Part shown: in pieces, positions 1-64,000 of the stretch | Layout: every line of letters begins with the position of its first letter | Position numbering within the stretch: the stretch's first letter is position 1 | NCBI RefSeq assembly: GCF_002072155.1 | Contig: NZ_BDIY01000001.1 | Location: 62,001-126,000 of the forward strand | Direction: 5' to 3' | Origin: Roseovarius sp. A-2 | GTDB taxonomy: Bacteria; Pseudomonadota; Alphaproteobacteria; Rhodobacterales; Rhodobacteraceae | DNA length: 64,000 nt | Notes under the pieces: model-generated | Databases searched by the model: none | The model's input: only the letters and a program-made list of their open reading frames with translations | What the model was told of the DNA's origin: nothing | Made by a program: the position numbers and the translations under genes

Positions 1-193
1 TCAGAAATCTGTCCAGAGCCTTGGTCCACATGCTACACCTCGCTTTCTGGCACCCGGTTCCAGGGCATCTTTACGGCGTACCAAACTTCTCCTTGTGCCC
101 GTTTGTTCCGGGTAGCCTGCTCGTGTGAAAGGTATTTTTGCGCAATTTCCCTGTTCTGTAAACGGTTTTGCCCGGCCCTGACCCGCCCCGCAC

Positions 194-222
194 TTGACTT
201 TGCCGCCCCGCCAAGGTGTATC
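194..222 (+). promoter_or_regulatory. candidate promoter of aspS
   Basis: A TTGACT hexamer at 194-199 and TGTATC at 217-222 are separated by 17 bases, a housekeeping-sigma arrangement about 50 bases upstream of the aspS start. The -10 match is only moderate. The rest of positions 1-270 shows no gene I can support. Confidence 0.4.
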
Positions 223-270
223 GGCCCGGACCCAAGAGACAGGCCCGCGACCGGGCTCGGAGAGGATAAC

Positions 271-2046
271 ATGCACAGCTATCGCAGCCATTCCTGCGCA
301 GATTTGACGAAAACAGACGTGGGCGAGACCGTGCGCCTTGCAGGCTGGGTGCATCGCATCCGCGATCACGGGGGGGTTCTGTTTATCGACCTGCGCGATC
401 ACTATGGCGTGACACAGGTGCTGTGCGACCCCGACAGCCCGGTTTTCGCCGAGGTGGAGAAACTGCGCAGCGAATTCTGCATCCGAATCGATGGCGCGGT
501 GAAGGCGCGCGACGAAGGTCTGGTGAACCCCAAGATTCCTACCGGCGAGATTGAGGTTTTCATTCGTGACATGGAAATCCTCGGGGCGGCGGGCGAATTG
601 CCTTTGCAGGTGTTCGGCGAGCAGGACTATCCCGAGGAGACGCGTCTGCGCTATCGCTATCTTGACCTGCGGCGCGAGGCGATGCAGCACAACATGACCC
701 TGCGCTCTGACGTCGTGGCCGCGATGCGTCGCCGGATGTGGGATCAGGGCTTTCGCGAGTTTCAGACGCCGATCATCACCGCCTCGTCGCCTGAGGGCGC
801 GCGCGATTTTCTGGTGCCGTCGCGGCAACATCCGGGCAAATTCTACGCCCTGCCGCAGGCACCGCAGCAGTTCAAGCAGTTGATCATGGTCTCGGGCTTC
901 GACAAGTATTTCCAGATCGCGCCCTGCTTTCGCGATGAGGACCCGCGCGCCGACCGTTCGCCCACCGATTTCTACCAGCTTGACCTCGAGATGAGCTTTG
1001 TCGAGCAACAGGACGTGTTCGACACGATCCAGCCGGTCATTCAGGGCGTGTTCGAGGAGTTCGGCGAGGGCGCCACGGTCGACAAGGTCTGGCCGCAAAT
1101 CAGCTATCGCGACGCCGCCCTCTGGTATGGCACCGACAAGCCCGACCTGCGCAACCCGATCAAGATGCAGGATGTCAGCGAGCATTTCCGCGGCTCGGGC
1201 TTTGCGATTTTCGCCAAGCTGCTGGAACAGGACGGCACCGAAATTCGCGCCATCCCCGCGCCCACTGGTGGCAGCCGCAAGTTCTGTGACCGGATGAACG
1301 CCTTTGCCCAGAAAGAAGGGCTGCCGGGGATGGGGTATATCTTCTGGCGCGATCAGGGTGACGGGATGGAAGCCGCAGGCCCGCTGGCCAAGAATATCGG
1401 CCCCGAGCGGACCGAGGCGATCCGTCAGCAGCTTGGGCTTGGCGTGGGCGATGCGGCGTTTTTCCTTGGCGGCAAGCCGCAGGCGTTTGAGCGGGTGGCG
1501 GCCAAGGCGCGCGACGTGATCGGCGAGGAACTGGGCCTCACTGAGCAAAACCGCTTTGCGTTTGCCTGGATCGTCGATTTTCCGATGTACGAGGCGGATG
1601 AAGAAACCGGCAAGGTCGATTTCAGCCACAACCCGTTTTCGATGCCGCAGGGCGGGCGCGCCGCGCTCGACGGCGATCCGCTGGAGGTTCTGGGCTATCA
1701 GTATGACCTTGCCTGCAACGGCTATGAGCTGGTCTCGGGGGCCATTCGGAACCACAGGCCCGAGATCATGTTCAAGGCGTTCGAGCTGGCGGGCTATGGT
1801 GAGGACGAGGTGCGCAAGCGGTTCGGCGGCATGGTCAACGCGTTCCAGTTCGGCGCGCCGCCGCATGGTGGCTGTGCGGCGGGCATCGACCGGATCGTGA
1901 TGCTGCTGGCGGGCACGTCCAACATCCGCGAGGTGATCATGTTCCCAATGAACCAGCGCGCCGAAGACCTGATGATGAACGCCCCCTCGGATCCGACCAG
2001 CGATCAGCTGATGGAACTGGGGCTGCGCGTCATTCCGCAGGACTGA
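271..2046 (+). CDS. aspS: aspartate--tRNA ligase, probably non-discriminating (Asp/Asn)
   Basis: A cytoplasmic class II aminoacyl-tRNA synthetase of 591 residues that charges tRNA with aspartate. It has the N-terminal OB-fold anticodon domain, the bacterial GAD insertion, motif 2 ([10 protein letters not shown]) and motif 3 (GIDRIVMLL). The start is the ATG after AGAGGATAAC; an open frame continues upstream but has no family similarity. His33 (in RDHGG) and Gly83 (in RDEG) match the residue pair linked to relaxed tRNA(Asn) recognition in Pseudomonas AspRS (H31/G83), where discriminating enzymes have Leu/Lys. I infer that it also makes Asp-tRNA(Asn) for a GatCAB amidotransferase, which is not in this window. 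Confidence 0.97.
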
Positions 2047-2054
2047 CCGCGCTG

Positions 2055-2777
2055 ATGGATCAGAGCCGCCCCCGCGGTCCCAAGCTGGTGGATTGGCGGC
2101 CCCCGCCCGCCCCGGATGGCACGCCGCTGGTCGGTCGCTATGCGCGTCTCGACCGACTCGATGCGGACCGGCACGCGGGCGACCTGCACCGCGCGATGAG
2201 CGGCGATCCGTCGCTCTGGGATTACATGCCCTACGGGCCGTTTTCCTCGGCCTCGCAATACCACCGTTGGGCGCGCGAGGCGGCGGCGGGTGATGATCCG
2301 CTGTTCTATGCGATTACTGATCTCGATGCCGGACAGGTCGGCGGCGTGGCCAGCTATCTGCGGATCAAACCGCAGACGGGCAGCATCGAGGCGGGTCATA
2401 TCAACCTTGCCCCCGCCTTGCAGCGCACCCGCGCCGCGACCGAAGCGATTTACCTGATGATGGATTGGGCCTTTGGCGCGGGCTATCGTCGGTTCGAGTG
2501 GAAATGCGACGCGCTCAACATGCCCTCGCGCCGAGCCGCGCAGCGGTTGGGGCTGAGCTACGAGGGCACGTTCCGGCAGGCCACGGTGGTCAAGGGGCGC
2601 AACCGCGACACCGCATGGTTCGCCGCCATCGACACCGAATGGCCCGCGCTGAAAGAGGCGTTCGGCTTTTGGCTGGATCCCGCAAATTTCGATGCGGATG
2701 GGCGGCAACGCGAGCGTCTCGGCACGCTCACCCGCCTCGTGCGGGTGAGTTCGGACCCGGCGCAGGGCGCAGGCTGA
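2055..2777 (+). CDS. GNAT-family N-acetyltransferase (RimJ/RimL-like)
   Basis: A 240-residue protein of the GNAT fold. The central part carries the acetyl-CoA-binding region of the RimJ/RimL-type branch, and the segment EWKCDALNMPSRRAAQRLG is characteristic of acetyltransferases acting on protein N-termini or small amines. The ATG lies 8 bases after the aspS stop, so it may be co-transcribed with aspS. The acceptor substrate cannot be told from sequence. A shorter acetyltransferase trio occurs elsewhere in this window (57452-59147), but this one is longer and not adjacent to it. Confidence 0.88.
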   Translation: MDQSRPRGPKLVDWRPPPAPDGTPLVGRYARLDRLDADRHAGDLHRAMSGDPSLWDYMPYGPFSSASQYHRWAREAAAGDDPLFYAITDLDAGQVGGVASYLRIKPQTGSIEAGHINLAPALQRTRAATEAIYLMMDWAFGAGYRRFEWKCDALNMPSRRAAQRLGLSYEGTFRQATVVKGRNRDTAWFAAIDTEWPALKEAFGFWLDPANFDADGRQRERLGTLTRLVRVSSDPAQGAG

Positions 2778-2904
2778 CAGCCGCCTCGGCCCTCGTCACG
2801 GTCCTGCGCGATGTCCGGCAGGATCGGGCAGGAACCCGCCGACGACACGTGCTGAATCAGGTGCGCATGCGGCGCGATGATGATATCATCCAATTTGTTC
2901 ACCC

Positions 2905-4308
2905 ATGTCGGAGCGGTTGATGCCTTTCGATCCAGAACGTGCCGAGATACGCTTTGGCTGCGGGCTCTCTGCGCGCCATGCGCCCCCTGCGTCGCCTGCC
3001 GAGATGCTGGCGCGCCTGACTGGCCCGGATGAGGCGGCGCGGCGCTATCCGGTGGGCGGTTTCGATCATGTCCTGACCTTGCAGACCCGCCTGCGTGACA
3101 CCCGCAGAGCAGCGCGCAAGGACGGGTCCGAGGCGGCGTTCGAGCGCGCGCGTGAGACCCGCCGCAGCGCCATTCGCGCCCTGCGCCGCGAGGCGGCCCC
3201 ATGGTATGCGAATGTCCTGCTGCGGCGCGCCGATGGAACCGACGGTTTGCGCGAGCGGCTGGTGCAGTTCTGGGGCGACCACTTCACCGCTGTGGGGCAG
3301 GGCGCGGCCTGGCATTTCGCGGCCATTCCATATGCCGAAGAGGCGATCCGGCCGCATGTGGCGGGGCGGTTTTCCGACTTGTTGCGCGCGGCGGTGACGC
3401 ATCCGCTGATGTTGCGCTATCTCGATCAGGCCGCGTCGGTCGGCCCCGACAGCGTGAAAGCGCGCAACTCCAAACGCCTCAGTGGGCTCAACGAAAATCT
3501 GGCGCGCGAATTGCTCGAACTGCACACGCTCGGGGCGGATGGCCCCTATACGCAGCGCGATGTGCAGGAACTGGCGCGGTTGCTCACCGGGCTGAGTTTC
3601 GACCTGCAAGAGGGGTTCCGGTTTCGTCCGAATCATGCGCAACCCGGGCCGGAAACCGTGCTCGGTCAGAGCTATGGCGGGGCGGGGCGGGCCCGGCTGG
3701 AGGATATCCACGCGCTGCTCGATGAACTAGCCGTGCATCCCGCGACGGCGGCGCATCTGTGCCGAAAGCTGGCGGTGCATTTCGTCGCGGATCGGCCCGA
3801 CCCGCGCCTGATCGAGGCGATGACCACCCGGTATCGCGAAACCGGCGGCGCCCTGACCGAGGTTTATGCGGCGATGCTCGATCATCCCTCGGCCTGGGAT
3901 GTGCCCGTGGGTAATGTCAAACAGCCGATTGATTTCATTGGCTCTGCGCTGCGCGCGCTCGATCCGGGCGCTGCGCTCAGCAAGCATGCCCGCCCGCGCG
4001 AGATGAACGATCTGTTCCTCACGCCGCTGCGCCTGATGGGGCAGACCTGGGGCCAGCCCCTCGGCCCCGATGGCTGGCCCGAGGCGGACGAGGACTGGAT
4101 CACGCCGCAGCGTCTGGCGGCACGGCTCAACTGGGCGATGCAGGCGCCGGTGCTGTTCTTGCCGACGCTGCCCGATCCGCGCGATCTGGCGCGCGTAGCC
4201 TTTGGCCGGACGCTGCCGCCCCGCGTAGCCTTTGCCGCGCGCGCTGCGGAAACCCGCGCCGAAGGGGTGGGGCTCGTGCTGGCCTCCGCCGCCTTCCAGC
4301 GCATGTGA
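2905..4308 (+). CDS. DUF1800 family protein
   Basis: A 467-residue DUF1800 protein recognised by NSKRLSGLNENLARELLELHT-type sequence around residues 190-210 (only part quoted: ENLARELLELHTLG) and the following RDVQELARLLTG. The family is widespread in marine bacteria, its biochemical function is unknown, and it is nearly always beside a DUF1501 gene, as here (13 bases to the next start). No clear signal peptide is visible. The ATG at 2920 has a better spaced GGAG ribosome-binding site and may be the true start (462 residues). I infer that it works with the exported DUF1501 partner. Confidence 0.85.
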   Translation: MSERLMPFDPERAEIRFGCGLSARHAPPASPAEMLARLTGPDEAARRYPVGGFDHVLTLQTRLRDTRRAARKDGSEAAFERARETRRSAIRALRREAAPWYANVLLRRADGTDGLRERLVQFWGDHFTAVGQGAAWHFAAIPYAEEAIRPHVAGRFSDLLRAAVTHPLMLRYLDQAASVGPDSVKARNSKRLSGLNENLARELLELHTLGADGPYTQRDVQELARLLTGLSFDLQEGFRFRPNHAQPGPETVLGQSYGGAGRARLEDIHALLDELAVHPATAAHLCRKLAVHFVADRPDPRLIEAMTTRYRETGGALTEVYAAMLDHPSAWDVPVGNVKQPIDFIGSALRALDPGAALSKHARPREMNDLFLTPLRLMGQTWGQPLGPDGWPEADEDWITPQRLAARLNWAMQAPVLFLPTLPDPRDLARVAFGRTLPPRVAFAARAAETRAEGVGLVLASAAFQRM

Positions 4309-4321
4309 CAGGAGATTCACG

Positions 4322-5563
4322 ATGTCCGCCGCCCCGCTTTCCCGCCGCCGCTTCCTGACCCGCGCCACGGCCCTGGGCTGCTCGTTGGCGGCCAGCCCGT
4401 TGGTCACGCCGGTAACCATGGCAAGCGCGCCCTGGGACAACCGCCTCGTGGTGATCATCCTGCGCGGCGGCATGGACGGGCTCGACGTGGTGCAACCGCT
4501 TGGCGCGCCGGAGTTCCGCCAGCTGCGCGCCGGCATGGACCCGGGCCAGACCGCCGATGCGCCCGCGCCGCAGGATCTCGACGGATTTTTCGCACTGCAT
4601 CAGGGGCTTGCCGATCTCATGCCGTTCTGGCACCGGGGCGAATTGGGCTTCGTGCATGCCGTCTCGACGCCCTATCGCGACAAGCGCAGCCATTTCGAGG
4701 GACAGGATATTCTCGAGGCGGGCACCGGTCCGGACGATCCGCGCGGTATTCGTGACGGCTGGCTCAACCGCCTGCTGCAACACGTGCCGGGCATCGAGGC
4801 GGAAACCGCCTTTGCCATCGGGCGCTCGGACATGCTGCTCACGCGCGGGCCCGCACCGGTCGCCAACTGGTCGCCCGATGCCGCCTTTACGCTCAGCCCG
4901 CAGGCGCGCCTGCTGCTCGAAGAGGTGATGCATGATGACCCGCTGTTCCGCGATACCATGCTAGAGGCGATGGCGCTCTCGGATGGGTCCATGCCGGCAT
5001 CTGGCAGCGCGATGCCCGACGTCGGCATGGGCGACATGCGCCAGAGCATGCAGACCGCGCGGCAGAGCGGCGGGACCGCCGATATCGCCCGCTTCGCCGC
5101 CGACAAGCTGCGCGGCGACACGCGCATTGCGGCCTTCTCGCTCAACGGGTTCGACACGCATGCCCGCCAGATCAACACCCTGCCGCGCGCGCTCTCGGAT
5201 TTGCAGACCGCGATCCTGACCCTGCGCGAGGGACTGGGTGCGATCTGGGACAGGACGACGGTGGTCGCGATGACGGAATTCGGTCGCACCGCGCGGCTCA
5301 ACGGTACGCGCGGCACCGATCACGGCACCGGTGGCGCGATGCTGCTTGCGGGTGGTGCGTTGAGGGGCGGACGGGTGATTGGCGATTGGCCGGGGCTCTC
5401 GGAGGCCGATCTCTACGAGCGTCGCGATCTACGCCCGACCCGCGATGTGCGCGCGCATGCCGCCTGGATCATGCGGCAGTCCTTCGGTCTGGAACGTGCA
5501 ACGCTGCAGGACGCGGTGTTTCCCGGGGTCGACATGGGGCCCGATCCGCGCTTGCTGCTCTGA
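4322..5563 (+). CDS. DUF1501 family protein, Tat-exported
   Basis: A 413-residue DUF1501 protein, distantly related to the alkaline phosphatase/sulfatase superfamily. The N-terminus SRRRFLTRATALGCSLAAS is a twin-arginine signal, placing the mature protein in the periplasm or outside. Family signatures are visible: ILRGGMDGLDVVQPLG near residue 40, HFEGQD near 125 and EFGRTARLNGTRGTDHG near 320. The start ATG follows ACAGGAGATTCACG, a strong ribosome-binding site, and lies 13 bases after the DUF1800 stop. Its enzymatic role is unknown. An upstream in-frame extension into the DUF1800 gene has no Tat logic and is rejected. Confidence 0.88.
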   Translation: MSAAPLSRRRFLTRATALGCSLAASPLVTPVTMASAPWDNRLVVIILRGGMDGLDVVQPLGAPEFRQLRAGMDPGQTADAPAPQDLDGFFALHQGLADLMPFWHRGELGFVHAVSTPYRDKRSHFEGQDILEAGTGPDDPRGIRDGWLNRLLQHVPGIEAETAFAIGRSDMLLTRGPAPVANWSPDAAFTLSPQARLLLEEVMHDDPLFRDTMLEAMALSDGSMPASGSAMPDVGMGDMRQSMQTARQSGGTADIARFAADKLRGDTRIAAFSLNGFDTHARQINTLPRALSDLQTAILTLREGLGAIWDRTTVVAMTEFGRTARLNGTRGTDHGTGGAMLLAGGALRGGRVIGDWPGLSEADLYERRDLRPTRDVRAHAAWIMRQSFGLERATLQDAVFPGVDMGPDPRLLL

Positions 5564-5578
5564 GCGGGCGGCGGGCTG

Positions 5579-6259
5579 TCAGCCCTTTGCAAATGCCACG
5601 ATGGCGGTGGTCAGACAGTCGAGGCTGTCGGTCTGCGGCACAGCATCGGGCAGGGCGGCGGTCATCAGCGACAATTCGGTGCAGGCGACCAGCAGGTGAT
5701 CGGCCCCTTGACCGACAAGCGTCCCGGCCTCTGCCGTCAGGCGCGGGCCAAGCTTGGCGATGCCCTGACCGGCCTTGACCGCGCGGATGATGTCTAGAAG
5801 GTCGCCATCGTCGGACAGGAAGACCGGCGTCAGACCATGCGCCGCGAAGGGCGCGTCAAACACCCCCGCGAGCCGTGTCGCCGGCGAGGCGAGCATCCCC
5901 ACCCGCCGCGCGCCCTGCGCGGCGAGCGAGGCCGCCGTAAGATCCAGCATATTCAGAAACGGCAGAGGCGTCGCCCCTGCCACCGCAGGCGCATAGTGAT
6001 GCGCGGTGTTGCAGGGCATGGCCAGCGCCTGCGCACCCGCCGCATGCAGATCGCGCGCCATGCGCGCCAGTGTCGGGCCGGGGTCTTCGCCGGTGCCCTC
6101 GATCAGCGCCTTGATCCGGCTCGGGACCTGCGGGTTTTGATGCACGATCAGTGGCACGTGATCGGCGTCGTCGCGCGCGGGCACCGCCGCCATGACCTTT
6201 TGCATCAACAGAATGGTGGCCTCGGGGCCCATGCCCCCCAGAATGCCCACGGTTTTCAT
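5579..6259 (-). CDS. aspartate/glutamate racemase family protein
   Basis: A 226-residue protein of the cofactor-independent Asp/Glu/hydantoin racemase superfamily. Two catalytic Cys sit in the expected contexts, AMPCNTAHHY (first half) and VACTELSLM (second half), and the N-terminus VGILGGMGPEATILL is typical. These enzymes interconvert amino-acid or related enantiomers by Cys/Cys acid-base chemistry. It lies 9 bases downstream of a HisD-family dehydrogenase on the same strand, so the two probably act on one pathway, but the substrate is not evident. It converges with the DUF1501 gene, leaving 15 bases. Confidence 0.88.
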   Translation of the reverse strand: MKTVGILGGMGPEATILLMQKVMAAVPARDDADHVPLIVHQNPQVPSRIKALIEGTGEDPGPTLARMARDLHAAGAQALAMPCNTAHHYAPAVAGATPLPFLNMLDLTAASLAAQGARRVGMLASPATRLAGVFDAPFAAHGLTPVFLSDDGDLLDIIRAVKAGQGIAKLGPRLTAEAGTLVGQGADHLLVACTELSLMTAALPDAVPQTDSLDCLTTAIVAFAKG

Positions 6260-6268
6260 GCGGTCGTC

Positions 6269-7564
6269 TTACCCCGTCGATTGCGCGGCACCGGGAACCG
6301 GGCCGAGGCGGATATCTGCGCTGCGGGCATGCCCCTCCATCCGTTCCGCGCGGCTGAGATTGGCGGTGACGCGTGCCAGATCGGGCAGCGCGTGCTCGTC
6401 CACCTCCTGCCAGGTAACGGTCTTGAGGAACTTGTGCACCGACAGCCCCCCTGTGTAGCGCGCCGCCCCCGAGGTGGGCAAGACATGGTTAGGGCCGGCC
6501 GCCTTGTCGCCGAAGGCGACGGTGGTGTTTTCACCCAGGAAGAGCGAGCCATAGGCACGCAGCCGGGTGCGCCACCACGGCAGGTCGCGGGCCTGCACAT
6601 GCAGATGCTCCGGGGCCTTGTCGTCAGCGTAGCACGCCATCTCTTCGGCGCTGTCGCAGAGCACCACCTCGGCCAGATCGCGCCAGGCGGCGGCTGCGGC
6701 ACTGCGATTTGGCTCGGGCAGGGCAGCGATCAGGGCAGGCACGCGTGCGATCACCGCCTCAGCCAAGGGCTTGTGCGTGGTGGCCAGCCAGACCGGCGAA
6801 TTGGCCCCGTGTTCGGCCTGCCCCACCAGATCGGCGGCAACTGTGTCGGGACAGGCCGTGTCATCGGCAAGGATCAGGCTGTCGGTCGGCCCTGCAAACA
6901 TGTCGATCCCGATGGGTCCGAATAGTTGCCGCTTGGCCTCGGCCACATAGGCATTGCCGGGGCCTACAAGGATATCGGCGGGCGGCGCGCCAAATAGGCC
7001 AAACCCCATCGCCGCGATGCCCTGTACGCCGCCGATGGTCAGGATGCGCGTGGCCCCCGCCAGATCCATCGCAAACAGCATCGCGTCGGGAATGGGGCCG
7101 TGGCCGCAGGGCGGCGAACAGGCGGTGATGTCGGGCACGCCCGCCTCGCGCGCCGTGGCAATCGACATCAGCGCCGAGGCGATATGGCTATAGCGCCCTC
7201 CCGGCACGTAACAGCCCGCCGCCCCAAGCGGGATCTGGCGCTGACCGGCGCGTAGCCCGGGGCGCAGCTCGATCTCCATGTCCTGCGCCGTGGCGCGCTG
7301 TGCGGCGGCAAAGCGCGAGATATTGTCATGCGCCCAGACGATATCGTCGCGCAGGGCTTGCGGCACACGCGCACGGGCTGCCTCGATCTCGGCCCGGGGC
7401 ACAGTGATCTCCCCTTTCCAGCCATCCAGTTGCCGCGCATATTCCAGCGCCACCTGCGCACCGCTCGTCCGCAGCCGTGCCAGCATGATCTGCACGGTAT
7501 CGGCTACGTCACGGGCGGTTGCGGGCGGCTCTCCGGGGGCGGTCTTGAGATGGATCATGGGCAT
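6269..7564 (-). CDS. histidinol dehydrogenase family protein (HisD paralogue, possibly HpsN-like)
   Basis: A 431-residue HisD-superfamily NAD+-dependent dehydrogenase. Zinc and catalytic positions seen in HisD are present: GQAEHG, APEHLHVQ, GDKAAGPNHVLPT and the C-terminal MEGHARSA. No other his gene is adjacent and the sequence departs from true HisD (for example GDKAAGPNH where HisD usually has GDYASGTNH). Such paralogues in roseobacters include HpsN, which oxidises (R)-2,3-dihydroxypropane-1-sulfonate. Pairing with a racemase-like gene 9 bases downstream fits catabolism of a chiral hydroxy or amino compound, but the substrate is inferred only. GGAG precedes the chosen ATG. Confidence 0.82.
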   Translation of the reverse strand: MPMIHLKTAPGEPPATARDVADTVQIMLARLRTSGAQVALEYARQLDGWKGEITVPRAEIEAARARVPQALRDDIVWAHDNISRFAAAQRATAQDMEIELRPGLRAGQRQIPLGAAGCYVPGGRYSHIASALMSIATAREAGVPDITACSPPCGHGPIPDAMLFAMDLAGATRILTIGGVQGIAAMGFGLFGAPPADILVGPGNAYVAEAKRQLFGPIGIDMFAGPTDSLILADDTACPDTVAADLVGQAEHGANSPVWLATTHKPLAEAVIARVPALIAALPEPNRSAAAAAWRDLAEVVLCDSAEEMACYADDKAPEHLHVQARDLPWWRTRLRAYGSLFLGENTTVAFGDKAAGPNHVLPTSGAARYTGGLSVHKFLKTVTWQEVDEHALPDLARVTANLSRAERMEGHARSADIRLGPVPGAAQSTG

Positions 7565-7664
7565 GGCACGGGTCTCCTTCCCATCTAGGGATGGGGTGCG
7601 GGGCGTCCGTGGGCAAGCGAATTGCCGTAGAGGTGATCGGGTTTTTCCAGCCGCTTAAAGGCGT

Positions 7665-7681
7665 TTTCGGAATTTCCGAAA
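7665..7681. promoter_or_regulatory. perfect palindrome upstream of the HisD-like gene
   Basis: TTTCGGAATTTCCGAAA has 8-base arms around one central T. It sits between the metG stop (7690) and the start of the HisD-like gene (7564, minus strand), about 100 bases upstream of that start. It looks like an operator for a dimeric regulator rather than a terminator, because no T-run follows on either strand. Confidence 0.4.
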
Positions 7682-7689
7682 GGATTGGT

Positions 7690-9402
7690 CTAGTCCCGCG
7701 CGCCCGAGAACCGCGCCTGCCAGTCTTCGCGCTGATCATCGGTGATCTTGGAAAACAGCACCTCGGGCACGTCGAAGGCGTGGCCGGGGGCGAGGGCGTC
7801 AAGCCCGCCCGGCACGTCATCGGGCCAGGAGGTGTCATCGGTCCGCATTGCCGCCAGCATCGCGGCGGCGGCGTCGGGGATGAAGGGGCTAGAGAGCACC
7901 GCGTAGAGGCGGATGAGGTTGAGCGCCAGGCGGATCTGCATCGCGGCCCGCTCGGGGTCCTCCTTGAAAGTGGACCAGGGGGCGGCCTCTTGCAGATATT
8001 CGTTACCATCGACCCAGATCGCGCGCAGCGCGGCGGCTGATTTCCGGACCTCCATCGCCTGCATATGGTGTTCATATTCGCGAATGCGGGTCGTCAGGCG
8101 CTCAAGCAAAGCCTCTTCCTGCGCGCCGTAGGTCCCGCCCGTCGGCACCTCTTCGCCGAATTTCGAACGGCAAAACTTGGTCACGCGGGAGACGAAATTG
8201 CCCAATACGTCGGCCAGATCCTTGTTCACCGAGGCCTGGAAATTGTCCCATGTAAACTCGGCGTCCGAGCTTTCGGGCGCGTGGCTCAGCAGCCACCAGC
8301 GCCAGTAATCGGCAGGCAGGATTTCCAGCGCTTGGTCCATGAACACGCCGCGCCCGCGCGAGGTGCTGAACTGGCCGCCGTCGTAATTGAGGTAGTTGAA
8401 GGATTTCATGTAATCCACCAGCTTCCACGGCTCGCGCGATCCCAGGATCGTGGCGGGAAAGCTGAGCGCGTGGAAGGGCACGTTGTCCTTTCCCATGAAC
8501 TGGGTGTAGGTGACATCACTTGCCCCCTTGTCGGTGCGCCACCAGCGTTGCCAATCGCTGCCTTTGCCCGCGTCGACCCATTCCTTCGCGCAGGCGATGT
8601 ATTCGATGGGGGCGTCGAACCAGACATAGAACACCTTGCCTTCCATGCCGGGCCAGTCCTCGTCACCGCGCTTGACCGGGATGCCCCAGTCAAGATCTCG
8701 GGTGATGCCGCGATCCCGCAGCCCGTCGCCGTCATTGAGCCATTTCTTGGCGATCGAGGTGGTGAGAATCGGCCAGTCGGTCTTGCTGTCGATCCACGCC
8801 TCCAGCTCGTCCTTCATCTGCGACTGGCAGAGATAGAGATGCTTGGTCTCGCGCATCTCCAGATCGGTCGCACCCGAGATGACCGAGCGGGGCTCGATCA
8901 GGTCGACCGGGTCGAGCTGCTTGGTGCAGTTGTCGCATTGATCGCCGCGCGCCGAGTCAAAGCCGCAATTCGGGCAGGTGCCCTCGATGTAGCGGTCGGG
9001 CAGGTAGCGCCCGTCGGTGGGCGAATACATCTGCGTCTCTGACACCTCGCGGATCAACCCCTGCTCGTATAGACGCTTGGCGAAATGCTGGGTCAGCCGG
9101 TGGTTCTGTGGGCTGGAGGAGCGCCCGAAATGGTCAAAGCTCAGGCGAAAGCCGTCGGAGAGACGCTTTTGCACCTGCCACATCTCGGCGCAATAGTCCG
9201 CTACCGGCTGGCCCGCCTTGGCGGCGGCCAGTTCGGCGGGGGTGCCGTGCTCGTCGGTGGCGCAGAGAAACAGAACCTCGTCGCCTCGCGCGCGACAATA
9301 GCGGGCGAAAAGGTCGGCGGGAAGCTGGCTGCCCACCAGATTGCCGAGGTGCTTGATCCCGTTGATATAGGGGATCGCCGAGGTGATCAGATGACGTGCC
9401 AT
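7690..9402 (-). CDS. metG: methionine--tRNA ligase
   Basis: A 570-residue class I methionyl-tRNA synthetase (cytoplasmic). Visible are the HIGH-type motif as KHLGN near residue 20, a zinc knuckle CPNCG..CDNC around residues 140-160, and the [14 protein letters not shown] helix. The KMSKS signature is QFSTSRG, so the second Lys is Thr. The start is the ATG of [15 protein letters not shown]; the frame stays open further upstream without similarity. No C-terminal tRNA-binding (Trbp111-like) extension is present. The gene is transcribed toward the HisD-like gene, with a 125-base gap between them. Confidence 0.96.
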
Positions 9403-9772
9403 CGGGTATGTCTGCCTTTGCCGGGTCGCTTTGATTGCCCTCGCGTTTACCTGTCTCGCGCCCAAAGGGCCAGAGGGCGCGCAGGGCGCTGTCGCAATAT
9501 TGCACAGTTCGGCGATTTCAGTCGCCGGGACGGGTGAAACCGGTTTGACGCGCGCGTCCCCTCGGTGCCAGCCGCGCTGACATGCGAGCGGCGCGCGCCC
9601 GAGATGCCCCGCCAGGTCGGGCATGTGCGGGTCTTTGCGGCATTGGGCGCGTTCCTGTCGGCGGGTTGGATTGGTCTGTTGTTGCCATTGACCGCTATGG
9701 CCATGCGCGGCTTACGGCTGCGACCGTGCCGGGCCAACCACGCCCTCTCTTTCATCCGCTGGAAATGCGCCG
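9403..9772. other. 370-base stretch without a supported gene
   Basis: This region lies upstream of metG and downstream of the DUF6505 gene. Short open frames exist on both strands, but their compositions (Arg/Ala/Pro-rich) look like frame shadows of GC-rich DNA and I recognise no family. I see no strong hairpin or repeat. It presumably carries the metG promoter on the minus strand. Confidence 0.4.
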
Positions 9773-10252
9773 TTATTCGTCGAGCGAGCCGTGGATCGCG
9801 AATTGCTCGAGCTCTGCCTCCTGCGCCTCGATCACTCTGAACGTCTCGCGCACGCCTGCCTCGGTCAACTCACGCAGTACGGTGAGCAGCGTGTTGGGCG
9901 CGTGATCCTCGCAAAGCTCGATCATCTGCGCCAGTTCGTCCCGCGCCACGGGCAAGGCGGCCTCGACCGAGGGCGCGCCGTAGATGTCCACGAAATGTTG
10001 CGCGAGAGCGCGTGATAGCGTCTCCACCTCGGCCTCTTCGATCTGCGTCACCGCGATGAAGGTCACGCGGCCGAATGTTTCCAGCCCGAGCCAGCCATTG
10101 GCGAATGCCTGCCGGGATTTGCCGGTCAGGTCGGCCTCGGACCAGTTGGAAAACTCGAATCCGCCGGAAATGCACCATTCGCCGGTGCGGGCCGGGCTGT
10201 GATAGACGCGTTGGTCGCTTTCATCGAAATGTATCGCGCGGGCAAGCTTCAC
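9773..10252 (-). CDS. DUF6505 family protein
   Basis: A 159-residue soluble protein that I assign to DUF6505 from its N-terminus (KLARAIHFDESDQRVY) and its constant position beside ligase-like and Mrp genes in Rhodobacterales. No catalytic motif or signal peptide is visible. The C-terminal third is helical and acidic. It starts with GTG, which shares its first base with the TAG stop of the preceding ligase-like gene, so translation is probably coupled. It is the last gene of the minus-strand arm of the formate dehydrogenase locus. Function is unknown; a role in enzyme maturation is inferred from context only. Confidence 0.75.
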   Translation of the reverse strand: MKLARAIHFDESDQRVYHSPARTGEWCISGGFEFSNWSEADLTGKSRQAFANGWLGLETFGRVTFIAVTQIEEAEVETLSRALAQHFVDIYGAPSVEAALPVARDELAQMIELCEDHAPNTLLTVLRELTEAGVRETFRVIEAQEAELEQFAIHGSLDE

Positions 10253-10956
10253 TACGGGGTCTCCAGACGGGTGCTGAGGGGGATGAGATGGGTGGTATCG
10301 GTATCGCGCAACAGCAAGCCGAATCGTTCGTCAACGCCGAGATAGGTACCGCGGCACCCGTCGAGGGTGATGTCCTCGCCGATGCCATGGGCCAGACCGC
10401 GCCATTCGGAATGCAGCACCTTGGTGCCGCCCTCTTCCCACCGGTTGATCCAGACCAGCGTATGCCTCGCCCATGCCTCCAGCAGGGAGACGGGATCGAC
10501 CTCGGCGCAGCCTTCGTCATAAAGGGCCGTCTGGTCGGGCGCGTCGCCGGGCCGCTCGGTGATCTGGATCAGCGGCAGTTCAAGGCCGACTACGAGCCAA
10601 TCGGGCTCGGCATCCGGTGCGGTGTCACTCGCCGCCACCCGCAGCCGCCCGCAGGCCGCGCCGTTGACGCGCAGCCCGCCTGACCATTCCAGGTGCACGG
10701 CCACTTCGGGCGGGGCGAGCGCGCCGAGCGCGTTCTGAAAGCCCACGCCGCAGGCCGGCAGCATCGCCATCGCGTCCTCGAGCGGAACCTCGGGGGCCAT
10801 GACGAGCGCGGCCAGCAGGTGATTGGCCGTCACGTTATGCACGATCAGGCCTGCGTCACAGCCCAAGGCCGCCATGGCGCAGGCCTTTTCGAACGGGTCG
10901 ATGGCCCCCTCGACGGCAAGGCTCGACATCAGCGGCGGAAAGTTGGGCGCGCTCAT
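10252..10956 (-). CDS. biotin/lipoate ligase-like protein (DUF4444), likely non-canonical
   Basis: A 234-residue protein related to the biotin/lipoate A/B protein ligase superfamily with a C-terminal DUF4444 domain. The segment VAVHLEWSGGLRVNGAACGRLR aligns with the BirA KWPND..LAGIL region (only the key part matters: EWSGG replaces KWPND), so the Lys that contacts biotin is Glu. The GRGRxG nucleotide loop is also not evident. It overlaps the Mrp gene by ATGA and the DUF6505 gene by one base. I infer it is not an ordinary ligase and may serve as a scaffold or modify a different substrate in the formate dehydrogenase locus. Confidence 0.78.
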   Translation of the reverse strand: MSAPNFPPLMSSLAVEGAIDPFEKACAMAALGCDAGLIVHNVTANHLLAALVMAPEVPLEDAMAMLPACGVGFQNALGALAPPEVAVHLEWSGGLRVNGAACGRLRVAASDTAPDAEPDWLVVGLELPLIQITERPGDAPDQTALYDEGCAEVDPVSLLEAWARHTLVWINRWEEGGTKVLHSEWRGLAHGIGEDITLDGCRGTYLGVDERFGLLLRDTDTTHLIPLSTRLETP

Positions 10957-12017
10957 GCCACGCCTTGTGCAATGAGTTGGCGCGCCACGACGCGAAACGC
11001 CTGTGCCTGCGCGCTGTCGGGTTTCGACACCACGATAGGCGCGCCACCATCCGAGGCGAGCCGAATGTCGAGATGCAGCGGGATCTCCGCCAGCAGCGGC
11101 ACGCCCAGTTTTTCGGCCTCGGCCTTAACGCCGCCATGGCCGAAGACATGCTCCTCATGCCCGCAATTGGAGCAGATATGCGTCGACATGTTTTCGATCA
11201 TGCCCAGCACCGGCACATGCAACTGATTGAACATGTCGATCCCCTTGCGGGCATCCAGCAACGCCACGTCCTGCGGGGTGGAGACGATGATCGCACCATC
11301 CACCTGCGCCTTTTGCGCCAGCGTCATCTGCACGTCGCCCGTGCCCGGCGGCAGATCCACGAGCAGACAGTCGAGCGCGCCCCATTGCACCTGCATCAGC
11401 ATCTGTTGCAGCGCGCCCATCAGCATCGGGCCGCGCCAGACCACCGCCTGCCCCTCATTGGTCATCAGGCCGATGGACATCATCGTCACACCGTGGTTGC
11501 GCATCGGCAGGATGGTCTTGCCATCGGGGCTGGCGGGGCGGCCCGACACGCCGAGCATGCGCGGTTGCGAAGGCCCGTAGACATCGGCGTCCAGAAGCCC
11601 AACGCGGCGGCCTTCGGCGGCGAGCGCGCAGGCGAGGTTGGCCGAGACGGTGGATTTGCCGACGCCGCCCTTGCCCGATGCGATGGCGATCAGGTGATTG
11701 ACGCCGGGCACCTTTTCGGGGCCCTTCGGCTCGGCCTTTTTGCCGGGTTTTAGATCGGGTGGGGCCTTGGCCGAATGGCCGGTGAGCACGACCGAAACCG
11801 TTTCGGCCCCCGGCAGCGCCTTGACGGCCGCCTCGGCCGCGTCGCGCACCGGGCTATAGGCCTCGGCCTTGCTCGGGTCGATCTCCAGCACGAAGCGCAC
11901 CGTGCCGCCATCGACGGTCAGCGCGCGCATCACGCCTGCGGCCACGATATCCGATCCGCTGACCGGATCGGTGATCTGCTTGAGCGCCGCGAGCACGCTC
12001 TCTCGTGTCAATGCCAC
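10953..12017 (-). CDS. apbC: Mrp/ApbC-type FeS cluster carrier P-loop ATPase
   Basis: A 354-residue Mrp/NBP35-family protein. It has an N-terminal MIP18/DUF59-like domain (residues 1-85), the deviant Walker A GKGGVGKS near residue 117, the switch region DVYGPSQPRMLG, and the conserved CSNCG cluster-ligating pair near residue 280. The family binds a bridging [4Fe-4S] cluster and passes it to apo-proteins in the cytoplasm. It lies 1 base after the DUF6494 stop and overlaps the ligase-like gene by ATGA. Its place beside a formate dehydrogenase with many FeS clusters suggests it helps load them; that link is inference. Confidence 0.93.
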   Translation of the reverse strand: MALTRESVLAALKQITDPVSGSDIVAAGVMRALTVDGGTVRFVLEIDPSKAEAYSPVRDAAEAAVKALPGAETVSVVLTGHSAKAPPDLKPGKKAEPKGPEKVPGVNHLIAIASGKGGVGKSTVSANLACALAAEGRRVGLLDADVYGPSQPRMLGVSGRPASPDGKTILPMRNHGVTMMSIGLMTNEGQAVVWRGPMLMGALQQMLMQVQWGALDCLLVDLPPGTGDVQMTLAQKAQVDGAIIVSTPQDVALLDARKGIDMFNQLHVPVLGMIENMSTHICSNCGHEEHVFGHGGVKAEAEKLGVPLLAEIPLHLDIRLASDGGAPIVVSKPDSAQAQAFRVVARQLIAQGVA

Positions 12018-12018
12018 G

Positions 12019-12213
12019 TCAGCCCTGCCCCTTGATCGTGCCGGTCACGACATGCTCGATATCGAGCCCGTCGACGGTCAGGACCACCTTGGCCTCGAAT
12101 TCCTGTCCTGTCGTGGCACCCTTTTCGCGCAGCCCCTCCTCGATGGCCTGCTGCGAGGTGACCCCCACCTGCTTGAGGAATTTGCGCATCGACATGTTGA
12201 AATCGTCGCTCAT
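12019..12213 (-). CDS. DUF6494 family small protein
   Basis: A 64-residue protein whose start (DDFNMSMRKFLKQVGVTSQ) is characteristic of DUF6494. It has no signal peptide or metal motif. Residues 10-30 look like a helix-turn-helix-sized segment (KQVGVTSQQAIEEGLREKG), followed by a beta-rich half. It is the first gene of the minus-strand arm and is separated by 1 base from the Mrp-type ATPase gene, so they should be co-transcribed. A GGGAGAAACCG sequence provides the ribosome-binding site. Function unknown. Confidence 0.82.
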   Translation of the reverse strand: MSDDFNMSMRKFLKQVGVTSQQAIEEGLREKGATTGQEFEAKVVLTVDGLDIEHVVTGTIKGQG

Positions 12214-12276
12214 CGGTTTCTCCCTTCGTGGTTCAGACTACTTGACGCCGACAGTGGCGCTTTTCTAGGCTTGGGT

Positions 12277-13050
12277 ATGCGCAGAGTGATTTCTCAACTG
12301 GCAAACCGCCTGTGGATCGTGCTTGCGGCTCTTGGCTTCATGCTGGACGTGGAGCAGGCGCGCGCCGATGACAAGCGATTTCGGCTGAGCGCGCCTGCCG
12401 CCCTCGTGGAGACTGGCCTGCTCGATTACCTGCTGCCTCGCTTCTCGCTCAAGACCGGGGTGCGGATCGAGGTGGTCGGCCCGGTTGATCCGGCTGAGAT
12501 GACCATCGGCCCCGAGGCGGGGCGCGCAGTGTTCAAGGGGGAAGGCGGTCTTTGGCGCATCTCGCGTGACGGCGATCACCCCGGGGCCGCGCGGTTCGCC
12601 GACTGGCTGACCTCCGAGATCGGGCAGCGCACCGTCACCAGCTACGAGGTCGCGGGCCGCGCAGTCTTTACCTTGGCGGAGGTGGCCGAAGAGGCCGAGG
12701 TCACACTTGATTTTGACGGCAACGCATCCGAGGGCAAGCGGGTGTCGCTGGTGCAATGCGGGCGCTGTCATGTCGTGGCTCCGGAAAACCGGATGAACGC
12801 CATGGGCTCCACACCGTCCTTTGCCGTGCTGCGCACAATGCCCGACTGGGCCGCGCGGTTCCAAAGTTTTTACGTGCTCAGGCCGCATGCTGCTTTCACG
12901 CAGGTCGAGGATGTCACAGCGCCGTTCCCGATCAACCGGCCGTCGCCCATCGTCCCCGTCGAGGTGACGCTCGACGAGGTGGAGGCGATCCTGGCCTATG
13001 TGGCGGAGATGGCCCCCGCCGATCTGGGCGCGCCGATTCAAGTTCAATGA
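12277..13050 (+). CDS. shortened TupA-like domain fused to a cytochrome c haem site
   Basis: A 257-residue exported protein. After a signal peptide (about residues 1-30, ending DVEQARA) comes a segment matching the start of tungstate-binding TupA proteins (TGLLDYLLPRFSLKTGVRIEVV) and, soon after, one matching their C-terminal end (FADWLTSEIGQRTVTSYEV). The middle, which carries most of the ligand cleft, is missing. Residues from about 160 hold CGRCH, a c-type haem site. The start ATG is the first giving a signal peptide; the frame is open far upstream across the divergent promoter. It converges with and overlaps the polyferredoxin gene by 7 bases. I infer a periplasmic electron-transfer or sensing role linked to formate dehydrogenase. 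Confidence 0.8.
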   Translation: MRRVISQLANRLWIVLAALGFMLDVEQARADDKRFRLSAPAALVETGLLDYLLPRFSLKTGVRIEVVGPVDPAEMTIGPEAGRAVFKGEGGLWRISRDGDHPGAARFADWLTSEIGQRTVTSYEVAGRAVFTLAEVAEEAEVTLDFDGNASEGKRVSLVQCGRCHVVAPENRMNAMGSTPSFAVLRTMPDWAARFQSFYVLRPHAAFTQVEDVTAPFPINRPSPIVPVEVTLDEVEAILAYVAEMAPADLGAPIQVQ

Positions 13051-14999
13051 TCCTTGCGCTTGCTGAGGTAATCCTCGGTGGTGCGGACGCGCGGGCGCGG
13101 GCCGGCGGCGAACGGGTTGTCGTGCGAGTGGAACTGCGCGTTGATCCGGCAGCCTTCGCACATCTGGATCATCTTTGCCGCATCCGAGGTGGCGAACATC
13201 GAATGCTTGCCCGCCAGCTTCTCGGTGATCCGCTCGATGGTCGATTTCGATCCGAATAGCACGCCGCATTCGATACAGGCAAAGGGCTCTTCCTCGTTGA
13301 GCACCACCTGGGTAAGTGCGCTGTCGTCGAGGTTCATCTGCGGTGCCAGCGTGATTGCCTTTTCGGGGCAGATGGTGGCGCAGATGCCGCATTGCAGGCA
13401 GGCATCCTCCTGAAAGCGCAGCTGCGGCAGATCCTCGTTATCCATCAGCGCGCCCGAGGGACAGAGCGAGACGCAGGAGAGACACAGCGTGCAGGCCTCG
13501 GTGTTGACCAGCACCGTCCCATAGGGGGCGGCATCCGGCAGGGGCAGGGTGCCGCCCCCGGTGTTCAGCGCGCGGGCGGCGAGGCGCGCCACCTGACGGC
13601 GGCTGCCCATCGGCAGGACCGGTTCGGACAGCGCCCGGGCAGGCTGCGCATCATAGAGCGCATCGCAGAGCGCGTCGGGATCACCGAGGTCGAGCATCCC
13701 CACAGCTGCGCCACCCGCCATGGCCTGCGCCAGAGGCACCTCTTGATCGAGCGCGTCACGCTCGGTGCGCGGCGACAGCAAAACCCATACCGCGCCAAAG
13801 CCCGAGGCGAGGGCTGCGAGGATCTCGGCATGGCCAAAGCCCGACAACGCCGACACCTCCAGCGGGATCACATCGGCGGGGAGCCCGCGCCCGTGGCGCG
13901 CGGCGAGGCGGATCATCTCGGCACCAAAGCTGGCGTCATGCACCAGAAGGCGCGGCACCTCACCGCCAGCCTTGCGATAGGCAGAGGCCAGCGTTTGCAT
14001 GCGCCGAAACGTCATGTCGGGGGGCGGCGCGTCGTAGGTGATCGCGCCCGAGGGGCAGCGCGCGGCGCAGGCGCCGCAACCCGCGCAGATCATCGGGTCG
14101 ATGCTGACATGATCGCCATCGGGTGAGATTGCGCCGGTGGGGCAGATGTCGAGGCATTTGTTGCAGCCAGTCTGCTCGGCGCGGGAATGGGCGCAAATCA
14201 GCGGCTCGAGCGCCACGTAAAGCGGTTTCTCGAAGGTGCCGATCAGTTGCGCCGCCTCGAACACCGCGTCCGACACCGCCGATAGACTGCCCGGATCGGC
14301 GCGCACATAGCCCTCGCGTTTCTGCGGGGCGGGGAACATCGGCGTACCACCGGTGAGGTCAAGAATGACGTCGCATTGCGTTTGCCCGCCGTCACGCGAT
14401 GCGGTCCAACTCAACACGCCGCGCCCGCCGGGATTGACCTGTTGCAGCGCGTCGAGGCGTAGCTCGAACTGGCCCAATGCCCCGCTTGCCTGCGTGATGC
14501 GGCCCCGAATTGCGTCGAACTCGCGGGCCTCGGGCGGGTCGGTGTCATCTGTCAGCATCACCGTGACCCCCAGAAGGGGGGCCAGTTTTTCGGCCGCAGG
14601 CAGCACCACATCGGAGGCCCCGATGATCAGGCACAGCCCCTCTGAGACCACGTCGAGGGTCTTCTCCGGGGGGGGCGGCAGGGCCGCCTCGGCCAGCAAT
14701 GCGGCCATTTTGGGTAGTTTCGGGGCTGGATCATCGGACCATCCCGCGCGGTCGCGCAGGTCGACAAGGGCTGGGGCGTCGGCCTCCAGATCGGTGGCCA
14801 GTTCCTCGAAGACCCGGGCCTCCTGCGCGCAGCAAATAATTGCCTCGCCCCCCTCGATCGCCTTGGCCGCCGACCCGATCTCGTCGGTGCAAAGCGCGCT
14901 GTGCAGCCGCGAGCAGGGCAGTCCGGTGGCCGCCTCCAACCCCGCGGCGTCTAGCGCTTGAGACGCGGAACAATCACACAATATCAGTTGCTTAGGCAT
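13044..14999 (-). CDS. polyferredoxin-like 4Fe-4S protein of formate dehydrogenase loci
   Basis: A 651-residue cytoplasmic protein with no signal peptide. Residues 1-270 are a domain without recognised motifs except a Cys-containing start (ILCDCSAS) and ICCAQE. Then come two ferredoxin pairs: CNKCLDICP with CAGCGACAARCP (near 280-320) and CTLCLSCVSLCP with CLQCGICATICP (near 500-560), so up to four [4Fe-4S] clusters. A C-terminal CIECG..CEGC region may bind another metal. The start ATG follows GGGGTGAAA. It is transcribed away from the DUF3305-to-FDH arm from a shared intergenic region. I expect electron transfer or a maturation role for FDH; the partner is unknown. Confidence 0.85.
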   Translation of the reverse strand: MPKQLILCDCSASQALDAAGLEAATGLPCSRLHSALCTDEIGSAAKAIEGGEAIICCAQEARVFEELATDLEADAPALVDLRDRAGWSDDPAPKLPKMAALLAEAALPPPPEKTLDVVSEGLCLIIGASDVVLPAAEKLAPLLGVTVMLTDDTDPPEAREFDAIRGRITQASGALGQFELRLDALQQVNPGGRGVLSWTASRDGGQTQCDVILDLTGGTPMFPAPQKREGYVRADPGSLSAVSDAVFEAAQLIGTFEKPLYVALEPLICAHSRAEQTGCNKCLDICPTGAISPDGDHVSIDPMICAGCGACAARCPSGAITYDAPPPDMTFRRMQTLASAYRKAGGEVPRLLVHDASFGAEMIRLAARHGRGLPADVIPLEVSALSGFGHAEILAALASGFGAVWVLLSPRTERDALDQEVPLAQAMAGGAAVGMLDLGDPDALCDALYDAQPARALSEPVLPMGSRRQVARLAARALNTGGGTLPLPDAAPYGTVLVNTEACTLCLSCVSLCPSGALMDNEDLPQLRFQEDACLQCGICATICPEKAITLAPQMNLDDSALTQVVLNEEEPFACIECGVLFGSKSTIERITEKLAGKHSMFATSDAAKMIQMCEGCRINAQFHSHDNPFAAGPRPRVRTTEDYLSKRKDH

Positions 15000-15392
15000 T
15001 TTCACCCCGAGTGTTTCGCACGGCTGGGTAGGCGACGTTTTTCGTCGGTTCGGCGCGAGATTAGGCATGATTCGAAGCCCTCGTAAACAGCAATTCGAAT
15101 CACGATGTTCGGCGAGAGCGCACGGTGAGTGGATAATTTTAATCCCGATTGATTCTGTTTGGATTCAGTATCTTGCAATGCGGCGTTGCAGCATTGCACG
15201 GGCAATGTGGACAATTTGACCCTTAGGGTTTTGGCCGCGTGTCGTGCAGGTCCAAAATGTCCGGACGTGTTTCAAAATGGACCAGTGCACACAGAAAAGG
15301 CTTTGCGCGGTCAGAAAACTGGACCAATCTGATCTCAACGCAGCAAGGGGATGGCACGACGCGTGACCCATAGCCACGAAAAAGAGGTGACG
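15000..15392. promoter_or_regulatory. divergent promoter region of the formate dehydrogenase locus
   Basis: About 390 bases between two divergent genes, lower in GC than its surroundings. It holds an inverted repeat TGCAATGC/GCATTGCA (15174-15181 and 15191-15198) and four similar sites of the form CAAAATGGACC at 15212 (CAATTTGACC), 15253 (CAAAATGTCC), 15273 (CAAAATGGACC) and 15315 (AAAACTGGACC). The offsets of 41, 20 and 42 bases are whole helical turns. I found no -24/-12 sigma-54 promoter. The sites may bind the locus regulator. Confidence 0.5.
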
Positions 15393-15941
15393 ATGCCGGT
15401 GGGGATCGTGATCCGAAAGTCGTCGGGTGTGACCCGGTGGGCGGCGTGGTCGTGGCGGGCGGTGGCGCTGTTGCCCGGGGCTGGTCCTGCCGAGTGGCGC
15501 GAATTGCGCCGCGAGGGCGAGGCGGTGGAATACCATGCCGCGACCGTTCATGTCGAATTGCATCACACCCAGACAGAAGCCTACCTGCAAGGCATATCGG
15601 CCAAGGTGCCGTCGATTTATGTAGTGATGCGCAATGGGGCGGCGGCACATCGCGACGGCGCGCCGCTCGACGTGGTGCTGGCCACCGCGTCCCCCTTCGA
15701 GGCACAGGATTACGCCGATACCGGCGAAGAGATCGTCGAGAAGGTGCCGATGCCTGAGGGGATGATCGCCTGGGTGCGCGATTTCGTCGAGGCGCATCAC
15801 GAAGACGAAGAATTCAAGAAGCGTAGGCGCGACAGGCGCACCATCGGCGATGCGCAGGACGGTATCGGTGATCCGCGCATTCCGCAGATGAGCGACGTTT
15901 ATCGCGCGCCGGTGATGGTGCGCAAAGGGAGGCTGCATTGA
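15393..15941 (+). CDS. DUF3305 domain-containing protein
   Basis: A 182-residue DUF3305 protein with the family features VIRKSSGVTRWAAWSWRAVA near the start, HVELHHTQTEAYLQG in the middle and PMPEGMIAWVRDFVEAHH toward the end. It is cytoplasmic, without signal peptide. The ATG at 15393 follows AAAGAGGTGACG; an upstream ATG at 15351 is in frame but has a poor ribosome-binding site. DUF3305 occurs almost only in formate dehydrogenase loci of Proteobacteria, next to DUF3306 and a TorD-like chaperone, as here. Biochemical function is unknown. Its stop overlaps the start of the next gene. Confidence 0.86.
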   Translation: MPVGIVIRKSSGVTRWAAWSWRAVALLPGAGPAEWRELRREGEAVEYHAATVHVELHHTQTEAYLQGISAKVPSIYVVMRNGAAAHRDGAPLDVVLATASPFEAQDYADTGEEIVEKVPMPEGMIAWVRDFVEAHHEDEEFKKRRRDRRTIGDAQDGIGDPRIPQMSDVYRAPVMVRKGRLH

Positions 15942-16561
15942 GCCGGGGGGGCGATTTCTGGTCGCGCCGCAAGGCGCAGGTCGTGGCGGAGGCCGAGGCA
16001 CAGGCCCGCGCAGCCGAGGCCGAGGCGCGCGCCGTGCAGGACGCGGAGCAGGCGGAAAAGAGCGATGCGGATCTGTGCGAAGAGCTGGGCCTGCCGGATC
16101 CCGACACCTTGCAGCCCGGCGATGATTTCCGCGCCTTCATGGCCAAGGCGGTGCCCGACCGGCTGCGCCGCCGCGCGCTGCGGCGGCTGTGGCTGAGCAA
16201 CCCGGCTCTGGCCAATCTCGATGGGCTGCTCGATTACGGTGAGGACTTCACCGACAGCGCCACGGTGATCGAGAACATGCAGACCGCCTATCAGGTCGGC
16301 AAAGGCATGACCGCCCACGTCGAGGAAATGGCGCGACAGGCCGAGGCCGAGGCGCAGGCGGCGCAGGAGCCGGAACCCGAGCCCGAAGAGGCCCCGCAGG
16401 AGGCCGAAGACGAGACCCCGCCGCAGGTGGCCGAGGCCGACGAAGCGCGGGAGATGGCAGAGCCCTATGCCTGGGCCGATACGCCCGAGGCCGAGGAGGC
16501 CGCACCGCCGCGCCGCCGCATGCGGTTTGAGTTTGACGATACCGCCGGAGCATCGGCATGA
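15938..16561 (+). CDS. DUF3306 domain-containing protein
   Basis: A 207-residue DUF3306 protein. It opens with SRGGDFWSRRKAQVVAEAEA, runs through an Ala/Glu-rich helical stretch, then the conserved core (PGDDFRAFMAKAVPDRLRRRALRRLW, of which DFRAFMAKAVPDRLRRRALR is the key part, and LDGLLDYGEDFTD), and ends in a low-complexity Glu/Ala/Pro tail with a final basic patch. It starts with TTG, overlapping the DUF3305 stop (TTGA). The stop overlaps the next ATG (ATGA). The run of overlaps shows one translationally coupled unit. Function is unknown beyond association with formate dehydrogenase. Confidence 0.84.
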   Translation: MSRGGDFWSRRKAQVVAEAEAQARAAEAEARAVQDAEQAEKSDADLCEELGLPDPDTLQPGDDFRAFMAKAVPDRLRRRALRRLWLSNPALANLDGLLDYGEDFTDSATVIENMQTAYQVGKGMTAHVEEMARQAEAEAQAAQEPEPEPEEAPQEAEDETPPQVAEADEAREMAEPYAWADTPEAEEAAPPRRRMRFEFDDTAGASA

Positions 16562-17187
16562 CCCAGCAAGAGGCCCTTATGCAAGACCAGACCGCCACGC
16601 CGGAGATCACCGAAGAGGACGCGCTGCGCGCCGATCTCTATGATTTCCTTGCAGCCCTTCTGGCGCGCCCGCCGGGGCAGGACCTGCTGGCCAAGACCGC
16701 CGCGCTGAGCGGCGATCAGAGCGACATGGGGCAGGCCATAGCGGCGCTGGCCCGCGTCGCCCGCGTGAGCAAGCCCGGCGCGGTCGAGAGCGAGTTCAAC
16801 GCGCTTTTCATCGGGCTGGGCCGGGGCGAACTCCTCCCCTATGCCAGCTACTATCTGACCGGGTTTCTCAATGAAAAGCCGCTCGCCGGGCTGCGCCGGG
16901 ATATGGCCGCGCGCGGGATGACGCGAGCGCAGAACGTCTACGAGCCCGAGGACAATATCGCGTCTTGCATGGAGATGATGGCGGGGCTGATCCGGGGACG
17001 CTTCGGCAAACCCGCCACGCTCGCCGAGCAAAAGACGTTTTTTGCCAAGCATGTCGGCCCTTGGGCCGGGCATTTCTTCAGCGATTTGGAGGCCGCGCGC
17101 AATTCGGTTCTCTATGCCTCGGTCGGTGCTGTCGGCCGGGTGTTCATGGAGATCGAGGCGCAGGGCTTTCGGATGAGCGTGGGCTGA
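16558..17187 (+). CDS. TorD/DmsD-family molybdoenzyme chaperone
   Basis: A 209-residue all-helical protein of the TorD family, which holds the apo-catalytic subunit of a Tat-exported molybdo- or tungsto-enzyme and proofreads its signal peptide until cofactor is inserted. The signature EFNALFIGLGRGELLPYASYY is clear around residues 80-100, with YEPEDNIASCMEMMAGLI following, as in other members. It begins at the ATGA overlap with DUF3306. Its expected client is the FDH alpha chain encoded at 17539, whose signal peptide has the twin-arginine motif. Confidence 0.88.
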   Translation: MTQQEALMQDQTATPEITEEDALRADLYDFLAALLARPPGQDLLAKTAALSGDQSDMGQAIAALARVARVSKPGAVESEFNALFIGLGRGELLPYASYYLTGFLNEKPLAGLRRDMAARGMTRAQNVYEPEDNIASCMEMMAGLIRGRFGKPATLAEQKTFFAKHVGPWAGHFFSDLEAARNSVLYASVGAVGRVFMEIEAQGFRMSVG

Positions 17188-17242
17188 TCCCGCGCCGTAA
17201 CCGGCGGGCACCTGCCCGCCATAACCAGAGGAGGGGACCCTC

Positions 17243-17431
17243 ATGACCCGGAAACCCGAGGATGGCAGCAGCCGCCGCGATTTCCTCAAAATGGCCGCCA
17301 CCGGCGCGCCCGCTGTCGCGGTCGCAAGCGTGGTGACCGCGGGCACGGCCGCAGCCGCGCCTGACCTGACATCGGACAAGATGCAGGACACCGCGCATAC
17401 CCGCGCCTATTTCGACAGCGCCCGGTTCTAA
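17243..17431 (+). CDS. small formate dehydrogenase region Tat-target protein
   Basis: A 62-residue protein consisting of a twin-arginine signal (SSRRDFLKMAATGAP, then a hydrophobic stretch) and a short mature part of about 25 residues ending HTRAYFDSARF. It matches the small Tat-dependent proteins found just before formate dehydrogenase catalytic genes. GAGGAGGGG precedes the ATG. Mature function is unknown; proposals include escorting the catalytic subunit through Tat. It lies 55 bases after the chaperone gene and 107 bases before the FDH alpha gene. Confidence 0.88.
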   Translation: MTRKPEDGSSRRDFLKMAATGAPAVAVASVVTAGTAAAAPDLTSDKMQDTAHTRAYFDSARF

Positions 17432-17538
17432 GTTCCGGACGCCGTAAAACACCGCTGACGACTGGTTGCGTGACGCCCGACTGTCAGGGGAAACCGTAGT
17501 ACCCAGCCTGAATCCAGGCCCAGGGAGGAGAGAGAAAC

Positions 17539-20433
17539 ATGCTTAGGAAAAAGACCAACGGGGTTGCGCGACGCCCCCAGCGGACCAGTATCCTGTCTGA
17601 GGTCGCCGATACATCGGTCGACCGCCGCGCGTTCCTGCGCGGTAGCGGTCTGGCCATCGGTGGCCTGGCTGCTGTGGGCGCGCTTGGGGGCACCGTCACC
17701 CGCGCGAATGCCCAAAGCGCCGCCGCAGAGGCGGTGCAAACGGTGAAATCCGTCTGCACCCATTGCTCGGTCGGCTGTACGGTCGTGGCCGAGGTGCAAA
17801 ACGGCGTCTGGACGGGTCAGGAACCCGGCTGGGACAGCCCCTTCAACCTGGGCGCGCATTGCGCCAAGGGCGCGTCGGTACGCGAGCACGCGCATGGTGA
17901 ACGCCGCCTCAAGTACCCGATGAAGAAAGAGGGCGGTGAGTGGAAGCGCATCAGCTGGGAACAGGCGATCGACGAGATCGGCGACGGCATGATGAAGATC
18001 CGCGAAGAGAGCGGCCCGGATTCGGTCTATTGGCTCGGCTCTGCCAAGCACAATAACGAGCAGGCCTATCTCTTCCGCAAGTTCGCCGCCTATTGGGGCA
18101 CCAACAACGTGGACCATCAGGCGCGCATCTGTCACTCGACCACCGTTGCGGGCGTTGCGAATACATGGGGCTACGGCGCCATGACCAACAGCTACAATGA
18201 CATCCACAATTCCAAGGCGATCTTCATCATCGGCGGCAACCCGGCCGAGGCACATCCCGTCAGCCTGCTGCATGTGCTGAAGGCCAAGGAAGAGAACAAC
18301 GCCCCCCTCATCGTCTGCGATCCGCGCTTTACCCGCACGGCGGCGCATGCCGACGAATATGTGCGTTTCCGTCCCGGTTCGGACGTGGCGCTTGTCTGGG
18401 GTATCCTGTGGCACATCTTCGAGAACGGCTGGGAGGACAAGGAGTTCATCCGCACCCGCGTCTGGGGCATGGATCAGATCCGCGACGAGGTGAGCAAGTG
18501 GAACCCCGAAGAGGTTGAGCGCGTTACCGGCACCCCCGGTTCGCAACTGCGTCGGGTTGCGCGTACATTGGCCAATAACCGGCCCGGCACCGTGATCTGG
18601 TGCATGGGTGGCACGCAGCACACCAACGGCAACAACAACACCCGCGCCTACTGCATCCTGCAACTGGCGCTCGGCAACATGGGCACCGCTGGTGGCGGCA
18701 CCAACATCTTCCGCGGCCATGACAACGTGCAGGGTGCGACGGATCTCGGCGTTCTCAGCCACACCCTGCCGGGCTATTACGGCCTTGCAAAAGGGTCCTG
18801 GGCGCATTGGGGCCGGGTCTGGGGCGAGGATATGGAGTGGCTCGACGCCCAGTTCGCCACGATCAAGGACAAGGATGGCAAGGACAAGTCGCTCCAGCAG
18901 TTGAGCGGTATCCCGGTCAGCCGCTGGATCGACGGCGTGCTCGAAGACCCTGCCAACATGGACAATCCCAACAAGGTGCGGGCCATGGTGCTCTGGGGGC
19001 ATGCGCCCAATAGCCAGACGCGCGGCAAGGAAATGAAGACGGCGATGGAACAGCTCGACATGCTGGTCGTGGTCGATCCCTATCCGACGGTCTCGGCGGT
19101 CATGCATGATCGCACCGATGGCGTCTACCTGCTGCCGGCCTGTACCCAGTTCGAGACGCGCGGCTCTGTCACCGCCTCGAACCGCTCGCTTCAGTGGCGC
19201 GACCGCGTGGTCGAGCCTTTGTTCGAGAGCAAGCCGGATGAGGTCATCATGGCCAAGTTCGCCAACAAGTTTGGCTGGGCTGACCGGTTCTTCCGCAATA
19301 TCGAAATGGAAGATGCGGAAACGCCGAATGTCGAGAGCATTACGCGCGAATTCAACCGCGGGATGTGGACCGTCGGCTATACCGGCCAGAGCCCGGAACG
19401 GCTCAAGATGCACATGGCCAATCAGCACACCTTTGACCGCACGACGCTGCGCGCGGTCGGCGGGCCTGTTGACGGCGAGACCTACGGTCTGCCTTGGCCC
19501 TGCTGGGGCACGCCTGAAATGGGGCACCCGGGCACGCATATCCTCTACGATATGTCCAAGCCGGTCTCAGAGGGTGGCCTGACCTTCCGCGCGCGTTTCG
19601 GTGTCGAGCGGGATGGCGACAACCTGCTGGCCGAAGGCGTTTACTCGGCGGGCTCCGACATCCAGGACGGGTATCCGGAATTCACCATGCAGATGCTGAT
19701 GGATCTGGGTTGGGACAGCGAGTTGACCGACGAGGAACGCGCGTCGATCGACGCGGTCGCGGGCCCTGACACCAACTGGAAAACCGACCTTTCGGGCGGT
19801 ATCCAGCGGGTGGCGATTGCCCATGAATGCGCCCCCTTCGGCAATGCTAAGGCGCGCGCTGTGGTCTGGACCTTCCCCGATCCGGTGCCGCTCCATCGCG
19901 AGCCGCTCTATACCAACCGGCGCGATCTGGTGGCGGATTATCCGACCTACGAGGACCGGCACGCCTACCGCCTGCCGACTATGTATGCCTCGATCCAGAA
20001 GAACGACTTCTCGAAGGATTACCCGATCATCCTCACCTCCGGCCGTCTGGTCGAATACGAGGGTGGCGGCGACGAGACGCGGTCAAACCCGTGGCTGGCC
20101 GAGTTGCAGCAGGACATGTTCGTCGAGATCAACCCGCGCGATGCCAACGATATCGGCATCCGTGACGGCGCTCAGGTCTGGGTAGAAGGTGCCGAAGGTG
20201 CCAAGGTCAAGGTCATGGCGATGGTGACCGAACGTGTGGGGCAGGGCGTGGCCTTCATGCCGTTCCACTTCGGTGGTCATTTCGAGGGCAAGGACCTGCG
20301 GGACAAGTATCCCGACGGGGCCGATCCCTATGTTCTGGGCGAAGCTACAAACACCGCCCAGACCTATGGCTATGACAGCGTGACCCAGATGCAGGAGACC
20401 AAGGCGACTCTCTGCAAAATCGTTGCAGCATAA
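17539..20433 (+). CDS. formate dehydrogenase alpha subunit, Cys-type, Tat-exported
   Basis: The 964-residue catalytic subunit, oxidising formate to CO2 at a bis-molybdopterin-guanine-dinucleotide Mo or W centre. Arg29-Arg30 in DRRAFLRG is the Tat motif, so it works in the periplasm. Cys73, Cys76, Cys80 and Cys108 bind the proximal [4Fe-4S] cluster. Cys198-His199 in ARICHSTT are the metal ligand and catalytic His; the codon is TGT, so it is a cysteine and not a selenocysteine enzyme. The C-terminal quarter is the pterin-binding domain. The ATG follows GGAGGAGAGAGAAAC. Beta and gamma subunits follow directly. Mo versus W cannot be decided from sequence. Confidence 0.95.
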   Translation: MLRKKTNGVARRPQRTSILSEVADTSVDRRAFLRGSGLAIGGLAAVGALGGTVTRANAQSAAAEAVQTVKSVCTHCSVGCTVVAEVQNGVWTGQEPGWDSPFNLGAHCAKGASVREHAHGERRLKYPMKKEGGEWKRISWEQAIDEIGDGMMKIREESGPDSVYWLGSAKHNNEQAYLFRKFAAYWGTNNVDHQARICHSTTVAGVANTWGYGAMTNSYNDIHNSKAIFIIGGNPAEAHPVSLLHVLKAKEENNAPLIVCDPRFTRTAAHADEYVRFRPGSDVALVWGILWHIFENGWEDKEFIRTRVWGMDQIRDEVSKWNPEEVERVTGTPGSQLRRVARTLANNRPGTVIWCMGGTQHTNGNNNTRAYCILQLALGNMGTAGGGTNIFRGHDNVQGATDLGVLSHTLPGYYGLAKGSWAHWGRVWGEDMEWLDAQFATIKDKDGKDKSLQQLSGIPVSRWIDGVLEDPANMDNPNKVRAMVLWGHAPNSQTRGKEMKTAMEQLDMLVVVDPYPTVSAVMHDRTDGVYLLPACTQFETRGSVTASNRSLQWRDRVVEPLFESKPDEVIMAKFANKFGWADRFFRNIEMEDAETPNVESITREFNRGMWTVGYTGQSPERLKMHMANQHTFDRTTLRAVGGPVDGETYGLPWPCWGTPEMGHPGTHILYDMSKPVSEGGLTFRARFGVERDGDNLLAEGVYSAGSDIQDGYPEFTMQMLMDLGWDSELTDEERASIDAVAGPDTNWKTDLSGGIQRVAIAHECAPFGNAKARAVVWTFPDPVPLHREPLYTNRRDLVADYPTYEDRHAYRLPTMYASIQKNDFSKDYPIILTSGRLVEYEGGGDETRSNPWLAELQQDMFVEINPRDANDIGIRDGAQVWVEGAEGAKVKVMAMVTERVGQGVAFMPFHFGGHFEGKDLRDKYPDGADPYVLGEATNTAQTYGYDSVTQMQETKATLCKIVAA

Positions 20434-20445
20434 GGAGATACTGAT

Positions 20446-21042
20446 ATGGCAAGAGCAAAGTTTCTGTGCGACGCCGAACGCTGCATCGAATGCAACGCCT
20501 GCGTTACCGCCTGCAAGAACGAGCACGAGGTGCCGTGGGGGATCAACCGCCGCAAGGTGGTGACGATCAACGATGGCAAGCCGGGTGAGCGCTCGATCTC
20601 GGTCGCCTGCATGCACTGCTCGGACGCGCCCTGCATGGCCGTCTGCCCGGTGGATTGCTTCTACCAGGACGAGGAAGGTGTGGTCCTGCACTCCAAGGAC
20701 CTGTGCATCGGTTGCGGTTATTGCTTCTACGCGTGCCCGTTCGGTGCGCCGCAATTCCCGCAGGCGGGCAACTTCGGAAGCCGTGGCAAGATGGACAAGT
20801 GCACCTTTTGCAAGGGCGGCCCGGAAGAGAACCACAGCCAGGCCGAGTTCCAGAAGTACGGGCGCAACCGGATCGCCGAGGGCAAGCTGCCCATCTGCGC
20901 CGAGATGTGCTCGACCAAGGCGCTTCTGGCAGGCGACGGTAATGTCGTCTCGAGCATCTACCGCGAACGCGTCGTGGCGCGTGGCTTTGGCTCGGGCGCG
21001 TGGGGCTGGGGCAGTGCCTACGGCCAGCAAAGCGGCGGCTGA
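20446..21042 (+). CDS. formate dehydrogenase beta subunit (four [4Fe-4S] ferredoxin)
   Basis: A 198-residue electron-transfer subunit. Four cluster motifs are visible: CIECNACVTACK, CMHCSDAPCMAVCP, CIGCGYCFYACP and CTFC..CAEMCSTKAL. It passes electrons from the alpha-subunit cluster to the haem b of gamma. It has no signal peptide and is presumably carried through Tat with alpha. It lacks the C-terminal membrane anchor of Escherichia coli FdnH/FdoH. AAGGAG sits ahead of the ATG and the gene starts 12 bases after the alpha stop. Confidence 0.94.
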   Translation: MARAKFLCDAERCIECNACVTACKNEHEVPWGINRRKVVTINDGKPGERSISVACMHCSDAPCMAVCPVDCFYQDEEGVVLHSKDLCIGCGYCFYACPFGAPQFPQAGNFGSRGKMDKCTFCKGGPEENHSQAEFQKYGRNRIAEGKLPICAEMCSTKALLAGDGNVVSSIYRERVVARGFGSGAWGWGSAYGQQSGG

Positions 21043-21054
21043 ATGCCGTTACGG

Positions 21055-21160
21055 GCCGGCCGGGCACGGTCCCGGCCGGTGACCGATGCCGGGTGTCCCC
21101 GAGACGCCCGGCATCGGAAACTTTGAAAGTTTCCGATCCGATTTCCTATAAGGAAATCGG
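21055..21160 (+). promoter_or_regulatory. four back-to-back hairpins between FDH beta and gamma
   Basis: Four inverted repeats fill this gap: 21055-21080 (CCGGCCGGG arms), 21083-21117 (15-base arms with one G-U pair, loop CCCGA), 21113-21137 (perfect 12-base arms ATCGGAAACTTT around one G) and 21138-21160 (CCGATTTCCT, loop ATA, AGGAAATCGG). The second and third share five bases and cannot form together. The last right arm contains the AAGGA that could serve the gamma gene. No T-run follows, so this looks like mRNA processing, stabilisation or translational control rather than a terminator. Confidence 0.75.
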
Positions 21161-21183
21161 TGCCTTATACAATGATCGAGGAT

Positions 21184-22407
21184 ATGATGCGCGCTTTACT
21201 CAGCCTGGCTCTATGTCTCCTGCTCGCCCTGCCCGCTGGGGCACAGGACACGTCCGCCCCGTCCGGCCCAGACCGCGGCGCAACCGGTGGGGCACAGACG
21301 CTCGAAGATATTCTGGCCCGTCAGCGCGGTGAGCCGGTCGACGACTCGTTCCGTCGAAATGCCACGGGCGGCGACGATGCCGCCGGTATGGCTGGGCAGT
21401 TGGGCACGCTTGGCGGGGCATCCGATGCCGAGGTCTGGCGGGCGCTGCGCTATGGTCTCGATGACGTCAAGGTCTCCTCGGGCGGGCCCGAGGCAAGGGT
21501 GCTCATTCAGGATGGCGGCATGTCCTGGCTTGCGTTCCGCAAGGGGCCGCTGGCGACCTATGGGGCCTGGCTCCTGGGGGTGACAATCGCGCTGCTGGCG
21601 CTGTTTCTCCTGATCCGGGGTCGTATCCGCATCGATGGCGAAAAGACCGGCCGCACCGTCATCCGCTTTCAGGCGGTGGAGCGGTTTGGTCACTGGCTGA
21701 TGGCGGGCTCTTTTGTGGTGCTGGCGATTACCGGGCTGTTGGTGCTGTTCGGCCGCACGGTCGTCATTCCGCTTTTGGGGCATGAGGCGTTCTCGACCAT
21801 CGCGGTGGCGTCGAAATGGGTGCATAACAACATCTCATGGGCCTTCATGCTGGGCCTCGTGATGGTGTTCTTCATGTGGGTTCTGCACAACATTCCCAAC
21901 CGGACCGACCTGAAATGGCTCGCTGTCGGTGGGGGCATCTTCACCAAGGGCGTGCATCCGCCCGCCAGGAAATTCAACGCCGGGCAAAAAATGATCTTCT
22001 GGGCGACCATCGTGTTTGGGGCCTCGATCTCGGCTTCGGGCCTGTCGCTGCTGTTTCCGTTCGAGTTGCCGATGTTCGCCAAGACCTTTGCCATTCTCAA
22101 CGACACCGGGCTGCCGCAGGCCGTGGGTTTCGGGGGGCTGCCCGAGATGCTTGCCCCGCATGAGGAAATGCAGCTGGCGACGCTGTGGCATTCGATCATG
22201 GCGTTTGTGCTGATGGCGATCATCCTCGCGCATATTTATATCGGCTCTGTCGGGATGGAGGGTGCGTTCGATGCCATGCACTCGGGCGAAGTCGAGGAGC
22301 AATGGGCGCGTGAGCACCACGGTTTATGGCTTGAGGAGTTGCAGGAGAAGGGCCATGCGCCCGACCCCGGCCCAAATCGCACCAAGGCCGGCACGCCCGC
22401 GGAATAG
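21184..22407 (+). CDS. formate dehydrogenase gamma subunit (cytochrome b)
   Basis: A membrane subunit of about 407 residues that carries haem b and hands electrons to quinone. A signal peptide (MRALLSLALCLLLALPAGAQ) is followed by a roughly 100-residue periplasmic region, then membrane helices beginning at GAWLLGVTIALLALFLLI and a FdnI-like core (RFQAVERFGHWLMAGSFVVL, WVHNNISWAFMLG, HSIMAFVLMAIILAHIYIG) containing the haem-ligating His. The start is uncertain: GTG 21160 or ATG 21172, 21184 or 21187; the last two give the cleanest signal peptide. It ends 2 bases before the WD40-cytochrome gene. Confidence 0.9.
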   Translation: MMRALLSLALCLLLALPAGAQDTSAPSGPDRGATGGAQTLEDILARQRGEPVDDSFRRNATGGDDAAGMAGQLGTLGGASDAEVWRALRYGLDDVKVSSGGPEARVLIQDGGMSWLAFRKGPLATYGAWLLGVTIALLALFLLIRGRIRIDGEKTGRTVIRFQAVERFGHWLMAGSFVVLAITGLLVLFGRTVVIPLLGHEAFSTIAVASKWVHNNISWAFMLGLVMVFFMWVLHNIPNRTDLKWLAVGGGIFTKGVHPPARKFNAGQKMIFWATIVFGASISASGLSLLFPFELPMFAKTFAILNDTGLPQAVGFGGLPEMLAPHEEMQLATLWHSIMAFVLMAIILAHIYIGSVGMEGAFDAMHSGEVEEQWAREHHGLWLEELQEKGHAPDPGPNRTKAGTPAE

Positions 22408-22409
22408 CC

Positions 22410-23720
22410 ATGCGTGCGTTGGTGCTTGGTTTCTGGCTCATGGGGCTGGCGGGGGGCTCCCCGCTGGCGGCGCAAGAGTTCACAACGCTCAAGGGGCATG
22501 GCGGGCCGGTGATGGGGCTGAGCGTCTTGCCCGGCAGCGGACAGGTGGTGTCGGCGAGTTTCGACAATTCGGTGGGCCTCTGGCAGGGCCGTGCGCCGCG
22601 CTGGTTCGAAGGGCACACTGCGGCGGTCGTCACGGTAGAGCCTTTGGGCGAAGACCGCGTCGTCAGTGGCGGGGATGATTTTGCGGTCATCATCTGGGAT
22701 CGGGCCACCGGCGACGGGCAGCGACGTGAAGGGCATCAGGGAAAAATCGCGGCGCTCGACGTATCCCCCGATGGCGCGTGGATTGCCTCGGCCAGTTGGG
22801 ACGGCTCCATCGGCCTCTGGCCCGTGGCGGGGGGCGAGGCGCGGTTTCTCATGGGGCATGATGCGGCGGTGACCGATGTGGCGTTCAGTGAGGATGGCAA
22901 CCTGCTCTATTCCTCCTCCGCCGATGGCACCCTGCGCGAATGGCAATGGCGCGAGGCGGGCGCGCCACCGCGCGAATTGCTCAACCAGGGCTTTGGCATC
23001 AACCGCATAGTGCTGGGGCCGGGGGATACGTGGCTGGCCTATGGCGCGGTGGATGGCGCGACGCGGGTCGTGGACCCGAAGACGGGGCGAGAGATTGCCG
23101 ATTTCACGCTAGATCGCCGTCCGGTCCTGTCGCTCGCGTATAACGCCGGGACAACGCAATTGGCGGCGGGGGACGGGCACGGCTATATCATGGTGATAGA
23201 CACCGACGACTGGCACATCGCGCGGGATTTTCAGGCCATGGCGCGAGGCCCGGTCTGGGCGCTCGAATTTTCGCCCGATGGCGGCATGATCTACGCCGGC
23301 GGCCTGAGTGAGGTGATCTATGGCTGGCCGGTGGACCTGCTCGACGACTACGACCCGGTGGGTGCTGTCGAGCACAGCTTTCTGCGCCCGGCGGACGAGA
23401 TGGAAAACGGCGAGCGGCAATTCATGCGCAAATGCTCGATCTGCCACGCACTGACGCCACCACCGTCGCGCAAGGCAGGGCCGACTCTGCACGGTATCTT
23501 TGGCCGACGCGCCGGAACGCTGCCGGGCTATGCCTATTCCGATACGCTGGACGGTGCCGAGATCGTCTGGAGTGAACAGACCATAGACGCGCTGTTCGAC
23601 CTTGGACCGGATCACTACATTCCCGGCTCCAAGATGCCAATGCAACGGATCACGGCCCCCGACGACCGGCAGGATATGATAGACTACCTGCGCCGGGCCA
23701 CTGCAACAGAAGGGAACTGA
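22410..23720 (+). CDS. WD40 beta-propeller fused to cytochrome c
   Basis: A 436-residue exported protein. The signal peptide ends near SPLAAQ. Seven WD40-like blades follow (for example GHTAAVVTVEPLGEDRVVSG and GHQGKIAALDVSPDG), enough for a closed propeller, up to about residue 310. The C-terminal 120 residues are a class I cytochrome c with CSICH, GPTLHGIFGRRAG and the Met-ligand context GSKMPMQ. It follows FDH gamma by 2 bases and so belongs to the operon. I infer that it accepts electrons from, or docks to, the formate dehydrogenase in the periplasm; it may link formate oxidation to the c-cytochrome pool. Confidence 0.88.
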   Translation: MRALVLGFWLMGLAGGSPLAAQEFTTLKGHGGPVMGLSVLPGSGQVVSASFDNSVGLWQGRAPRWFEGHTAAVVTVEPLGEDRVVSGGDDFAVIIWDRATGDGQRREGHQGKIAALDVSPDGAWIASASWDGSIGLWPVAGGEARFLMGHDAAVTDVAFSEDGNLLYSSSADGTLREWQWREAGAPPRELLNQGFGINRIVLGPGDTWLAYGAVDGATRVVDPKTGREIADFTLDRRPVLSLAYNAGTTQLAAGDGHGYIMVIDTDDWHIARDFQAMARGPVWALEFSPDGGMIYAGGLSEVIYGWPVDLLDDYDPVGAVEHSFLRPADEMENGERQFMRKCSICHALTPPPSRKAGPTLHGIFGRRAGTLPGYAYSDTLDGAEIVWSEQTIDALFDLGPDHYIPGSKMPMQRITAPDDRQDMIDYLRRATATEGN

Positions 23721-23723
23721 GAG

Positions 23724-23861
23724 ATGAAAGTCATGATTGCGGCCTTTGTCGCCTGCGGGATCATCACCGCCGCCGCACCGACGGTGCTGCAAGAATTGGG
23801 CTATACCTCCGAGGCCAAGCGCGCGGGCGATGCTGTCCGGTTGGGTGACCCGGCTGAATGA
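23724..23861 (+). CDS. 45-residue exported peptide
   Basis: A small gene in the FDH operon. GAGAG just before the ATG is a possible ribosome-binding site, and the stop overlaps the next start (ATGA), which argues that it is translated. The product has a signal-like hydrophobic start (MKVMIAAFVACGIITAAAP) and a short mature part ending RLGDPAE, with no Cys after the signal. If not cleaved, it could be a single-pass membrane peptide. I do not recognise it; a small accessory subunit is possible but unproven. Confidence 0.65.
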   Translation: MKVMIAAFVACGIITAAAPTVLQELGYTSEAKRAGDAVRLGDPAE

Positions 23862-25219
23862 CGGCCAAGCCCAAGCCCGACGAGGCCTGCGACGACTATG
23901 GTGTGAACCTGTCGCGCGCCGCCGTGCTTATCATCGACGATGAGCCGGGGATGCGGAATTTCCTGATCAAGACTCTCGGGCCCCGCTGCAAGCGGGTGGA
24001 ACAGGCGCGCTCCGCCGAGGAGGCGGGCGAAATCCTCGACCAGGTGCATTTCGATCTGGTCATCCTCGACAACGTCATGCCGGGCAAGAGCGGGCTTGAT
24101 TGGCTGGAGGAGCAGCGGCAGGTGGGGCTTTTCGCCGATACGATCCTGATTACCGCCTATGCCGACCTCGATACCGCAATCAAGGCGCTGCGCGCGGGCG
24201 TCAGCGACTTCGTGCTGAAACCGTTTCGCGCCAACCAGATCCTGAACGCGGTGGCGCGGGCGCTCGATCGCAAGTATCTGGCGCGTGAAAATTATCTCTT
24301 GCGACATGAATTGTCAGAGGGCGGGCAGGCGGCGCGCGGGCGTCTGCTAGGCAATTCCGCGCCCATTCAGGCGGTGCGCGAAATGCTGACCAAGCTGGCA
24401 CCTTTGCCGACCTCGGTGTTGTTCACCGGGGCGAGTGGGACCGGCAAGGAAATCGCCGCGCGCACCCTGCACGGGCTGTCAAACCGGGCGGAAAAGCCCT
24501 TTGTCGCGGTCAATTGCGCCGCCATTTCCGCAGACCGCATCGCCGAGGAACTGTTCGGCGTGGTCGAGGATGGGCGGCCGCGCAAGGATGGGCTCTTGCT
24601 GCATGCCGATGGCGGCACGCTGCTGCTCGATGAGGTGGCGCAACTGCCCGAACATGTGCAGGCCGGGCTCTTGCGGGTGCTGGAGGACAAGCGGATCAGG
24701 CCCTTGGGGTCGGAACGGGAAGTCCCGCTCAACCTGCGCTTTCTCTTCGCCACCAATGCCGATCTGCAAGAGGCGGTGCAAGCGGGTCGTTTCCGCGTCG
24801 ATCTTTACCACCGGATCAATATAGTCAATGTCGAGATGCCCCGTCTCAGCGAACGCGCCGAAGATATCGTCGAACTCGCCGCCTTGTTCATGAGCGAGTT
24901 TTCCCGCTCGCTCGGCATGCCTGCGCTGGAGCTGAACGAGGAGGTGCTGCTCAAGCTCAGCCGCTACGACTGGCCCGGTAATGTGCGCGAATTGCGCAAC
25001 CTGATCGAACGCTCGGTGATCCTGGGAGAGTTTCCAGAGGAGTTCGCCGGCTCCGGGCGGGTCACTGGCACTCAGGCCATTGAGACGCTTGAGCTGGTCG
25101 AACAACGTCACATCATGGCTGTGCTCGATGCCTGCGGCGGCAACCGCGCCGAAGCGGCGCGCCGTCTGGGCGTCGCGCGCAAGACCGTGGATCGCAAATG
25201 CGCGGCCTGGGGCATCTGA
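23858..25219 (+). CDS. NtrC-type response regulator lacking the GAFTGA loop
   Basis: A 453-residue regulator with receiver (Asp71 phosphorylation site in VILDNVMPG, acidic pair Asp27-Asp28, Thr in LITAYAD, Lys in LKPF), AAA+ domain (Walker A GASGTGKE near 191, Walker B GTLLLDEV) and a Fis-type helix-turn-helix (NRAEAARRLGVARKTVDRK). Where sigma-54 activators have GAFTGA the sequence reads ELFGVVEDGRPRKDG, so the contact loop is missing. Rhodobacter capsulatus NtrC likewise lacks it and works with sigma-70. No kinase gene is adjacent. Overlap with the FDH operon suggests that it controls this locus. Confidence 0.9.
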   Translation: MTAKPKPDEACDDYGVNLSRAAVLIIDDEPGMRNFLIKTLGPRCKRVEQARSAEEAGEILDQVHFDLVILDNVMPGKSGLDWLEEQRQVGLFADTILITAYADLDTAIKALRAGVSDFVLKPFRANQILNAVARALDRKYLARENYLLRHELSEGGQAARGRLLGNSAPIQAVREMLTKLAPLPTSVLFTGASGTGKEIAARTLHGLSNRAEKPFVAVNCAAISADRIAEELFGVVEDGRPRKDGLLLHADGGTLLLDEVAQLPEHVQAGLLRVLEDKRIRPLGSEREVPLNLRFLFATNADLQEAVQAGRFRVDLYHRINIVNVEMPRLSERAEDIVELAALFMSEFSRSLGMPALELNEEVLLKLSRYDWPGNVRELRNLIERSVILGEFPEEFAGSGRVTGTQAIETLELVEQRHIMAVLDACGGNRAEAARRLGVARKTVDRKCAAWGI

Positions 25220-25240
25220 TCGCGCTGCGCCACAATTGAA

Positions 25241-25270
25241 AATGCCGGGTTCATCCCAGAACCCGGCATT
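25241..25270. terminator. bidirectional intrinsic terminator
   Basis: Perfect 12-base arms AATGCCGGGTTC and GAACCCGGCATT with a 6-base loop lie between the convergent regulator and iron-binding-protein genes. On the minus strand the stem is followed by TTTTC, so it mainly ends the iron-binding-protein transcript; it may also stop the FDH operon. Confidence 0.85.
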
Positions 25271-25298
25271 CGTTTGTCCGTGAAAGGGTGTTGTCCGA

Positions 25299-26315
25299 TC
25301 AGTCCCAGCCAACCTCGTTGAAGATGGTCTGTGCGTCGGCGGCGTGTGCCTTGAATGATGCGGTCGGCGTGTCGTTGTCAGGAATGAACAGCCCCATCTT
25401 GGCGACATGCTCGCCGATCGGCACGCCGGACATGACGGGGTATTCGTTGTTTGAGTTGGCAAACTGCGCCTGCGCGTCTTCGCTTGCGAGGAATTCCAGA
25501 AGGGCGGTTGCCTCGGCCTTGTTGGGCGCGTTGGCGGCTATGCCGGCAGCGGCGAGGTTGACATGAGCGCCGCGTCCGCTCTGGTTCGGCCAGACCCAGC
25601 CGATGCCGTCGATACCACTGGTCAGCCCGTCCACGTCGCTGGCGAGGCCGCGGGCGAAATAATAGGTGTTGGCAACAGCGATGTCGCACTCACCCGAAAC
25701 GATGCCGCGCAGCTGGTCGGTGTCGCCGCCCTGCGGTTCGCGCGCCATATTCTCGACGATGCCTGCGGCCCAGTCCCTGGCTGCCTCTTTGCCGTGGTTT
25801 TCGATGATCGAGGCCATGAGCGACTGGTTGTAGATGTTCGATGAAGACCGAATGCAGATTTGCCCCTCATATGTGGGATCAGCCAGCTCTTCGTAGGTGC
25901 TCGGCGGGTTTTCGACCCGCTCCTTGGAATAGAAGATGATGCGCGCCCGTTGCGAGAGGCCGGTCCAGAGATTCTCGTCGTCGCGCAGATGCGCGGGTAC
26001 GTTGGCTTCGATCGTCGGGGACTCGAATGGCTGGAGCAGCCCCCGCTCTTCGGCGCGCGAGATGCGGCCCACATCGACGGTCATGAACACGTCGGCAGGG
26101 CTGTTGGCACCCTCGGCCTCCATCCGCGCCATCAACTCGTCGGCCTTGGCTTCGATGCGGTTTATGGTGATGCCGGTCTTCTCGGTAAAGGCGGCATAGA
26201 GCGCGTCGTCGCTGTCGTAGTGACGGCTGGAATAGAGGTTGACCTCCTGCGCGAAGGCTGGTGCGGTCAGGGCCATGAGGGCGGTGACGCTCATCGCGGC
26301 TTTGAACGGGTGCAT
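25299..26315 (-). CDS. periplasmic Fe(3+)-binding protein (FbpA/FutA type)
   Basis: A 338-residue ABC-transporter substrate-binding protein. The signal peptide ends at APAFA-QEV. The mature start VNLYSSRHYDSDDALYAAF and the C-lobe NTYYFARG, with paired Tyr that ligate Fe(3+), are typical of FutA/FbpA. It captures ferric iron in the periplasm for an inner-membrane permease, but no permease or ATPase gene is adjacent in this window, so it is an orphan here. Upstream palindromes, including an iron-rhodo-box-like site, point to iron-responsive control. Confidence 0.92.
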   Translation of the reverse strand: MHPFKAAMSVTALMALTAPAFAQEVNLYSSRHYDSDDALYAAFTEKTGITINRIEAKADELMARMEAEGANSPADVFMTVDVGRISRAEERGLLQPFESPTIEANVPAHLRDDENLWTGLSQRARIIFYSKERVENPPSTYEELADPTYEGQICIRSSSNIYNQSLMASIIENHGKEAARDWAAGIVENMAREPQGGDTDQLRGIVSGECDIAVANTYYFARGLASDVDGLTSGIDGIGWVWPNQSGRGAHVNLAAAGIAANAPNKAEATALLEFLASEDAQAQFANSNNEYPVMSGVPIGEHVAKMGLFIPDNDTPTASFKAHAADAQTIFNEVGWD

Positions 26316-26345
26316 CGGGGTTCCTTTCAGGTTTCCGAGTGAATT

Positions 26346-26362
26346 CGTAGGTTATTCCTACG
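26346..26362. promoter_or_regulatory. palindrome ahead of the iron-binding-protein gene
   Basis: CGTAGGTTATTCCTACG has perfect 6-base arms and a 5-base centre, 31 bases before the start of the minus-strand iron-binding-protein gene. It may be a second operator in this promoter. The regulator is not known. Confidence 0.45.
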
Positions 26363-26368
26363 GATTGC

Positions 26369-26383
26369 TGACTAAAAGAGTCA
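26369..26383. promoter_or_regulatory. iron-rhodo-box-like operator
   Basis: TGACTAAAAGAGTCA fits the iron-rhodo-box pattern TGA-N9-TCA known for iron regulation in Rhodobacteraceae and rhizobia, and its arms TGACT/AGTCA are a perfect inverted repeat. It lies 54 bases upstream of the iron-binding-protein gene. The rest of 26316-26651 (336 bases) shows no gene and probably also holds the promoter of the acyl-CoA synthetase on the plus strand. Confidence 0.65.
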
Positions 26384-26651
26384 ATACTAATCTCTGACAA
26401 AATCGCTCGGATCACGATGACGTATGCCGGTCAAACGAAACAAGGGCGCGCGACGGGAGATCTTTCGATCATGCCGGAAGATGACTTTGCGCTCATCTCG
26501 ACGTAATCCTCATGCATGATCCGTGGACCTTCGGACCTGCCAATGCCAAATACGCAGCGTAAAACTTGCGCTGCGTTTCATTCCCGCACATTCTGTCGCG
26601 CAATCAAGGCCCCGCTCGGGAGAGGCGGGACGTTACAGGGAGGATGGACCG

Positions 26652-28535
26652 ATGGGTTTCACATCGCGGCAGGATGCGCTCGACATTCAGAACGAGATGC
26701 CTTGGGAGGCGCGCGACCGACCGGCGACGCTTTACCAGATGCTGCGCGAAACCGCGCAGGCCTTTCCGGATCGTCCGGCGCTCAGCTATCAGTTGCTTTC
26801 GGGGGCCGCCGACAAGGCGCAGACGCTGACATGGCAGCAGTTTCACGATCAGTGCTGTCAGGCCGCCAATCTGTTCCGCAGCCTGAAACTGGCTGAAGAC
26901 GACGTGATCGCCCTCGTCCTGCCCAATTGTGTCGAGACTGCCGTCGCCACCATCGGCGGGGCAATCGCGGGGATCGTCAACCCGGTCAACCCGCTGTTGG
27001 AGCCCGAACAGATTGCCGCCATTCTGCGCGAAACCGGGGCCAAGGTGGTGGTAACGCTCAAGGCATTCCCCAAGACCGACATCGCGCAGAAGACTGCCGA
27101 GGCGGTGCGCCACGCGCCCGATGTCCATACGGTCTACGAGATCGACCTCAACCGCTATCTCACCCCGCCGAAAAGCTGGATCGTGCCGCTGGTCCGCCCC
27201 AAGAACCCGACAGGCCACCATGCAGATGTGCTCGATTTCAACAAAGCCATGGTGGGGCAAAGCAAGACCTTGAATTTCAAGGATAGCGAGGGTGACCGGG
27301 TCGCCGCCTATTTCCACACTGGCGGCACCACGGGCATGCCAAAGGTCGCGCAGCACAAATATTCCGGCATGATTTATAACGGCTGGATCGGGCACACGCT
27401 GCTCTTTACCGAGCAAGACAACGTGATGTGCCCGTTGCCGCTGTTTCACGTCTTCGCCTGTCACGTGATCCTGATGGCCTGCATCAAGTCGGGCGCGCAT
27501 GTGGTCTTTCCGACGCCTGCGGGCTATCGCGGTGAGGGCGTTTTTGACAATTTCTGGAAGCTGTGTGAACGCTGGAAGATCAGTTTCGTGATCACCGTGC
27601 CGACTGCCGTTTCGGCGCTGATGCAGCGCAAGGTGGATGCCGATCTCAGTACCGTCAAGAACGCGTTTTCTGGCTCTGCGCCGATGCCGATGGAGTTGTT
27701 TACCCGGTTCGAGAGTGCCACTGGCATGACCGTGATCGAGGGCTATGGGCTGACCGAGGCGACCTGTCTTGTGTCGGCCAACCCACCGCAGGGGCAGAAA
27801 AAGGTGGGGTCGGTGGGGGTGCCGTTTCCATACACGGATGTGCGCATCTACAAGATGACGGATGGCCAGCCGGTGGAGTGTGATACCGAAGAGGTGGGCG
27901 AAATCTGCATTTCAAACCCGGGCGTCTATGCAGGCAACACCTATACCGAGGCGGCCAAGAACATCGATCTCTATCACCACGAGAGCTATCTGCGCACCGG
28001 CGATCTGGGGCGGATCGACGGCGATGGTTATCTCTGGATTACCGGGCGCGCCAAGGATCTGATCATCCGGGGCGGGCATAATATCGACCCGGCGGATATC
28101 GAAGAGGCGCTGATGGCGCATCACGACGTGGCCATGGCCGGGGCCATCGGGCAGCCCGATGCCCATGCCGGTGAAATGCCCTGCGCCTATGTCGAACTGG
28201 TCGAGGGCGGCACGGCGACCGGGGCGGACCTGCTGGAGCATTGCAAGATCCACGTACATGAGCGCGCGGCTATCCCGAAATATATCGAGGTGCTGGACGA
28301 ATTGCCCAAAACCGCCGTCGGCAAGGTGTTCAAGCCCGACCTGCGCAAGCACGCGATCACCCGCATATACAACTCGGCGCTGGACAAGGCGGGCATCGCT
28401 GCGCATGTCACGTCGGTCGTGGATGACAAGAAACGCGGGCTGGTGGCGCAACTGACCCGCAAGGGTGACGTGGACGAAGAGGCCATCGGTCACATCCTGG
28501 GTCAGTTCGTGCGCCCTTGGGAATGGGCGGAGTAA
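26652..28535 (+). CDS. AMP-forming acyl-CoA synthetase
   Basis: A 627-residue adenylate-forming enzyme that activates a carboxylic acid to its CoA thioester in the cytoplasm. Motifs: ATP loop YFHTGGTTGMPK, A5 core GYGLTEAT, A7 YLRTGDLGRIDGDGYLW, and the catalytic Lys in PKTAVGKVFKPDLR. It is longer than most family members by about 80 residues, partly from an N-terminal extension. The ATG follows GGGAGGATGGACCG; the upstream open frame is not conserved in character. Neighbours give no pathway clue, so the acid substrate is unknown. Confidence 0.9.
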   Translation: MGFTSRQDALDIQNEMPWEARDRPATLYQMLRETAQAFPDRPALSYQLLSGAADKAQTLTWQQFHDQCCQAANLFRSLKLAEDDVIALVLPNCVETAVATIGGAIAGIVNPVNPLLEPEQIAAILRETGAKVVVTLKAFPKTDIAQKTAEAVRHAPDVHTVYEIDLNRYLTPPKSWIVPLVRPKNPTGHHADVLDFNKAMVGQSKTLNFKDSEGDRVAAYFHTGGTTGMPKVAQHKYSGMIYNGWIGHTLLFTEQDNVMCPLPLFHVFACHVILMACIKSGAHVVFPTPAGYRGEGVFDNFWKLCERWKISFVITVPTAVSALMQRKVDADLSTVKNAFSGSAPMPMELFTRFESATGMTVIEGYGLTEATCLVSANPPQGQKKVGSVGVPFPYTDVRIYKMTDGQPVECDTEEVGEICISNPGVYAGNTYTEAAKNIDLYHHESYLRTGDLGRIDGDGYLWITGRAKDLIIRGGHNIDPADIEEALMAHHDVAMAGAIGQPDAHAGEMPCAYVELVEGGTATGADLLEHCKIHVHERAAIPKYIEVLDELPKTAVGKVFKPDLRKHAITRIYNSALDKAGIAAHVTSVVDDKKRGLVAQLTRKGDVDEEAIGHILGQFVRPWEWAE

Positions 28536-28559
28536 ACCCGCCCGCAACCCGGATAATAC

Positions 28560-29135
28560 TTAGCACAGCCCCAGCCGTGCGAGCCGGGTGATTTCCGACA
28601 GATAACGCTCCTGCGGCCAGCCGCAGAGGCGGGTAAGATACTCCCATGTCGGGATCGAGAGCAGCGTCCACAAGAGGTCTGCCGCCTCGGTCTCGTCCAT
28701 GGCAAGTACACCGTCGCGCGCGAGCGCGGTCACGGCGGCGGCACAGCCCTCATGCATGTCCGCCATTCGTTCGTTCCAGGCTTGCGCTGCATCGACATCG
28801 GTTTCGCTCATGACCAGAAGGGTCTTGGCGACACCGAAAATGCGCGGAATGTAATTGCCCCAGGCGGTGATGAACGCCCGCAGCCGCTCCTCTCCGGTTT
28901 CAGCCGCGCGGCTTGCCGCAAGCATGTCCTGCACACCGAAGACCGCATCCTGATGCCGCGTCACAGCAATGAATAACTCCGTTCGATTCGGAAAGTGCAG
29001 GTAAAGCGCCTGGCGACTGACGCCTGCTTTCTTTGCGATATCTGACATGCGCGCAGCCACGCCCGGGTTTGATTCCAGCAGGGTCCACGCGGCGTTCAGA
29101 ATACGGTCGCGGGTTGTAAGATCTTTGCTTGACAT
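28560..29135 (-). CDS. TetR-family transcriptional regulator
   Basis: A 191-residue regulator. The N-terminal helix-turn-helix reads TRDRILNAAWTLL, then MSDIAKKAGVSRQALYLHFP, the standard TetR DNA-binding module, and the remaining 130 residues form a helical ligand-binding domain. It is divergent from an oxidoreductase/DUF1772 pair, and two palindromes lie in the 67-base gap, so it most likely represses both itself and that pair until a small hydrophobic ligand binds. AAAGG precedes the chosen ATG; an upstream extension would read through the operators. Confidence 0.92.
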   Translation of the reverse strand: MSSKDLTTRDRILNAAWTLLESNPGVAARMSDIAKKAGVSRQALYLHFPNRTELFIAVTRHQDAVFGVQDMLAASRAAETGEERLRAFITAWGNYIPRIFGVAKTLLVMSETDVDAAQAWNERMADMHEGCAAAVTALARDGVLAMDETEAADLLWTLLSIPTWEYLTRLCGWPQERYLSEITRLARLGLC

Positions 29136-29156
29136 AGAGTAAACCTTTCGCTTATT

Positions 29157-29184
29157 GACACCGTGTCTATTTACACAATGTAAA
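29157..29184. promoter_or_regulatory. two TetR-type operators
   Basis: GACACCGTGTC (29157-29167, 5-base arms) and TTTACACAATGTAAA (29170-29184, 6-base arms) sit side by side between the divergent TetR and oxidoreductase genes. Both share an ACAC/TGT half-site. Their position over the two promoters suggests autoregulation and control of the divergent genes. Confidence 0.65.
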
Positions 29185-29202
29185 GTCAACGGAGAAATCA
29201 CT

Positions 29203-29784
29203 ATGACTCGCAAGATATTCATTTGGGTGGCCCATCCCCGCGCCACCTCCTTCTGTTCCGCGCTTGCTAATGCCTATGAGGACGGTGCAGCCGAGGCCGG
29301 GGCTACCATCCGGCGCATGGATCTGAATGCCATGCGCTTCGATCCACATTTCGAGGGTTATGGCCCGGACATTCCCGCGCTGGAGCCTGACCTGCTGGCG
29401 TGGCAGGACAATATCGCCTGGGCCGATCACCTGCTGATCGTGCATCCCTATTGGTGGGGCGCGATGCCCGCGCGGGCCAAGGCGGTGCTTGATCGCGCGC
29501 TGATCTCGGGCTTCGGTTTCAAGTATCATCGGCGCGGCATGGGGTGGGACAAGTTACTGACCAGCCGCACAGCCGACGCGATCCTGACCTCGGATGCGCC
29601 GACGCTGATCGACACGTTGCTCTATCTCAAGCCTCCCCGTCGGGTGATCCGCAATCAGGTGCTGAAATTCTGCGGGATCAAGCCGCGTAAGGTGGTGCAA
29701 TTCGGCTCGGTCAAGCTCTCGGACGCGGCCAAGCGGACCCGCTGGATCGAACGCGCGCGTGACATGGGCCGCACGGCAGCCTGA
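29203..29784 (+). CDS. flavodoxin-fold NAD(P)H-dependent oxidoreductase
   Basis: A 193-residue protein of the KefF/MdaB/quinone-reductase type. The start KIFIWVAHPRATSFCSALAN corresponds to the FMN phosphate loop and the segment HLLIVHPYWWGAMPARAKAVLDRAL is the family core. Such enzymes reduce quinones, nitro groups or azo compounds with two electrons. It is the first gene transcribed from the TetR-controlled divergent promoter and is followed 30 bases later by a DUF1772 membrane protein. The inducing compound is unknown; a detoxification role is likely. GGAG precedes the ATG. Confidence 0.88.
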   Translation: MTRKIFIWVAHPRATSFCSALANAYEDGAAEAGATIRRMDLNAMRFDPHFEGYGPDIPALEPDLLAWQDNIAWADHLLIVHPYWWGAMPARAKAVLDRALISGFGFKYHRRGMGWDKLLTSRTADAILTSDAPTLIDTLLYLKPPRRVIRNQVLKFCGIKPRKVVQFGSVKLSDAAKRTRWIERARDMGRTAA

Positions 29785-29814
29785 GATCCAAATACTCGAA
29801 CAGGAGACAACGAT

Positions 29815-30303
29815 ATGACAAATCTAGCGGAATTGATCGTCTTTGGTGGCACCGCGCTCGGCATGGCGCTGGTGGCGGGGGTGCTTCTCGCCTTTTCCGA
29901 TTTCGTGATGCGCTCGCTCCGGCTGGCGCGGGGCGTCGCCGGAATCGAGGCGATGCAGGTAATCAATCGCGAGGTCTACGGCTCGGGCTTCCTCTTGGCC
30001 CTGTTGGGGCTGGCACCGGTGGCGGTGGCACTTGGGTTTTACGCGCTTGCCCGTGTCGAGGGGGCGCCGATGTTCTGGATCGTCGCGGGGGCAGCGCTCT
30101 ATGTGATCGGCACCGTGCTGGTGACGATGCTGGGCAACGTGCCAATGAACAAGCGGCTGGATATGATGATGACCGATGCGCCAGAAACGCTGATCTATTG
30201 GCAGCATTACGTGCGGCGGTGGACGATGTTCAACCACCTGCGCACGGCAGCCTCGGGCCTTGCCGCGGGGGCGTTCGTGGTGGGCACCACGCTCCTCGTC
30301 TGA
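29815..30303 (+). CDS. DUF1772 (anthrone oxygenase-like) membrane protein
   Basis: A 162-residue integral membrane protein with four hydrophobic segments (about residues 8-32, 55-78, 85-106 and 140-160). MQVINREVYGSGF and the motif GNVPMNKRLD identify DUF1772, which includes fungal anthrone oxygenases and many uncharacterised bacterial proteins. In the operon with the flavodoxin-fold reductase under TetR control, it probably takes part in handling the same quinone-like or aromatic compound. Catalytic function is not demonstrated for bacterial members. Confidence 0.85.
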   Translation: MTNLAELIVFGGTALGMALVAGVLLAFSDFVMRSLRLARGVAGIEAMQVINREVYGSGFLLALLGLAPVAVALGFYALARVEGAPMFWIVAGAALYVIGTVLVTMLGNVPMNKRLDMMMTDAPETLIYWQHYVRRWTMFNHLRTAASGLAAGAFVVGTTLLV

Positions 30304-30307
30304 GGTG

Positions 30308-30342
30308 CGCGCCCCCGCCGTGCCAAGGCCGGCAGGGGCGCG
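30308..30342. terminator. hairpin between convergent genes
   Basis: CGCGCCCC at 30308-30315 pairs with GGGGCGCG at 30335-30342, with further partly paired bases (CCG/CGG) inside. It lies between the convergent DUF1772 and leuA genes and is a plausible bidirectional terminator, although only a short AT stretch follows on the plus strand. Confidence 0.5.
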
Positions 30343-30353
30343 ATTTACTGGCG

Positions 30354-31919
<1,566 letters not shown>

Positions 31920-31940
31920 GTCGGGTCTCTTTCAATGAAT

Positions 31941-32015
31941 CCTAAGCCTGCGGCGCGAACACGGCACATCCTCTGAGCGGTCGCGCCATGACGGCACGCT
32001 CAGAGGCGGCTTAGG
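31941..32015 (-). promoter_or_regulatory. nested inverted repeats of a leuA attenuator
   Basis: On the minus strand CCTAAGCC (32015-32008) can pair with GGCTTAGG (31948-31941), enclosing CCTCTGAGCG (32006-31997) that pairs with CGCTCAGAGG (31979-31970). The inner stem overlaps the last codons of the leader peptide, so ribosome position would decide folding. No T-run follows the stems, so control could act on elongation or on leuA translation. Confidence 0.6.
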
Positions 32016-32086
32016 CCTAGCAGAACAGCCCGGAGGCCGCGTCGGGGGGCGCGGGGCAGGCGGGCGATATGGTTCTGCGTCAACAT
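32000..32086 (-). CDS. leuL: leuA leader peptide
   Basis: A 28-codon reading frame just upstream of leuA. It starts MLTQNHIARL and ends AVLLGLSRL, giving seven Leu codons, five of them within the last eleven, and including two CTA codons that are rare in this GC-rich genome. The last codons run into the inverted repeat described at 31941-32015. This is the arrangement of a transcription- or translation-attenuation leader that senses charged tRNA(Leu). The assignment rests on codon content and position. Confidence 0.7.
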   Translation of the reverse strand: MLTQNHIARLPRAPRRGLRAVLLGLSRL

Positions 32087-32190
32087 GGGGCAAACTATAA
32101 GAGCGCCGCACGCCGATGAAAACCCCGAAATTTTGCGGCAGAGGCGGAACAGGCTTGAAGCGGCTGTGCACCCGGCTAGCTGATGCGGTC

Positions 32191-32856
32191 ATGGACAAGG
32201 CATTGATCATAGGCGCGTCAGGTGGCATCGGCCGCGCGGTATCGGAGGCGCTGAGCGCGCGGGGCGTGGCGGTCACCGGCCTGTCGCGCAGTGATGACGG
32301 GCTCGACGTGAGAGATGAGGCGTCGGTCGGGTCGGCCCTGGGGCGGCTTGCGGGGCCGTATGACCTGATCCTCGTGGCGACCGGCGCGCTGGAGATCGAC
32401 GGCGCGCGGCCCGAGAAGGCGCTCAGGCAGGTGACGCCCGCGGCGATGATGGATCAGTTCGCGCTGAATTGCATCGGGCCGTCGCTGGTTCTGAAACATG
32501 CTGTGGGGCTCTTGCCGCGGGACGGGCGTTGCGTGTTCGCGGCACTCTCGGCGCGGGTCGGCTCGATCGGGGATAACGGCTTTGGCGGCTGGTACAGCTA
32601 TCGCACGGCCAAGGCTGCGCTCAACCAGATGATCCATACGGGTTCCATCGAGTTGGGGCGCAGCCATCGCGAGGCTATTTGCGTGGCGCTGCACCCCGGC
32701 ACCGTTCAGACGCCGTTCACCGAGAAATACCTCGGTCGACATCCTTCGGTCCCGCCCGAGGAGGCAGCGCAGAACCTGCTGTCGGTGATCGGTGATTTGA
32801 CGGTCGAGGATAGCGGGCAGTTCTTTGATTGGCAGGGCGCGCGCGTGCCATGGTAG
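32191..32856 (+). CDS. short-chain dehydrogenase/reductase (CsgA/C-factor type)
   Basis: A 221-residue SDR. The nucleotide loop is GASGGIGRAVSEAL near the start, the catalytic Ser lies in FAALSARVGS and the YxxxK pair in YRTAKAALNQ. The C-terminus resembles the C-factor branch (LHPGTVQTPFTEKYL). It presumably uses NAD(P)H on an unknown substrate. The gene overlaps the photolyase gene by 7 bases, a pairing also common in other roseobacters, which hints at a link to light or UV response. Its ATG lacks a strong ribosome-binding site; an upstream in-frame ATG at 32116 gives a basic extension without SDR features. Confidence 0.88.
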   Translation: MDKALIIGASGGIGRAVSEALSARGVAVTGLSRSDDGLDVRDEASVGSALGRLAGPYDLILVATGALEIDGARPEKALRQVTPAAMMDQFALNCIGPSLVLKHAVGLLPRDGRCVFAALSARVGSIGDNGFGGWYSYRTAKAALNQMIHTGSIELGRSHREAICVALHPGTVQTPFTEKYLGRHPSVPPEEAAQNLLSVIGDLTVEDSGQFFDWQGARVPW

Positions 32857-34379
32857 GGCGTCTTGTCCTGGTGCTTGGCGATCAGCTGAGCCGTGATCTG
32901 TCAGCGCTGCGCGAGGCCGACAAATCCCGCGATACCGTGGTCATGGCCGAGGTGATGGACGAGGGCACATATGTGCCTCATCACCCCAAAAAGATTGCCC
33001 TGATCCTCTCGGCCATGCGCCATTTTGCGCAAGAGCTGCGCGAGGCTGGCTGGCGGGTCGCCTATACGCGGCTGGATGATCCCGAGGCCAGCAAGAGCAT
33101 CGTCGGCGAATTGATGCGCCGGGGGCAAGAACATGGCACCACGCAGGTGATCGCCACGCAGCCCGGCGAATGGCGGCTGATCGAGGCGCTCGGGAATGCC
33201 CTGCTGACGGTGACGCAACTGCCCGATGATCGTTTTATCTGTTCGCTGGACGAATTCGATCAGTGGGCCGAGGGCCGCAAGGAACTGCGGATGGAATATT
33301 TCTACCGCGAGATGCGGCGCAAGACGGGCCTGATGATGGAGGGCGACAAACCGGCGGGCGGCAAGTGGAACTATGATCACGACAACCGCAAGCCGGCGAA
33401 ATCCGACATGCTGCGCGCCCGCCCGATGCAGTTTACCCCAGATGAAATCACGGCGGACGTGCTCGATCTGGTTGAGGCGTCTTTCGGTGATAATTTCGGT
33501 AATCTGCACCCGTTCTGGTTCGGTGTGACCTCGACGCAGGCCAAGCACGCGCTCGACCATTTCGCCAAGTATCTGCTGGCGGGCTTTGGCGATTATCAGG
33601 ATGCGATGCTAGAGGATGACCGGTTTGTGCATCACTCGGTCATTTCGATGTATTTGAACATCGGATTGATCAATCCTGTGGATATCTGCAATCGCGTGGT
33701 TGAGGAATGGCAAGCCGGGCGCGTGCCGATCAATGCCGCCGAAGGCTATATCCGGCAGGTGATCGGCTGGCGCGAATACATGCGGGGTATCTATTTCCGC
33801 GAGGGGCCGGGCTATACTGCGCGCAACACGTTGGGCCAGACCCGTGAATTGCCCTGGTTTTATTGGGGCGGTGAGACGCGGATGAACTGCGTCGCGCAAG
33901 CTGTTAATCAGACTAAGGAAGAGGCTTACGCACACCATATCCAGCGGTTGATGGTGACGGGTAATTTCGCGCTGTTGGCAGGCGTTGACCCGGGCCAGGT
34001 GCACGCGTGGTATCTGGCCGTCTACGCCGATGCGTTCGAATGGGTCGAGGCCCCAAACGTGATCGGGATGAGCCAGTTCGCCGATGGCGGTATCATCGCC
34101 TCCAAGCCATATGTTTCATCGGGCAATTACATCGCGAAGATGTCCGATTACTGCGGCAACTGTGCCTATTCGGTAAAGCAGAAGACGGGCGAGGGGGCGT
34201 GCCCCTTCAATCTGCTTTACTGGGATTTCCTGATTCGGCACCGCGAAAGGTTCCGGCGCAATCCGCGCATGGGGCCGGTCTATCGCACATGGGACAAAAT
34301 GGATGATGCAAGGCGCAAGGCCGTGCTTGACGGGGCCGCGCAGGTGCTGGAGGACCTCGACGCGAGGCGCGCCCTTTAG
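32850..34379 (+). CDS. FeS-type bacterial cryptochrome/(6-4) photolyase
   Basis: A 509-residue photolyase of the FeS-BCP class, repairing UV (6-4) photoproducts using light, FAD and an antenna chromophore. Cys347, Cys435, Cys438 and Cys451 (MNC, CGNC, ACPFN) have exactly the spacing of the four [4Fe-4S] ligands of Agrobacterium PhrB (88, 3 and 13 residues apart). The start LVLVLGDQLS is the Rossmann antenna domain. The ATG overlaps the SDR stop by 7 bases. FeS-BCPs usually bind dimethyl-ribityllumazine as antenna; that is family knowledge, not visible here. Confidence 0.94.
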   Translation: MVGRLVLVLGDQLSRDLSALREADKSRDTVVMAEVMDEGTYVPHHPKKIALILSAMRHFAQELREAGWRVAYTRLDDPEASKSIVGELMRRGQEHGTTQVIATQPGEWRLIEALGNALLTVTQLPDDRFICSLDEFDQWAEGRKELRMEYFYREMRRKTGLMMEGDKPAGGKWNYDHDNRKPAKSDMLRARPMQFTPDEITADVLDLVEASFGDNFGNLHPFWFGVTSTQAKHALDHFAKYLLAGFGDYQDAMLEDDRFVHHSVISMYLNIGLINPVDICNRVVEEWQAGRVPINAAEGYIRQVIGWREYMRGIYFREGPGYTARNTLGQTRELPWFYWGGETRMNCVAQAVNQTKEEAYAHHIQRLMVTGNFALLAGVDPGQVHAWYLAVYADAFEWVEAPNVIGMSQFADGGIIASKPYVSSGNYIAKMSDYCGNCAYSVKQKTGEGACPFNLLYWDFLIRHRERFRRNPRMGPVYRTWDKMDDARRKAVLDGAAQVLEDLDARRAL

Positions 34380-34684
34380 GAACAAAGACTCACCCGTCGG
34401 TGGGGCTCACTTCCTCCCGGCTCTCGGTCGAAGGGCTCGGGGCTTGGCTGAGCCTGCGAGGTTTTCCGGGACCGGCGTTCGGCTGTGGCGCGCTCTTCGA
34501 GATACCGCGCCGCTTGGAACAGCATGATTGACGAGGACGGCCGCCCTTGGCGCGCGAGTTCATAGCCTGAATATTCTATGATCGACACGGCCGCCGCCAT
34601 CACGGATTCAAATCCGCCTTTGGACGCCTCATCCATCATCTCGTCACATAGTTCTCTGGCCATTTTTTCGACTCTGGACATCAT
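34376..34684 (-). CDS. hypothetical 102-residue protein
   Basis: A small gene with AGGAACGA before the ATG. The product begins MMSRVEKMARELCDEMMDEA and looks helical to about residue 75 (SIIEYSGYELARQGRPSSSI), then ends in a Pro/Ser/Arg-rich tail. It has no signal peptide and no recognised domain. It converges on the photolyase gene, overlapping by 4 bases. Compared with frame shadows, its composition is balanced and it has its own ribosome-binding site, so I keep it as probable. Confidence 0.55.
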   Translation of the reverse strand: MMSRVEKMARELCDEMMDEASKGGFESVMAAAVSIIEYSGYELARQGRPSSSIMLFQAARYLEERATAERRSRKTSQAQPSPEPFDREPGGSEPHRRVSLCS

Positions 34685-34867
34685 TCGTTCCTGCAAGAAG
34701 TGAGGGGAGCAAACCAGGATACCGTGCACTCAACGTTTGCAACCCAAGCGAGAAGAAGGAGCGAAGTTTGGTCGAAAATCAGGCTGATTTGTGATTGTTG
34801 GTTTTCAAATGGTTAATCCCGATCACCTCCACGTTACCGAAACGGGCTCCCTGTGTGGGCCATCTGA

Positions 34868-36280
34868 TCACTCGGCGACTTCGGTATTCTTCGTGAGCGC
34901 GCCATCTTCCCATGTGCCGCTGGCCTCCTGCCCGCCGGAATAGCGCATCGTGCCCTCGCCCTGACGCTTGCCCGCGCGGAACATGCCCTCGTAGACATCG
35001 CCATTGGTGTAGGACGCCACACCCCGGCCTGAGATTTCGCCGTTCTGCCACTCGCCTTCATAAACGAATCCGTCTGGCATGGTGATCTTGCCCTGCCCGT
35101 GGCGCTGGCCTTCGGCGAAACCGCCCTCATAGACCGTGCCGTCGGGATAGGTGGCGGTGCCCTGGCCGTGCCGCTGGCCGTCCTGCCATTCGCCCTCATA
35201 GCGATAGCCGTCGGGATAGGTCATCACACCTTGACCGTGGTTCTTGGCATCGACGAACTCGCCCTCGTAGACAAGACCGTTGGGATAGGTCGCGGTGCCG
35301 CTGCCCTCGATCACGCCGCCTACCCATTCGCCTTCATAGGTGGAGCCGTCGGGATAGGTAATCTTGCCCTGACCGTTGGCCAGGTCATCGCGGAATCCGC
35401 CCACATAGACGGAACCGTCGGGATAGGTTACGCGGCCCTCGCCGGAAATCTTGCCGGCGCGCCATTCGCCCTCGTATCGGTAGCCGTCCGTGCCAACGAA
35501 CGTGCCTTGCCCATGGCGACGATCATCCTGAAACTCACCCTCGTAGACATCGCCGTTTTCATAGGTCACACGACCCGTTCCTTCACGCCGCCCGGCCACG
35601 AGATTGCCCTCGTAGACGTCGCCGTTGGGCTGGATCAGCTTGCCGGTGCCGTCGATCTGGCCCGCCTTCCACGTGCCTTCGTAAACCAATCCGTCCGGCA
35701 TGGTGAGCTTGCCCTCACCTTCGCGCGCACCGCGTGCGACAGCCCCTTCGTAGACCGCGCCATCGGGATAGGTGATCGTGGCCTGGCCTTCCTTGACACC
35801 GTTGACCCAATCGCCTTCATACCGATAGCCCCCCGGGCTTTTCATGCGGCCATGCCCGTGATGCATGGCATTCAGAAAGCTGCCCTCGTAGCGCACGCCG
35901 TTGGCGTAGACCGCGACGCCCTGGCCTGTGATCTTGCCGTCGCTCCACTCACCTTCGTAGGTACCGCCGTCGGTGAACACGATCTTGCCCACGCCATCGG
36001 GCTTGCCGCGCGCGAATTCGCCCTCATAGACCGATCCGTTGGGAAAGCGGGCGACGCCGCGGCCGCGGATCTCGCCCTCGACCCAGTCGCCGGTATATTC
36101 ATAGCCATTGGGCAGGGTATAGGTGCCGGTGCCATGCTGAAGCCCGTCCTTGAACGTACCCTCATAGACGCCACCATCGTCATATTGCTTGGTGCGCACC
36201 TCGCCATCCTGCGCGGCTACCATGCCTGCGCCCGCAAGAGCGGCGGTGAAAATCATCGTCCGTGTCAACAAGCGCGTCAT
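34868..36280 (-). CDS. exported protein of nineteen MORN repeats
   Basis: A 470-residue protein with a signal peptide (TRLLTRTMIFTAALAGAGM, cleavage near VAAQ) followed by nineteen back-to-back MORN repeats, each exactly 23 residues (consensus YPDGxxYEGEWxxGxxHGxGxxT); the last is degenerate (SGGQEASGTWEDG). The repeats form a long beta-meander rod. No other domain is attached, so it may be an adhesive or scaffolding surface element in the periplasm or outside. The DNA therefore has a 69-base period over 1.3 kb. An earlier in-frame start is possible but would bury the signal peptide. Exact function unknown. Confidence 0.92.
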   Translation of the reverse strand: MTRLLTRTMIFTAALAGAGMVAAQDGEVRTKQYDDGGVYEGTFKDGLQHGTGTYTLPNGYEYTGDWVEGEIRGRGVARFPNGSVYEGEFARGKPDGVGKIVFTDGGTYEGEWSDGKITGQGVAVYANGVRYEGSFLNAMHHGHGRMKSPGGYRYEGDWVNGVKEGQATITYPDGAVYEGAVARGAREGEGKLTMPDGLVYEGTWKAGQIDGTGKLIQPNGDVYEGNLVAGRREGTGRVTYENGDVYEGEFQDDRRHGQGTFVGTDGYRYEGEWRAGKISGEGRVTYPDGSVYVGGFRDDLANGQGKITYPDGSTYEGEWVGGVIEGSGTATYPNGLVYEGEFVDAKNHGQGVMTYPDGYRYEGEWQDGQRHGQGTATYPDGTVYEGGFAEGQRHGQGKITMPDGFVYEGEWQNGEISGRGVASYTNGDVYEGMFRAGKRQGEGTMRYSGGQEASGTWEDGALTKNTEVAE

Positions 36281-36435
36281 GTCTGCCCCGATGCCCGATC
36301 CCGCCCATTTACCTGACGGGTGCGGCAAATCTAGTGGACGCGGGCGGGCGTGACAACGGGTTTCCGGGCAAATCGGCTTTCCCTCGCGCGGCGTTCTGCT
36401 AAATCAGGCGCAGGACTGGATGAAGGGGCACGCGC

Positions 36436-38103
36436 ATGGCGGATCGGTTTCGGCTGACACTGGCACAGTTGAACGCCACGGTGGGCGATCTTGCGGGCAA
36501 TGCGGCGCACGCGCGGGCCGCTTGGGACGCGGGGCGCGCAGCGGGGGCCGATCTCGTGGCGCTGCCAGAGATGTTCATCACCGGCTACAACCCGCAGGAT
36601 CTGGTGATGAAACCGGCCTTTCATCAGGCCGCGATCGCCGCAATCGAGGGGCTGGCGCGCGATTGCGCCGACGGTCCCGCGATCGCCATCGGCGGTCCCG
36701 CGCTCGAGGGGACCGGGCTCTATAACGCCTATTACATCCTGCAGGGCGGGCAGGTCACGGCCTGCGTGCTCAAGCATCACCTGCCCAACGAGACGGTGTT
36801 CGACGAAAAGCGTCTCTATCAGAGCGGCGATGTCACCGGGCCCTATACCGTGCGCGGTTTGCGCGTCGGCAGCCCGATCTGCGAGGATGCCTGGCACGAG
36901 GACGTGGCCGAGACGCTGGCGGAGACGGGTGCGGAGTTGCTGCTCGTGCCCAACGGTTCGCCGCATTACCGCGACAAGATCAATACCCGCCAGAACCTGA
37001 TGGTCGCGCGGGTGATCGAGACCGGCCTGCCGCTGGTCTATCTCAATCTCGTGGGCGGGCAGGACGATCAGATCTTTGACGGTGGGTCTTTCGTGCTCAA
37101 CCCCGGGGGCGGGTTGGTCGTGCAATTGCCGATGTTCGAAGAGGCCGTGACGCATGTCGATTTCGAAAGAAGCGCTGCGGGCTGGCAGGCCGTTCCGGGC
37201 GTGCTGGCGCATTTGCCGGATGATCTGGAGCAGGATTACAACGCCATGGTGCTGGCGCTGCGCGATTACCTGCGAAAGGCGGGGTTTTCGCGCGTTTTGC
37301 TGGGGTTGTCGGGCGGGGTGGACAGCGCGATCGTGGCGACTGTCGCAGTCGATGCCCTTGGCGCCGAGAACGTGCGCTGCGTGATGCTGCCCTCTGAATA
37401 CACGTCCGAGGAGTCGCTGGAGGATGCCAGGGCAGTCGCCGAAAACCTGGGGTGTCGCTACGATTCTGTTCCCATCGCAGAGGGTCGAGCGGCGATCACC
37501 GCGACGCTTGCGCCGCTCTTCGAGGATACGGTGCCCGATCTGACCGAAGAGAACATCCAGTCGCGGCTGCGCGGTCTGTTGCTGATGGCGCTCTCGAACA
37601 AGTTTGGCGAGATGCTGCTCACCACCGGCAACAAGTCCGAAGTGGCGGTTGGCTACGCCACGATCTATGGCGACATGGCGGGCGGCTACAATCCGATCAA
37701 GGATCTCTACAAGACGCGTGTGTTCGAGATCTGCCGCTGGCGCAACACCCATTATCGGGGCTGGATGCAGGGTCCCGAGGGCGCGGTGATCCCTGCGCGC
37801 GTCATCGACAAGCCGCCGAGCGCGGAGTTGCGCGCGGATCAGAAAGACAGCGATTCGCTGCCCGATTACCCGGTGCTGGACGGCATCCTCGATATCCTCG
37901 TGGATCAGGACGGTTCGACCTTGGATTGCGTGGCGGCGGGCTTTGACGCGGCGGATGCCGAAAAGGTCGAACATCTGCTTTATATCAGTGAATACAAGCG
38001 GTTCCAGGCCGCGCCGGGCACGCGTTTGAGCAAGCGCGCCTTCTGGCTCGACCGGCGCTATCCGATCGTCAACCGCTGGCGCGACAGGTCTGCCAAGGGA
38101 TGA
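36436..38103 (+). CDS. nadE: glutamine-dependent NAD+ synthetase
   Basis: A 555-residue two-domain enzyme that completes NAD+ synthesis from nicotinic acid adenine dinucleotide. The N-terminal nitrilase-type glutaminase domain has the triad Glu45, Lys113 and Cys149 (PEMFITGY, VLKHHLPN, ICEDAWH). The C-terminal synthetase domain carries the PP-loop LSGGVDSAI near residue 295 and TTGNKSEVAVGYATIYGD. It is divergent from the MORN gene and converges on the hybrid kinase, 6 bases away. Confidence 0.96.
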   Translation: MADRFRLTLAQLNATVGDLAGNAAHARAAWDAGRAAGADLVALPEMFITGYNPQDLVMKPAFHQAAIAAIEGLARDCADGPAIAIGGPALEGTGLYNAYYILQGGQVTACVLKHHLPNETVFDEKRLYQSGDVTGPYTVRGLRVGSPICEDAWHEDVAETLAETGAELLLVPNGSPHYRDKINTRQNLMVARVIETGLPLVYLNLVGGQDDQIFDGGSFVLNPGGGLVVQLPMFEEAVTHVDFERSAAGWQAVPGVLAHLPDDLEQDYNAMVLALRDYLRKAGFSRVLLGLSGGVDSAIVATVAVDALGAENVRCVMLPSEYTSEESLEDARAVAENLGCRYDSVPIAEGRAAITATLAPLFEDTVPDLTEENIQSRLRGLLLMALSNKFGEMLLTTGNKSEVAVGYATIYGDMAGGYNPIKDLYKTRVFEICRWRNTHYRGWMQGPEGAVIPARVIDKPPSAELRADQKDSDSLPDYPVLDGILDILVDQDGSTLDCVAAGFDAADAEKVEHLLYISEYKRFQAAPGTRLSKRAFWLDRRYPIVNRWRDRSAKG

Positions 38104-38109
38104 CGGCGC

Positions 38110-40278
38110 TCATTCGGCGGCGCGTGGCGACGTTTCGATTTGCGGCGCGCCAACGGGTTTCGGATACGTTTCGCGAAACTGTGTAACATAGTCGATGAGG
38201 TCCGCCTTGCGCAGCGGCTTGCCGAGAAAGCCGTCCATTCCCGCCAGATGCGCCGCCTCGCGATGCTGGTCGAGCACATTGGCGGTCACCGCCACCACAT
38301 GCGCCGCGGGCCAGTCATGCGCGGCCTCATGCGTGCGGATAAGCCCGGTGGCCTGATAGCCGTCCATGCCGGGCATCGAGACATCCATGAGCACCAGATC
38401 GGCGCGGTCCGCAGCGTAGAGCGCGACGGCCTCCATCCCATTGGCCGCAAGTCGCAACCGGGCACCGGAACCTGAGAAATACCGTTCGAGCAAAAGGCGG
38501 TTGGTGGCGTTGTCATCGACGGCAAGCACCTCGATGCCGTCTGCCCAGCCCTTCACGACCGGGGGTGCGCCACGATACGCGCGTCCCTGTCGGGTACCCG
38601 GTGTGACCTGCTCGCACGGCCCTGCGCCCCCCCGCAAAAGCTGTCGCACGGTGTCGATGAACAGTGTCTCGCGCCAGGGTTTTCGGAGCACCGTGCCTTG
38701 GCCCGGAGCGACGGGCGCGGTATCGGACATCAGGATCTGTGGTGCCCACGTCACGCATTCGGAATCAGCCACTGTATCATCCAGAATCAGCAGGTCCGGC
38801 GTGCCCTCGCGGGGCAGCATGTCCGGTGTACAGGCCTCCACCACTTGCGCGCCGAGATGCGCCAACAGCCGGGCCATGCCACCGCGCCGCTCGATGATCG
38901 GATCGACCAGCCAGATCACGGGTGCGGTCTTGGCGCAGCCAGTGAGCGGCGCGGCACAGATACCGTCCTCTGCCCCGCCATCGGGAACCAGCGGCAGCGT
39001 GATTTCGAATCGCGTGCCGTGACCTTCGCGGCTCTGCATACGGATGCGTCCGCCCATGAGTGTCACCAGCTGCCGACTGACCGCGAGCCCGAGCCCGGTC
39101 CCGCCGAAACTGCGCGTGGCGCTGTTGTCTATCTGCTCGAACGGGGCAAAGACCTTGTCCTGCTGATCCTTCGGAATGCCCACGCCAGTATCGCAGACCG
39201 ACAGCACGATCTCGCCGGGGTCACCACGCACGACATCGATGCTCACGTGACCATCGAGCGTGAACTTGACCGCATTGCCCGCGACATTGACAAGGATTTG
39301 CCGCAGCCGCCCGGCATCACCCAGCATCACGTCGGGCAGGTCGGGCGAGACCTGTCCATAAATCGCGATCCCCTTGCGGACGGCGAGCGGCGCGAGAAGC
39401 TGGGTGACATCCTCGACGATCTCGCGCAGGCGATAGGGTTCCTGGGTCAGGGTCAATTTGCCGGCTTCGATCTTGGAAAAGTCAAGAATGTCGTTGATGA
39501 TCGTCAGCAGCGCATCACCGGAGCGGGTGATTGTGCGCAGATAACTACCCTGTTCCTGGGTGAGATCGGTCTCGGAGAGCACATCGGCCATGCCGATAAT
39601 GCCGTTCATCGGGGTGCGGATTTCATGGCTCATCTTGGCGAGGAAATCGGATTTGGCCTCATTCGCGGCGATGGCGATTTCGCGGGCCTTTTCCAGCCGT
39701 CCGATGAGACGCCGCAGCGGTCGGCCCACGATCACCCTGAACGAAACCCAGTTGGCGAGCGTTGCGATCAGGATGCCCCCGGCCAGCAGCAGCAGCAGGA
39801 GATCACGCTGATAGCGCCTGACGGTGGCGATCTCACGCTCGTCAAAGCGCGTGACCAGCTCCGTGATCGGCCAGGAATAGACTTCGTACGGCAATGCCAG
39901 CGCCTCTTCCGCTCCCTTGCAGCCCAGCCCCTGCGGAACCAAGGCAAGGACATTGCCGCTTTCGGGGTCGCGCAACTGCACGCAGCGGATCGCGGGATCA
40001 CCAAGCAGGGTCTGCATCAAGTCGGTGACGTGCGGGTTCCGCCAATCGACCGGTCCGCTGCCCTGATCGCTGAACCGCTCAAGCGCGCCGCCCAGCCGGG
40101 CGGTGGCGTTGCCGATGCGCATCGCCATCGCCTCTTCGCTGCGCAGCAGGTTCTTCTCGCTCAGCCACAACAGGCCCGAGGCGGCGAAGAACAGGAAGGT
40201 CGGTACCATCACGGCCGTCAGCCGCAGATAGAGACCGAGGGTGGGGGTGCGCGGATCCGCTTGGTCGGCCATACTCAT
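38110..40278 (-). CDS. hybrid sensor histidine kinase
   Basis: A 722-residue inner-membrane kinase. Two membrane segments (about residues 20-42 and 165-190) flank a periplasmic sensor of about 120 residues. Then come HisKA (phospho-His in [11 protein letters not shown]), the ATPase domain (N-box [26 protein letters not shown]), a degenerate receiver-like module (WLVDP..LLILDD, with a single Asp where the acidic pair should be) and an intact receiver ([24 protein letters not shown]). No output domain follows, so it must pass phosphate on, perhaps via an Hpt protein. It begins 4 bases after a small exported protein gene, probably its sensory partner. Confidence 0.92.
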
Positions 40279-40282
40279 TGCG

Positions 40283-40681
40283 TCAGTCAAGCCGTGTCGC
40301 CCGGCCTGCATCCATCAAGGCGTGGAGGGGTGCGCGGTTGTTGACCTCGGTTTGGATCACGGCAAAGCGCCCGTCGCTCTGCGTCATGTAATAGTCGACC
40401 AGTGCCTCGGTGCCGTCCTCCGTGACCAAGGTGGCGCACAGCACATAGACCTCGTCCATGCGCAGGATGATCTCATGGTTCTCTGTGGGATAATAGCGGG
40501 TCACGGCTCCGGTACGCAAATCGATATGTGGCAAGGCACCAGCCAGCATGGACCGGCCTAGATTGCGCTGCAGGGCTGCCTGCAACTGGGTGCGCAGTTC
40601 GGTCCGCGATTGCGCCTGTGCAGGGAGCGCGGCGCAAACCGCGAGCGCGAGCAGCGCGTAACAAGCGAGTCGTTTCATCAT
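40283..40681 (-). CDS. small exported protein upstream of the hybrid kinase
   Basis: A 132-residue protein with a clear signal peptide (KRLACYALLALAVCAALPAQAQ region, cleavage near AQAQ) and a mature domain of about 110 residues without Cys except in VYVLCATLV. I do not recognise the family. It ends 4 bases before the kinase start, so the two are co-expressed. I infer that it could bind a ligand or interact with the kinase periplasmic domain. Start: two consecutive ATG codons at 40681 and 40678; the longer upstream frame would put the signal peptide internally. Confidence 0.78.
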   Translation of the reverse strand: MMKRLACYALLALAVCAALPAQAQSRTELRTQLQAALQRNLGRSMLAGALPHIDLRTGAVTRYYPTENHEIILRMDEVYVLCATLVTEDGTEALVDYYMTQSDGRFAVIQTEVNNRAPLHALMDAGRATRLD

Positions 40682-40860
40682 GGTCCGTTCTCCATTCCGC
40701 GACGCGCCTCCATAAGGTGGGCAAAGTGTTACCAACCGGTTTAACGCTCCAGGGAACGGTGATAACAAATCCGTGATTATTCGGGGGGCGCCACGCGCTT
40801 GTGACTTGTCACTGGCCATGCTCGGCCCCATCCTGCAGTCAGTTCGAGAGGAACCCCGTA

Positions 40861-41670
40861 ATGCGACATGGCCTTGGTGCGACATTCTTTTTCATGCTCT
40901 TCGCCGCATCCGGCGCGATGGCCTGCGGCCCCGATACCGATTGCCTGATCGGCAACCGGCATTACCGGATCGCACTGCCCGAGGGACAGGATCAGCGTCC
41001 GGTCGGCGCGATCATCTTCGCGCATGGTTATCGCGGCTCGGCGGCGGCGGTGATGCGCAACGCCAACCTGCGCCGCATGGTTTCGGACATGGGGCTGGCG
41101 CTTATAGCGCTCAAATCCGCCGATGACGACTGGGTTATTCCCTCGTCTCCCAGCCATATGGAGGCTGATGGATCGGTAGAATATCGCTATGTCGAAACGG
41201 TGATCGAGGATGTCGCGCGGCGTTTTCCCATTGATAGAGGGCGGCTGATGGCGGCAGGGTTTTCGGCCGGCGGCATGATGGTCTGGAACCTCGCCTGCAC
41301 CATGCCCGAGCGGTTTGCTGGCTTTGCGGCCATTGCCGGAACGTTCTGGAAGGGCCCGCCCGACAGCTGCGAGACACCGGCGGCGAGCCTTGTGCATATC
41401 CACGGGCGCAGCGACCCCACGGTGCCGCTCGACGGGCGGCCGATCCGCAAAACCTGGCAGGGCAAGGTCTCGGAGTCGATGGACATGTACGAAGATCTCG
41501 GAGGCTTCAGCCCGGCGGGTGAACTGACCGAGGGGGATCTCGAATGCCAAAGCCGCCGCAACCCGCGCGGCGAGATCCTCGATCTGTGCCTGCATCCCGG
41601 CGGGCATTCGTTCCGCAGCAGCTATGTCAAATTCGCCTGGGAGCGGTTGCAGGCGGCAGGCCAACTTTGA
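40861..41670 (+). CDS. exported alpha/beta-hydrolase (LpqC/PHB-depolymerase-like esterase)
   Basis: A 269-residue exported esterase. The signal peptide is RHGLGATFFFMLFAASGAMA and the mature start CGPDTDC may be a disulfide or, if the first Cys were lipidated, an anchor, though no strict lipobox is seen. The nucleophile elbow is GFSAGG, the acid lies in HGRSDPTVPL and the His in HPGGHSF. The fold matches LpqC-type poly(3-hydroxybutyrate) depolymerase relatives, which often act on feruloyl or acetyl esters. It stands alone, divergent from the kinase operon. GAGAGGAACCCCGTA precedes the ATG. Confidence 0.88.
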   Translation: MRHGLGATFFFMLFAASGAMACGPDTDCLIGNRHYRIALPEGQDQRPVGAIIFAHGYRGSAAAVMRNANLRRMVSDMGLALIALKSADDDWVIPSSPSHMEADGSVEYRYVETVIEDVARRFPIDRGRLMAAGFSAGGMMVWNLACTMPERFAGFAAIAGTFWKGPPDSCETPAASLVHIHGRSDPTVPLDGRPIRKTWQGKVSESMDMYEDLGGFSPAGELTEGDLECQSRRNPRGEILDLCLHPGGHSFRSSYVKFAWERLQAAGQL

Positions 41671-41699
41671 GCTGACCCAGGTTTCTTTTTGGCCCAAAT

Positions 41700-41732
41700 A
41701 CTCCGGGGGTCCGGGGGCAGCGCCCCCGGAGT
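41700..41732. repeat. GC-rich REP-like palindrome
   Basis: ACTCCGGGGG (41700-41709) and CCCCCGGAGT (41723-41732) pair, and an inner CCGGGGGC/GCCCCCGG alternative is possible. It lies 30 bases after the esterase stop and fits the type of extragenic palindrome common in roseobacter genomes; it may also terminate the transcript. Confidence 0.55.
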
Positions 41733-41767
41733 GTCGAAAGGCGTCAGCCATTCGAAACGGGAATGCC

Positions 41768-42163
41768 TCATTCCCACCAGCGGTCGATCATGGCGATATC
41801 CGTGTCCGACCAGCCGAGGTGATGGGCAAACTCATGCACCACCACATGAGTTACCAGATTTTCCAGACTCACATCCCCACGGTCGCGCCATTCCGCTAGG
41901 ATCGGCGCGCGAAACAACCAGACCGTATCGGGGCCGAGCGGCTGGTCGAAGCTGGATTTCTCGGTGAGCGGAATGCCCTCGTAAAGCCCGGTCAGATCGA
42001 GCGGATCGTCGATCTCCATCTCGTCTAGGATAGGCGCTGGAGGCCATTCCACCACGATCAGCGCCACGTCGCACGCCGCACGTCTGAACGCTTCGGGCAG
42101 CTGCGCAAGGGCATTGCGGGCCATCTCTTCGATCTCTGCGAGGTTGGGTGCCGGGTTTTTCAT
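41768..42163 (-). CDS. zincin-like metallopeptidase family protein
   Basis: A 131-residue protein with the zinc-binding HExxH motif in THVVVHEFAHHLGWSD near the C-terminus and the family start EEMARNALAQLPEAFRRA. It belongs to the small minimal-gluzincin-type proteins (metallopeptidase, DUF1025-like) found in many Alphaproteobacteria. No signal peptide, so cytoplasmic. The substrate is unknown. It is divergent from nothing close and is followed on the same strand, upstream, by the metallo-beta-lactamase-fold gene (gap 54 bases). Confidence 0.88.
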   Translation of the reverse strand: MKNPAPNLAEIEEMARNALAQLPEAFRRAACDVALIVVEWPPAPILDEMEIDDPLDLTGLYEGIPLTEKSSFDQPLGPDTVWLFRAPILAEWRDRGDVSLENLVTHVVVHEFAHHLGWSDTDIAMIDRWWE

Positions 42164-42217
42164 CCCGAAGATATGGGGCGCGGGGGCGGCAAAGTAAATC
42201 CGCCCCCGGCCCGGCTG

Positions 42218-43141
42218 TTACAGCATCAGCTGGTAGCTGGCCGGCTCATAGACGAAGCCGTCGCCCTTGGTCGAAACATAGCCGGTGCCGGGCCAGGGCA
42301 TGTGATAGCCGACGAAAGGAATCTTGTCGGCTGCCAGCATGCCAAGCAGGCGGCGACGGGTTTCGGCGGCCTTGGCCTTGTCCATGTCGAACTTGACCTC
42401 CCAATCGGGATATCCCAGCGACCAGACATAGTGATTGGCGAAATCCGCCGCGATCAGGAGCTGGCTGCCGCCGCTCTCGATCATGTAGGCTGTGTGGCCG
42501 GGCGTATGGCCATGCGCCGCCATCGCGGTGATGCCCGAGGCGACGCTGGTCCCGTCGCCGATCATCTCGGTTTGCTCGGCCAGCGGGCGCATCTTGGCGT
42601 CGAAGGTTGCGTTGTCCATCGCGGCCCATGCGTCAAACTCGGCGCTTGCGGTGACGTAGCGGGCATTGGCGAAGGTCGCGCCGCCATCGCCCATCAGCCC
42701 GCCGATATGATCGCCGTGCATATGTGTGATCACTACCACATCGACCTGATCGGACGTGTAGCCCGCCGCCTCCAGCGCGGAGGTGATGCCCTCGGGGTTG
42801 AGCCCGGTATCGAAGAGCACCAGTTCGCTGCCTGTATTCACCACCGTGGGAGTGAAGAAGAACTGCGCCTGATCGGTTGGGATGTTGGCTGCGGCAGAGG
42901 CGTCGTCGAAGGTTGCCTTGTCCACGTTGAGGCCGAAGATGGAATGCGGATCAGGGCGTGGCATAGTGGCGGCCAGCAAGGTTGTCACCTCGAAATCGCC
43001 GAGCGTCACGCGGTTGAAGCGCGTGGTGGCCGCGCCCATCATCGGCGCTGTTGCGCGCGCGGATGTGGCGACCACACCGGCCAGCGGCAGGGCGGCGGCA
43101 GAGCCTAGAACGGCGCGGCGGGTGAGAGTGGTGCGGGACAT
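42218..43141 (-). CDS. Tat-exported metallo-beta-lactamase-fold hydrolase
   Basis: A 307-residue MBL-fold protein. TRRAVLGSAAALPLAGVVA is a Tat signal. The zinc motif is THMHGDHIGG, with further ligands in HTPGHTAYMI, AADFANHY and VGYHMPWPG. Such periplasmic Tat MBL proteins include lactonase-, arylsulfatase- and quorum-quenching-like members, but the substrate is not evident. It is divergent from the MFS transporter gene with 140 bases between; that gap carries a strong inverted repeat. Confidence 0.9.
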   Translation of the reverse strand: MSRTTLTRRAVLGSAAALPLAGVVATSARATAPMMGAATTRFNRVTLGDFEVTTLLAATMPRPDPHSIFGLNVDKATFDDASAAANIPTDQAQFFFTPTVVNTGSELVLFDTGLNPEGITSALEAAGYTSDQVDVVVITHMHGDHIGGLMGDGGATFANARYVTASAEFDAWAAMDNATFDAKMRPLAEQTEMIGDGTSVASGITAMAAHGHTPGHTAYMIESGGSQLLIAADFANHYVWSLGYPDWEVKFDMDKAKAAETRRRLLGMLAADKIPFVGYHMPWPGTGYVSTKGDGFVYEPASYQLML

Positions 43142-43234
43142 GAAAAACTCCTATTTCTGATATCCTGATGAACCTTAGCGCAGTTGTAGGTAGTGCGATT
43201 GACGTTCACGCAAATTTGAGGTGTATGCGCGGGA

Positions 43235-43260
43235 CAGGTCATCTTTTTTCAGATGACCTG
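43235..43260. promoter_or_regulatory. 10-base inverted repeat ahead of the MFS gene
   Basis: CAGGTCATCT and AGATGACCTG pair around TTTTTC, ending 21 bases before the MFS start codon and within the divergent gap to the MBL gene. It could be an operator for both genes or a leader hairpin. The T-run is in the loop, so it is not a standard terminator. Confidence 0.55.
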
Positions 43261-43281
43261 CGCCGAAGGTAACTTGAAGGC

Positions 43282-44613
43282 ATGTTGACCCTGTTCCAGA
43301 ACCGCGATTATGCACGCCTGTTCGCAGCACAGGTCGTGGCGCTCGTGGGGACCGGGCTGCTGACCGTGGCGCTTGGCCTTCTGGCCTATGATTTCGCGGG
43401 GGATCGCGCCGGGCTGGTTCTTGGCACGGCCTACACGATCAAGATGGTGGCCTATGTGGGGCTCTCGCCAGTTGCGCAGGTGGTGGTGCAGCGGCTGCCG
43501 CGCAAGGCGGTACTGATCGGGGCCGATCTCATTCGTGCGGGTGTGGCGCTCTGCCTGCCTTTCGTCAGCGATCTGTGGCAGGTCTACGGGCTGATCTTTG
43601 TGTTGCAGGCCGCCTCGGCCACCTTCACCCCCGCCTATCAGGCGGTGTTGCCCGATGTGCTGCCCGAGGAGCGCGATTATACGCGCGCGCTGTCGCTATC
43701 GCGCATGGCCTATGATCTGGAGAACCTCACGAGCCCGGCCCTGGCCGGTCTCTTGCTGACGGTGACGAGCTATCACTGGCTGTTTCTGGGCACGGTGGTC
43801 GGGTTCGCGGCGTCCGCATTTCTGGTGTCGGTTGCGGTCATCCCCGCGCTGCGCGGCACGACTGCAGAGCGCACCTTTCGCGAGCGTCTGTCGCGGGGGT
43901 TGCGCATCTATCTGGCGACCCCGCGATTGCGCGGGCTCCTGGCACTCAACCTCGCGGCCGCCGCAGTCGGGGCCTTCGTGCTGGTCAACACCGTGGTTCT
44001 GGTGCGCGGCGGTTATGGCGCGGGCGAGACCGGGCTGGCGATTGCGATGGCGAGTTTTGGCGCGGGTTCGATGGCGGCGGCGCTGGTCCTGCCGCGCCTG
44101 CTCGATCACCTGCCGGACCGGCGGGTGATGATGGCGGGCGCGCGCGGCCTGATTATGGTGGCGCTGGTGATCGGGGCGATGATCTGGCTTGACGGTTTGC
44201 CCGCTTGGGGCGTGTTTCTGCTGGTCTGGGCGGTTATCGGTTTTCTCTACTCCAGTATTCTAACGTCCTCGGGGCGGCTCTTGCGGCGCTCGGCCCATGC
44301 GGAGGATCGCCCGGCCATCTTTGCCGCGCAATTCGCGCTGAGCCATGCCTGCTGGCTGCTCACATACCCTCTGGCCGGTTGGGCGGGGCAGGCGATGGGC
44401 ATGGGGCCAGCGTTGATGTTGCTCGCGGGGGTGGGGACGCTGGGGCTGGCACTGGCGGCGCGGCTCTGGCCAGTCGGTCTGCCGGAGGCACCCGAGCATG
44501 AACATCCGGACCTGCCCGAAGATCACCCGCATCTGCGCGCCCATGGCGGGCGGCGACACGCGCATGCCTTCGTCATCGACGACGAGCATCACGTCTGGCC
44601 CACCCACGGCTAA
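43282..44613 (+). CDS. MFS transporter with His-rich C-terminal tail
   Basis: A 443-residue major facilitator with about 12 hydrophobic segments, most like the EntS-type exporter branch (NRDYARLFAAQVVALVGTGL at the start). After the last membrane helix a cytoplasmic tail of about 40 residues contains ten His (EHEHPDLPEDHPH, RRHAHAF, DEHHVWPTHG), suggesting metal binding or sensing. The exported compound is unknown. A GAAGGTAACTTGAAGGC region supplies the ribosome-binding site. It is followed by gltX after 65 bases. Confidence 0.88.
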   Translation: MLTLFQNRDYARLFAAQVVALVGTGLLTVALGLLAYDFAGDRAGLVLGTAYTIKMVAYVGLSPVAQVVVQRLPRKAVLIGADLIRAGVALCLPFVSDLWQVYGLIFVLQAASATFTPAYQAVLPDVLPEERDYTRALSLSRMAYDLENLTSPALAGLLLTVTSYHWLFLGTVVGFAASAFLVSVAVIPALRGTTAERTFRERLSRGLRIYLATPRLRGLLALNLAAAAVGAFVLVNTVVLVRGGYGAGETGLAIAMASFGAGSMAAALVLPRLLDHLPDRRVMMAGARGLIMVALVIGAMIWLDGLPAWGVFLLVWAVIGFLYSSILTSSGRLLRRSAHAEDRPAIFAAQFALSHACWLLTYPLAGWAGQAMGMGPALMLLAGVGTLGLALAARLWPVGLPEAPEHEHPDLPEDHPHLRAHGGRRHAHAFVIDDEHHVWPTHG

Positions 44614-44678
44614 CGCGCCGCAATCTGGACAATCGCCCGCGCCTGTGACAAAGCCCGCGCGACAGTCAGGAGACGCCC

Positions 44679-46004
44679 ATGACCACCACCCGTTTCGCCC
44701 CGTCGCCCACCGGATATATCCATGTCGGAAATCTGCGCACCGCGCTGATGAACTACATGATCGCCGCCAAGGCGGGGGGCACCTTCATCCTGCGTATCGA
44801 CGATACCGATCCCGAGCGATCGAAACAGGAATACGTGGACGCGATCAAGTATGATCTCGAATGGCTGGGCCTGCATTGGGACCGGGTGGAGCGGCAATCC
44901 GAGCGGCTCGACCGCTATGCCGAAGCCGCCGAGCGGCTGCGCGATATGGGCCGGTTCTACGAGGCGTTCGAGACGCCGACAGAGCTTGACCTCAAGCGCA
45001 AGAAACAGCTCAACATGGGCCGCCCGCCGGTCTATGACCGCGCGGCACTGAGTCTTTCGGAAGAGGAAAGGGCGGCCCTGCGAGCCGAGCGCGGCAACGG
45101 GGTCTGGCGTTTCAAACTCGATCACGCGCGGATCGTCTGGCAGGACGGCATCCTTGGCGAGATTTCCATTGACGCGGCGTCGGTCTCGGACCCTGTGCTG
45201 ATCCGGGGTGACGGGCAGGTGCTCTATACGCTGGCCTCGGTTGTCGATGACGTGGAGATGGGTGTCACCCATGTGGTGCGCGGCTCGGATCACGTGACCA
45301 ATACCGCCACGCAGATCCAGATCATCGAGGCGCTTGGCGGCACGCCGCCGCAATTCGCGCATCACTCGCTTTTGACCGGCCCGCAGGGCGAGGCCCTGTC
45401 CAAGCGTCTTGGCACACTTTCCTTGCGCGATTTGCGCGCGCGAGGGGTGGAGCCGATGGCGCTCCTGAGCCTGATGGCGCGGCTTGGCTCGGCCGATCCG
45501 GTGGAGTTGCGCAGCGACATGTCCGAGCTGATCGAAGGGTTCGATATCGATCGGTTCGGTGCCGCCCCGACCAAGTTCGACGAGAACGACCTCTTTCCAT
45601 TAACCGCCCGGATCATCGGCGCGCGTCCCTACGAGGCGGTGGCCGGGACCATCGCAGAGATTGGTGTGCCTGACGATCTTGCCCCGCAATTCTGGGAGGT
45701 CACACGCGAGAACATCACCACGCTCAAAGATCTTGAGGCGTGGTGGGCGATGTTCCGCGACGGTGCCGATCCGGTGATTGACGAGGACGACCGCGCCTTT
45801 ATCGCCGAGGCGATTGCGCTCTTGCCCGAAGGGCCGCATGACAACGAGACTTGGGGCAAGTGGACCGCCGAGGTCAAGGAGGCGACGGGGCGCAAGGGCA
45901 AGGGCCTCTTCATGCCGCTGCGTCTGGCCTTGACCGGTCAGGCGCGCGGGCCGGAGATGGCGAAGGTTCTGCCGCTCTTGCAGGTGATCAAGGCAAGAAA
46001 CTGA
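44679..46004 (+). CDS. gltX: glutamate--tRNA ligase
   Basis: A 441-residue class I glutamyl-tRNA synthetase. The signature RFAPSPTGYIHVGNLRTAL contains the HIGH-type motif (HVGN) and the KMSKS-type loop is ALSKRLGTLS. Its short length fits the GluRS2 type that many Alphaproteobacteria carry beside a longer copy. It attaches glutamate to tRNA(Glu) and possibly tRNA(Gln) for later amidation; which tRNA this copy prefers cannot be read from the sequence. The last 17 bases overlap the convergent DUF2254 gene. Confidence 0.96.
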   Translation: MTTTRFAPSPTGYIHVGNLRTALMNYMIAAKAGGTFILRIDDTDPERSKQEYVDAIKYDLEWLGLHWDRVERQSERLDRYAEAAERLRDMGRFYEAFETPTELDLKRKKQLNMGRPPVYDRAALSLSEEERAALRAERGNGVWRFKLDHARIVWQDGILGEISIDAASVSDPVLIRGDGQVLYTLASVVDDVEMGVTHVVRGSDHVTNTATQIQIIEALGGTPPQFAHHSLLTGPQGEALSKRLGTLSLRDLRARGVEPMALLSLMARLGSADPVELRSDMSELIEGFDIDRFGAAPTKFDENDLFPLTARIIGARPYEAVAGTIAEIGVPDDLAPQFWEVTRENITTLKDLEAWWAMFRDGADPVIDEDDRAFIAEAIALLPEGPHDNETWGKWTAEVKEATGRKGKGLFMPLRLALTGQARGPEMAKVLPLLQVIKARN

Positions 46005-47256
46005 TCCCGCCGGACGCCTCGCGCAGGCGTGTGCGCTCGCTGTCGAGCGGCAGCGCCGCGTCGGCATAAGCAAGCGCCCGCGTGCTCATCTCGCGCGCGG
46101 CTTTGGCAAGGTCCGTGTCCGGGGCATCGGCGATCCGCCCGAGCGCGTCGCGCAGACGCAAGGCCACCTCGATCTGACCGGCCCCGTCGCGGGCGGCGCC
46201 GCCAAACGCATTCTCGATCATCGCGTGGCGCGAGATGTCGGGCAAGAAAATGCGCGGGAAGAGCGGCGAGATCTCTTTCGGGTCGGCATGCGCCCAGTCG
46301 AGCAGCAGCTTCTCCTGCCGGCAAATCACCGCGATGGCGGTGCCGGGGTCGTTGATCCCCGGCGAGAGCGCGCGCGACGCCGTCTCGGACAGCACCAGCA
46401 AACCGTAGGAGGTATCCTGCTCGAACGTGCGATGGGGACCTATGGTGAAACGGCGCGTGATGGTCTCGGTTTCGCGGTCCTTCAGGCCCGTGGCGTGTCC
46501 GATGGATTGTCCTTCGATCACGTAGTCGCCGGGACGCGCATAGAGATAGACGCGCGTCTGCTCTGATTTCAGCCGTTCACTGATCCCCGGCATGTCGATG
46601 AATTGTACGTAACCGGTCGCGTGGGCCGTGAGCGGGGTGGCATGCGCGGGAATGACCGTGTCCTGCGTCATCACCACCGCGCCCAGAGACGGAAGGCGGC
46701 GCGTCCGAACGAGGCAGGCGCGCGCGGCGGCCTCGGTCGCGGCAAGCGTGGCGTCCATGCTGCCGAGATCACTGAGATGATGAATCCAGCGCAAGAGCGC
46801 CAGCACGACCAGCACCACGACTGCCACGCTGAAGCCCAGGACCAGCACGCTCGAACCTTCGGGATAGACGTTCGACTTGATCAGGATGATCGAACTCAGT
46901 GCGTAGACAAAGGCCCCGATGAAGACCGCGAGAGCGGTATGCGTGGTGGTGTCGGCCAGAAGAATGCGGTGCACCCGCGGAGTGGCCTGCTGGGCCGCCG
47001 CGTTATGCGCCGTCACCATGACGTTGAGCGAGAAGGTGCTGACCGCGAGCATGCCGGAGGCCAGGATCGACAGGATCGGCATCACCGAATCGGTGGTGAA
47101 GCGGTCTTTCAACGCGGCGGGGATCTGGTCTTCGAGAAGGATGGAGACGGCGGCCGCAAGCACGGCGAGCAGGGCAAAGAGGCTGACCCTTAACCACAGC
47201 TTGCGGCTGAACCGCAAAAGGATCATCGCCCATGTCGAGAGAAAATGGAACTTCAC
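45988..47256 (-). CDS. DUF2254 family membrane protein
   Basis: A 422-residue predicted membrane protein. Four hydrophobic segments lie in the first 170 residues (VSLFALLAVLAAAVSILL, MPILSILASGMLAVST, HTALAVFIGAFVYALSSIIL, VLVLGFSVAVVVLVVLALL), followed by a large soluble domain containing the conserved SRALSPGINDPGTAIAVI. That layout matches DUF2254, whose function is unknown. The gene is alone on its strand and overlaps the end of gltX by 17 bases. Confidence 0.88.
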   Translation of the reverse strand: MKFHFLSTWAMILLRFSRKLWLRVSLFALLAVLAAAVSILLEDQIPAALKDRFTTDSVMPILSILASGMLAVSTFSLNVMVTAHNAAAQQATPRVHRILLADTTTHTALAVFIGAFVYALSSIILIKSNVYPEGSSVLVLGFSVAVVVLVVLALLRWIHHLSDLGSMDATLAATEAAARACLVRTRRLPSLGAVVMTQDTVIPAHATPLTAHATGYVQFIDMPGISERLKSEQTRVYLYARPGDYVIEGQSIGHATGLKDRETETITRRFTIGPHRTFEQDTSYGLLVLSETASRALSPGINDPGTAIAVICRQEKLLLDWAHADPKEISPLFPRIFLPDISRHAMIENAFGGAARDGAGQIEVALRLRDALGRIADAPDTDLAKAAREMSTRALAYADAALPLDSERTRLREASGGISFLP

Positions 47257-47332
47257 CGCGAGTGCCCCCTGTCGCCGATATGCTCGGCCATAGTAGCGCG
47301 CCTGCCGGGGCCGGTCCGGGCGGGAACATGCG

Positions 47333-47905
47333 TCATTCGCAGGCCGCGATGATGGACGGGCCGAGCCGCGCCAGATGCATGTCGGTCAGACCGCGCTCCT
47401 CATCGGTCAATGCCTGATGGCGGGGATAGCGCGGAGCGGCGCGGTCATCCAGAATGGGCGCGTCCCAGCCGTGTGTCGTCTCGAAGAACCGCGCGACCCC
47501 GGCCTCGCCGAATTCGCGCAGATAGCCCTGCACCACCACGTCGACATAGCTCAGCAGGATCGGATGTGTCTCGGTCGGTGCGCCGTGATGTCCCTCGGGA
47601 ATGGTATAGACCGCAATCTCGGGCGTATGGGGCAGGGTGTGGCGCACCTGATGCGCGGCGGGTGCGCGGATATAGGCCGCCTCGCGCGCATCGAGCACGG
47701 GCCAGTCTGCCCCCGGTACCGGCGCGATCAGCCCGTCGATCTCGGCCCCCTCGTCCGGCACCACCGTGAGATAGGCCACGGGCCGCAGATCGGTATGCCG
47801 CCAGATGCGCCGCCAGCCCCTGAGATGCGCCGCCTGCGCGCCCTCGAACACATGGGTCGCGCGGTTCACAAGGCTGCCATAGCCGAAGAAATATGCATCC
47901 TGCAT
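47333..47905 (-). CDS. gamma-glutamylcyclotransferase-like protein
   Basis: A 190-residue protein of the GGCT-like fold. The substrate loop FFGYGSLVNRAT at residues 6-17 is the hallmark, and a Glu/Asp-rich centre (VPDEGAEIDGLI) follows as in relatives. Members release 5-oxoproline from gamma-glutamyl compounds or act as gamma-glutamylamine cyclotransferases; the specific substrate here is unknown. It lies divergent from the Rrf2 gene with 90 bases between and has a GGAG-containing leader. Confidence 0.85.
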   Translation of the reverse strand: MQDAYFFGYGSLVNRATHVFEGAQAAHLRGWRRIWRHTDLRPVAYLTVVPDEGAEIDGLIAPVPGADWPVLDAREAAYIRAPAAHQVRHTLPHTPEIAVYTIPEGHHGAPTETHPILLSYVDVVVQGYLREFGEAGVARFFETTHGWDAPILDDRAAPRYPRHQALTDEERGLTDMHLARLGPSIIAACE

Positions 47906-47995
47906 GAAGGTTTTGTCGCTCCTTTGATCTGAATCATGGTTTTACATCAGTCTCGGGTCAATCCTCGGCGAATTCAAGCAAGGGAGCCGGATACT

Positions 47996-48448
47996 ATGCG
48001 GATCACCAAACGCACCAATATCGCCATCCGCCTGCTCATGTTCTGCGCCGCCAATGAAGGGCGTCTGGTCACCAAATCCGAGATTGCCGAGCGCTGCAAC
48101 AGTTCCGAGAGCCATCTGGCGCAGATTATCAACAAACTGGGGCAAATGGGTTTTTTGCGCACGCAGCGCGGGCGGGCCGGCGGCGTGACGCTTGGTCGCC
48201 CGATGTCGGAGATCCGTGTGGGCGAGGTGTTTCGCCGACTGGAGGAAAACACCCCCGTCGCCGAATGCTTTGCCGATGTGGACAATACCTGCCCGCTGAC
48301 GTCGGCCTGCCGTCTGCGCGTGGCCCTCGTGGATGCGGTCGAGGCGTTCTATGCCCAACTCGACGAGGTGACGCTCGACGCGCTGGTTTGCGACAACGAA
48401 GCGCTCTTCACGATCTTTTCAGCCGTGCCCTGCATGAAACGGGCTTGA
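47996..48448 (+). CDS. Rrf2-family FeS transcriptional regulator (NsrR-like)
   Basis: A 150-residue winged-helix regulator. The start RITKRTNIAIRLLMFCA and the helix SEIAERCNSSESHLAQIINKLGQMG (key part SSESHLAQIINKLG) are Rrf2-type. Three Cys in CFADVDNTCPLTSAC are spaced CX7CX5C, as in Bacillus NsrR, and should bind an FeS cluster that senses NO, oxygen or iron. AGGGAG precedes the ATG. Its targets are unknown, but the divergent GGCT-like gene is a candidate. It lies just upstream of the glycine riboswitch. Confidence 0.88.
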   Translation: MRITKRTNIAIRLLMFCAANEGRLVTKSEIAERCNSSESHLAQIINKLGQMGFLRTQRGRAGGVTLGRPMSEIRVGEVFRRLEENTPVAECFADVDNTCPLTSACRLRVALVDAVEAFYAQLDEVTLDALVCDNEALFTIFSAVPCMKRA

Positions 48449-48483
48449 AGGCCTGCGCGCGGTATACTAGCGTGCACCTTGAC

Positions 48484-48645
48484 TGGATAGGGAGAACTGG
48501 CGCGTGCCAGTGCCGAAGGAGCAACCGCCCCGGAAACTCTCAGGCGAAAGGGACCTGTCCCGTCAAGTGAACTCTGGAGAGACCCGGCTGCGACATGCGG
48601 GGCGCCGAAGGGATAGCGATCTCAGGCGAAAGGACAGAGGGGGCA
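48484..48645 (+). ncRNA. tandem glycine riboswitch
   Basis: Two successive glycine aptamers: the first about 48487-48556 with GGATAGGGAGAACTGG, GCCGAAGGAGCAA and CTCAGGCGAAAGGGAC; the second about 48571-48645 with CTCTGGAGAGACC, GCCGAAGGGATAGCGATC and CTCAGGCGAAAGGACAGAG. The repeated GCCGAAG..CTCAGGCGAAAGGAC core is diagnostic. It precedes gcvTHP and should turn the glycine cleavage operon on when glycine is abundant. The expression platform is the 76 bases before gcvT. Confidence 0.95.
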
Positions 48646-48721
48646 TCGCGGCGCAGCCTGTGGGCTTGCGTCTTGTCGGTGCCGGAGCGATCAGCGCATG
48701 ATCCGGCCCAAACTATAGGGG

Positions 48722-49855
48722 ATGACGCTGATGGCCGATCTGGAGATTACACCGCTCAACGCGCTGCATCGCGAACTGGGAGCCAGGATGGTTCCCTTTG
48801 CGGGCTATGATATGCCGGTGCAATATCCCATGGGCGTGATGAAGGAGCACCTGCATTGCCGCGCGAGGGCGGGGTTGTTTGACGTCAGTCACATGGGGCA
48901 GGTGATCCTGCGCGCGCCGGGCGGCCATGCGGAGGTGGCCCGCGCGATGGAAGCGCTGGTGCCGGTCGACCTGCTGGGTCTGGGCGTGATGCGGCAGCGG
49001 TATGGTTTCTTCACCAATGAGGCGGGCGGCATTCTGGACGATCTGATGCTGGCCAATCGCGGCGATCACATGTTTGTCGTGGTCAATGCCGCCTGCAAGG
49101 CCGACGATATCGCGCATATGCGGGCCGGGCTTTCGGGCGTCGAGGTCGAGGCGATCACCGACCGCGCGCTTTTGGCCCTTCAGGGTCCCGACGCCGAGGC
49201 CGTTCTGGAGACCGTTGCGCCGGGCGTGGCTGCGATGCGATTCATGGATGTGGGCATCATCGACACCGACTTCGGAGACCTGTGGATCTCGCGTTCGGGT
49301 TATACCGGCGAGGACGGCTATGAGATCTCCATGACCGAGGATCAGGCCGAACCGCTCGCGCGTGCGCTCCTTGAGCATGAGGCGGTGGAGCCCATCGGTC
49401 TTGGGGCGCGTGACAGCCTGCGGCTGGAGGCGGGGCTGTGCCTTTACGGTCATGACATCGACACGACCACCAGCCCGGTCGAGGCCAGTCTCAACTGGGC
49501 CATCCAGAAGGTGCGCCGCGCAGGCGGCGACCGGGCGGGTGGCTTTCCGGGGGCGGCGCGCATTCTCGAAGAGATGCAAACCGGAGCAGAGCGCACCCGC
49601 GTCGGCCTGCGCCCCGAGGGACGCGCGCCGATGCGCGAGGGCACGCCGCTCTTTGCCGCAGCCGAGGGCGGCGACCCCGTGGGGCATGTTACCTCGGGTG
49701 CCTTCGGGCCGACGATCGAAGGACCGATGTCGATGGGCTATGTGCCGTGCGACATGGCCGCCGAGGGCGTCGAGATGTTCGGGGAGGTGCGTGGCAAGCG
49801 CCTGCCTGTCCGGGTGGCAAAGCTGCCCTTCACCCCCGCCAATTTCAAACGCTGA
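48722..49855 (+). CDS. gcvT: glycine cleavage system aminomethyltransferase (T protein)
   Basis: A 377-residue folate-dependent enzyme of the glycine cleavage system that transfers the methylene group from the H-protein arm to tetrahydrofolate and releases ammonia. VPFAGYDMPVQYPMGVMKEH, RSGYTGEDGYEIS and the C-terminal VTSGAFGPTIEGPMSMGYV are typical. Start is ATG 48722 or 48731. It is first in an operon controlled by the upstream glycine riboswitch and is followed by gcvH after 21 bases. Confidence 0.96.
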   Translation: MTLMADLEITPLNALHRELGARMVPFAGYDMPVQYPMGVMKEHLHCRARAGLFDVSHMGQVILRAPGGHAEVARAMEALVPVDLLGLGVMRQRYGFFTNEAGGILDDLMLANRGDHMFVVVNAACKADDIAHMRAGLSGVEVEAITDRALLALQGPDAEAVLETVAPGVAAMRFMDVGIIDTDFGDLWISRSGYTGEDGYEISMTEDQAEPLARALLEHEAVEPIGLGARDSLRLEAGLCLYGHDIDTTTSPVEASLNWAIQKVRRAGGDRAGGFPGAARILEEMQTGAERTRVGLRPEGRAPMREGTPLFAAAEGGDPVGHVTSGAFGPTIEGPMSMGYVPCDMAAEGVEMFGEVRGKRLPVRVAKLPFTPANFKR

Positions 49856-49876
49856 ACCAGCATCAGGGAGCACAAG

Positions 49877-50236
49877 ATGAAATTCACCGAAGAACATGAA
49901 TGGCTGCGCGCAGAGGACGATGTCGTGGTCGTGGGCATTACCGAACATGCCAGCGAACAACTGGGCGATGTGGTATTCGTCGAACTGCCCGAGGTCGGCA
50001 CGCAGGTCACCAAGGATGACGAGATCGTGGTGATCGAGAGCGTCAAGGCGGCCTCGGATATCCTTGCGCCCATCGACGGCGAGATCGTCGAGGTCAACGA
50101 GGTGCTCACCGATGAGCCCGGCAAGGTCAATGATGATCCGATGGGCGAAGCATGGTTCTTCAAGATCAAGCCGTCCGAGCCCGGTCAGATGGACGATCTG
50201 ATGGATGAGGCCGCCTACAAGAAATACATCGGCTGA
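49877..50236 (+). CDS. gcvH: glycine cleavage system H protein
   Basis: A 119-residue lipoyl carrier. The lipoylated Lys is Lys57 in VIESVKAASDI, inside the conserved hammerhead fold. It shuttles the aminomethyl intermediate between the P, T and L proteins. The ATG follows AGGGAGCACAAG and the gene sits between gcvT and gcvP in the riboswitch-controlled operon. Dihydrolipoamide dehydrogenase (L protein) is not in this window and is presumably shared with the 2-oxoacid dehydrogenases. Confidence 0.97.
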   Translation: MKFTEEHEWLRAEDDVVVVGITEHASEQLGDVVFVELPEVGTQVTKDDEIVVIESVKAASDILAPIDGEIVEVNEVLTDEPGKVNDDPMGEAWFFKIKPSEPGQMDDLMDEAAYKKYIG

Positions 50237-50315
50237 GTTTTATCCCTCAGTGAGAGTATTTTCGGAACGATGAATCAGGGGGCCGGCGAGCGCCGACCCC
50301 GGATGCGATGAGGAC

Positions 50316-53171
<2,856 letters not shown>

Positions 53172-53345
53172 GGGCCCGTCGAGAGACTGTTAGCGAAATT
53201 CCGCCTGTAGTGCTGGTGCAATCCATCGCGGCAGAACGAGGTGATCAGGCCGAATGAAAGCAATTTTCGGAGGTGGATGGTCTTTCTGGCAGCGGGAACG
53301 CTGTTGGTCACGGTCATCCGGCTTTTGACGGGGCTTTGAGTTCCT

Positions 53346-53425
53346 GAAAAAAGAAGACCCTGCGGAGTTGGCCCTCCGCAGGGTCACGTTTTCGGTGCTC
53401 AGACTGAAAACAACTTTCGAATACT
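53346..53425 (-). ncRNA. candidate small RNA between rpmE and gcvP
   Basis: The rpmE transcript already has its own terminator at 53481-53502, yet a second, stronger one ends at about 53346 on the same strand. Between them on the minus strand is a TATACT box (about 53434-53429), so an independent transcript of about 80 bases ending in the 12-base stem is plausible. The -35 match is weak and I recognise no known RNA family. The region 53172-53528 contains no protein gene that I can support. Confidence 0.35.
53356..53385. terminator. 12-base stem terminator
   Basis: GACCCTGCGGAG and CTCCGCAGGGTC pair around TTGGCC. On the minus strand it is followed by TTCTTTTTTC, a strong intrinsic terminator; on the plus strand ACGTTTTC follows, so it may also end gcvP transcription. 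Confidence 0.85.
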
Positions 53426-53480
53426 CAGTATATCGCCGATTCCTTAGCACAAAGTAAAGCGCGGCCCGAGCCAAAAGAAA

Positions 53481-53502
53481 ACGCCGCCCCGAGGGACGGC
53501 GT
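53481..53502 (-). terminator. intrinsic terminator of rpmE
   Basis: On the minus strand ACGCCGTCC pairs with GGGCGGCGT (one U-G pair) around a short loop and is followed by TTTCTTTT, 27 bases after the rpmE stop. Confidence 0.85.
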
Positions 53503-53528
53503 GATCCGTGTGCGTCGTGCCCGTGGCT

Positions 53529-53750
53529 TCAGAAGCCGAGGCCGGCATACTTGTTCTTGAACTTCGACACGCGGCCGCCGGTGTCCATCAGACGCGAGGA
53601 GCCGCCGGTCCAGGCCGGGTGCACCGAGGGGTCGATGTCGAGCGAGAGCGTGTCACCCTCGGCGCCGTAGGTCGAGCGCATCTGCACGACGGTACCATCG
53701 GTCAGCTTGACGTCGATGAGGTGGTAATCGGGGTGGATTTCTTTTTTCAT
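53529..53750 (-). CDS. rpmE: 50S ribosomal protein L31
   Basis: A 73-residue L31 starting [20 protein letters not shown] and ending YAGLGF. It has no Cys, so it is the zinc-independent form without the CxxC motif. It is incorporated into the large ribosomal subunit near the central protuberance. The gene starts 11 bases after the rplS stop on the same strand and is the last of the ffh-rpsP-rimM-trmD-rplS-rpmE group, ending at a clear terminator. Confidence 0.96.
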
Positions 53751-53761
53751 CTTGCCAGTCC

Positions 53762-54145
53762 TTACGCCGACTTGCCCTTGAGGGGCTTGTAATGGGTGTC
53801 TTCCGCGATGCGGGCCGATTTGCCGCGGCGCGCGCGCAGGTAGTAGAGCTTGGCGCGGCGGACGCGGCCACGGCGCACCACCTCGATATGCTCGATATTG
53901 GTCGAATAGAGCGGGAACATGCGCTCCACGCCTTCGCCAAAGGAAATCTTGCGGACGGTGAACGAGCCTGCGATGCCCTTGCCGTTGTTGCGGCTGATGC
54001 AGACGCCTTCGAAGTTCTGCACACGGGTACGGGTGCCTTCGGTCACCTTGTAGCCGACGCGGATCGTGTCGCCGGCCTTGAAATCGGGAATTGTCTTCCC
54101 GAGCGAGGCGATCTGTTCCGCCTCCAACTGAGCGATAATATCCAT
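53762..54145 (-). CDS. rplS: 50S ribosomal protein L19
   Basis: A 127-residue L19, beginning [20 protein letters not shown] and carrying the conserved [20 protein letters not shown] and RRAKLYYLR segments. It sits at the 30S-50S interface. It follows trmD after 253 bases in the classical trmD-rplS arrangement; AGGAGAATAGCG precedes the ATG. Confidence 0.97.
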
Positions 54146-54198
54146 CGCTATTCTCCTGATCTGCTTGCGGTTTTCCCCGCAAAGGTGGTTTGCGTCCC

Positions 54199-54288
54199 TC
54201 AGAGCTCTTGGTCTTCTTCCGGGTCCGCATGCCGCGCCCGCCAGAGATCAGGGTCGTCCTTGTCTTGTTCAGCCGTTTCCGCAGGCAC
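54199..54288 (-). CDS. possible 29-residue acidic peptide between trmD and rplS
   Basis: A short frame starting with GTG (GAGGGGTG context) and ending [18 protein letters not shown] before TGA, followed by the rplS leader. The acidic, codon-biased tail looks more protein-like than chance GC-rich sequence, but I know no family and the rest of the 253-base gap is uninformative. It could also be the tail of a lost gene. Confidence 0.25.
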
Positions 54289-54398
54289 CCCTCAGGGCCG
54301 AAGAAGCCCGGGCGGTGTGATGTGCCAATAAGAACCACGTCCGGAACAGCGATGCCGATTCCAGACAGCGCGGTGTATAGGCGCATTCGAGGGGCGGA

Positions 54399-55202
54399 TC
54401 AAGCCTTGTCGCGGCGCGATTTCAGGTGTTGTTCCCAAAGGTCGGGGCGACGGTCGGCGGTGAGGCGTTCGGACATCTCGCGCCGCCACGCCGCCACCTT
54501 GGCGTGATCGCCCGAGGTCAGCACCTCGGGGATCGGGCGGCCCTGCCATTCGGCGGGGCGGGTGTAGTGCGGATGTTCCAGAAGGCCGCTCGAATGGCTT
54601 TCCTCGACGGCGCTCTCGGCATTGCCCAGAACGCCGGGCAAGAGCCGCACGCAGGCGTCGATTAAAGCCAGTGCCGCGATCTCTCCGCCGGTCATCACGA
54701 AATCGCCCAAGGAGACCTCTTCGATCCCGTAATGCTCGATCACGCGCTCATCCAGCCCCTCAAAGCGACCGCAGATCAACGTCACGCCGGACGCTTGGGC
54801 AAGGCGTTGCGCCATGGCCTGATCGAAGCGCCGCCCGCGCGGGCTGAGGTAAATGAGCGGCGCGCCGCGCGGTGCGCTATCCTGCGCGCGGTCGATGGCG
54901 CGGCCCATCACATCGGCGCGCAGGACCATTCCCGCGCCGCCCCCGGCGGGGGTGTCATCGACATTGCGATGCTTGCCCTCGCCAAAGGGGCGCAGGTCGA
55001 TCGGGGTGAGCGACCACAGTCCGTCCTTGAGCGCGCGGCCAGTAAGGCTTTCGCCCAGAACGCCCGGAAATGCCTGCGGCACGAGCGTAATGACCTGCGC
55101 CTTCCATGCGCGGGCAAGCTCCGGCGCGGCGGTTATCAGCTCTCGCGGTTGCAGGGTGGCGCGGATGGATTTGCGCCCGTGGGATTTCGGTGTGTCGCTC
55201 AT
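54399..55202 (-). CDS. trmD: tRNA (guanine-37-N1)-methyltransferase
   Basis: A 267-residue SPOUT methyltransferase that makes m1G37 in tRNAs reading CNN and some other codons, preventing +1 frameshifts. LICGRFEGLDERVIEHYGIEEVSLGDFVMTGGE (key part GRFEGLDERV and SLGDFVMTGGE) forms the knotted AdoMet site. An N-terminal extension of about 35 residues precedes the usual start (KAQVITLVPQAFPG). A degraded gene remnant lies between it and rimM. Confidence 0.96.
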   Translation of the reverse strand: MSDTPKSHGRKSIRATLQPRELITAAPELARAWKAQVITLVPQAFPGVLGESLTGRALKDGLWSLTPIDLRPFGEGKHRNVDDTPAGGGAGMVLRADVMGRAIDRAQDSAPRGAPLIYLSPRGRRFDQAMAQRLAQASGVTLICGRFEGLDERVIEHYGIEEVSLGDFVMTGGEIAALALIDACVRLLPGVLGNAESAVEESHSSGLLEHPHYTRPAEWQGRPIPEVLTSGDHAKVAAWRREMSERLTADRRPDLWEQHLKSRRDKA

Positions 55203-55254
55203 GATGCTGCCGCTTAACCTTTGAATCGGGGGTCGGGCAAGGGGTTTGACTGGT

Positions 55255-55423
55255 TCAGAGATCAGATTGCTCGGCGCGGCGGTAGCGGCGCAGCATCTTG
55301 CGTTTGGCCCCGGCCAGTGCCTCGCCGCCCACGGCAGAGCGGTTGAGTGCGAGAAAGTCGCGCGCCGCGGTGCGGGTTCGATGTGCCGGTCTTGTGAAAA
55401 CCGGGATGGAGCAGGATTCGCAC
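55255..55423 (-). pseudogene. remnant of a sulfotransferase-like or related gene
   Basis: On the minus strand just after rimM, GTG at 55423 opens VRILLHPGFHKTGTS, a start typical of a roseobacter family of sulfotransferase-like proteins (HPGFHKTGTS is the PAPS-loop-like motif). The frame is then lost, and in another frame the sequence continues as a C-terminus-like stretch ending RYRRAEQSDL and a TGA at 55255. About 170 bases remain of a protein that would normally need several hundred codons, so it has lost its middle. No function is expected. Confidence 0.6.
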
Positions 55424-55426
55424 CGC

Positions 55427-55936
55427 CTAGAACAGCCCCTCGGGCGGGTCTGCAACAATGCGCCCGGCTGCCAGATCGACCGTCGGCACGGCGTCGCGGG
55501 TGAAGGGCAAGAGCACCGTGGATGTGAGGCCGGGGCCGTGGATTTCCAAAAGGTCCGCTGCGCCGTGGTTGAGCACCGCCTTGACCCGGCCAAGCACCGT
55601 GCCGCCGGTGTCGAACACCTCCAGCCCGATCAGGTCTGCGTGGTAAAACTCGTCATCCGGCAGGCTTGGCAATCGCTCGCGGGGCACATAGAGCCGGACG
55701 CCGCGCAGGGCGTCGGCCTGTTCCTTGGTGGCGATGCCCGAAAGCCGCGCGGTGAGCGCGCCGGAGGTCTGCCCCGTCAGGGTAAGATCGAAGTCGCGGC
55801 TGCCGTCCTCGGTGCTGAGCGGCGCATAGTCGGCGATATCCTCGGGGGATGCAGTGAAGCTCTTGAGGCGCAACTCGCCCTTGACGCCGAAGGCCCCGGC
55901 GATGGCCCCCACGCAGATATGGTGATCGTCGGTCAT
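55427..55936 (-). CDS. rimM: ribosome maturation factor RimM
   Basis: A 169-residue 30S assembly factor with an N-terminal RimM domain ([19 protein letters not shown]) and a C-terminal PRC-barrel ([21 protein letters not shown]). It binds protein S19 during maturation of the 16S rRNA head. It belongs to the rpsP-rimM-trmD-rplS set, but bluB lies between it and rpsP and a pseudogene between it and trmD. Confidence 0.95.
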
Positions 55937-56009
55937 GCTGCTCTCTCACGGTTGTGACCTGCCGGGCAGGTTAGGGGAAAATCGCGGTTCTGCAAAGGGT
56001 TGGCTGACA

Positions 56010-56639
56010 TCAGCGCGTCTCTGTCGGAAGGGTGGGGCGGCGCGTCTCCCATCCGGCTTGTTCAAGCTCGGGCGTGTCGCTGCGGGCCTCGGGCCAGCCC
56101 ACGCAGAGATAGGCCACGAGCGACCAATCGTGTGGGATATCAAGGTCTTGGGCCAGTTGACCCGGGTCAAGGATCGACACCCAGCCGACGCCGAGGCCGC
56201 GCGCGCGCGCGGTGAGCCAAAAGAGCGTGATCGCGCCCACCACGGAATAGCGCCGGGTTTCGGGCATGGTGGCCGCCCCCAGACCCGCGCCCTTGTCGGT
56301 GCTGTCGTCGCACCAGATCGCCAGTTGTACCGGGGCCTCTTGCATGCCGGAGAGTTTCAAGCTGCTGTAAAGATGCGCCTTTTCTCCGTCATAGCCGTCG
56401 AGCGCCTGTGCGTTGGCGGCGCTGAAATTGGCCAGGGCTGCGGCGCGGGCGGCGGGGCTCTGCACCTCGATCACGCGCCACGGCTCGCTGAGGCCCACCG
56501 AGGGTGCGAGCAGAAACGCGTCGAGGCAATCGCGCAGGATTGCCTCGTCCACGGGATCGGTGCGGAAGCGGCGCACGTCGCGGCGCCACCGCATGAGATC
56601 GCGCAGGCTGGTCTGGAAGTCTGCGGAAAACTCTGACAT
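56010..56639 (-). CDS. bluB: 5,6-dimethylbenzimidazole synthase
   Basis: A 209-residue flavin-destructase of the nitroreductase fold that converts reduced FMN and oxygen into 5,6-dimethylbenzimidazole, the lower ligand of vitamin B12. MRWRRDVRRFRTDPVD near residue 18 and SVGLSEPWRVIEV near 48 are typical of BluB. It sits between rpsP and rimM, so it interrupts a ribosomal gene group; no other cobalamin gene is visible in the window. It is preceded by rpsP after 18 bases. Confidence 0.92.
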   Translation of the reverse strand: MSEFSADFQTSLRDLMRWRRDVRRFRTDPVDEAILRDCLDAFLLAPSVGLSEPWRVIEVQSPAARAAALANFSAANAQALDGYDGEKAHLYSSLKLSGMQEAPVQLAIWCDDSTDKGAGLGAATMPETRRYSVVGAITLFWLTARARGLGVGWVSILDPGQLAQDLDIPHDWSLVAYLCVGWPEARSDTPELEQAGWETRRPTLPTETR

Positions 56640-56657
56640 TCCAGCGCCTTGCCCGTC

Positions 56658-57020
56658 TTACTCTTCGGCCGGTGCCTCGGCGGCGGCAGCCTTGGCGGCT
56701 TTCTCTTCGGCGCGGTCCTGGGCTTTCTTGCCGGGGACGGCCTTTTTCAGGTTGGCGCGCTCTTTCTTGGCGATCACGCCTGCGTTTTCGAGCATGCGGC
56801 TGATGCGGTCGGTGGGCTGGGCGCCCTGTGCCAGCCAGTGCTGGATGCGCTCCACGTCCATCTTGACGCGGTCTTCGCTGTCCTTGGGCAGGAGCGGGTT
56901 GTAGGTGCCCAGTTTCTCGATGAAGCGGCCATCGCGCGGCATGCGGCTGTCGGCGGCCACGATGCGATAGAAGGGGCGCTTTTTCGAGCCACCACGGGCG
57001 AGACGGATTTTCATGGCCAT
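56658..57020 (-). CDS. rpsP: 30S ribosomal protein S16
   Basis: A 120-residue S16 starting [20 protein letters not shown] with a C-terminal extension rich in Ala, Lys and Glu ([16 protein letters not shown]) typical of Alphaproteobacteria. It stabilises the 16S rRNA body during assembly. AAGGAGAATATCAA precedes the ATG. The upstream 48-base gap contains a GGTGGGG/CCCCACC hairpin. Confidence 0.97.
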
Positions 57021-57068
57021 TTGATATTCTCCTTTAATGGCAGGGGTTTGGTGGGGGTGAGCCCCACC

Positions 57069-57365
57069 CTACGATTGGTGTTTCTGGTGATGCCGAATAA
57101 CTTCGGCGATGATGAAGTTGAGGAATTCACGGGCGAATTCCGGGTCGAGGTCGGCGGATTTCGCCAGGTCTTCTAGCCGCTCGATCTGCGCGGCTTCGCG
57201 CGCCGGATCGGACGGGGGAAGGTCGTGTTCGGCCTTGAGCTTGCCCACGGCCTGGGTGTGCTTGAACCGCTCTGCCAGGGTGAAGACGAGGATCGCGTCG
57301 AGCCGGTCGATGCTCTCGCGGTGCTCGGCCAGAAGGGCGGCGGCGCGGGTGGCGTCACTGGTCAT
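57069..57365 (-). CDS. chorismate mutase (AroQ type)
   Basis: A 98-residue all-helical AroQ-class chorismate mutase that rearranges chorismate to prephenate for Phe and Tyr synthesis. HRESIDRLDAILVFTLAERFKHTQAVGKLKAEHDLP carries the helix H1 residues (key part RESIDRLDAILVFTLAERF with Arg/Lys), and the C-terminal helix FLNFIIAEVIRHHQ follows. The chosen ATG at 57365 follows CGGAG; an upstream start would extend into an 11-base repeat. It is placed between rpsP and a GNAT trio, as in related genomes. Confidence 0.9.
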   Translation of the reverse strand: MTSDATRAAALLAEHRESIDRLDAILVFTLAERFKHTQAVGKLKAEHDLPPSDPAREAAQIERLEDLAKSADLDPEFAREFLNFIIAEVIRHHQKHQS

Positions 57366-57396
57366 GGCGATGCTCCGAATGGGCGAGATTGCCGTA

Positions 57397-57440
57397 CGGT
57401 ATCGCGTCGGTATCACGTCGGTATCGCGTCGGTGCGCAGG
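57397..57440. repeat. 11-base tandem repeat
   Basis: The unit CGGTATCGCGT is repeated at 57397, 57408 (CGGTATCACGT) and 57419, with a fourth partial copy (CGGTGCGCAGG) at 57430. It lies in the gap between the chorismate mutase gene and the first GNAT gene. Possible slippage locus. Confidence 0.6.
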
Positions 57441-57451
57441 TCAGGCTCATG

Positions 57452-58060
57452 TCAGTCAATGGGCATCCCCTTCGGTCTGAACGTCGGGTCGCAGTAATGG
57501 TCTATTTCGAGCTCGATCCCGTCGCGCAGTTGCCCCGACGAGGCGGCGGCGGGCGCGGGATGGCGATAGACCGCATCCGAGCCGTCGATGGTGGCGGCTT
57601 CGCGGTCCTTGACGCAGCCCAGACGCTCGGCCAGGCGGATGCTGTCGAGGTTCTTGGGGTCGATATAGCTGACCGCCCCGTCCCAGCCCTGCCGTTCGTA
57701 GAGATGGCGGCGCACGGCATGGGTGGCCTCGAGCGCATATCCCTTGCCGGCCTTGTCGGGCCAGATGATCCAGGCGATCTCACGCTCGGGCCATTTGGCG
57801 GGGAACCAGCCGCCGGCCATGCCGTAGGTCTCGTCCGTAAGCTTGTCGTGGACCATCCACATGCCGAAGCCGCGCACCGCCCAATGACCGATCTCGGCGG
57901 CGTAGAGCATCCACGCCTCGTAAGGATTGAGCGGCCCGCCCATGAAGCGCGAACGGTAGGAGGCGAAAGTCGCCTTGAAATCGGGATAGTCCCCGGCCTC
58001 GGGGCCGCGCAGTCGCAGGCGTCGGGTCTCGATCACGGGGATGTCGGGATAGCTGCTCAT
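57452..58060 (-). CDS. GNAT-family N-acetyltransferase (third of three)
   Basis: A 202-residue GNAT protein with the RimJ/RimL-like core (ETRRLRLRGPEAGDYPDF, WIIWPDKAGKGYALEATHAV, AERLGCVKD). It shows the FMGGP and GHWAVRGFGMW motifs shared with its two neighbours, so the three arose by tandem duplication. The start overlaps the preceding gene's stop by ATGA. Substrate unknown. It carries a C-terminal extension of about 30 residues after the usual end. Confidence 0.88.
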   Translation of the reverse strand: MSSYPDIPVIETRRLRLRGPEAGDYPDFKATFASYRSRFMGGPLNPYEAWMLYAAEIGHWAVRGFGMWMVHDKLTDETYGMAGGWFPAKWPEREIAWIIWPDKAGKGYALEATHAVRRHLYERQGWDGAVSYIDPKNLDSIRLAERLGCVKDREAATIDGSDAVYRHPAPAAASSGQLRDGIELEIDHYCDPTFRPKGMPID

Positions 58061-58587
58061 GCGGCCACCTCCGACGCCCTGGGATGGCGCCAGACCTGAC
58101 AGGGCTTGCCCAGAAGCGTGCCGTCCCGCTCGAACCGAGCGCCGAGACGTTTGGCCAGCGCCAGCGAGCGGGTGTTGCCCGCGTCGATATAGGAGATCAC
58201 GCCATCGAGGCCGAACTGCGTCGCCCCGTGCGCACGCGCGGCGCGCGCGGCGCGAGAGGCGATGCCGCGCCCCTCGTACCCGTCCCAGACCTGCCAGCCC
58301 AGTTCCGGCTCGTCCCAGCCCTCGCGGTAGATGAAGCCGCAGATCCCCATCGGGTCGCCACTGGCGCGGTCCGAGATCACCCACATGCCATAACCGCGCA
58401 GCGCCCAATGGCCGAGGTTGCCCGCGATGAGCCGCCAGCAATCGGCCCGCTCCAGCGGCCCGCCGACAAAGTGGCTGCGCGCGCCCGCGTAGAAGGTGGC
58501 GAGCGGGTCAAGATCGTCTTCGCAGATGGCGCGCAGCACGATGTCACCGGCCTCGACCGTGGGGATATGCAGGGTGAGGGTGGTCAT
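58057..58587 (-). CDS. GNAT-family N-acetyltransferase (second of three)
   Basis: A 176-residue GNAT enzyme. It has FVGGPLERADCWRLIAGNLG near residue 40, the acetyl-CoA loop (WDGYEGRGIASRAARAAR) in the middle and AKRLGARFERDG toward the end. Both ends overlap its neighbours by ATGA, so all three acetyltransferases should be made in equal amounts. The closest relationship is to the flanking paralogues. The acceptor is unknown. Confidence 0.88.
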   Translation of the reverse strand: MTTLTLHIPTVEAGDIVLRAICEDDLDPLATFYAGARSHFVGGPLERADCWRLIAGNLGHWALRGYGMWVISDRASGDPMGICGFIYREGWDEPELGWQVWDGYEGRGIASRAARAARAHGATQFGLDGVISYIDAGNTRSLALAKRLGARFERDGTLLGKPCQVWRHPRASEVAA

Positions 58588-59147
58588 GCGCAGGCCTCGA
58601 CCGAGCTGTCATCGTCGCGGCCAAGGATGGCGTCGGGGCCAGGGTGGCGATAGAGGAAATCGCGGCCCATCTGGATATTTTCATATTCGCGCTCGAACCA
58701 GCAGCCGAGGCGTTCGGCAAGCGCGATGGAGCGGGTGTTGCCCGGCACGATGTTGGAGGTGAGAGTGGTGAAGCCAAGCGCCTCGTAGGCCCATTGGCGT
58801 GCGCAGAGTGCGGCCTCATAGGCGATGCCACGCCCCTCGAAGCCGTCAAAGACCACCCAGCCCAGTTCCGGTTCGGGCCAGCCTTCGGGATTCCAGATGC
58901 CGGTGATGCCTGCGGGTTGGCCGCTGGCCTTGTCCTCTATCGTGAAATAGCCGTAGCCGTGGATATGCCAGTGGCCCACGTTGAGCGCGAACCAGCGCCA
59001 TGCGTCGCCCCGGTTGGGGGACGGGCCAAAGCCTGCGGCCCGGTCCTGATCCAGCAGGAAGGCGATCATCGGCTCGATGTCGCGCGCGCCCGGCCCGCGC
59101 AGGATCAGGCGGGGCGTGTCGATTATGGGGGCGGCTGTGAGGGTCAT
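58584..59147 (-). CDS. GNAT-family N-acetyltransferase (first of three)
   Basis: A 187-residue GNAT enzyme with the start IIDTPRLILRGPGARDIEPM, the core GWVVFDGFEGRGIAYEAALC and AERLGCWFEREYE. GHWHIHGYGYF matches the GHWAVRGFGMW element of the other two. It is the first of the overlapping trio, 75 bases downstream of ffh on the same strand. As in the others, no substrate can be inferred. The run of three in a ribosome/SRP gene group suggests, without proof, protein N-terminal or translation-related acetylation. Confidence 0.88.
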   Translation of the reverse strand: MTLTAAPIIDTPRLILRGPGARDIEPMIAFLLDQDRAAGFGPSPNRGDAWRWFALNVGHWHIHGYGYFTIEDKASGQPAGITGIWNPEGWPEPELGWVVFDGFEGRGIAYEAALCARQWAYEALGFTTLTSNIVPGNTRSIALAERLGCWFEREYENIQMGRDFLYRHPGPDAILGRDDDSSVEACA

Positions 59148-59222
59148 GGCCGTGCCTTGCCCCGGCGCTGTGCCGGTTGCACGGTTGCATTTGAGTATTT
59201 TGGGAACAGTGAAAGCATCGGC

Positions 59223-60716
59223 TTATTTCTTTTTCCCGAAGCCCGAGAGGCCGGGGGGCAGGCCCATGCCGCCGCCACCCATGCCGCCCAGACCGCCGGG
59301 CAGTTTGCCGCCCATGGCGCGCGCGGCCTCTTCCATTGCCTTGGGGTCGTTCATGTCGGGCATGCCGCCCTTGCCCATCATGGATTTCATCGCCTGTTTC
59401 ATCATGCCGCCTTTGCCCTTGCCGAGTTTCTTCATCATGTCGGCCATCTGGCGGTGCATCTTAAGCAGCTTGTTGAGGTCGGAGACCTCTTGCCCGGCGC
59501 CCCTGGCGATGCGTTTCTTGCGGCTGGCCTGCAGCAGGGCGGGGTTGGCGCGTTCCTTTTTCGTCATCGACTGGATCAGGGCGATCTGGCGGATGATGAC
59601 CTTGTCGTCAAAGCCCGCCTCCTGCACCTGTTTGGCCATCTTGCCCATGCCCGGCATCATGCCCATCAGCCCTTCCATGCCGCCCATCTTCTGCATCTGC
59701 TCAAGCTGGCTGCGCAGGTCGTTCATGTTGAACTGACCCTTTTGCATGCGGCGCATCATGCGTTCGGCCTGTTCGGCCTCGATGGTTTCCTGCGCCTTTT
59801 CCACCAGCGCCACGATATCGCCCATGCCGAGGATGCGGCCGGCGATGCGCTCGGGCTCGAAGGTCTCGATGGCGTCCATCTTTTCGCCCAAGCCCACGAA
59901 GCGGATCGGCTTGCCGGTGACGGCGCGCATCGACAGGGCCGCACCGCCGCGCCCGTCGCCGTCCATCCGGGTGAGGACGACGCCGGTGACGCCGATCTTG
60001 TCGTCAAACTCTGTCGCGACATTGACGGCATCCTGACCGGTCAGGCCATCGACCACGAGCAGGGTTTCGCGCGGGTTGGCCACGTCGCGCACGGCGGCGG
60101 CTTGCGCGATCAGGTCGGTGTCGATATGCAGGCGACCCGCCGTATCCAGCATGTAGACATCGTAGCCGCCCAAGGATGCTTGGGTCTTGGCGCGCCTGGC
60201 GATGGCAACCGGGTCTTCGCCCTTGACGATCGGCAGTGTGTCGACGCCGATCTGCTGGCCGAGGATTGCCAGCTGTTCCATCGCTGCCGGGCGGTTGACG
60301 TCGAGCGAGGCCATCAGCACCTTCTTGCCGTCACGCTCTTTCAGGCGCTTGGCAAGCTTGGCGGTGGTGGTGGTCTTGCCCGAGCCCTGAAGGCCGACCA
60401 TCAGAATCGGCGCGGGCGGGTTGTCGATCTTGAGCGCGCCGGGGTCGTCGGCCCCGCGCAGCGTCTCGATCAGGGCGTCGTGCACGATCTTGACCACCTG
60501 CTGGCCTGGCGTCACCGATTTGGTGACCGCCTGACCGGTGGCCTGGGATTCAACCTTCTTGATGAACTCGCGGGCGACGGGCAGGGAGACGTCGGCCTCC
60601 AGAAGTGCCACGCGCACCTCGCGCAGGGCGGTCTTGACGTCCTCTTCCGAGAGCGCGCCCTGCCTGGTCAGCCGGTCGAGGACGCCGGAGAGGCGTTCGG
60701 ACAGATTTTCAAACAT
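59223..60716 (-). CDS. ffh: signal recognition particle protein
   Basis: A 497-residue SRP54 homologue. N-domain, then the GTPase G-domain (GLQGSGKTTTTAKLA P-loop near residue 105, DTAGRLHID near 190, TRMDGDGRGG near 245), then the Met-rich M-domain that binds 4.5S RNA and signal peptides, ending in a Gly/Met/Pro tail. It targets nascent membrane proteins to FtsY and SecYEG. The start is the ATG of MFENLSERLSG. It heads the ffh-to-rpmE group on the minus strand. Confidence 0.97.
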   Translation of the reverse strand: MFENLSERLSGVLDRLTRQGALSEEDVKTALREVRVALLEADVSLPVAREFIKKVESQATGQAVTKSVTPGQQVVKIVHDALIETLRGADDPGALKIDNPPAPILMVGLQGSGKTTTTAKLAKRLKERDGKKVLMASLDVNRPAAMEQLAILGQQIGVDTLPIVKGEDPVAIARRAKTQASLGGYDVYMLDTAGRLHIDTDLIAQAAAVRDVANPRETLLVVDGLTGQDAVNVATEFDDKIGVTGVVLTRMDGDGRGGAALSMRAVTGKPIRFVGLGEKMDAIETFEPERIAGRILGMGDIVALVEKAQETIEAEQAERMMRRMQKGQFNMNDLRSQLEQMQKMGGMEGLMGMMPGMGKMAKQVQEAGFDDKVIIRQIALIQSMTKKERANPALLQASRKKRIARGAGQEVSDLNKLLKMHRQMADMMKKLGKGKGGMMKQAMKSMMGKGGMPDMNDPKAMEEAARAMGGKLPGGLGGMGGGGMGLPPGLSGFGKKK

Positions 60717-60999
60717 CACTCGGGCTCCTTCGCCGGTTAACTCATCTGTCACCCGATATAGGGGCAACGGTTCAAACGATAAACGCCCCCGTGGGCGCAA
60801 CGCGCTGACGGGGGGCGATCCCAGACCGCGCCCGGGACCGGAAGCATGCGGCTTCCGGGGTGTTGGGGTGGCGTTTACGCGCGCGGGCCGGGGGAGTCAA
60901 GCGCGGGGGCAGGGCCGTTGTGGTTTGCGCGCGAACGTATAGATTGAACGGCGGCCTTTCATGTTGAGAGATGCACAGAAAGCGAGGATGCGGGCGGTG

Positions 61000-61881
61000 A
61001 TGGACAATTGGGACGAGGTGCGGACCGCCTATAACGTGGCGCGCGTGGGTACGGTGAGCGGGGCGGCGGAGGTGCTGGGCGTCCACCATGCCACCGTGAT
61101 CCGCCATATCGACGCGCTGGAGGAGCGGCTGGGGGTGAAGCTGTTTCAGCGCCATGCGCGGGGCTATACGCCGACCGAGGCGGGCGGTGACCTGCTGCGC
61201 GTAGCGCAGGCGACAGACGATCAGTTCAACCAATTGGCGGGGCGGATCAAGGGGCGCGGCAATGACGTGTCGGGCGAGTTGGTCGTGACATCCATTGGCG
61301 GGCTGAGCCATCTGCTGGCCCCGGTGCTGGCGGAGTTTCAGCAGGGCTATCCCGAACTGGTGGTGCGCTACCTGACCGGGGATCGCCTGTTTCGGCTGGA
61401 ATATGGCGAGGCGCATGTGGCCATTCGGGCAGGCAGTGTGCCCGATCAGCCCGACAACGTGGTGCAGCCGTTCTTTCATCAGCAGTTCACGCTCTATGCC
61501 AGCGAGGGCTACGCGGCGCGGCACGGGCTGCCCGGGGGCTGCGAGGAATTCGGGCAGCACCGCTTTATCGGGGCGGATGACCCCAAGACGCGCGCACCGT
61601 TTTACCGGTGGTTGCAGGACAATGTACCGGGCGAGAATATCGTGTTCCGCTCGGGCGACGTGCATGCGCAGCGCAACGCGATCCTTGCAGGGGCGGGGAT
61701 CGGGTTTACCTCGGTGTTGCAGGCGAAAGAGGTGCCGGGGCTGGTGCAGGTGATGCCGCCCAGGCCGGAATGGGCGGCGCCGCTGTGGCTGGTGACCCAT
61801 ATGGATCTGCACCGCACCACCAAGGTGCAGGCGTTTCTCACGTTTCTCAAGGCGCGCGCGGGCGCGTGGCAGACCGGATGA
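61000..61881 (+). CDS. LysR-family transcriptional regulator
   Basis: A regulator of about 293 residues with the LysR winged helix (VARVGTVSGAAEVLGVHHATVIRHIDALEERLGVKLF, key part SGAAEVLGVHHATVIRHI) and a substrate-binding-like effector domain. The start could be 60961, 60988 or 61000; GGGCGGTG favours 61000. It overlaps the DMT transporter gene by ATGA, so it is co-transcribed with it rather than divergent as is usual for LysR. The inducer is unknown; the transporter is its likely target. Confidence 0.9.
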   Translation: MDNWDEVRTAYNVARVGTVSGAAEVLGVHHATVIRHIDALEERLGVKLFQRHARGYTPTEAGGDLLRVAQATDDQFNQLAGRIKGRGNDVSGELVVTSIGGLSHLLAPVLAEFQQGYPELVVRYLTGDRLFRLEYGEAHVAIRAGSVPDQPDNVVQPFFHQQFTLYASEGYAARHGLPGGCEEFGQHRFIGADDPKTRAPFYRWLQDNVPGENIVFRSGDVHAQRNAILAGAGIGFTSVLQAKEVPGLVQVMPPRPEWAAPLWLVTHMDLHRTTKVQAFLTFLKARAGAWQTG

Positions 61882-62771
61882 GCGGGGCGTTGCGCGGGCA
61901 TCTGGCGATGCTCTGCTTCTCGGGTCTGGTGGCGGGGTCCTTCGCGCTGGGCGCGATGGCGACGCCGCATATCGCGCCCGCAGCCCTCAATGCTCCGCGC
62001 TTTGTGCTGGCCGCGATGGTCGTGGGGGCGGTGGCCGCACTCGGCCCCGGCATTCCGCGCACCACCTGGCGCGCGCCCTGGCGGTATCTGCTGCTGGGTG
62101 GCGCGATGGGGCTTTATTTCGTTCTGATGTTCGAGGGGCTCAAAACAGCGGCGCCGGTTTCTGCCTCGGCCGTTTTCACCCTGACGCCGATCGTGTCGGG
62201 GCTGGCGGGCTATGTGCTCTTGCGCCAGATCACCACGCCGCGCATGGCGCTGGCGCTGGCGGTTGGGGCGGCGGGGGCACTCTGGGTGATTTTCCGGGCC
62301 GATCCGGTGGCGCTGATGGCCTTCGAGATCGGGCGCGGCGAGGCGATTTTCTTCTGGGGCTGCGTGGCACATGCGGTCTATACGCCGCTGGTGCGGCGGC
62401 TCAACCGAGGCGAGACGCCGGTGGCGTTTTCCTTTGGCACGATGATCGGCGCGGCGCTGCTGGTGACGGCGGCGGGCTGGTCCGAGATCCGCGCGACCGA
62501 TTGGGCGGCGCTGCCCGGCATTGTCTGGATCACGCTGGTTTACACGGCGGTTTGCGCGACGGCGATGTCCTTCGTGTTGTTGCAATATGCCAGCCTCAAC
62601 CTGCCGAGCGCCAAGGTCATGGCCTATACCTATCTGGTGCCAACATGGGTGGCGCTGTGGCAGGTGGCGCTGGGCCATGCGCTGCCGCCGGTGATGGTGC
62701 TGGGTGGCGTCGGGCTGACGGTGCTGGCGCTGGTGCTGCTCTTGAAGGACGAGAGCGCAGCCCTCAGATAA
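61878..62771 (+). CDS. EamA/DMT-family transporter
   Basis: A 297-residue drug/metabolite transporter of the ten-helix EamA type. The paired EamA domains are visible: LNAPRFVLAAMVVGAVAAL in the first half and VMAYTYLVPTWVALWQVALG in the second. Such carriers export amino acids, nucleosides or other metabolites. The ATG overlaps the LysR stop. The substrate is not predictable. It converges on the ArsR-type gene after 60 bases. Confidence 0.9.
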   Translation: MSGALRGHLAMLCFSGLVAGSFALGAMATPHIAPAALNAPRFVLAAMVVGAVAALGPGIPRTTWRAPWRYLLLGGAMGLYFVLMFEGLKTAAPVSASAVFTLTPIVSGLAGYVLLRQITTPRMALALAVGAAGALWVIFRADPVALMAFEIGRGEAIFFWGCVAHAVYTPLVRRLNRGETPVAFSFGTMIGAALLVTAAGWSEIRATDWAALPGIVWITLVYTAVCATAMSFVLLQYASLNLPSAKVMAYTYLVPTWVALWQVALGHALPPVMVLGGVGLTVLALVLLLKDESAALR

Positions 62772-62831
62772 CGCCGCCCGCGCGCAGATCGGCGCGCAAT
62801 TGGCGCAGTTCCGGGGTAAAGGTTGTGGGCG

Positions 62832-63167
62832 TCAGGTGTCATCGGGCAGTTCCGTGCGCAGGAACCGCTCGAACGCGTCGAGATGCACCGCCTCGAACTG
62901 GCCGAAACCCTGCATCCAGATCGAGGCGTCGCGCAGCGCGTCGGGCTCCAGCCTGCACCAGACCACGCGGCCGCGCCGTTCCTGACTGATCAGACCGGCG
63001 CGGCTGAGGATGCCGAGATGCTTGGAAATCGCGGCGAGGCTCATCTCGAACGGCTCGGCCACGTCCGTCACGGCCATGTCATCCTCAAGCAGCATCGACA
63101 GGATCGCGCGCCGGGTCGGGTCGGCGAGGGCGGCGAAAACACTGTCGAGGGCGGGGGATTTGTCCAT
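62832..63167 (-). CDS. ArsR/SmtB-type winged-helix regulator
   Basis: A 111-residue ArsR-family protein (LDSVFAALADPTRRAILSML, then FEMSLAAISKHLGILSRAGLI and VWCRLEPDAL). It lacks the metal-binding Cys pair of ArsR (ELCVCDL) and resembles the branch usually paired with an SRPBCC/AHSA1 gene overlapping its stop. Here that partner is absent; only about 20 codons of a C-terminus-like sequence follow. Targets unknown. A longer start at 63287 would add an unlikely basic extension. Confidence 0.85.
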   Translation of the reverse strand: MDKSPALDSVFAALADPTRRAILSMLLEDDMAVTDVAEPFEMSLAAISKHLGILSRAGLISQERRGRVVWCRLEPDALRDASIWMQGFGQFEAVHLDAFERFLRTELPDDT

Positions 63168-63346
63168 GCCGCTTATAGGCCCGAGCGCGCCCCGCGCGTC
63201 AACGGCGATCACGGGCGGGGCCACACTAAACGCGCCATTTTTCCGGGTTCTTTGGCCGGAAAAGGGGTTTGATCTGGGACAAAGCAATGTCAGGCTGGCC
63301 CCATTAGGTTCAAACAGCGACCCAAGGAAACGCGAAAGGAAAGAAT

Positions 63347-63760
63347 ATGTTCTCCAAAATCATGGTTCCCGTCGATCTGGTTCACAAGGATACGTTGGGC
63401 AAGGCGCTCGATGTGGCCGGGGACATGGCCAAGCGCCATGGCGCGTCGATCGACGTGGTCAGCGTGGGCGGTGAACTGCCTGGCCAGTTGGGTCACACGC
63501 CGCAGGAATTCGGCGACCGCCTGCAGGGCTTTGCGGATGAGCTGCGCGAGAAATACGGCGTCACCGTCAAGGCCGACCCGCTGATGGCGCATGATCCGGC
63601 GGTCGAGACCAATGCCGAACTGATGAAGGCAATCGAAAAGACCGGGGCCGATCTGGTGATCATGGCCAGCCACAAGCCCGGCTTTCTGGAGCATATCTTC
63701 AGCTCGCATGGCGGCTATATCGCGCAGCATGCGCAGTGCTCGGTTTTCGTGGTGCGTTGA
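63347..63760 (+). CDS. universal stress protein (UspA family)
   Basis: A 137-residue single-domain Usp. The start FSKIMVPVDLVHKDTLGKAL and the C-terminal ATP-binding-type motif VIMASHKPG..SHGGYIAQHAQCSVFVVR place it in the ATP-binding UspA-like group, although the G-2x-G-9x-G(S/T) loop is imperfect. Such proteins rise in growth arrest and stress. GAAAGGAAAGAAT precedes the ATG. It stands alone, with a 202-base gap before the next gene. Confidence 0.9.
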   Translation: MFSKIMVPVDLVHKDTLGKALDVAGDMAKRHGASIDVVSVGGELPGQLGHTPQEFGDRLQGFADELREKYGVTVKADPLMAHDPAVETNAELMKAIEKTGADLVIMASHKPGFLEHIFSSHGGYIAQHAQCSVFVVR

Positions 63761-63962
63761 TACTCAACCGCAAAGTTGAATATGGGCAAACCGCCTCATT
63801 GTTCCGGTGGGGCGGTTGCGGTAGAAGGGCGCTGCTGCTTCTTTATGGAAAAAATACTCATTTAAACAATGACTTGAGCCTGCGCCACGCTGGCGCGTAT
63901 GGCGCTTGACTCACGCGGCCCCGCGCCATAGCAAAGGCGCAACATTCCGAAGGGGGCGTGGC

Positions 63963-64000
63963 GTGACCGATCCCGAGCAGAGCAAGCGACTGGCCGAGCT
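63963..64000 (+). CDS. start of an unidentified gene (partial)
   Basis: A GTG after CGAAGGGGGCGTGGC opens VTDPEQSKRLAEL and the window ends. The ribosome-binding site is strong, so a gene probably starts here, but the 12 codons are too few to name it. The preceding 200 bases hold an AACCGCC/GGCGGTT stem after the universal stress gene and an AAATACTC motif. Confidence 0.45.
   Translation, partial: MTDPEQSKRLAE

Follow-up and report, generated by a model that had tools for sequence, protein, structure and literature searches.

A c-type cytochrome fused to a single TupA-derived lobe beside formate dehydrogenase genes of Roseovarius and its relatives

Introduction

The tungstate-binding protein TupA consists of lobe A (residues 2-76 and 201-251), a central strand (residues 77-89) and lobe B (residues 91-200), and the structure 3muq has been classed as a TupA, both according to the part of the TupA paper drawn on here (PMC5517513). 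The pairing of a binding protein with a cytochrome is described for a different system. XoxG takes electrons from the methanol dehydrogenase XoxF, whereas a role in activation has been proposed for XoxJ, a periplasmic binding protein, and the two are fused as XoxG/J in the Methylacidiphilum strains SolV and Kam1, as stated in the passages of PMC8170126 used here. As for formate dehydrogenase (FDH), fdhGHI operons with DUF3305 and DUF3306 were described in 2015, in a survey devoted to NarJ-type chaperones (PMC4464133), in whose main text, the part used here, the terms 'cytochrome c' and 'tungst' are absent. A fusion of a TupA lobe with a cytochrome was not named in the literature that we searched by titles and abstract openings. 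Here we analyse such a fusion in a stretch of 64,000 nucleotides from Roseovarius sp. A-2, referred to as the window.

Results

A fusion gene at a formate dehydrogenase locus

The fusion gene starts with the ATG at 12277 and ends at 13050 with the stop codon TGA. It encodes an exported protein of 257 aa in which a signal peptide is followed by a TupA-derived domain and then by a c-type cytochrome. Two minus-strand genes precede it and a third one follows, with which its 3' end overlaps by 7 bases; the genes beyond, up to FdhC, all lie on the plus strand.

10953..12017, minus strand: Mrp/NUBPL-type Fe-S carrier ATPase (PF10609)
12034..12225, minus strand: DUF6494 protein (PF20104)
12277..13050, plus strand: tupA-lobe/cytochrome c fusion gene, ORF of 257 aa, homologues in 76 of 198 genomes
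13044..15068, minus strand: poly-[4Fe-4S] ferredoxin-like protein whose start is uncertain; its gene converges on the fusion gene
15393..15941, plus strand: DUF3305 (PF11749)
15938..16561, plus strand: DUF3306 (PF11748)
16558..17187, plus strand: TorD/NarJ-like chaperone (PF02613)
17539..20433, plus strand: FdhA, molybdopterin-type FDH catalytic subunit (PF00384, PF01568, PF04879), twin-arginine signal read from the sequence
20446..21042, plus strand: FdhB, Fe-S subunit (PF13247)
21160..22407, plus strand: FdhC, cytochrome b561-type membrane subunit (PF01292)

Upstream of the ATG the open frame extends by about 136 codons (window 11869-12276, plus strand), antisense to the DUF6494 gene; this extension has no Pfam match and is probably a high-GC artefact. 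Upstream of fdhA, after the TorD-like gene, there is an ORF of 62 aa (window 17243-17431, plus strand) whose product has a twin-arginine-like signal; the part of PMC4464133 drawn on here lists an 'fdh tat' protein among those of such FDH operons. Another fusion copy from the same genus (G742:C2:115496-116065) contains an in-frame TGA and matches the profile only up to position 190 of 247, so that it may be broken.

Both ends of TupA are retained in sequence

The preliminary description had read the protein as the start and the end of a TupA joined without the middle, followed by a cytochrome c with a CGRCH motif. An alignment with an HMM built from 25 alphaproteobacterial TupAs bears this out, as 35 residues take the place of the 178 found in TupA. 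The protein is divided as follows.

12277..12366, plus strand: Sec-type signal peptide, residues 1-30 (ARA/DD, read from the sequence; helix 2-33 in the model)
12373..12678, plus strand: single-lobe TupA domain, residues 33-134 (from superposition on TupA 5my5)
12406..12477, plus strand: N-terminal TupA piece, residues 44-67, equal to TupA model 14-37 (HMM alignment)
12478..12582, plus strand: 35 residues replacing TupA model 38-215, with strands 75-78, 83-88 and 91-97
12583..12672, plus strand: C-terminal TupA piece, residues 103-132, equal to TupA model 216-245 (HMM alignment)
12721..13047, plus strand: c-type cytochrome domain, residues 149-257
12757..12771, plus strand: heme-binding CGRCH, residues 161-165 (C, C and H in 76 of 76)
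12883..12888, plus strand: P203-H204, invariant (76 of 76), H204 being a candidate second axial ligand

From 78 distinct homologues we aligned 74, leaving out a near copy (L033), two cytochrome-only forms (L037 and L038) and one sequence cut by a contig end (L048). Both TupA pieces were found in order in 69 of the 74 (56 at E<1e-3) and in none of 1480 shuffled sequences. A chance resemblance was therefore rejected, and the similarity to TupA, whose significance in a profile search the preliminary description had left to be settled, was upheld. The NCBIfam TupA model NF041772 matches the window protein in two stretches (E=1.3e-4) with 21.4 bits against a cutoff of 400 bits; since no TupA match in the 198 genomes reaches that value either, the cutoff is too strict for this group. 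The best phmmer match in the PDB is 3muq (E=4.6e-4), aligned over the N-terminal piece and, weakly, over a C-terminal one. Because hhalign of the whole lobe gave the C-terminal piece alone (E=4e-10), the two halves were compared with TupA separately, yielding E=5.9e-9 and 1.1e-12. A profile of the N-domain of the 74 homologues retrieved 3muq (7.2e-7, both ends), the TupA 5my5 (2.1e-5, mainly the C end), 3cvg (5.2e-5, C end) and the TupA 3lr1 (0.0055, best at the N end). A MAFFT alignment mixing lobes and TupAs served for visual inspection only.

A second TupA lineage, with TTSFHNSG in place of STTST, is encoded together with tupBC directly past mrp at many FDH loci, next to many of the fusion genes (L060:11632-12381, L084:4873-5616 and others) and may, judging from this motif, have a different ligand. 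An origin of the lobe from this lineage is disfavoured, as all 74 lobes score higher with the model of the classical type when the two models (25 and 16 sequences) are compared; the ancestry of the lobe thus lies on the classical side. One homologue, L035, still matches the TupA model at 4-81 and 214-249 and is likely an intermediate in the loss of the lobe.

A complete single lobe under selection

An AlphaFold model computed from the 74-row alignment has a pLDDT of 91.9 and a pTM of 0.65, the latter leaving the arrangement of the domains unsure. A structure prediction had been proposed as a check for a binding-protein fold, and such a fold was indeed obtained: VIA-align ranks TupA 5my5 first (Z 15.7, 1.5 A over 102 residues, model 33-134 on chain 3..249), followed by 3muq, 3cvg, 3kn3 and 3lr1 (Z 12.1-13.6) and then by ModA-type chains (up to 11.8). 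Foldseek also ranks TupA first (E=3e-3); none of its matches reaches E<=0.001. AlphaFold may itself have drawn on the sequence kinship, so that the fold match does not count as fully independent evidence. As the remnant matches both chain ends of 5my5, it represents the TupA lobe A from which lobe B has been cut out. Strands 83-88 and 91-97 of the model may derive from the two strands of the former hinge, now paired as a hairpin.

The suspicion that the ligand cleft is gone was confirmed. The two-lobe cleft of TupA is absent, the model matching lobe A only, and the TupA residues R118, T124 and D170 fall within the missing lobe B. Furthermore, T10-T11-S12, present in 41 of 41 TupAs, is replaced by P40-A41-A42 in the window protein; threonine occurs in one of the 74 lobes at position 40 and in one at position 41, which means that the TTTS-type oxyanion motif is lost. 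A TupA-descended protein that has neither the two-lobe architecture nor the TTTS site should therefore not be called a tungstate-binding protein, and the lobe is probably a non-binding domain. By contrast with their variability in TupA, the basic residues R55 and K59 are present in 74 of 74 lobes.

Three pairwise comparisons (window, L033, L034) gave dN/dS values of 0.17-0.24 for the lobe and 0.11-0.14 for the cytochrome; the lobe is under purifying selection. The term 'decayed', used for the fold in the preliminary description, does not hold, since the domain is predicted with confidence as one whole lobe, on which purifying selection acts. A decayed tupA pseudogene was likewise rejected, given 74 alignable homologues and these dN/dS values.

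The cytochrome domain

The Pfam Cytochrom_C match is weak (E=0.2, below the cutoff). The cytochrome c assignment is nonetheless borne out, as C161, C164 and H165 of CxxCH occur without exception in the 76 aligned cytochrome domains, and so do P203 and H204. At the position three residues after H204 there is Phe in 71 of the 76 and Met in none. Of the distant generic relatives (L112-L122), by contrast, 10 of 11 carry Met at this position; its absence from the family points to a changed sixth heme ligand, perhaps H204. Met is found at alignment position 25 (M173) in 52 of the 76. The model of the domain, which contains no heme, has a pLDDT of 89.1; its nearest structure is SoxX (1h31_B) with a modest Z of 6.7, and the best matches, all with Z at most 6.7, are class-I-like. 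From the conserved residues, the heme would be attached at CGRCH and ligated within this domain.

Distribution and linkage to formate dehydrogenase

A homologue search with the single protein yielded only two Roseovarius loci, a limit of that method. R. tolerans DSM 11457 has a homologue of 88% identity. A homologue was present in 76 of the 198 genomes sampled from the family, the window genome among them; two of these (G004 and G054) have the cytochrome match only. In an order-level sample the full-length profile finds a match in 80 of 244 genomes, two as cytochrome only, and two genomes of another family (f80) carry the fusion. In a phylum-level sample 10 of 349 match, all from the same class or closer, in a sample that may hold few or many genomes from outside the class.

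DUF3306, which we used as a proxy marker of the FDH locus, occurs in 99 of the 198 genomes: in 75 of the 76 homologue carriers and in 24 of the 122 non-carriers. The carrier without it (G008) is a genome of 82% completeness with the gene near a contig end. Fisher values for such marker associations overstate independence, because the genomes are related. We inspected 63 loci (the window, two from Roseovarius and 60 others, covering 60 of the 75 other carrier genomes, with flanks as wide as the contigs allowed), and FDH genes lie alongside in 59. The FDH context noted beforehand is thereby corroborated. The further idea that the pairing is restricted to FDH loci stood in part: it agrees with these 59 loci, whereas no FDH gene was seen in the stretch at L042, L048 and L125, and four cytochrome-only relatives in the family lie away from FDH genes. 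In L042 and L048 (both fusions) the contig ends soon after the gene, which accounts for the missing FDH genes; L037 and L038, the remaining two of the 63, are cytochrome-only forms located elsewhere, and the lobe-bearing L125 has no FDH gene within its stretch.

A separate TupA match (E<=1e-40, a few of the matches being incomplete) was found in 137 of the 198 genomes, namely in 99 of 99 with DUF3306, including all 76 carriers, against 38 of the 99 others. From this co-occurrence the FDH of DUF3306 loci is probably tungsten-dependent. In 21 of the 63 loci a TupA gene lies within the stretch. The intact tupBCA genes of the window genome are on another contig (L178:233-3598, contig C5), where a divergent helix-turn-helix/SBP-like gene sits beside tupA.

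In 24 of the 99 DUF3306 genomes no cytochrome-profile match was found; these 24 were searched without a positive control genome, with a profile that does find targets in other searches. Among 15 inspected loci of these genomes, 14 have fdhA in the stretch (all except L146), and in nine of the 15 the Mrp, DUF6494 and Fe-S genes are together with the slot closed, as in L139 with about 20 bases between the DUF6494 and Fe-S genes. The fusion gene is thus optional at FDH loci. In L139 the poly-Fe-S gene (7272-9289) consists of two overlapping open frames, possibly a frameshift.

The neighbours of the fusion gene (Mrp, poly-Fe-S, DUF3305, DUF3306, TorD-like) resemble maturation proteins, so that the protein might act on FDH in the periplasm as a maturation or stability factor instead of a catalytic carrier, similar to the role on XoxF proposed for XoxJ, for which cofactor insertion is considered in the part of PMC8170126 used here. 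We regard this as unlikely, given the 24 of 99 DUF3306 genomes with no match. Moreover, insertion of the pterin cofactor takes place in the cytoplasm, ahead of Tat export, whereas the signal of the fusion protein is of the Sec type.

Standalone forms of the cytochrome

In other families of the Alphaproteobacteria the cytochrome is encoded on its own at FDH loci. Of 23 matches outside the family, 16 were taken up with their loci. Twelve strong standalone loci were inspected. DUF3305/DUF3306 is in the stretch at seven (L124, L126, L127, L128, L129, L133, L181), L130 has only the Fe-S neighbour and DUF6494, and no FDH marker was found in the stretch at four (L131, L132, L134, L182). Nor was one found with the cytochrome-only genes of the family itself (L037:9011-9442, L038:5310-5723, L179:9148-9579, L180:8311-8835). 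In our reading, the free cytochrome would predate the fusion. A cytochrome tree (109 columns, 90 rows, bootstrap unsettled) requires two changes of the fused/alone label (2-4 in the bootstraps) and is too weak for fusion and loss events to be counted.

TupA is also present at five of the 12 standalone loci (L126, L127, L129, L130, L181). L181 has the order cyt-tupB-tupC-tupA on one strand, and L129 holds tupBCA, an HTH/SBP gene, the cytochrome and FDH genes. Since the standalone cytochrome occurs with tup genes in L181, a role in tungstate handling fits as well: the lobe would sit on TupB via the remaining permease-docking face of TupA, and the heme domain would gate tungstate import, or report on it, in response to the periplasmic redox state or to the demand of FDH. 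The separate TupA match in all 76 carriers and the TupA genes at 21 of 63 fusion loci agree with such an uptake accessory. Yet the constant neighbours of the fusion gene are FDH genes and not tupBC, the tupBCA of the window genome lies on another contig, and binding proteins usually dock with both lobes. On balance we consider this role rather improbable.

In L124 a cytochrome-only form occupies exactly the slot of the fusion gene, perhaps as a result of lobe loss. The existence of such forms would suit a lobe that is dispensable ballast, a neutral leftover on a cytochrome that alone matters, as would the placement of the L124 form (L101 in the tree) among fused forms, albeit with weak support, and the faster evolution of the lobe (0.17-0.24 against 0.11-0.14). 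However, a lobe dN/dS well under 1 and R55 and K59 in all 74 lobes make this very unlikely.

Discussion

A redox or sensor module, as initially suggested, is a plausible role; for the sensor part we found no evidence in this analysis. The explanation that we favour, to which we give about an even chance, would make the protein a periplasmic monoheme cytochrome c that is accessory to the FdhABC FDH and has the TupA lobe as its docking domain. In the order of events that we infer, a cytochrome already tied to FDH loci would have been fused to a TupA copy, with the removal of lobe B leaving a non-binding single-lobe domain. This lobe could serve as a protein-docking or positioning handle, and the heme would take or hand over electrons at the probably tungsten-dependent FdhABC. 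In such FDHs, FdhC passes electrons to quinone. A second electron acceptor would thus not be needed, because FdhC should already serve quinone. Against the favoured explanation also stand the 24 of 99 DUF3306 genomes with no cytochrome match, 14 of whose 15 inspected loci still have fdhA, as well as the four of 12 standalone loci and the four cytochrome-only genes of the family with no FDH marker.

More tentatively, a lobe cut near the hinge might have become a docking domain that either connects a Met-less, perhaps bis-His heme to a tungsten FDH or ties it to the tungstate importer; we take this as a possible but doubtful variant. If the heme were tied to the importer, metal supply and formate respiration would be coupled.

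The locus offers a readable case of a binding protein that loses a whole lobe and gains a redox partner, with a likely intermediate (L035) surviving. Furthermore, it points to a periplasmic cytochrome partner, unnamed in the literature searched, of a widespread, probably tungsten-using alphaproteobacterial FDH, in a family where the fusion is common among the relatives of Roseovarius (76 of 198 genomes, including the two cytochrome-only ones), and it bears on bacterial formate and tungsten use and on CO2-reduction enzymes.

Comparison with known systems

The window protein shares with TupA of Desulfovibrio alaskensis G20 (5my5) the lobe A fold, the sequence at both chain ends and the export, and TupA itself is encoded in the genomes that have the FDH marker. 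It differs from TupA in having no lobe B (with R118, T124 and D170), in the loss of the TTS motif and in the fused cytochrome c. With SoxX-like and other class-I cytochromes c it has the single CxxCH in common, SoxX 1h31_B being the best structural match at Z 6.7; unlike them, it has the Met of PHxxM replaced, by Phe in 71 of 76 members of its family, and the match remains below a Z of 8. The nearest functional parallel, drawn by analogy, would be the XoxG/J fusion (cytochrome cGJ), which, in the part of its description used here, likewise joins a periplasmic binding-protein-like domain to a c cytochrome for a periplasmic dehydrogenase. Its partner, however, is the methanol dehydrogenase XoxF, and the likeness drawn here is one of architecture and proposed role. 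Fusions of binding proteins with cytochromes are thus already known, and the new element, in the light of the literature searched, would be one with a single lobe at FDH.
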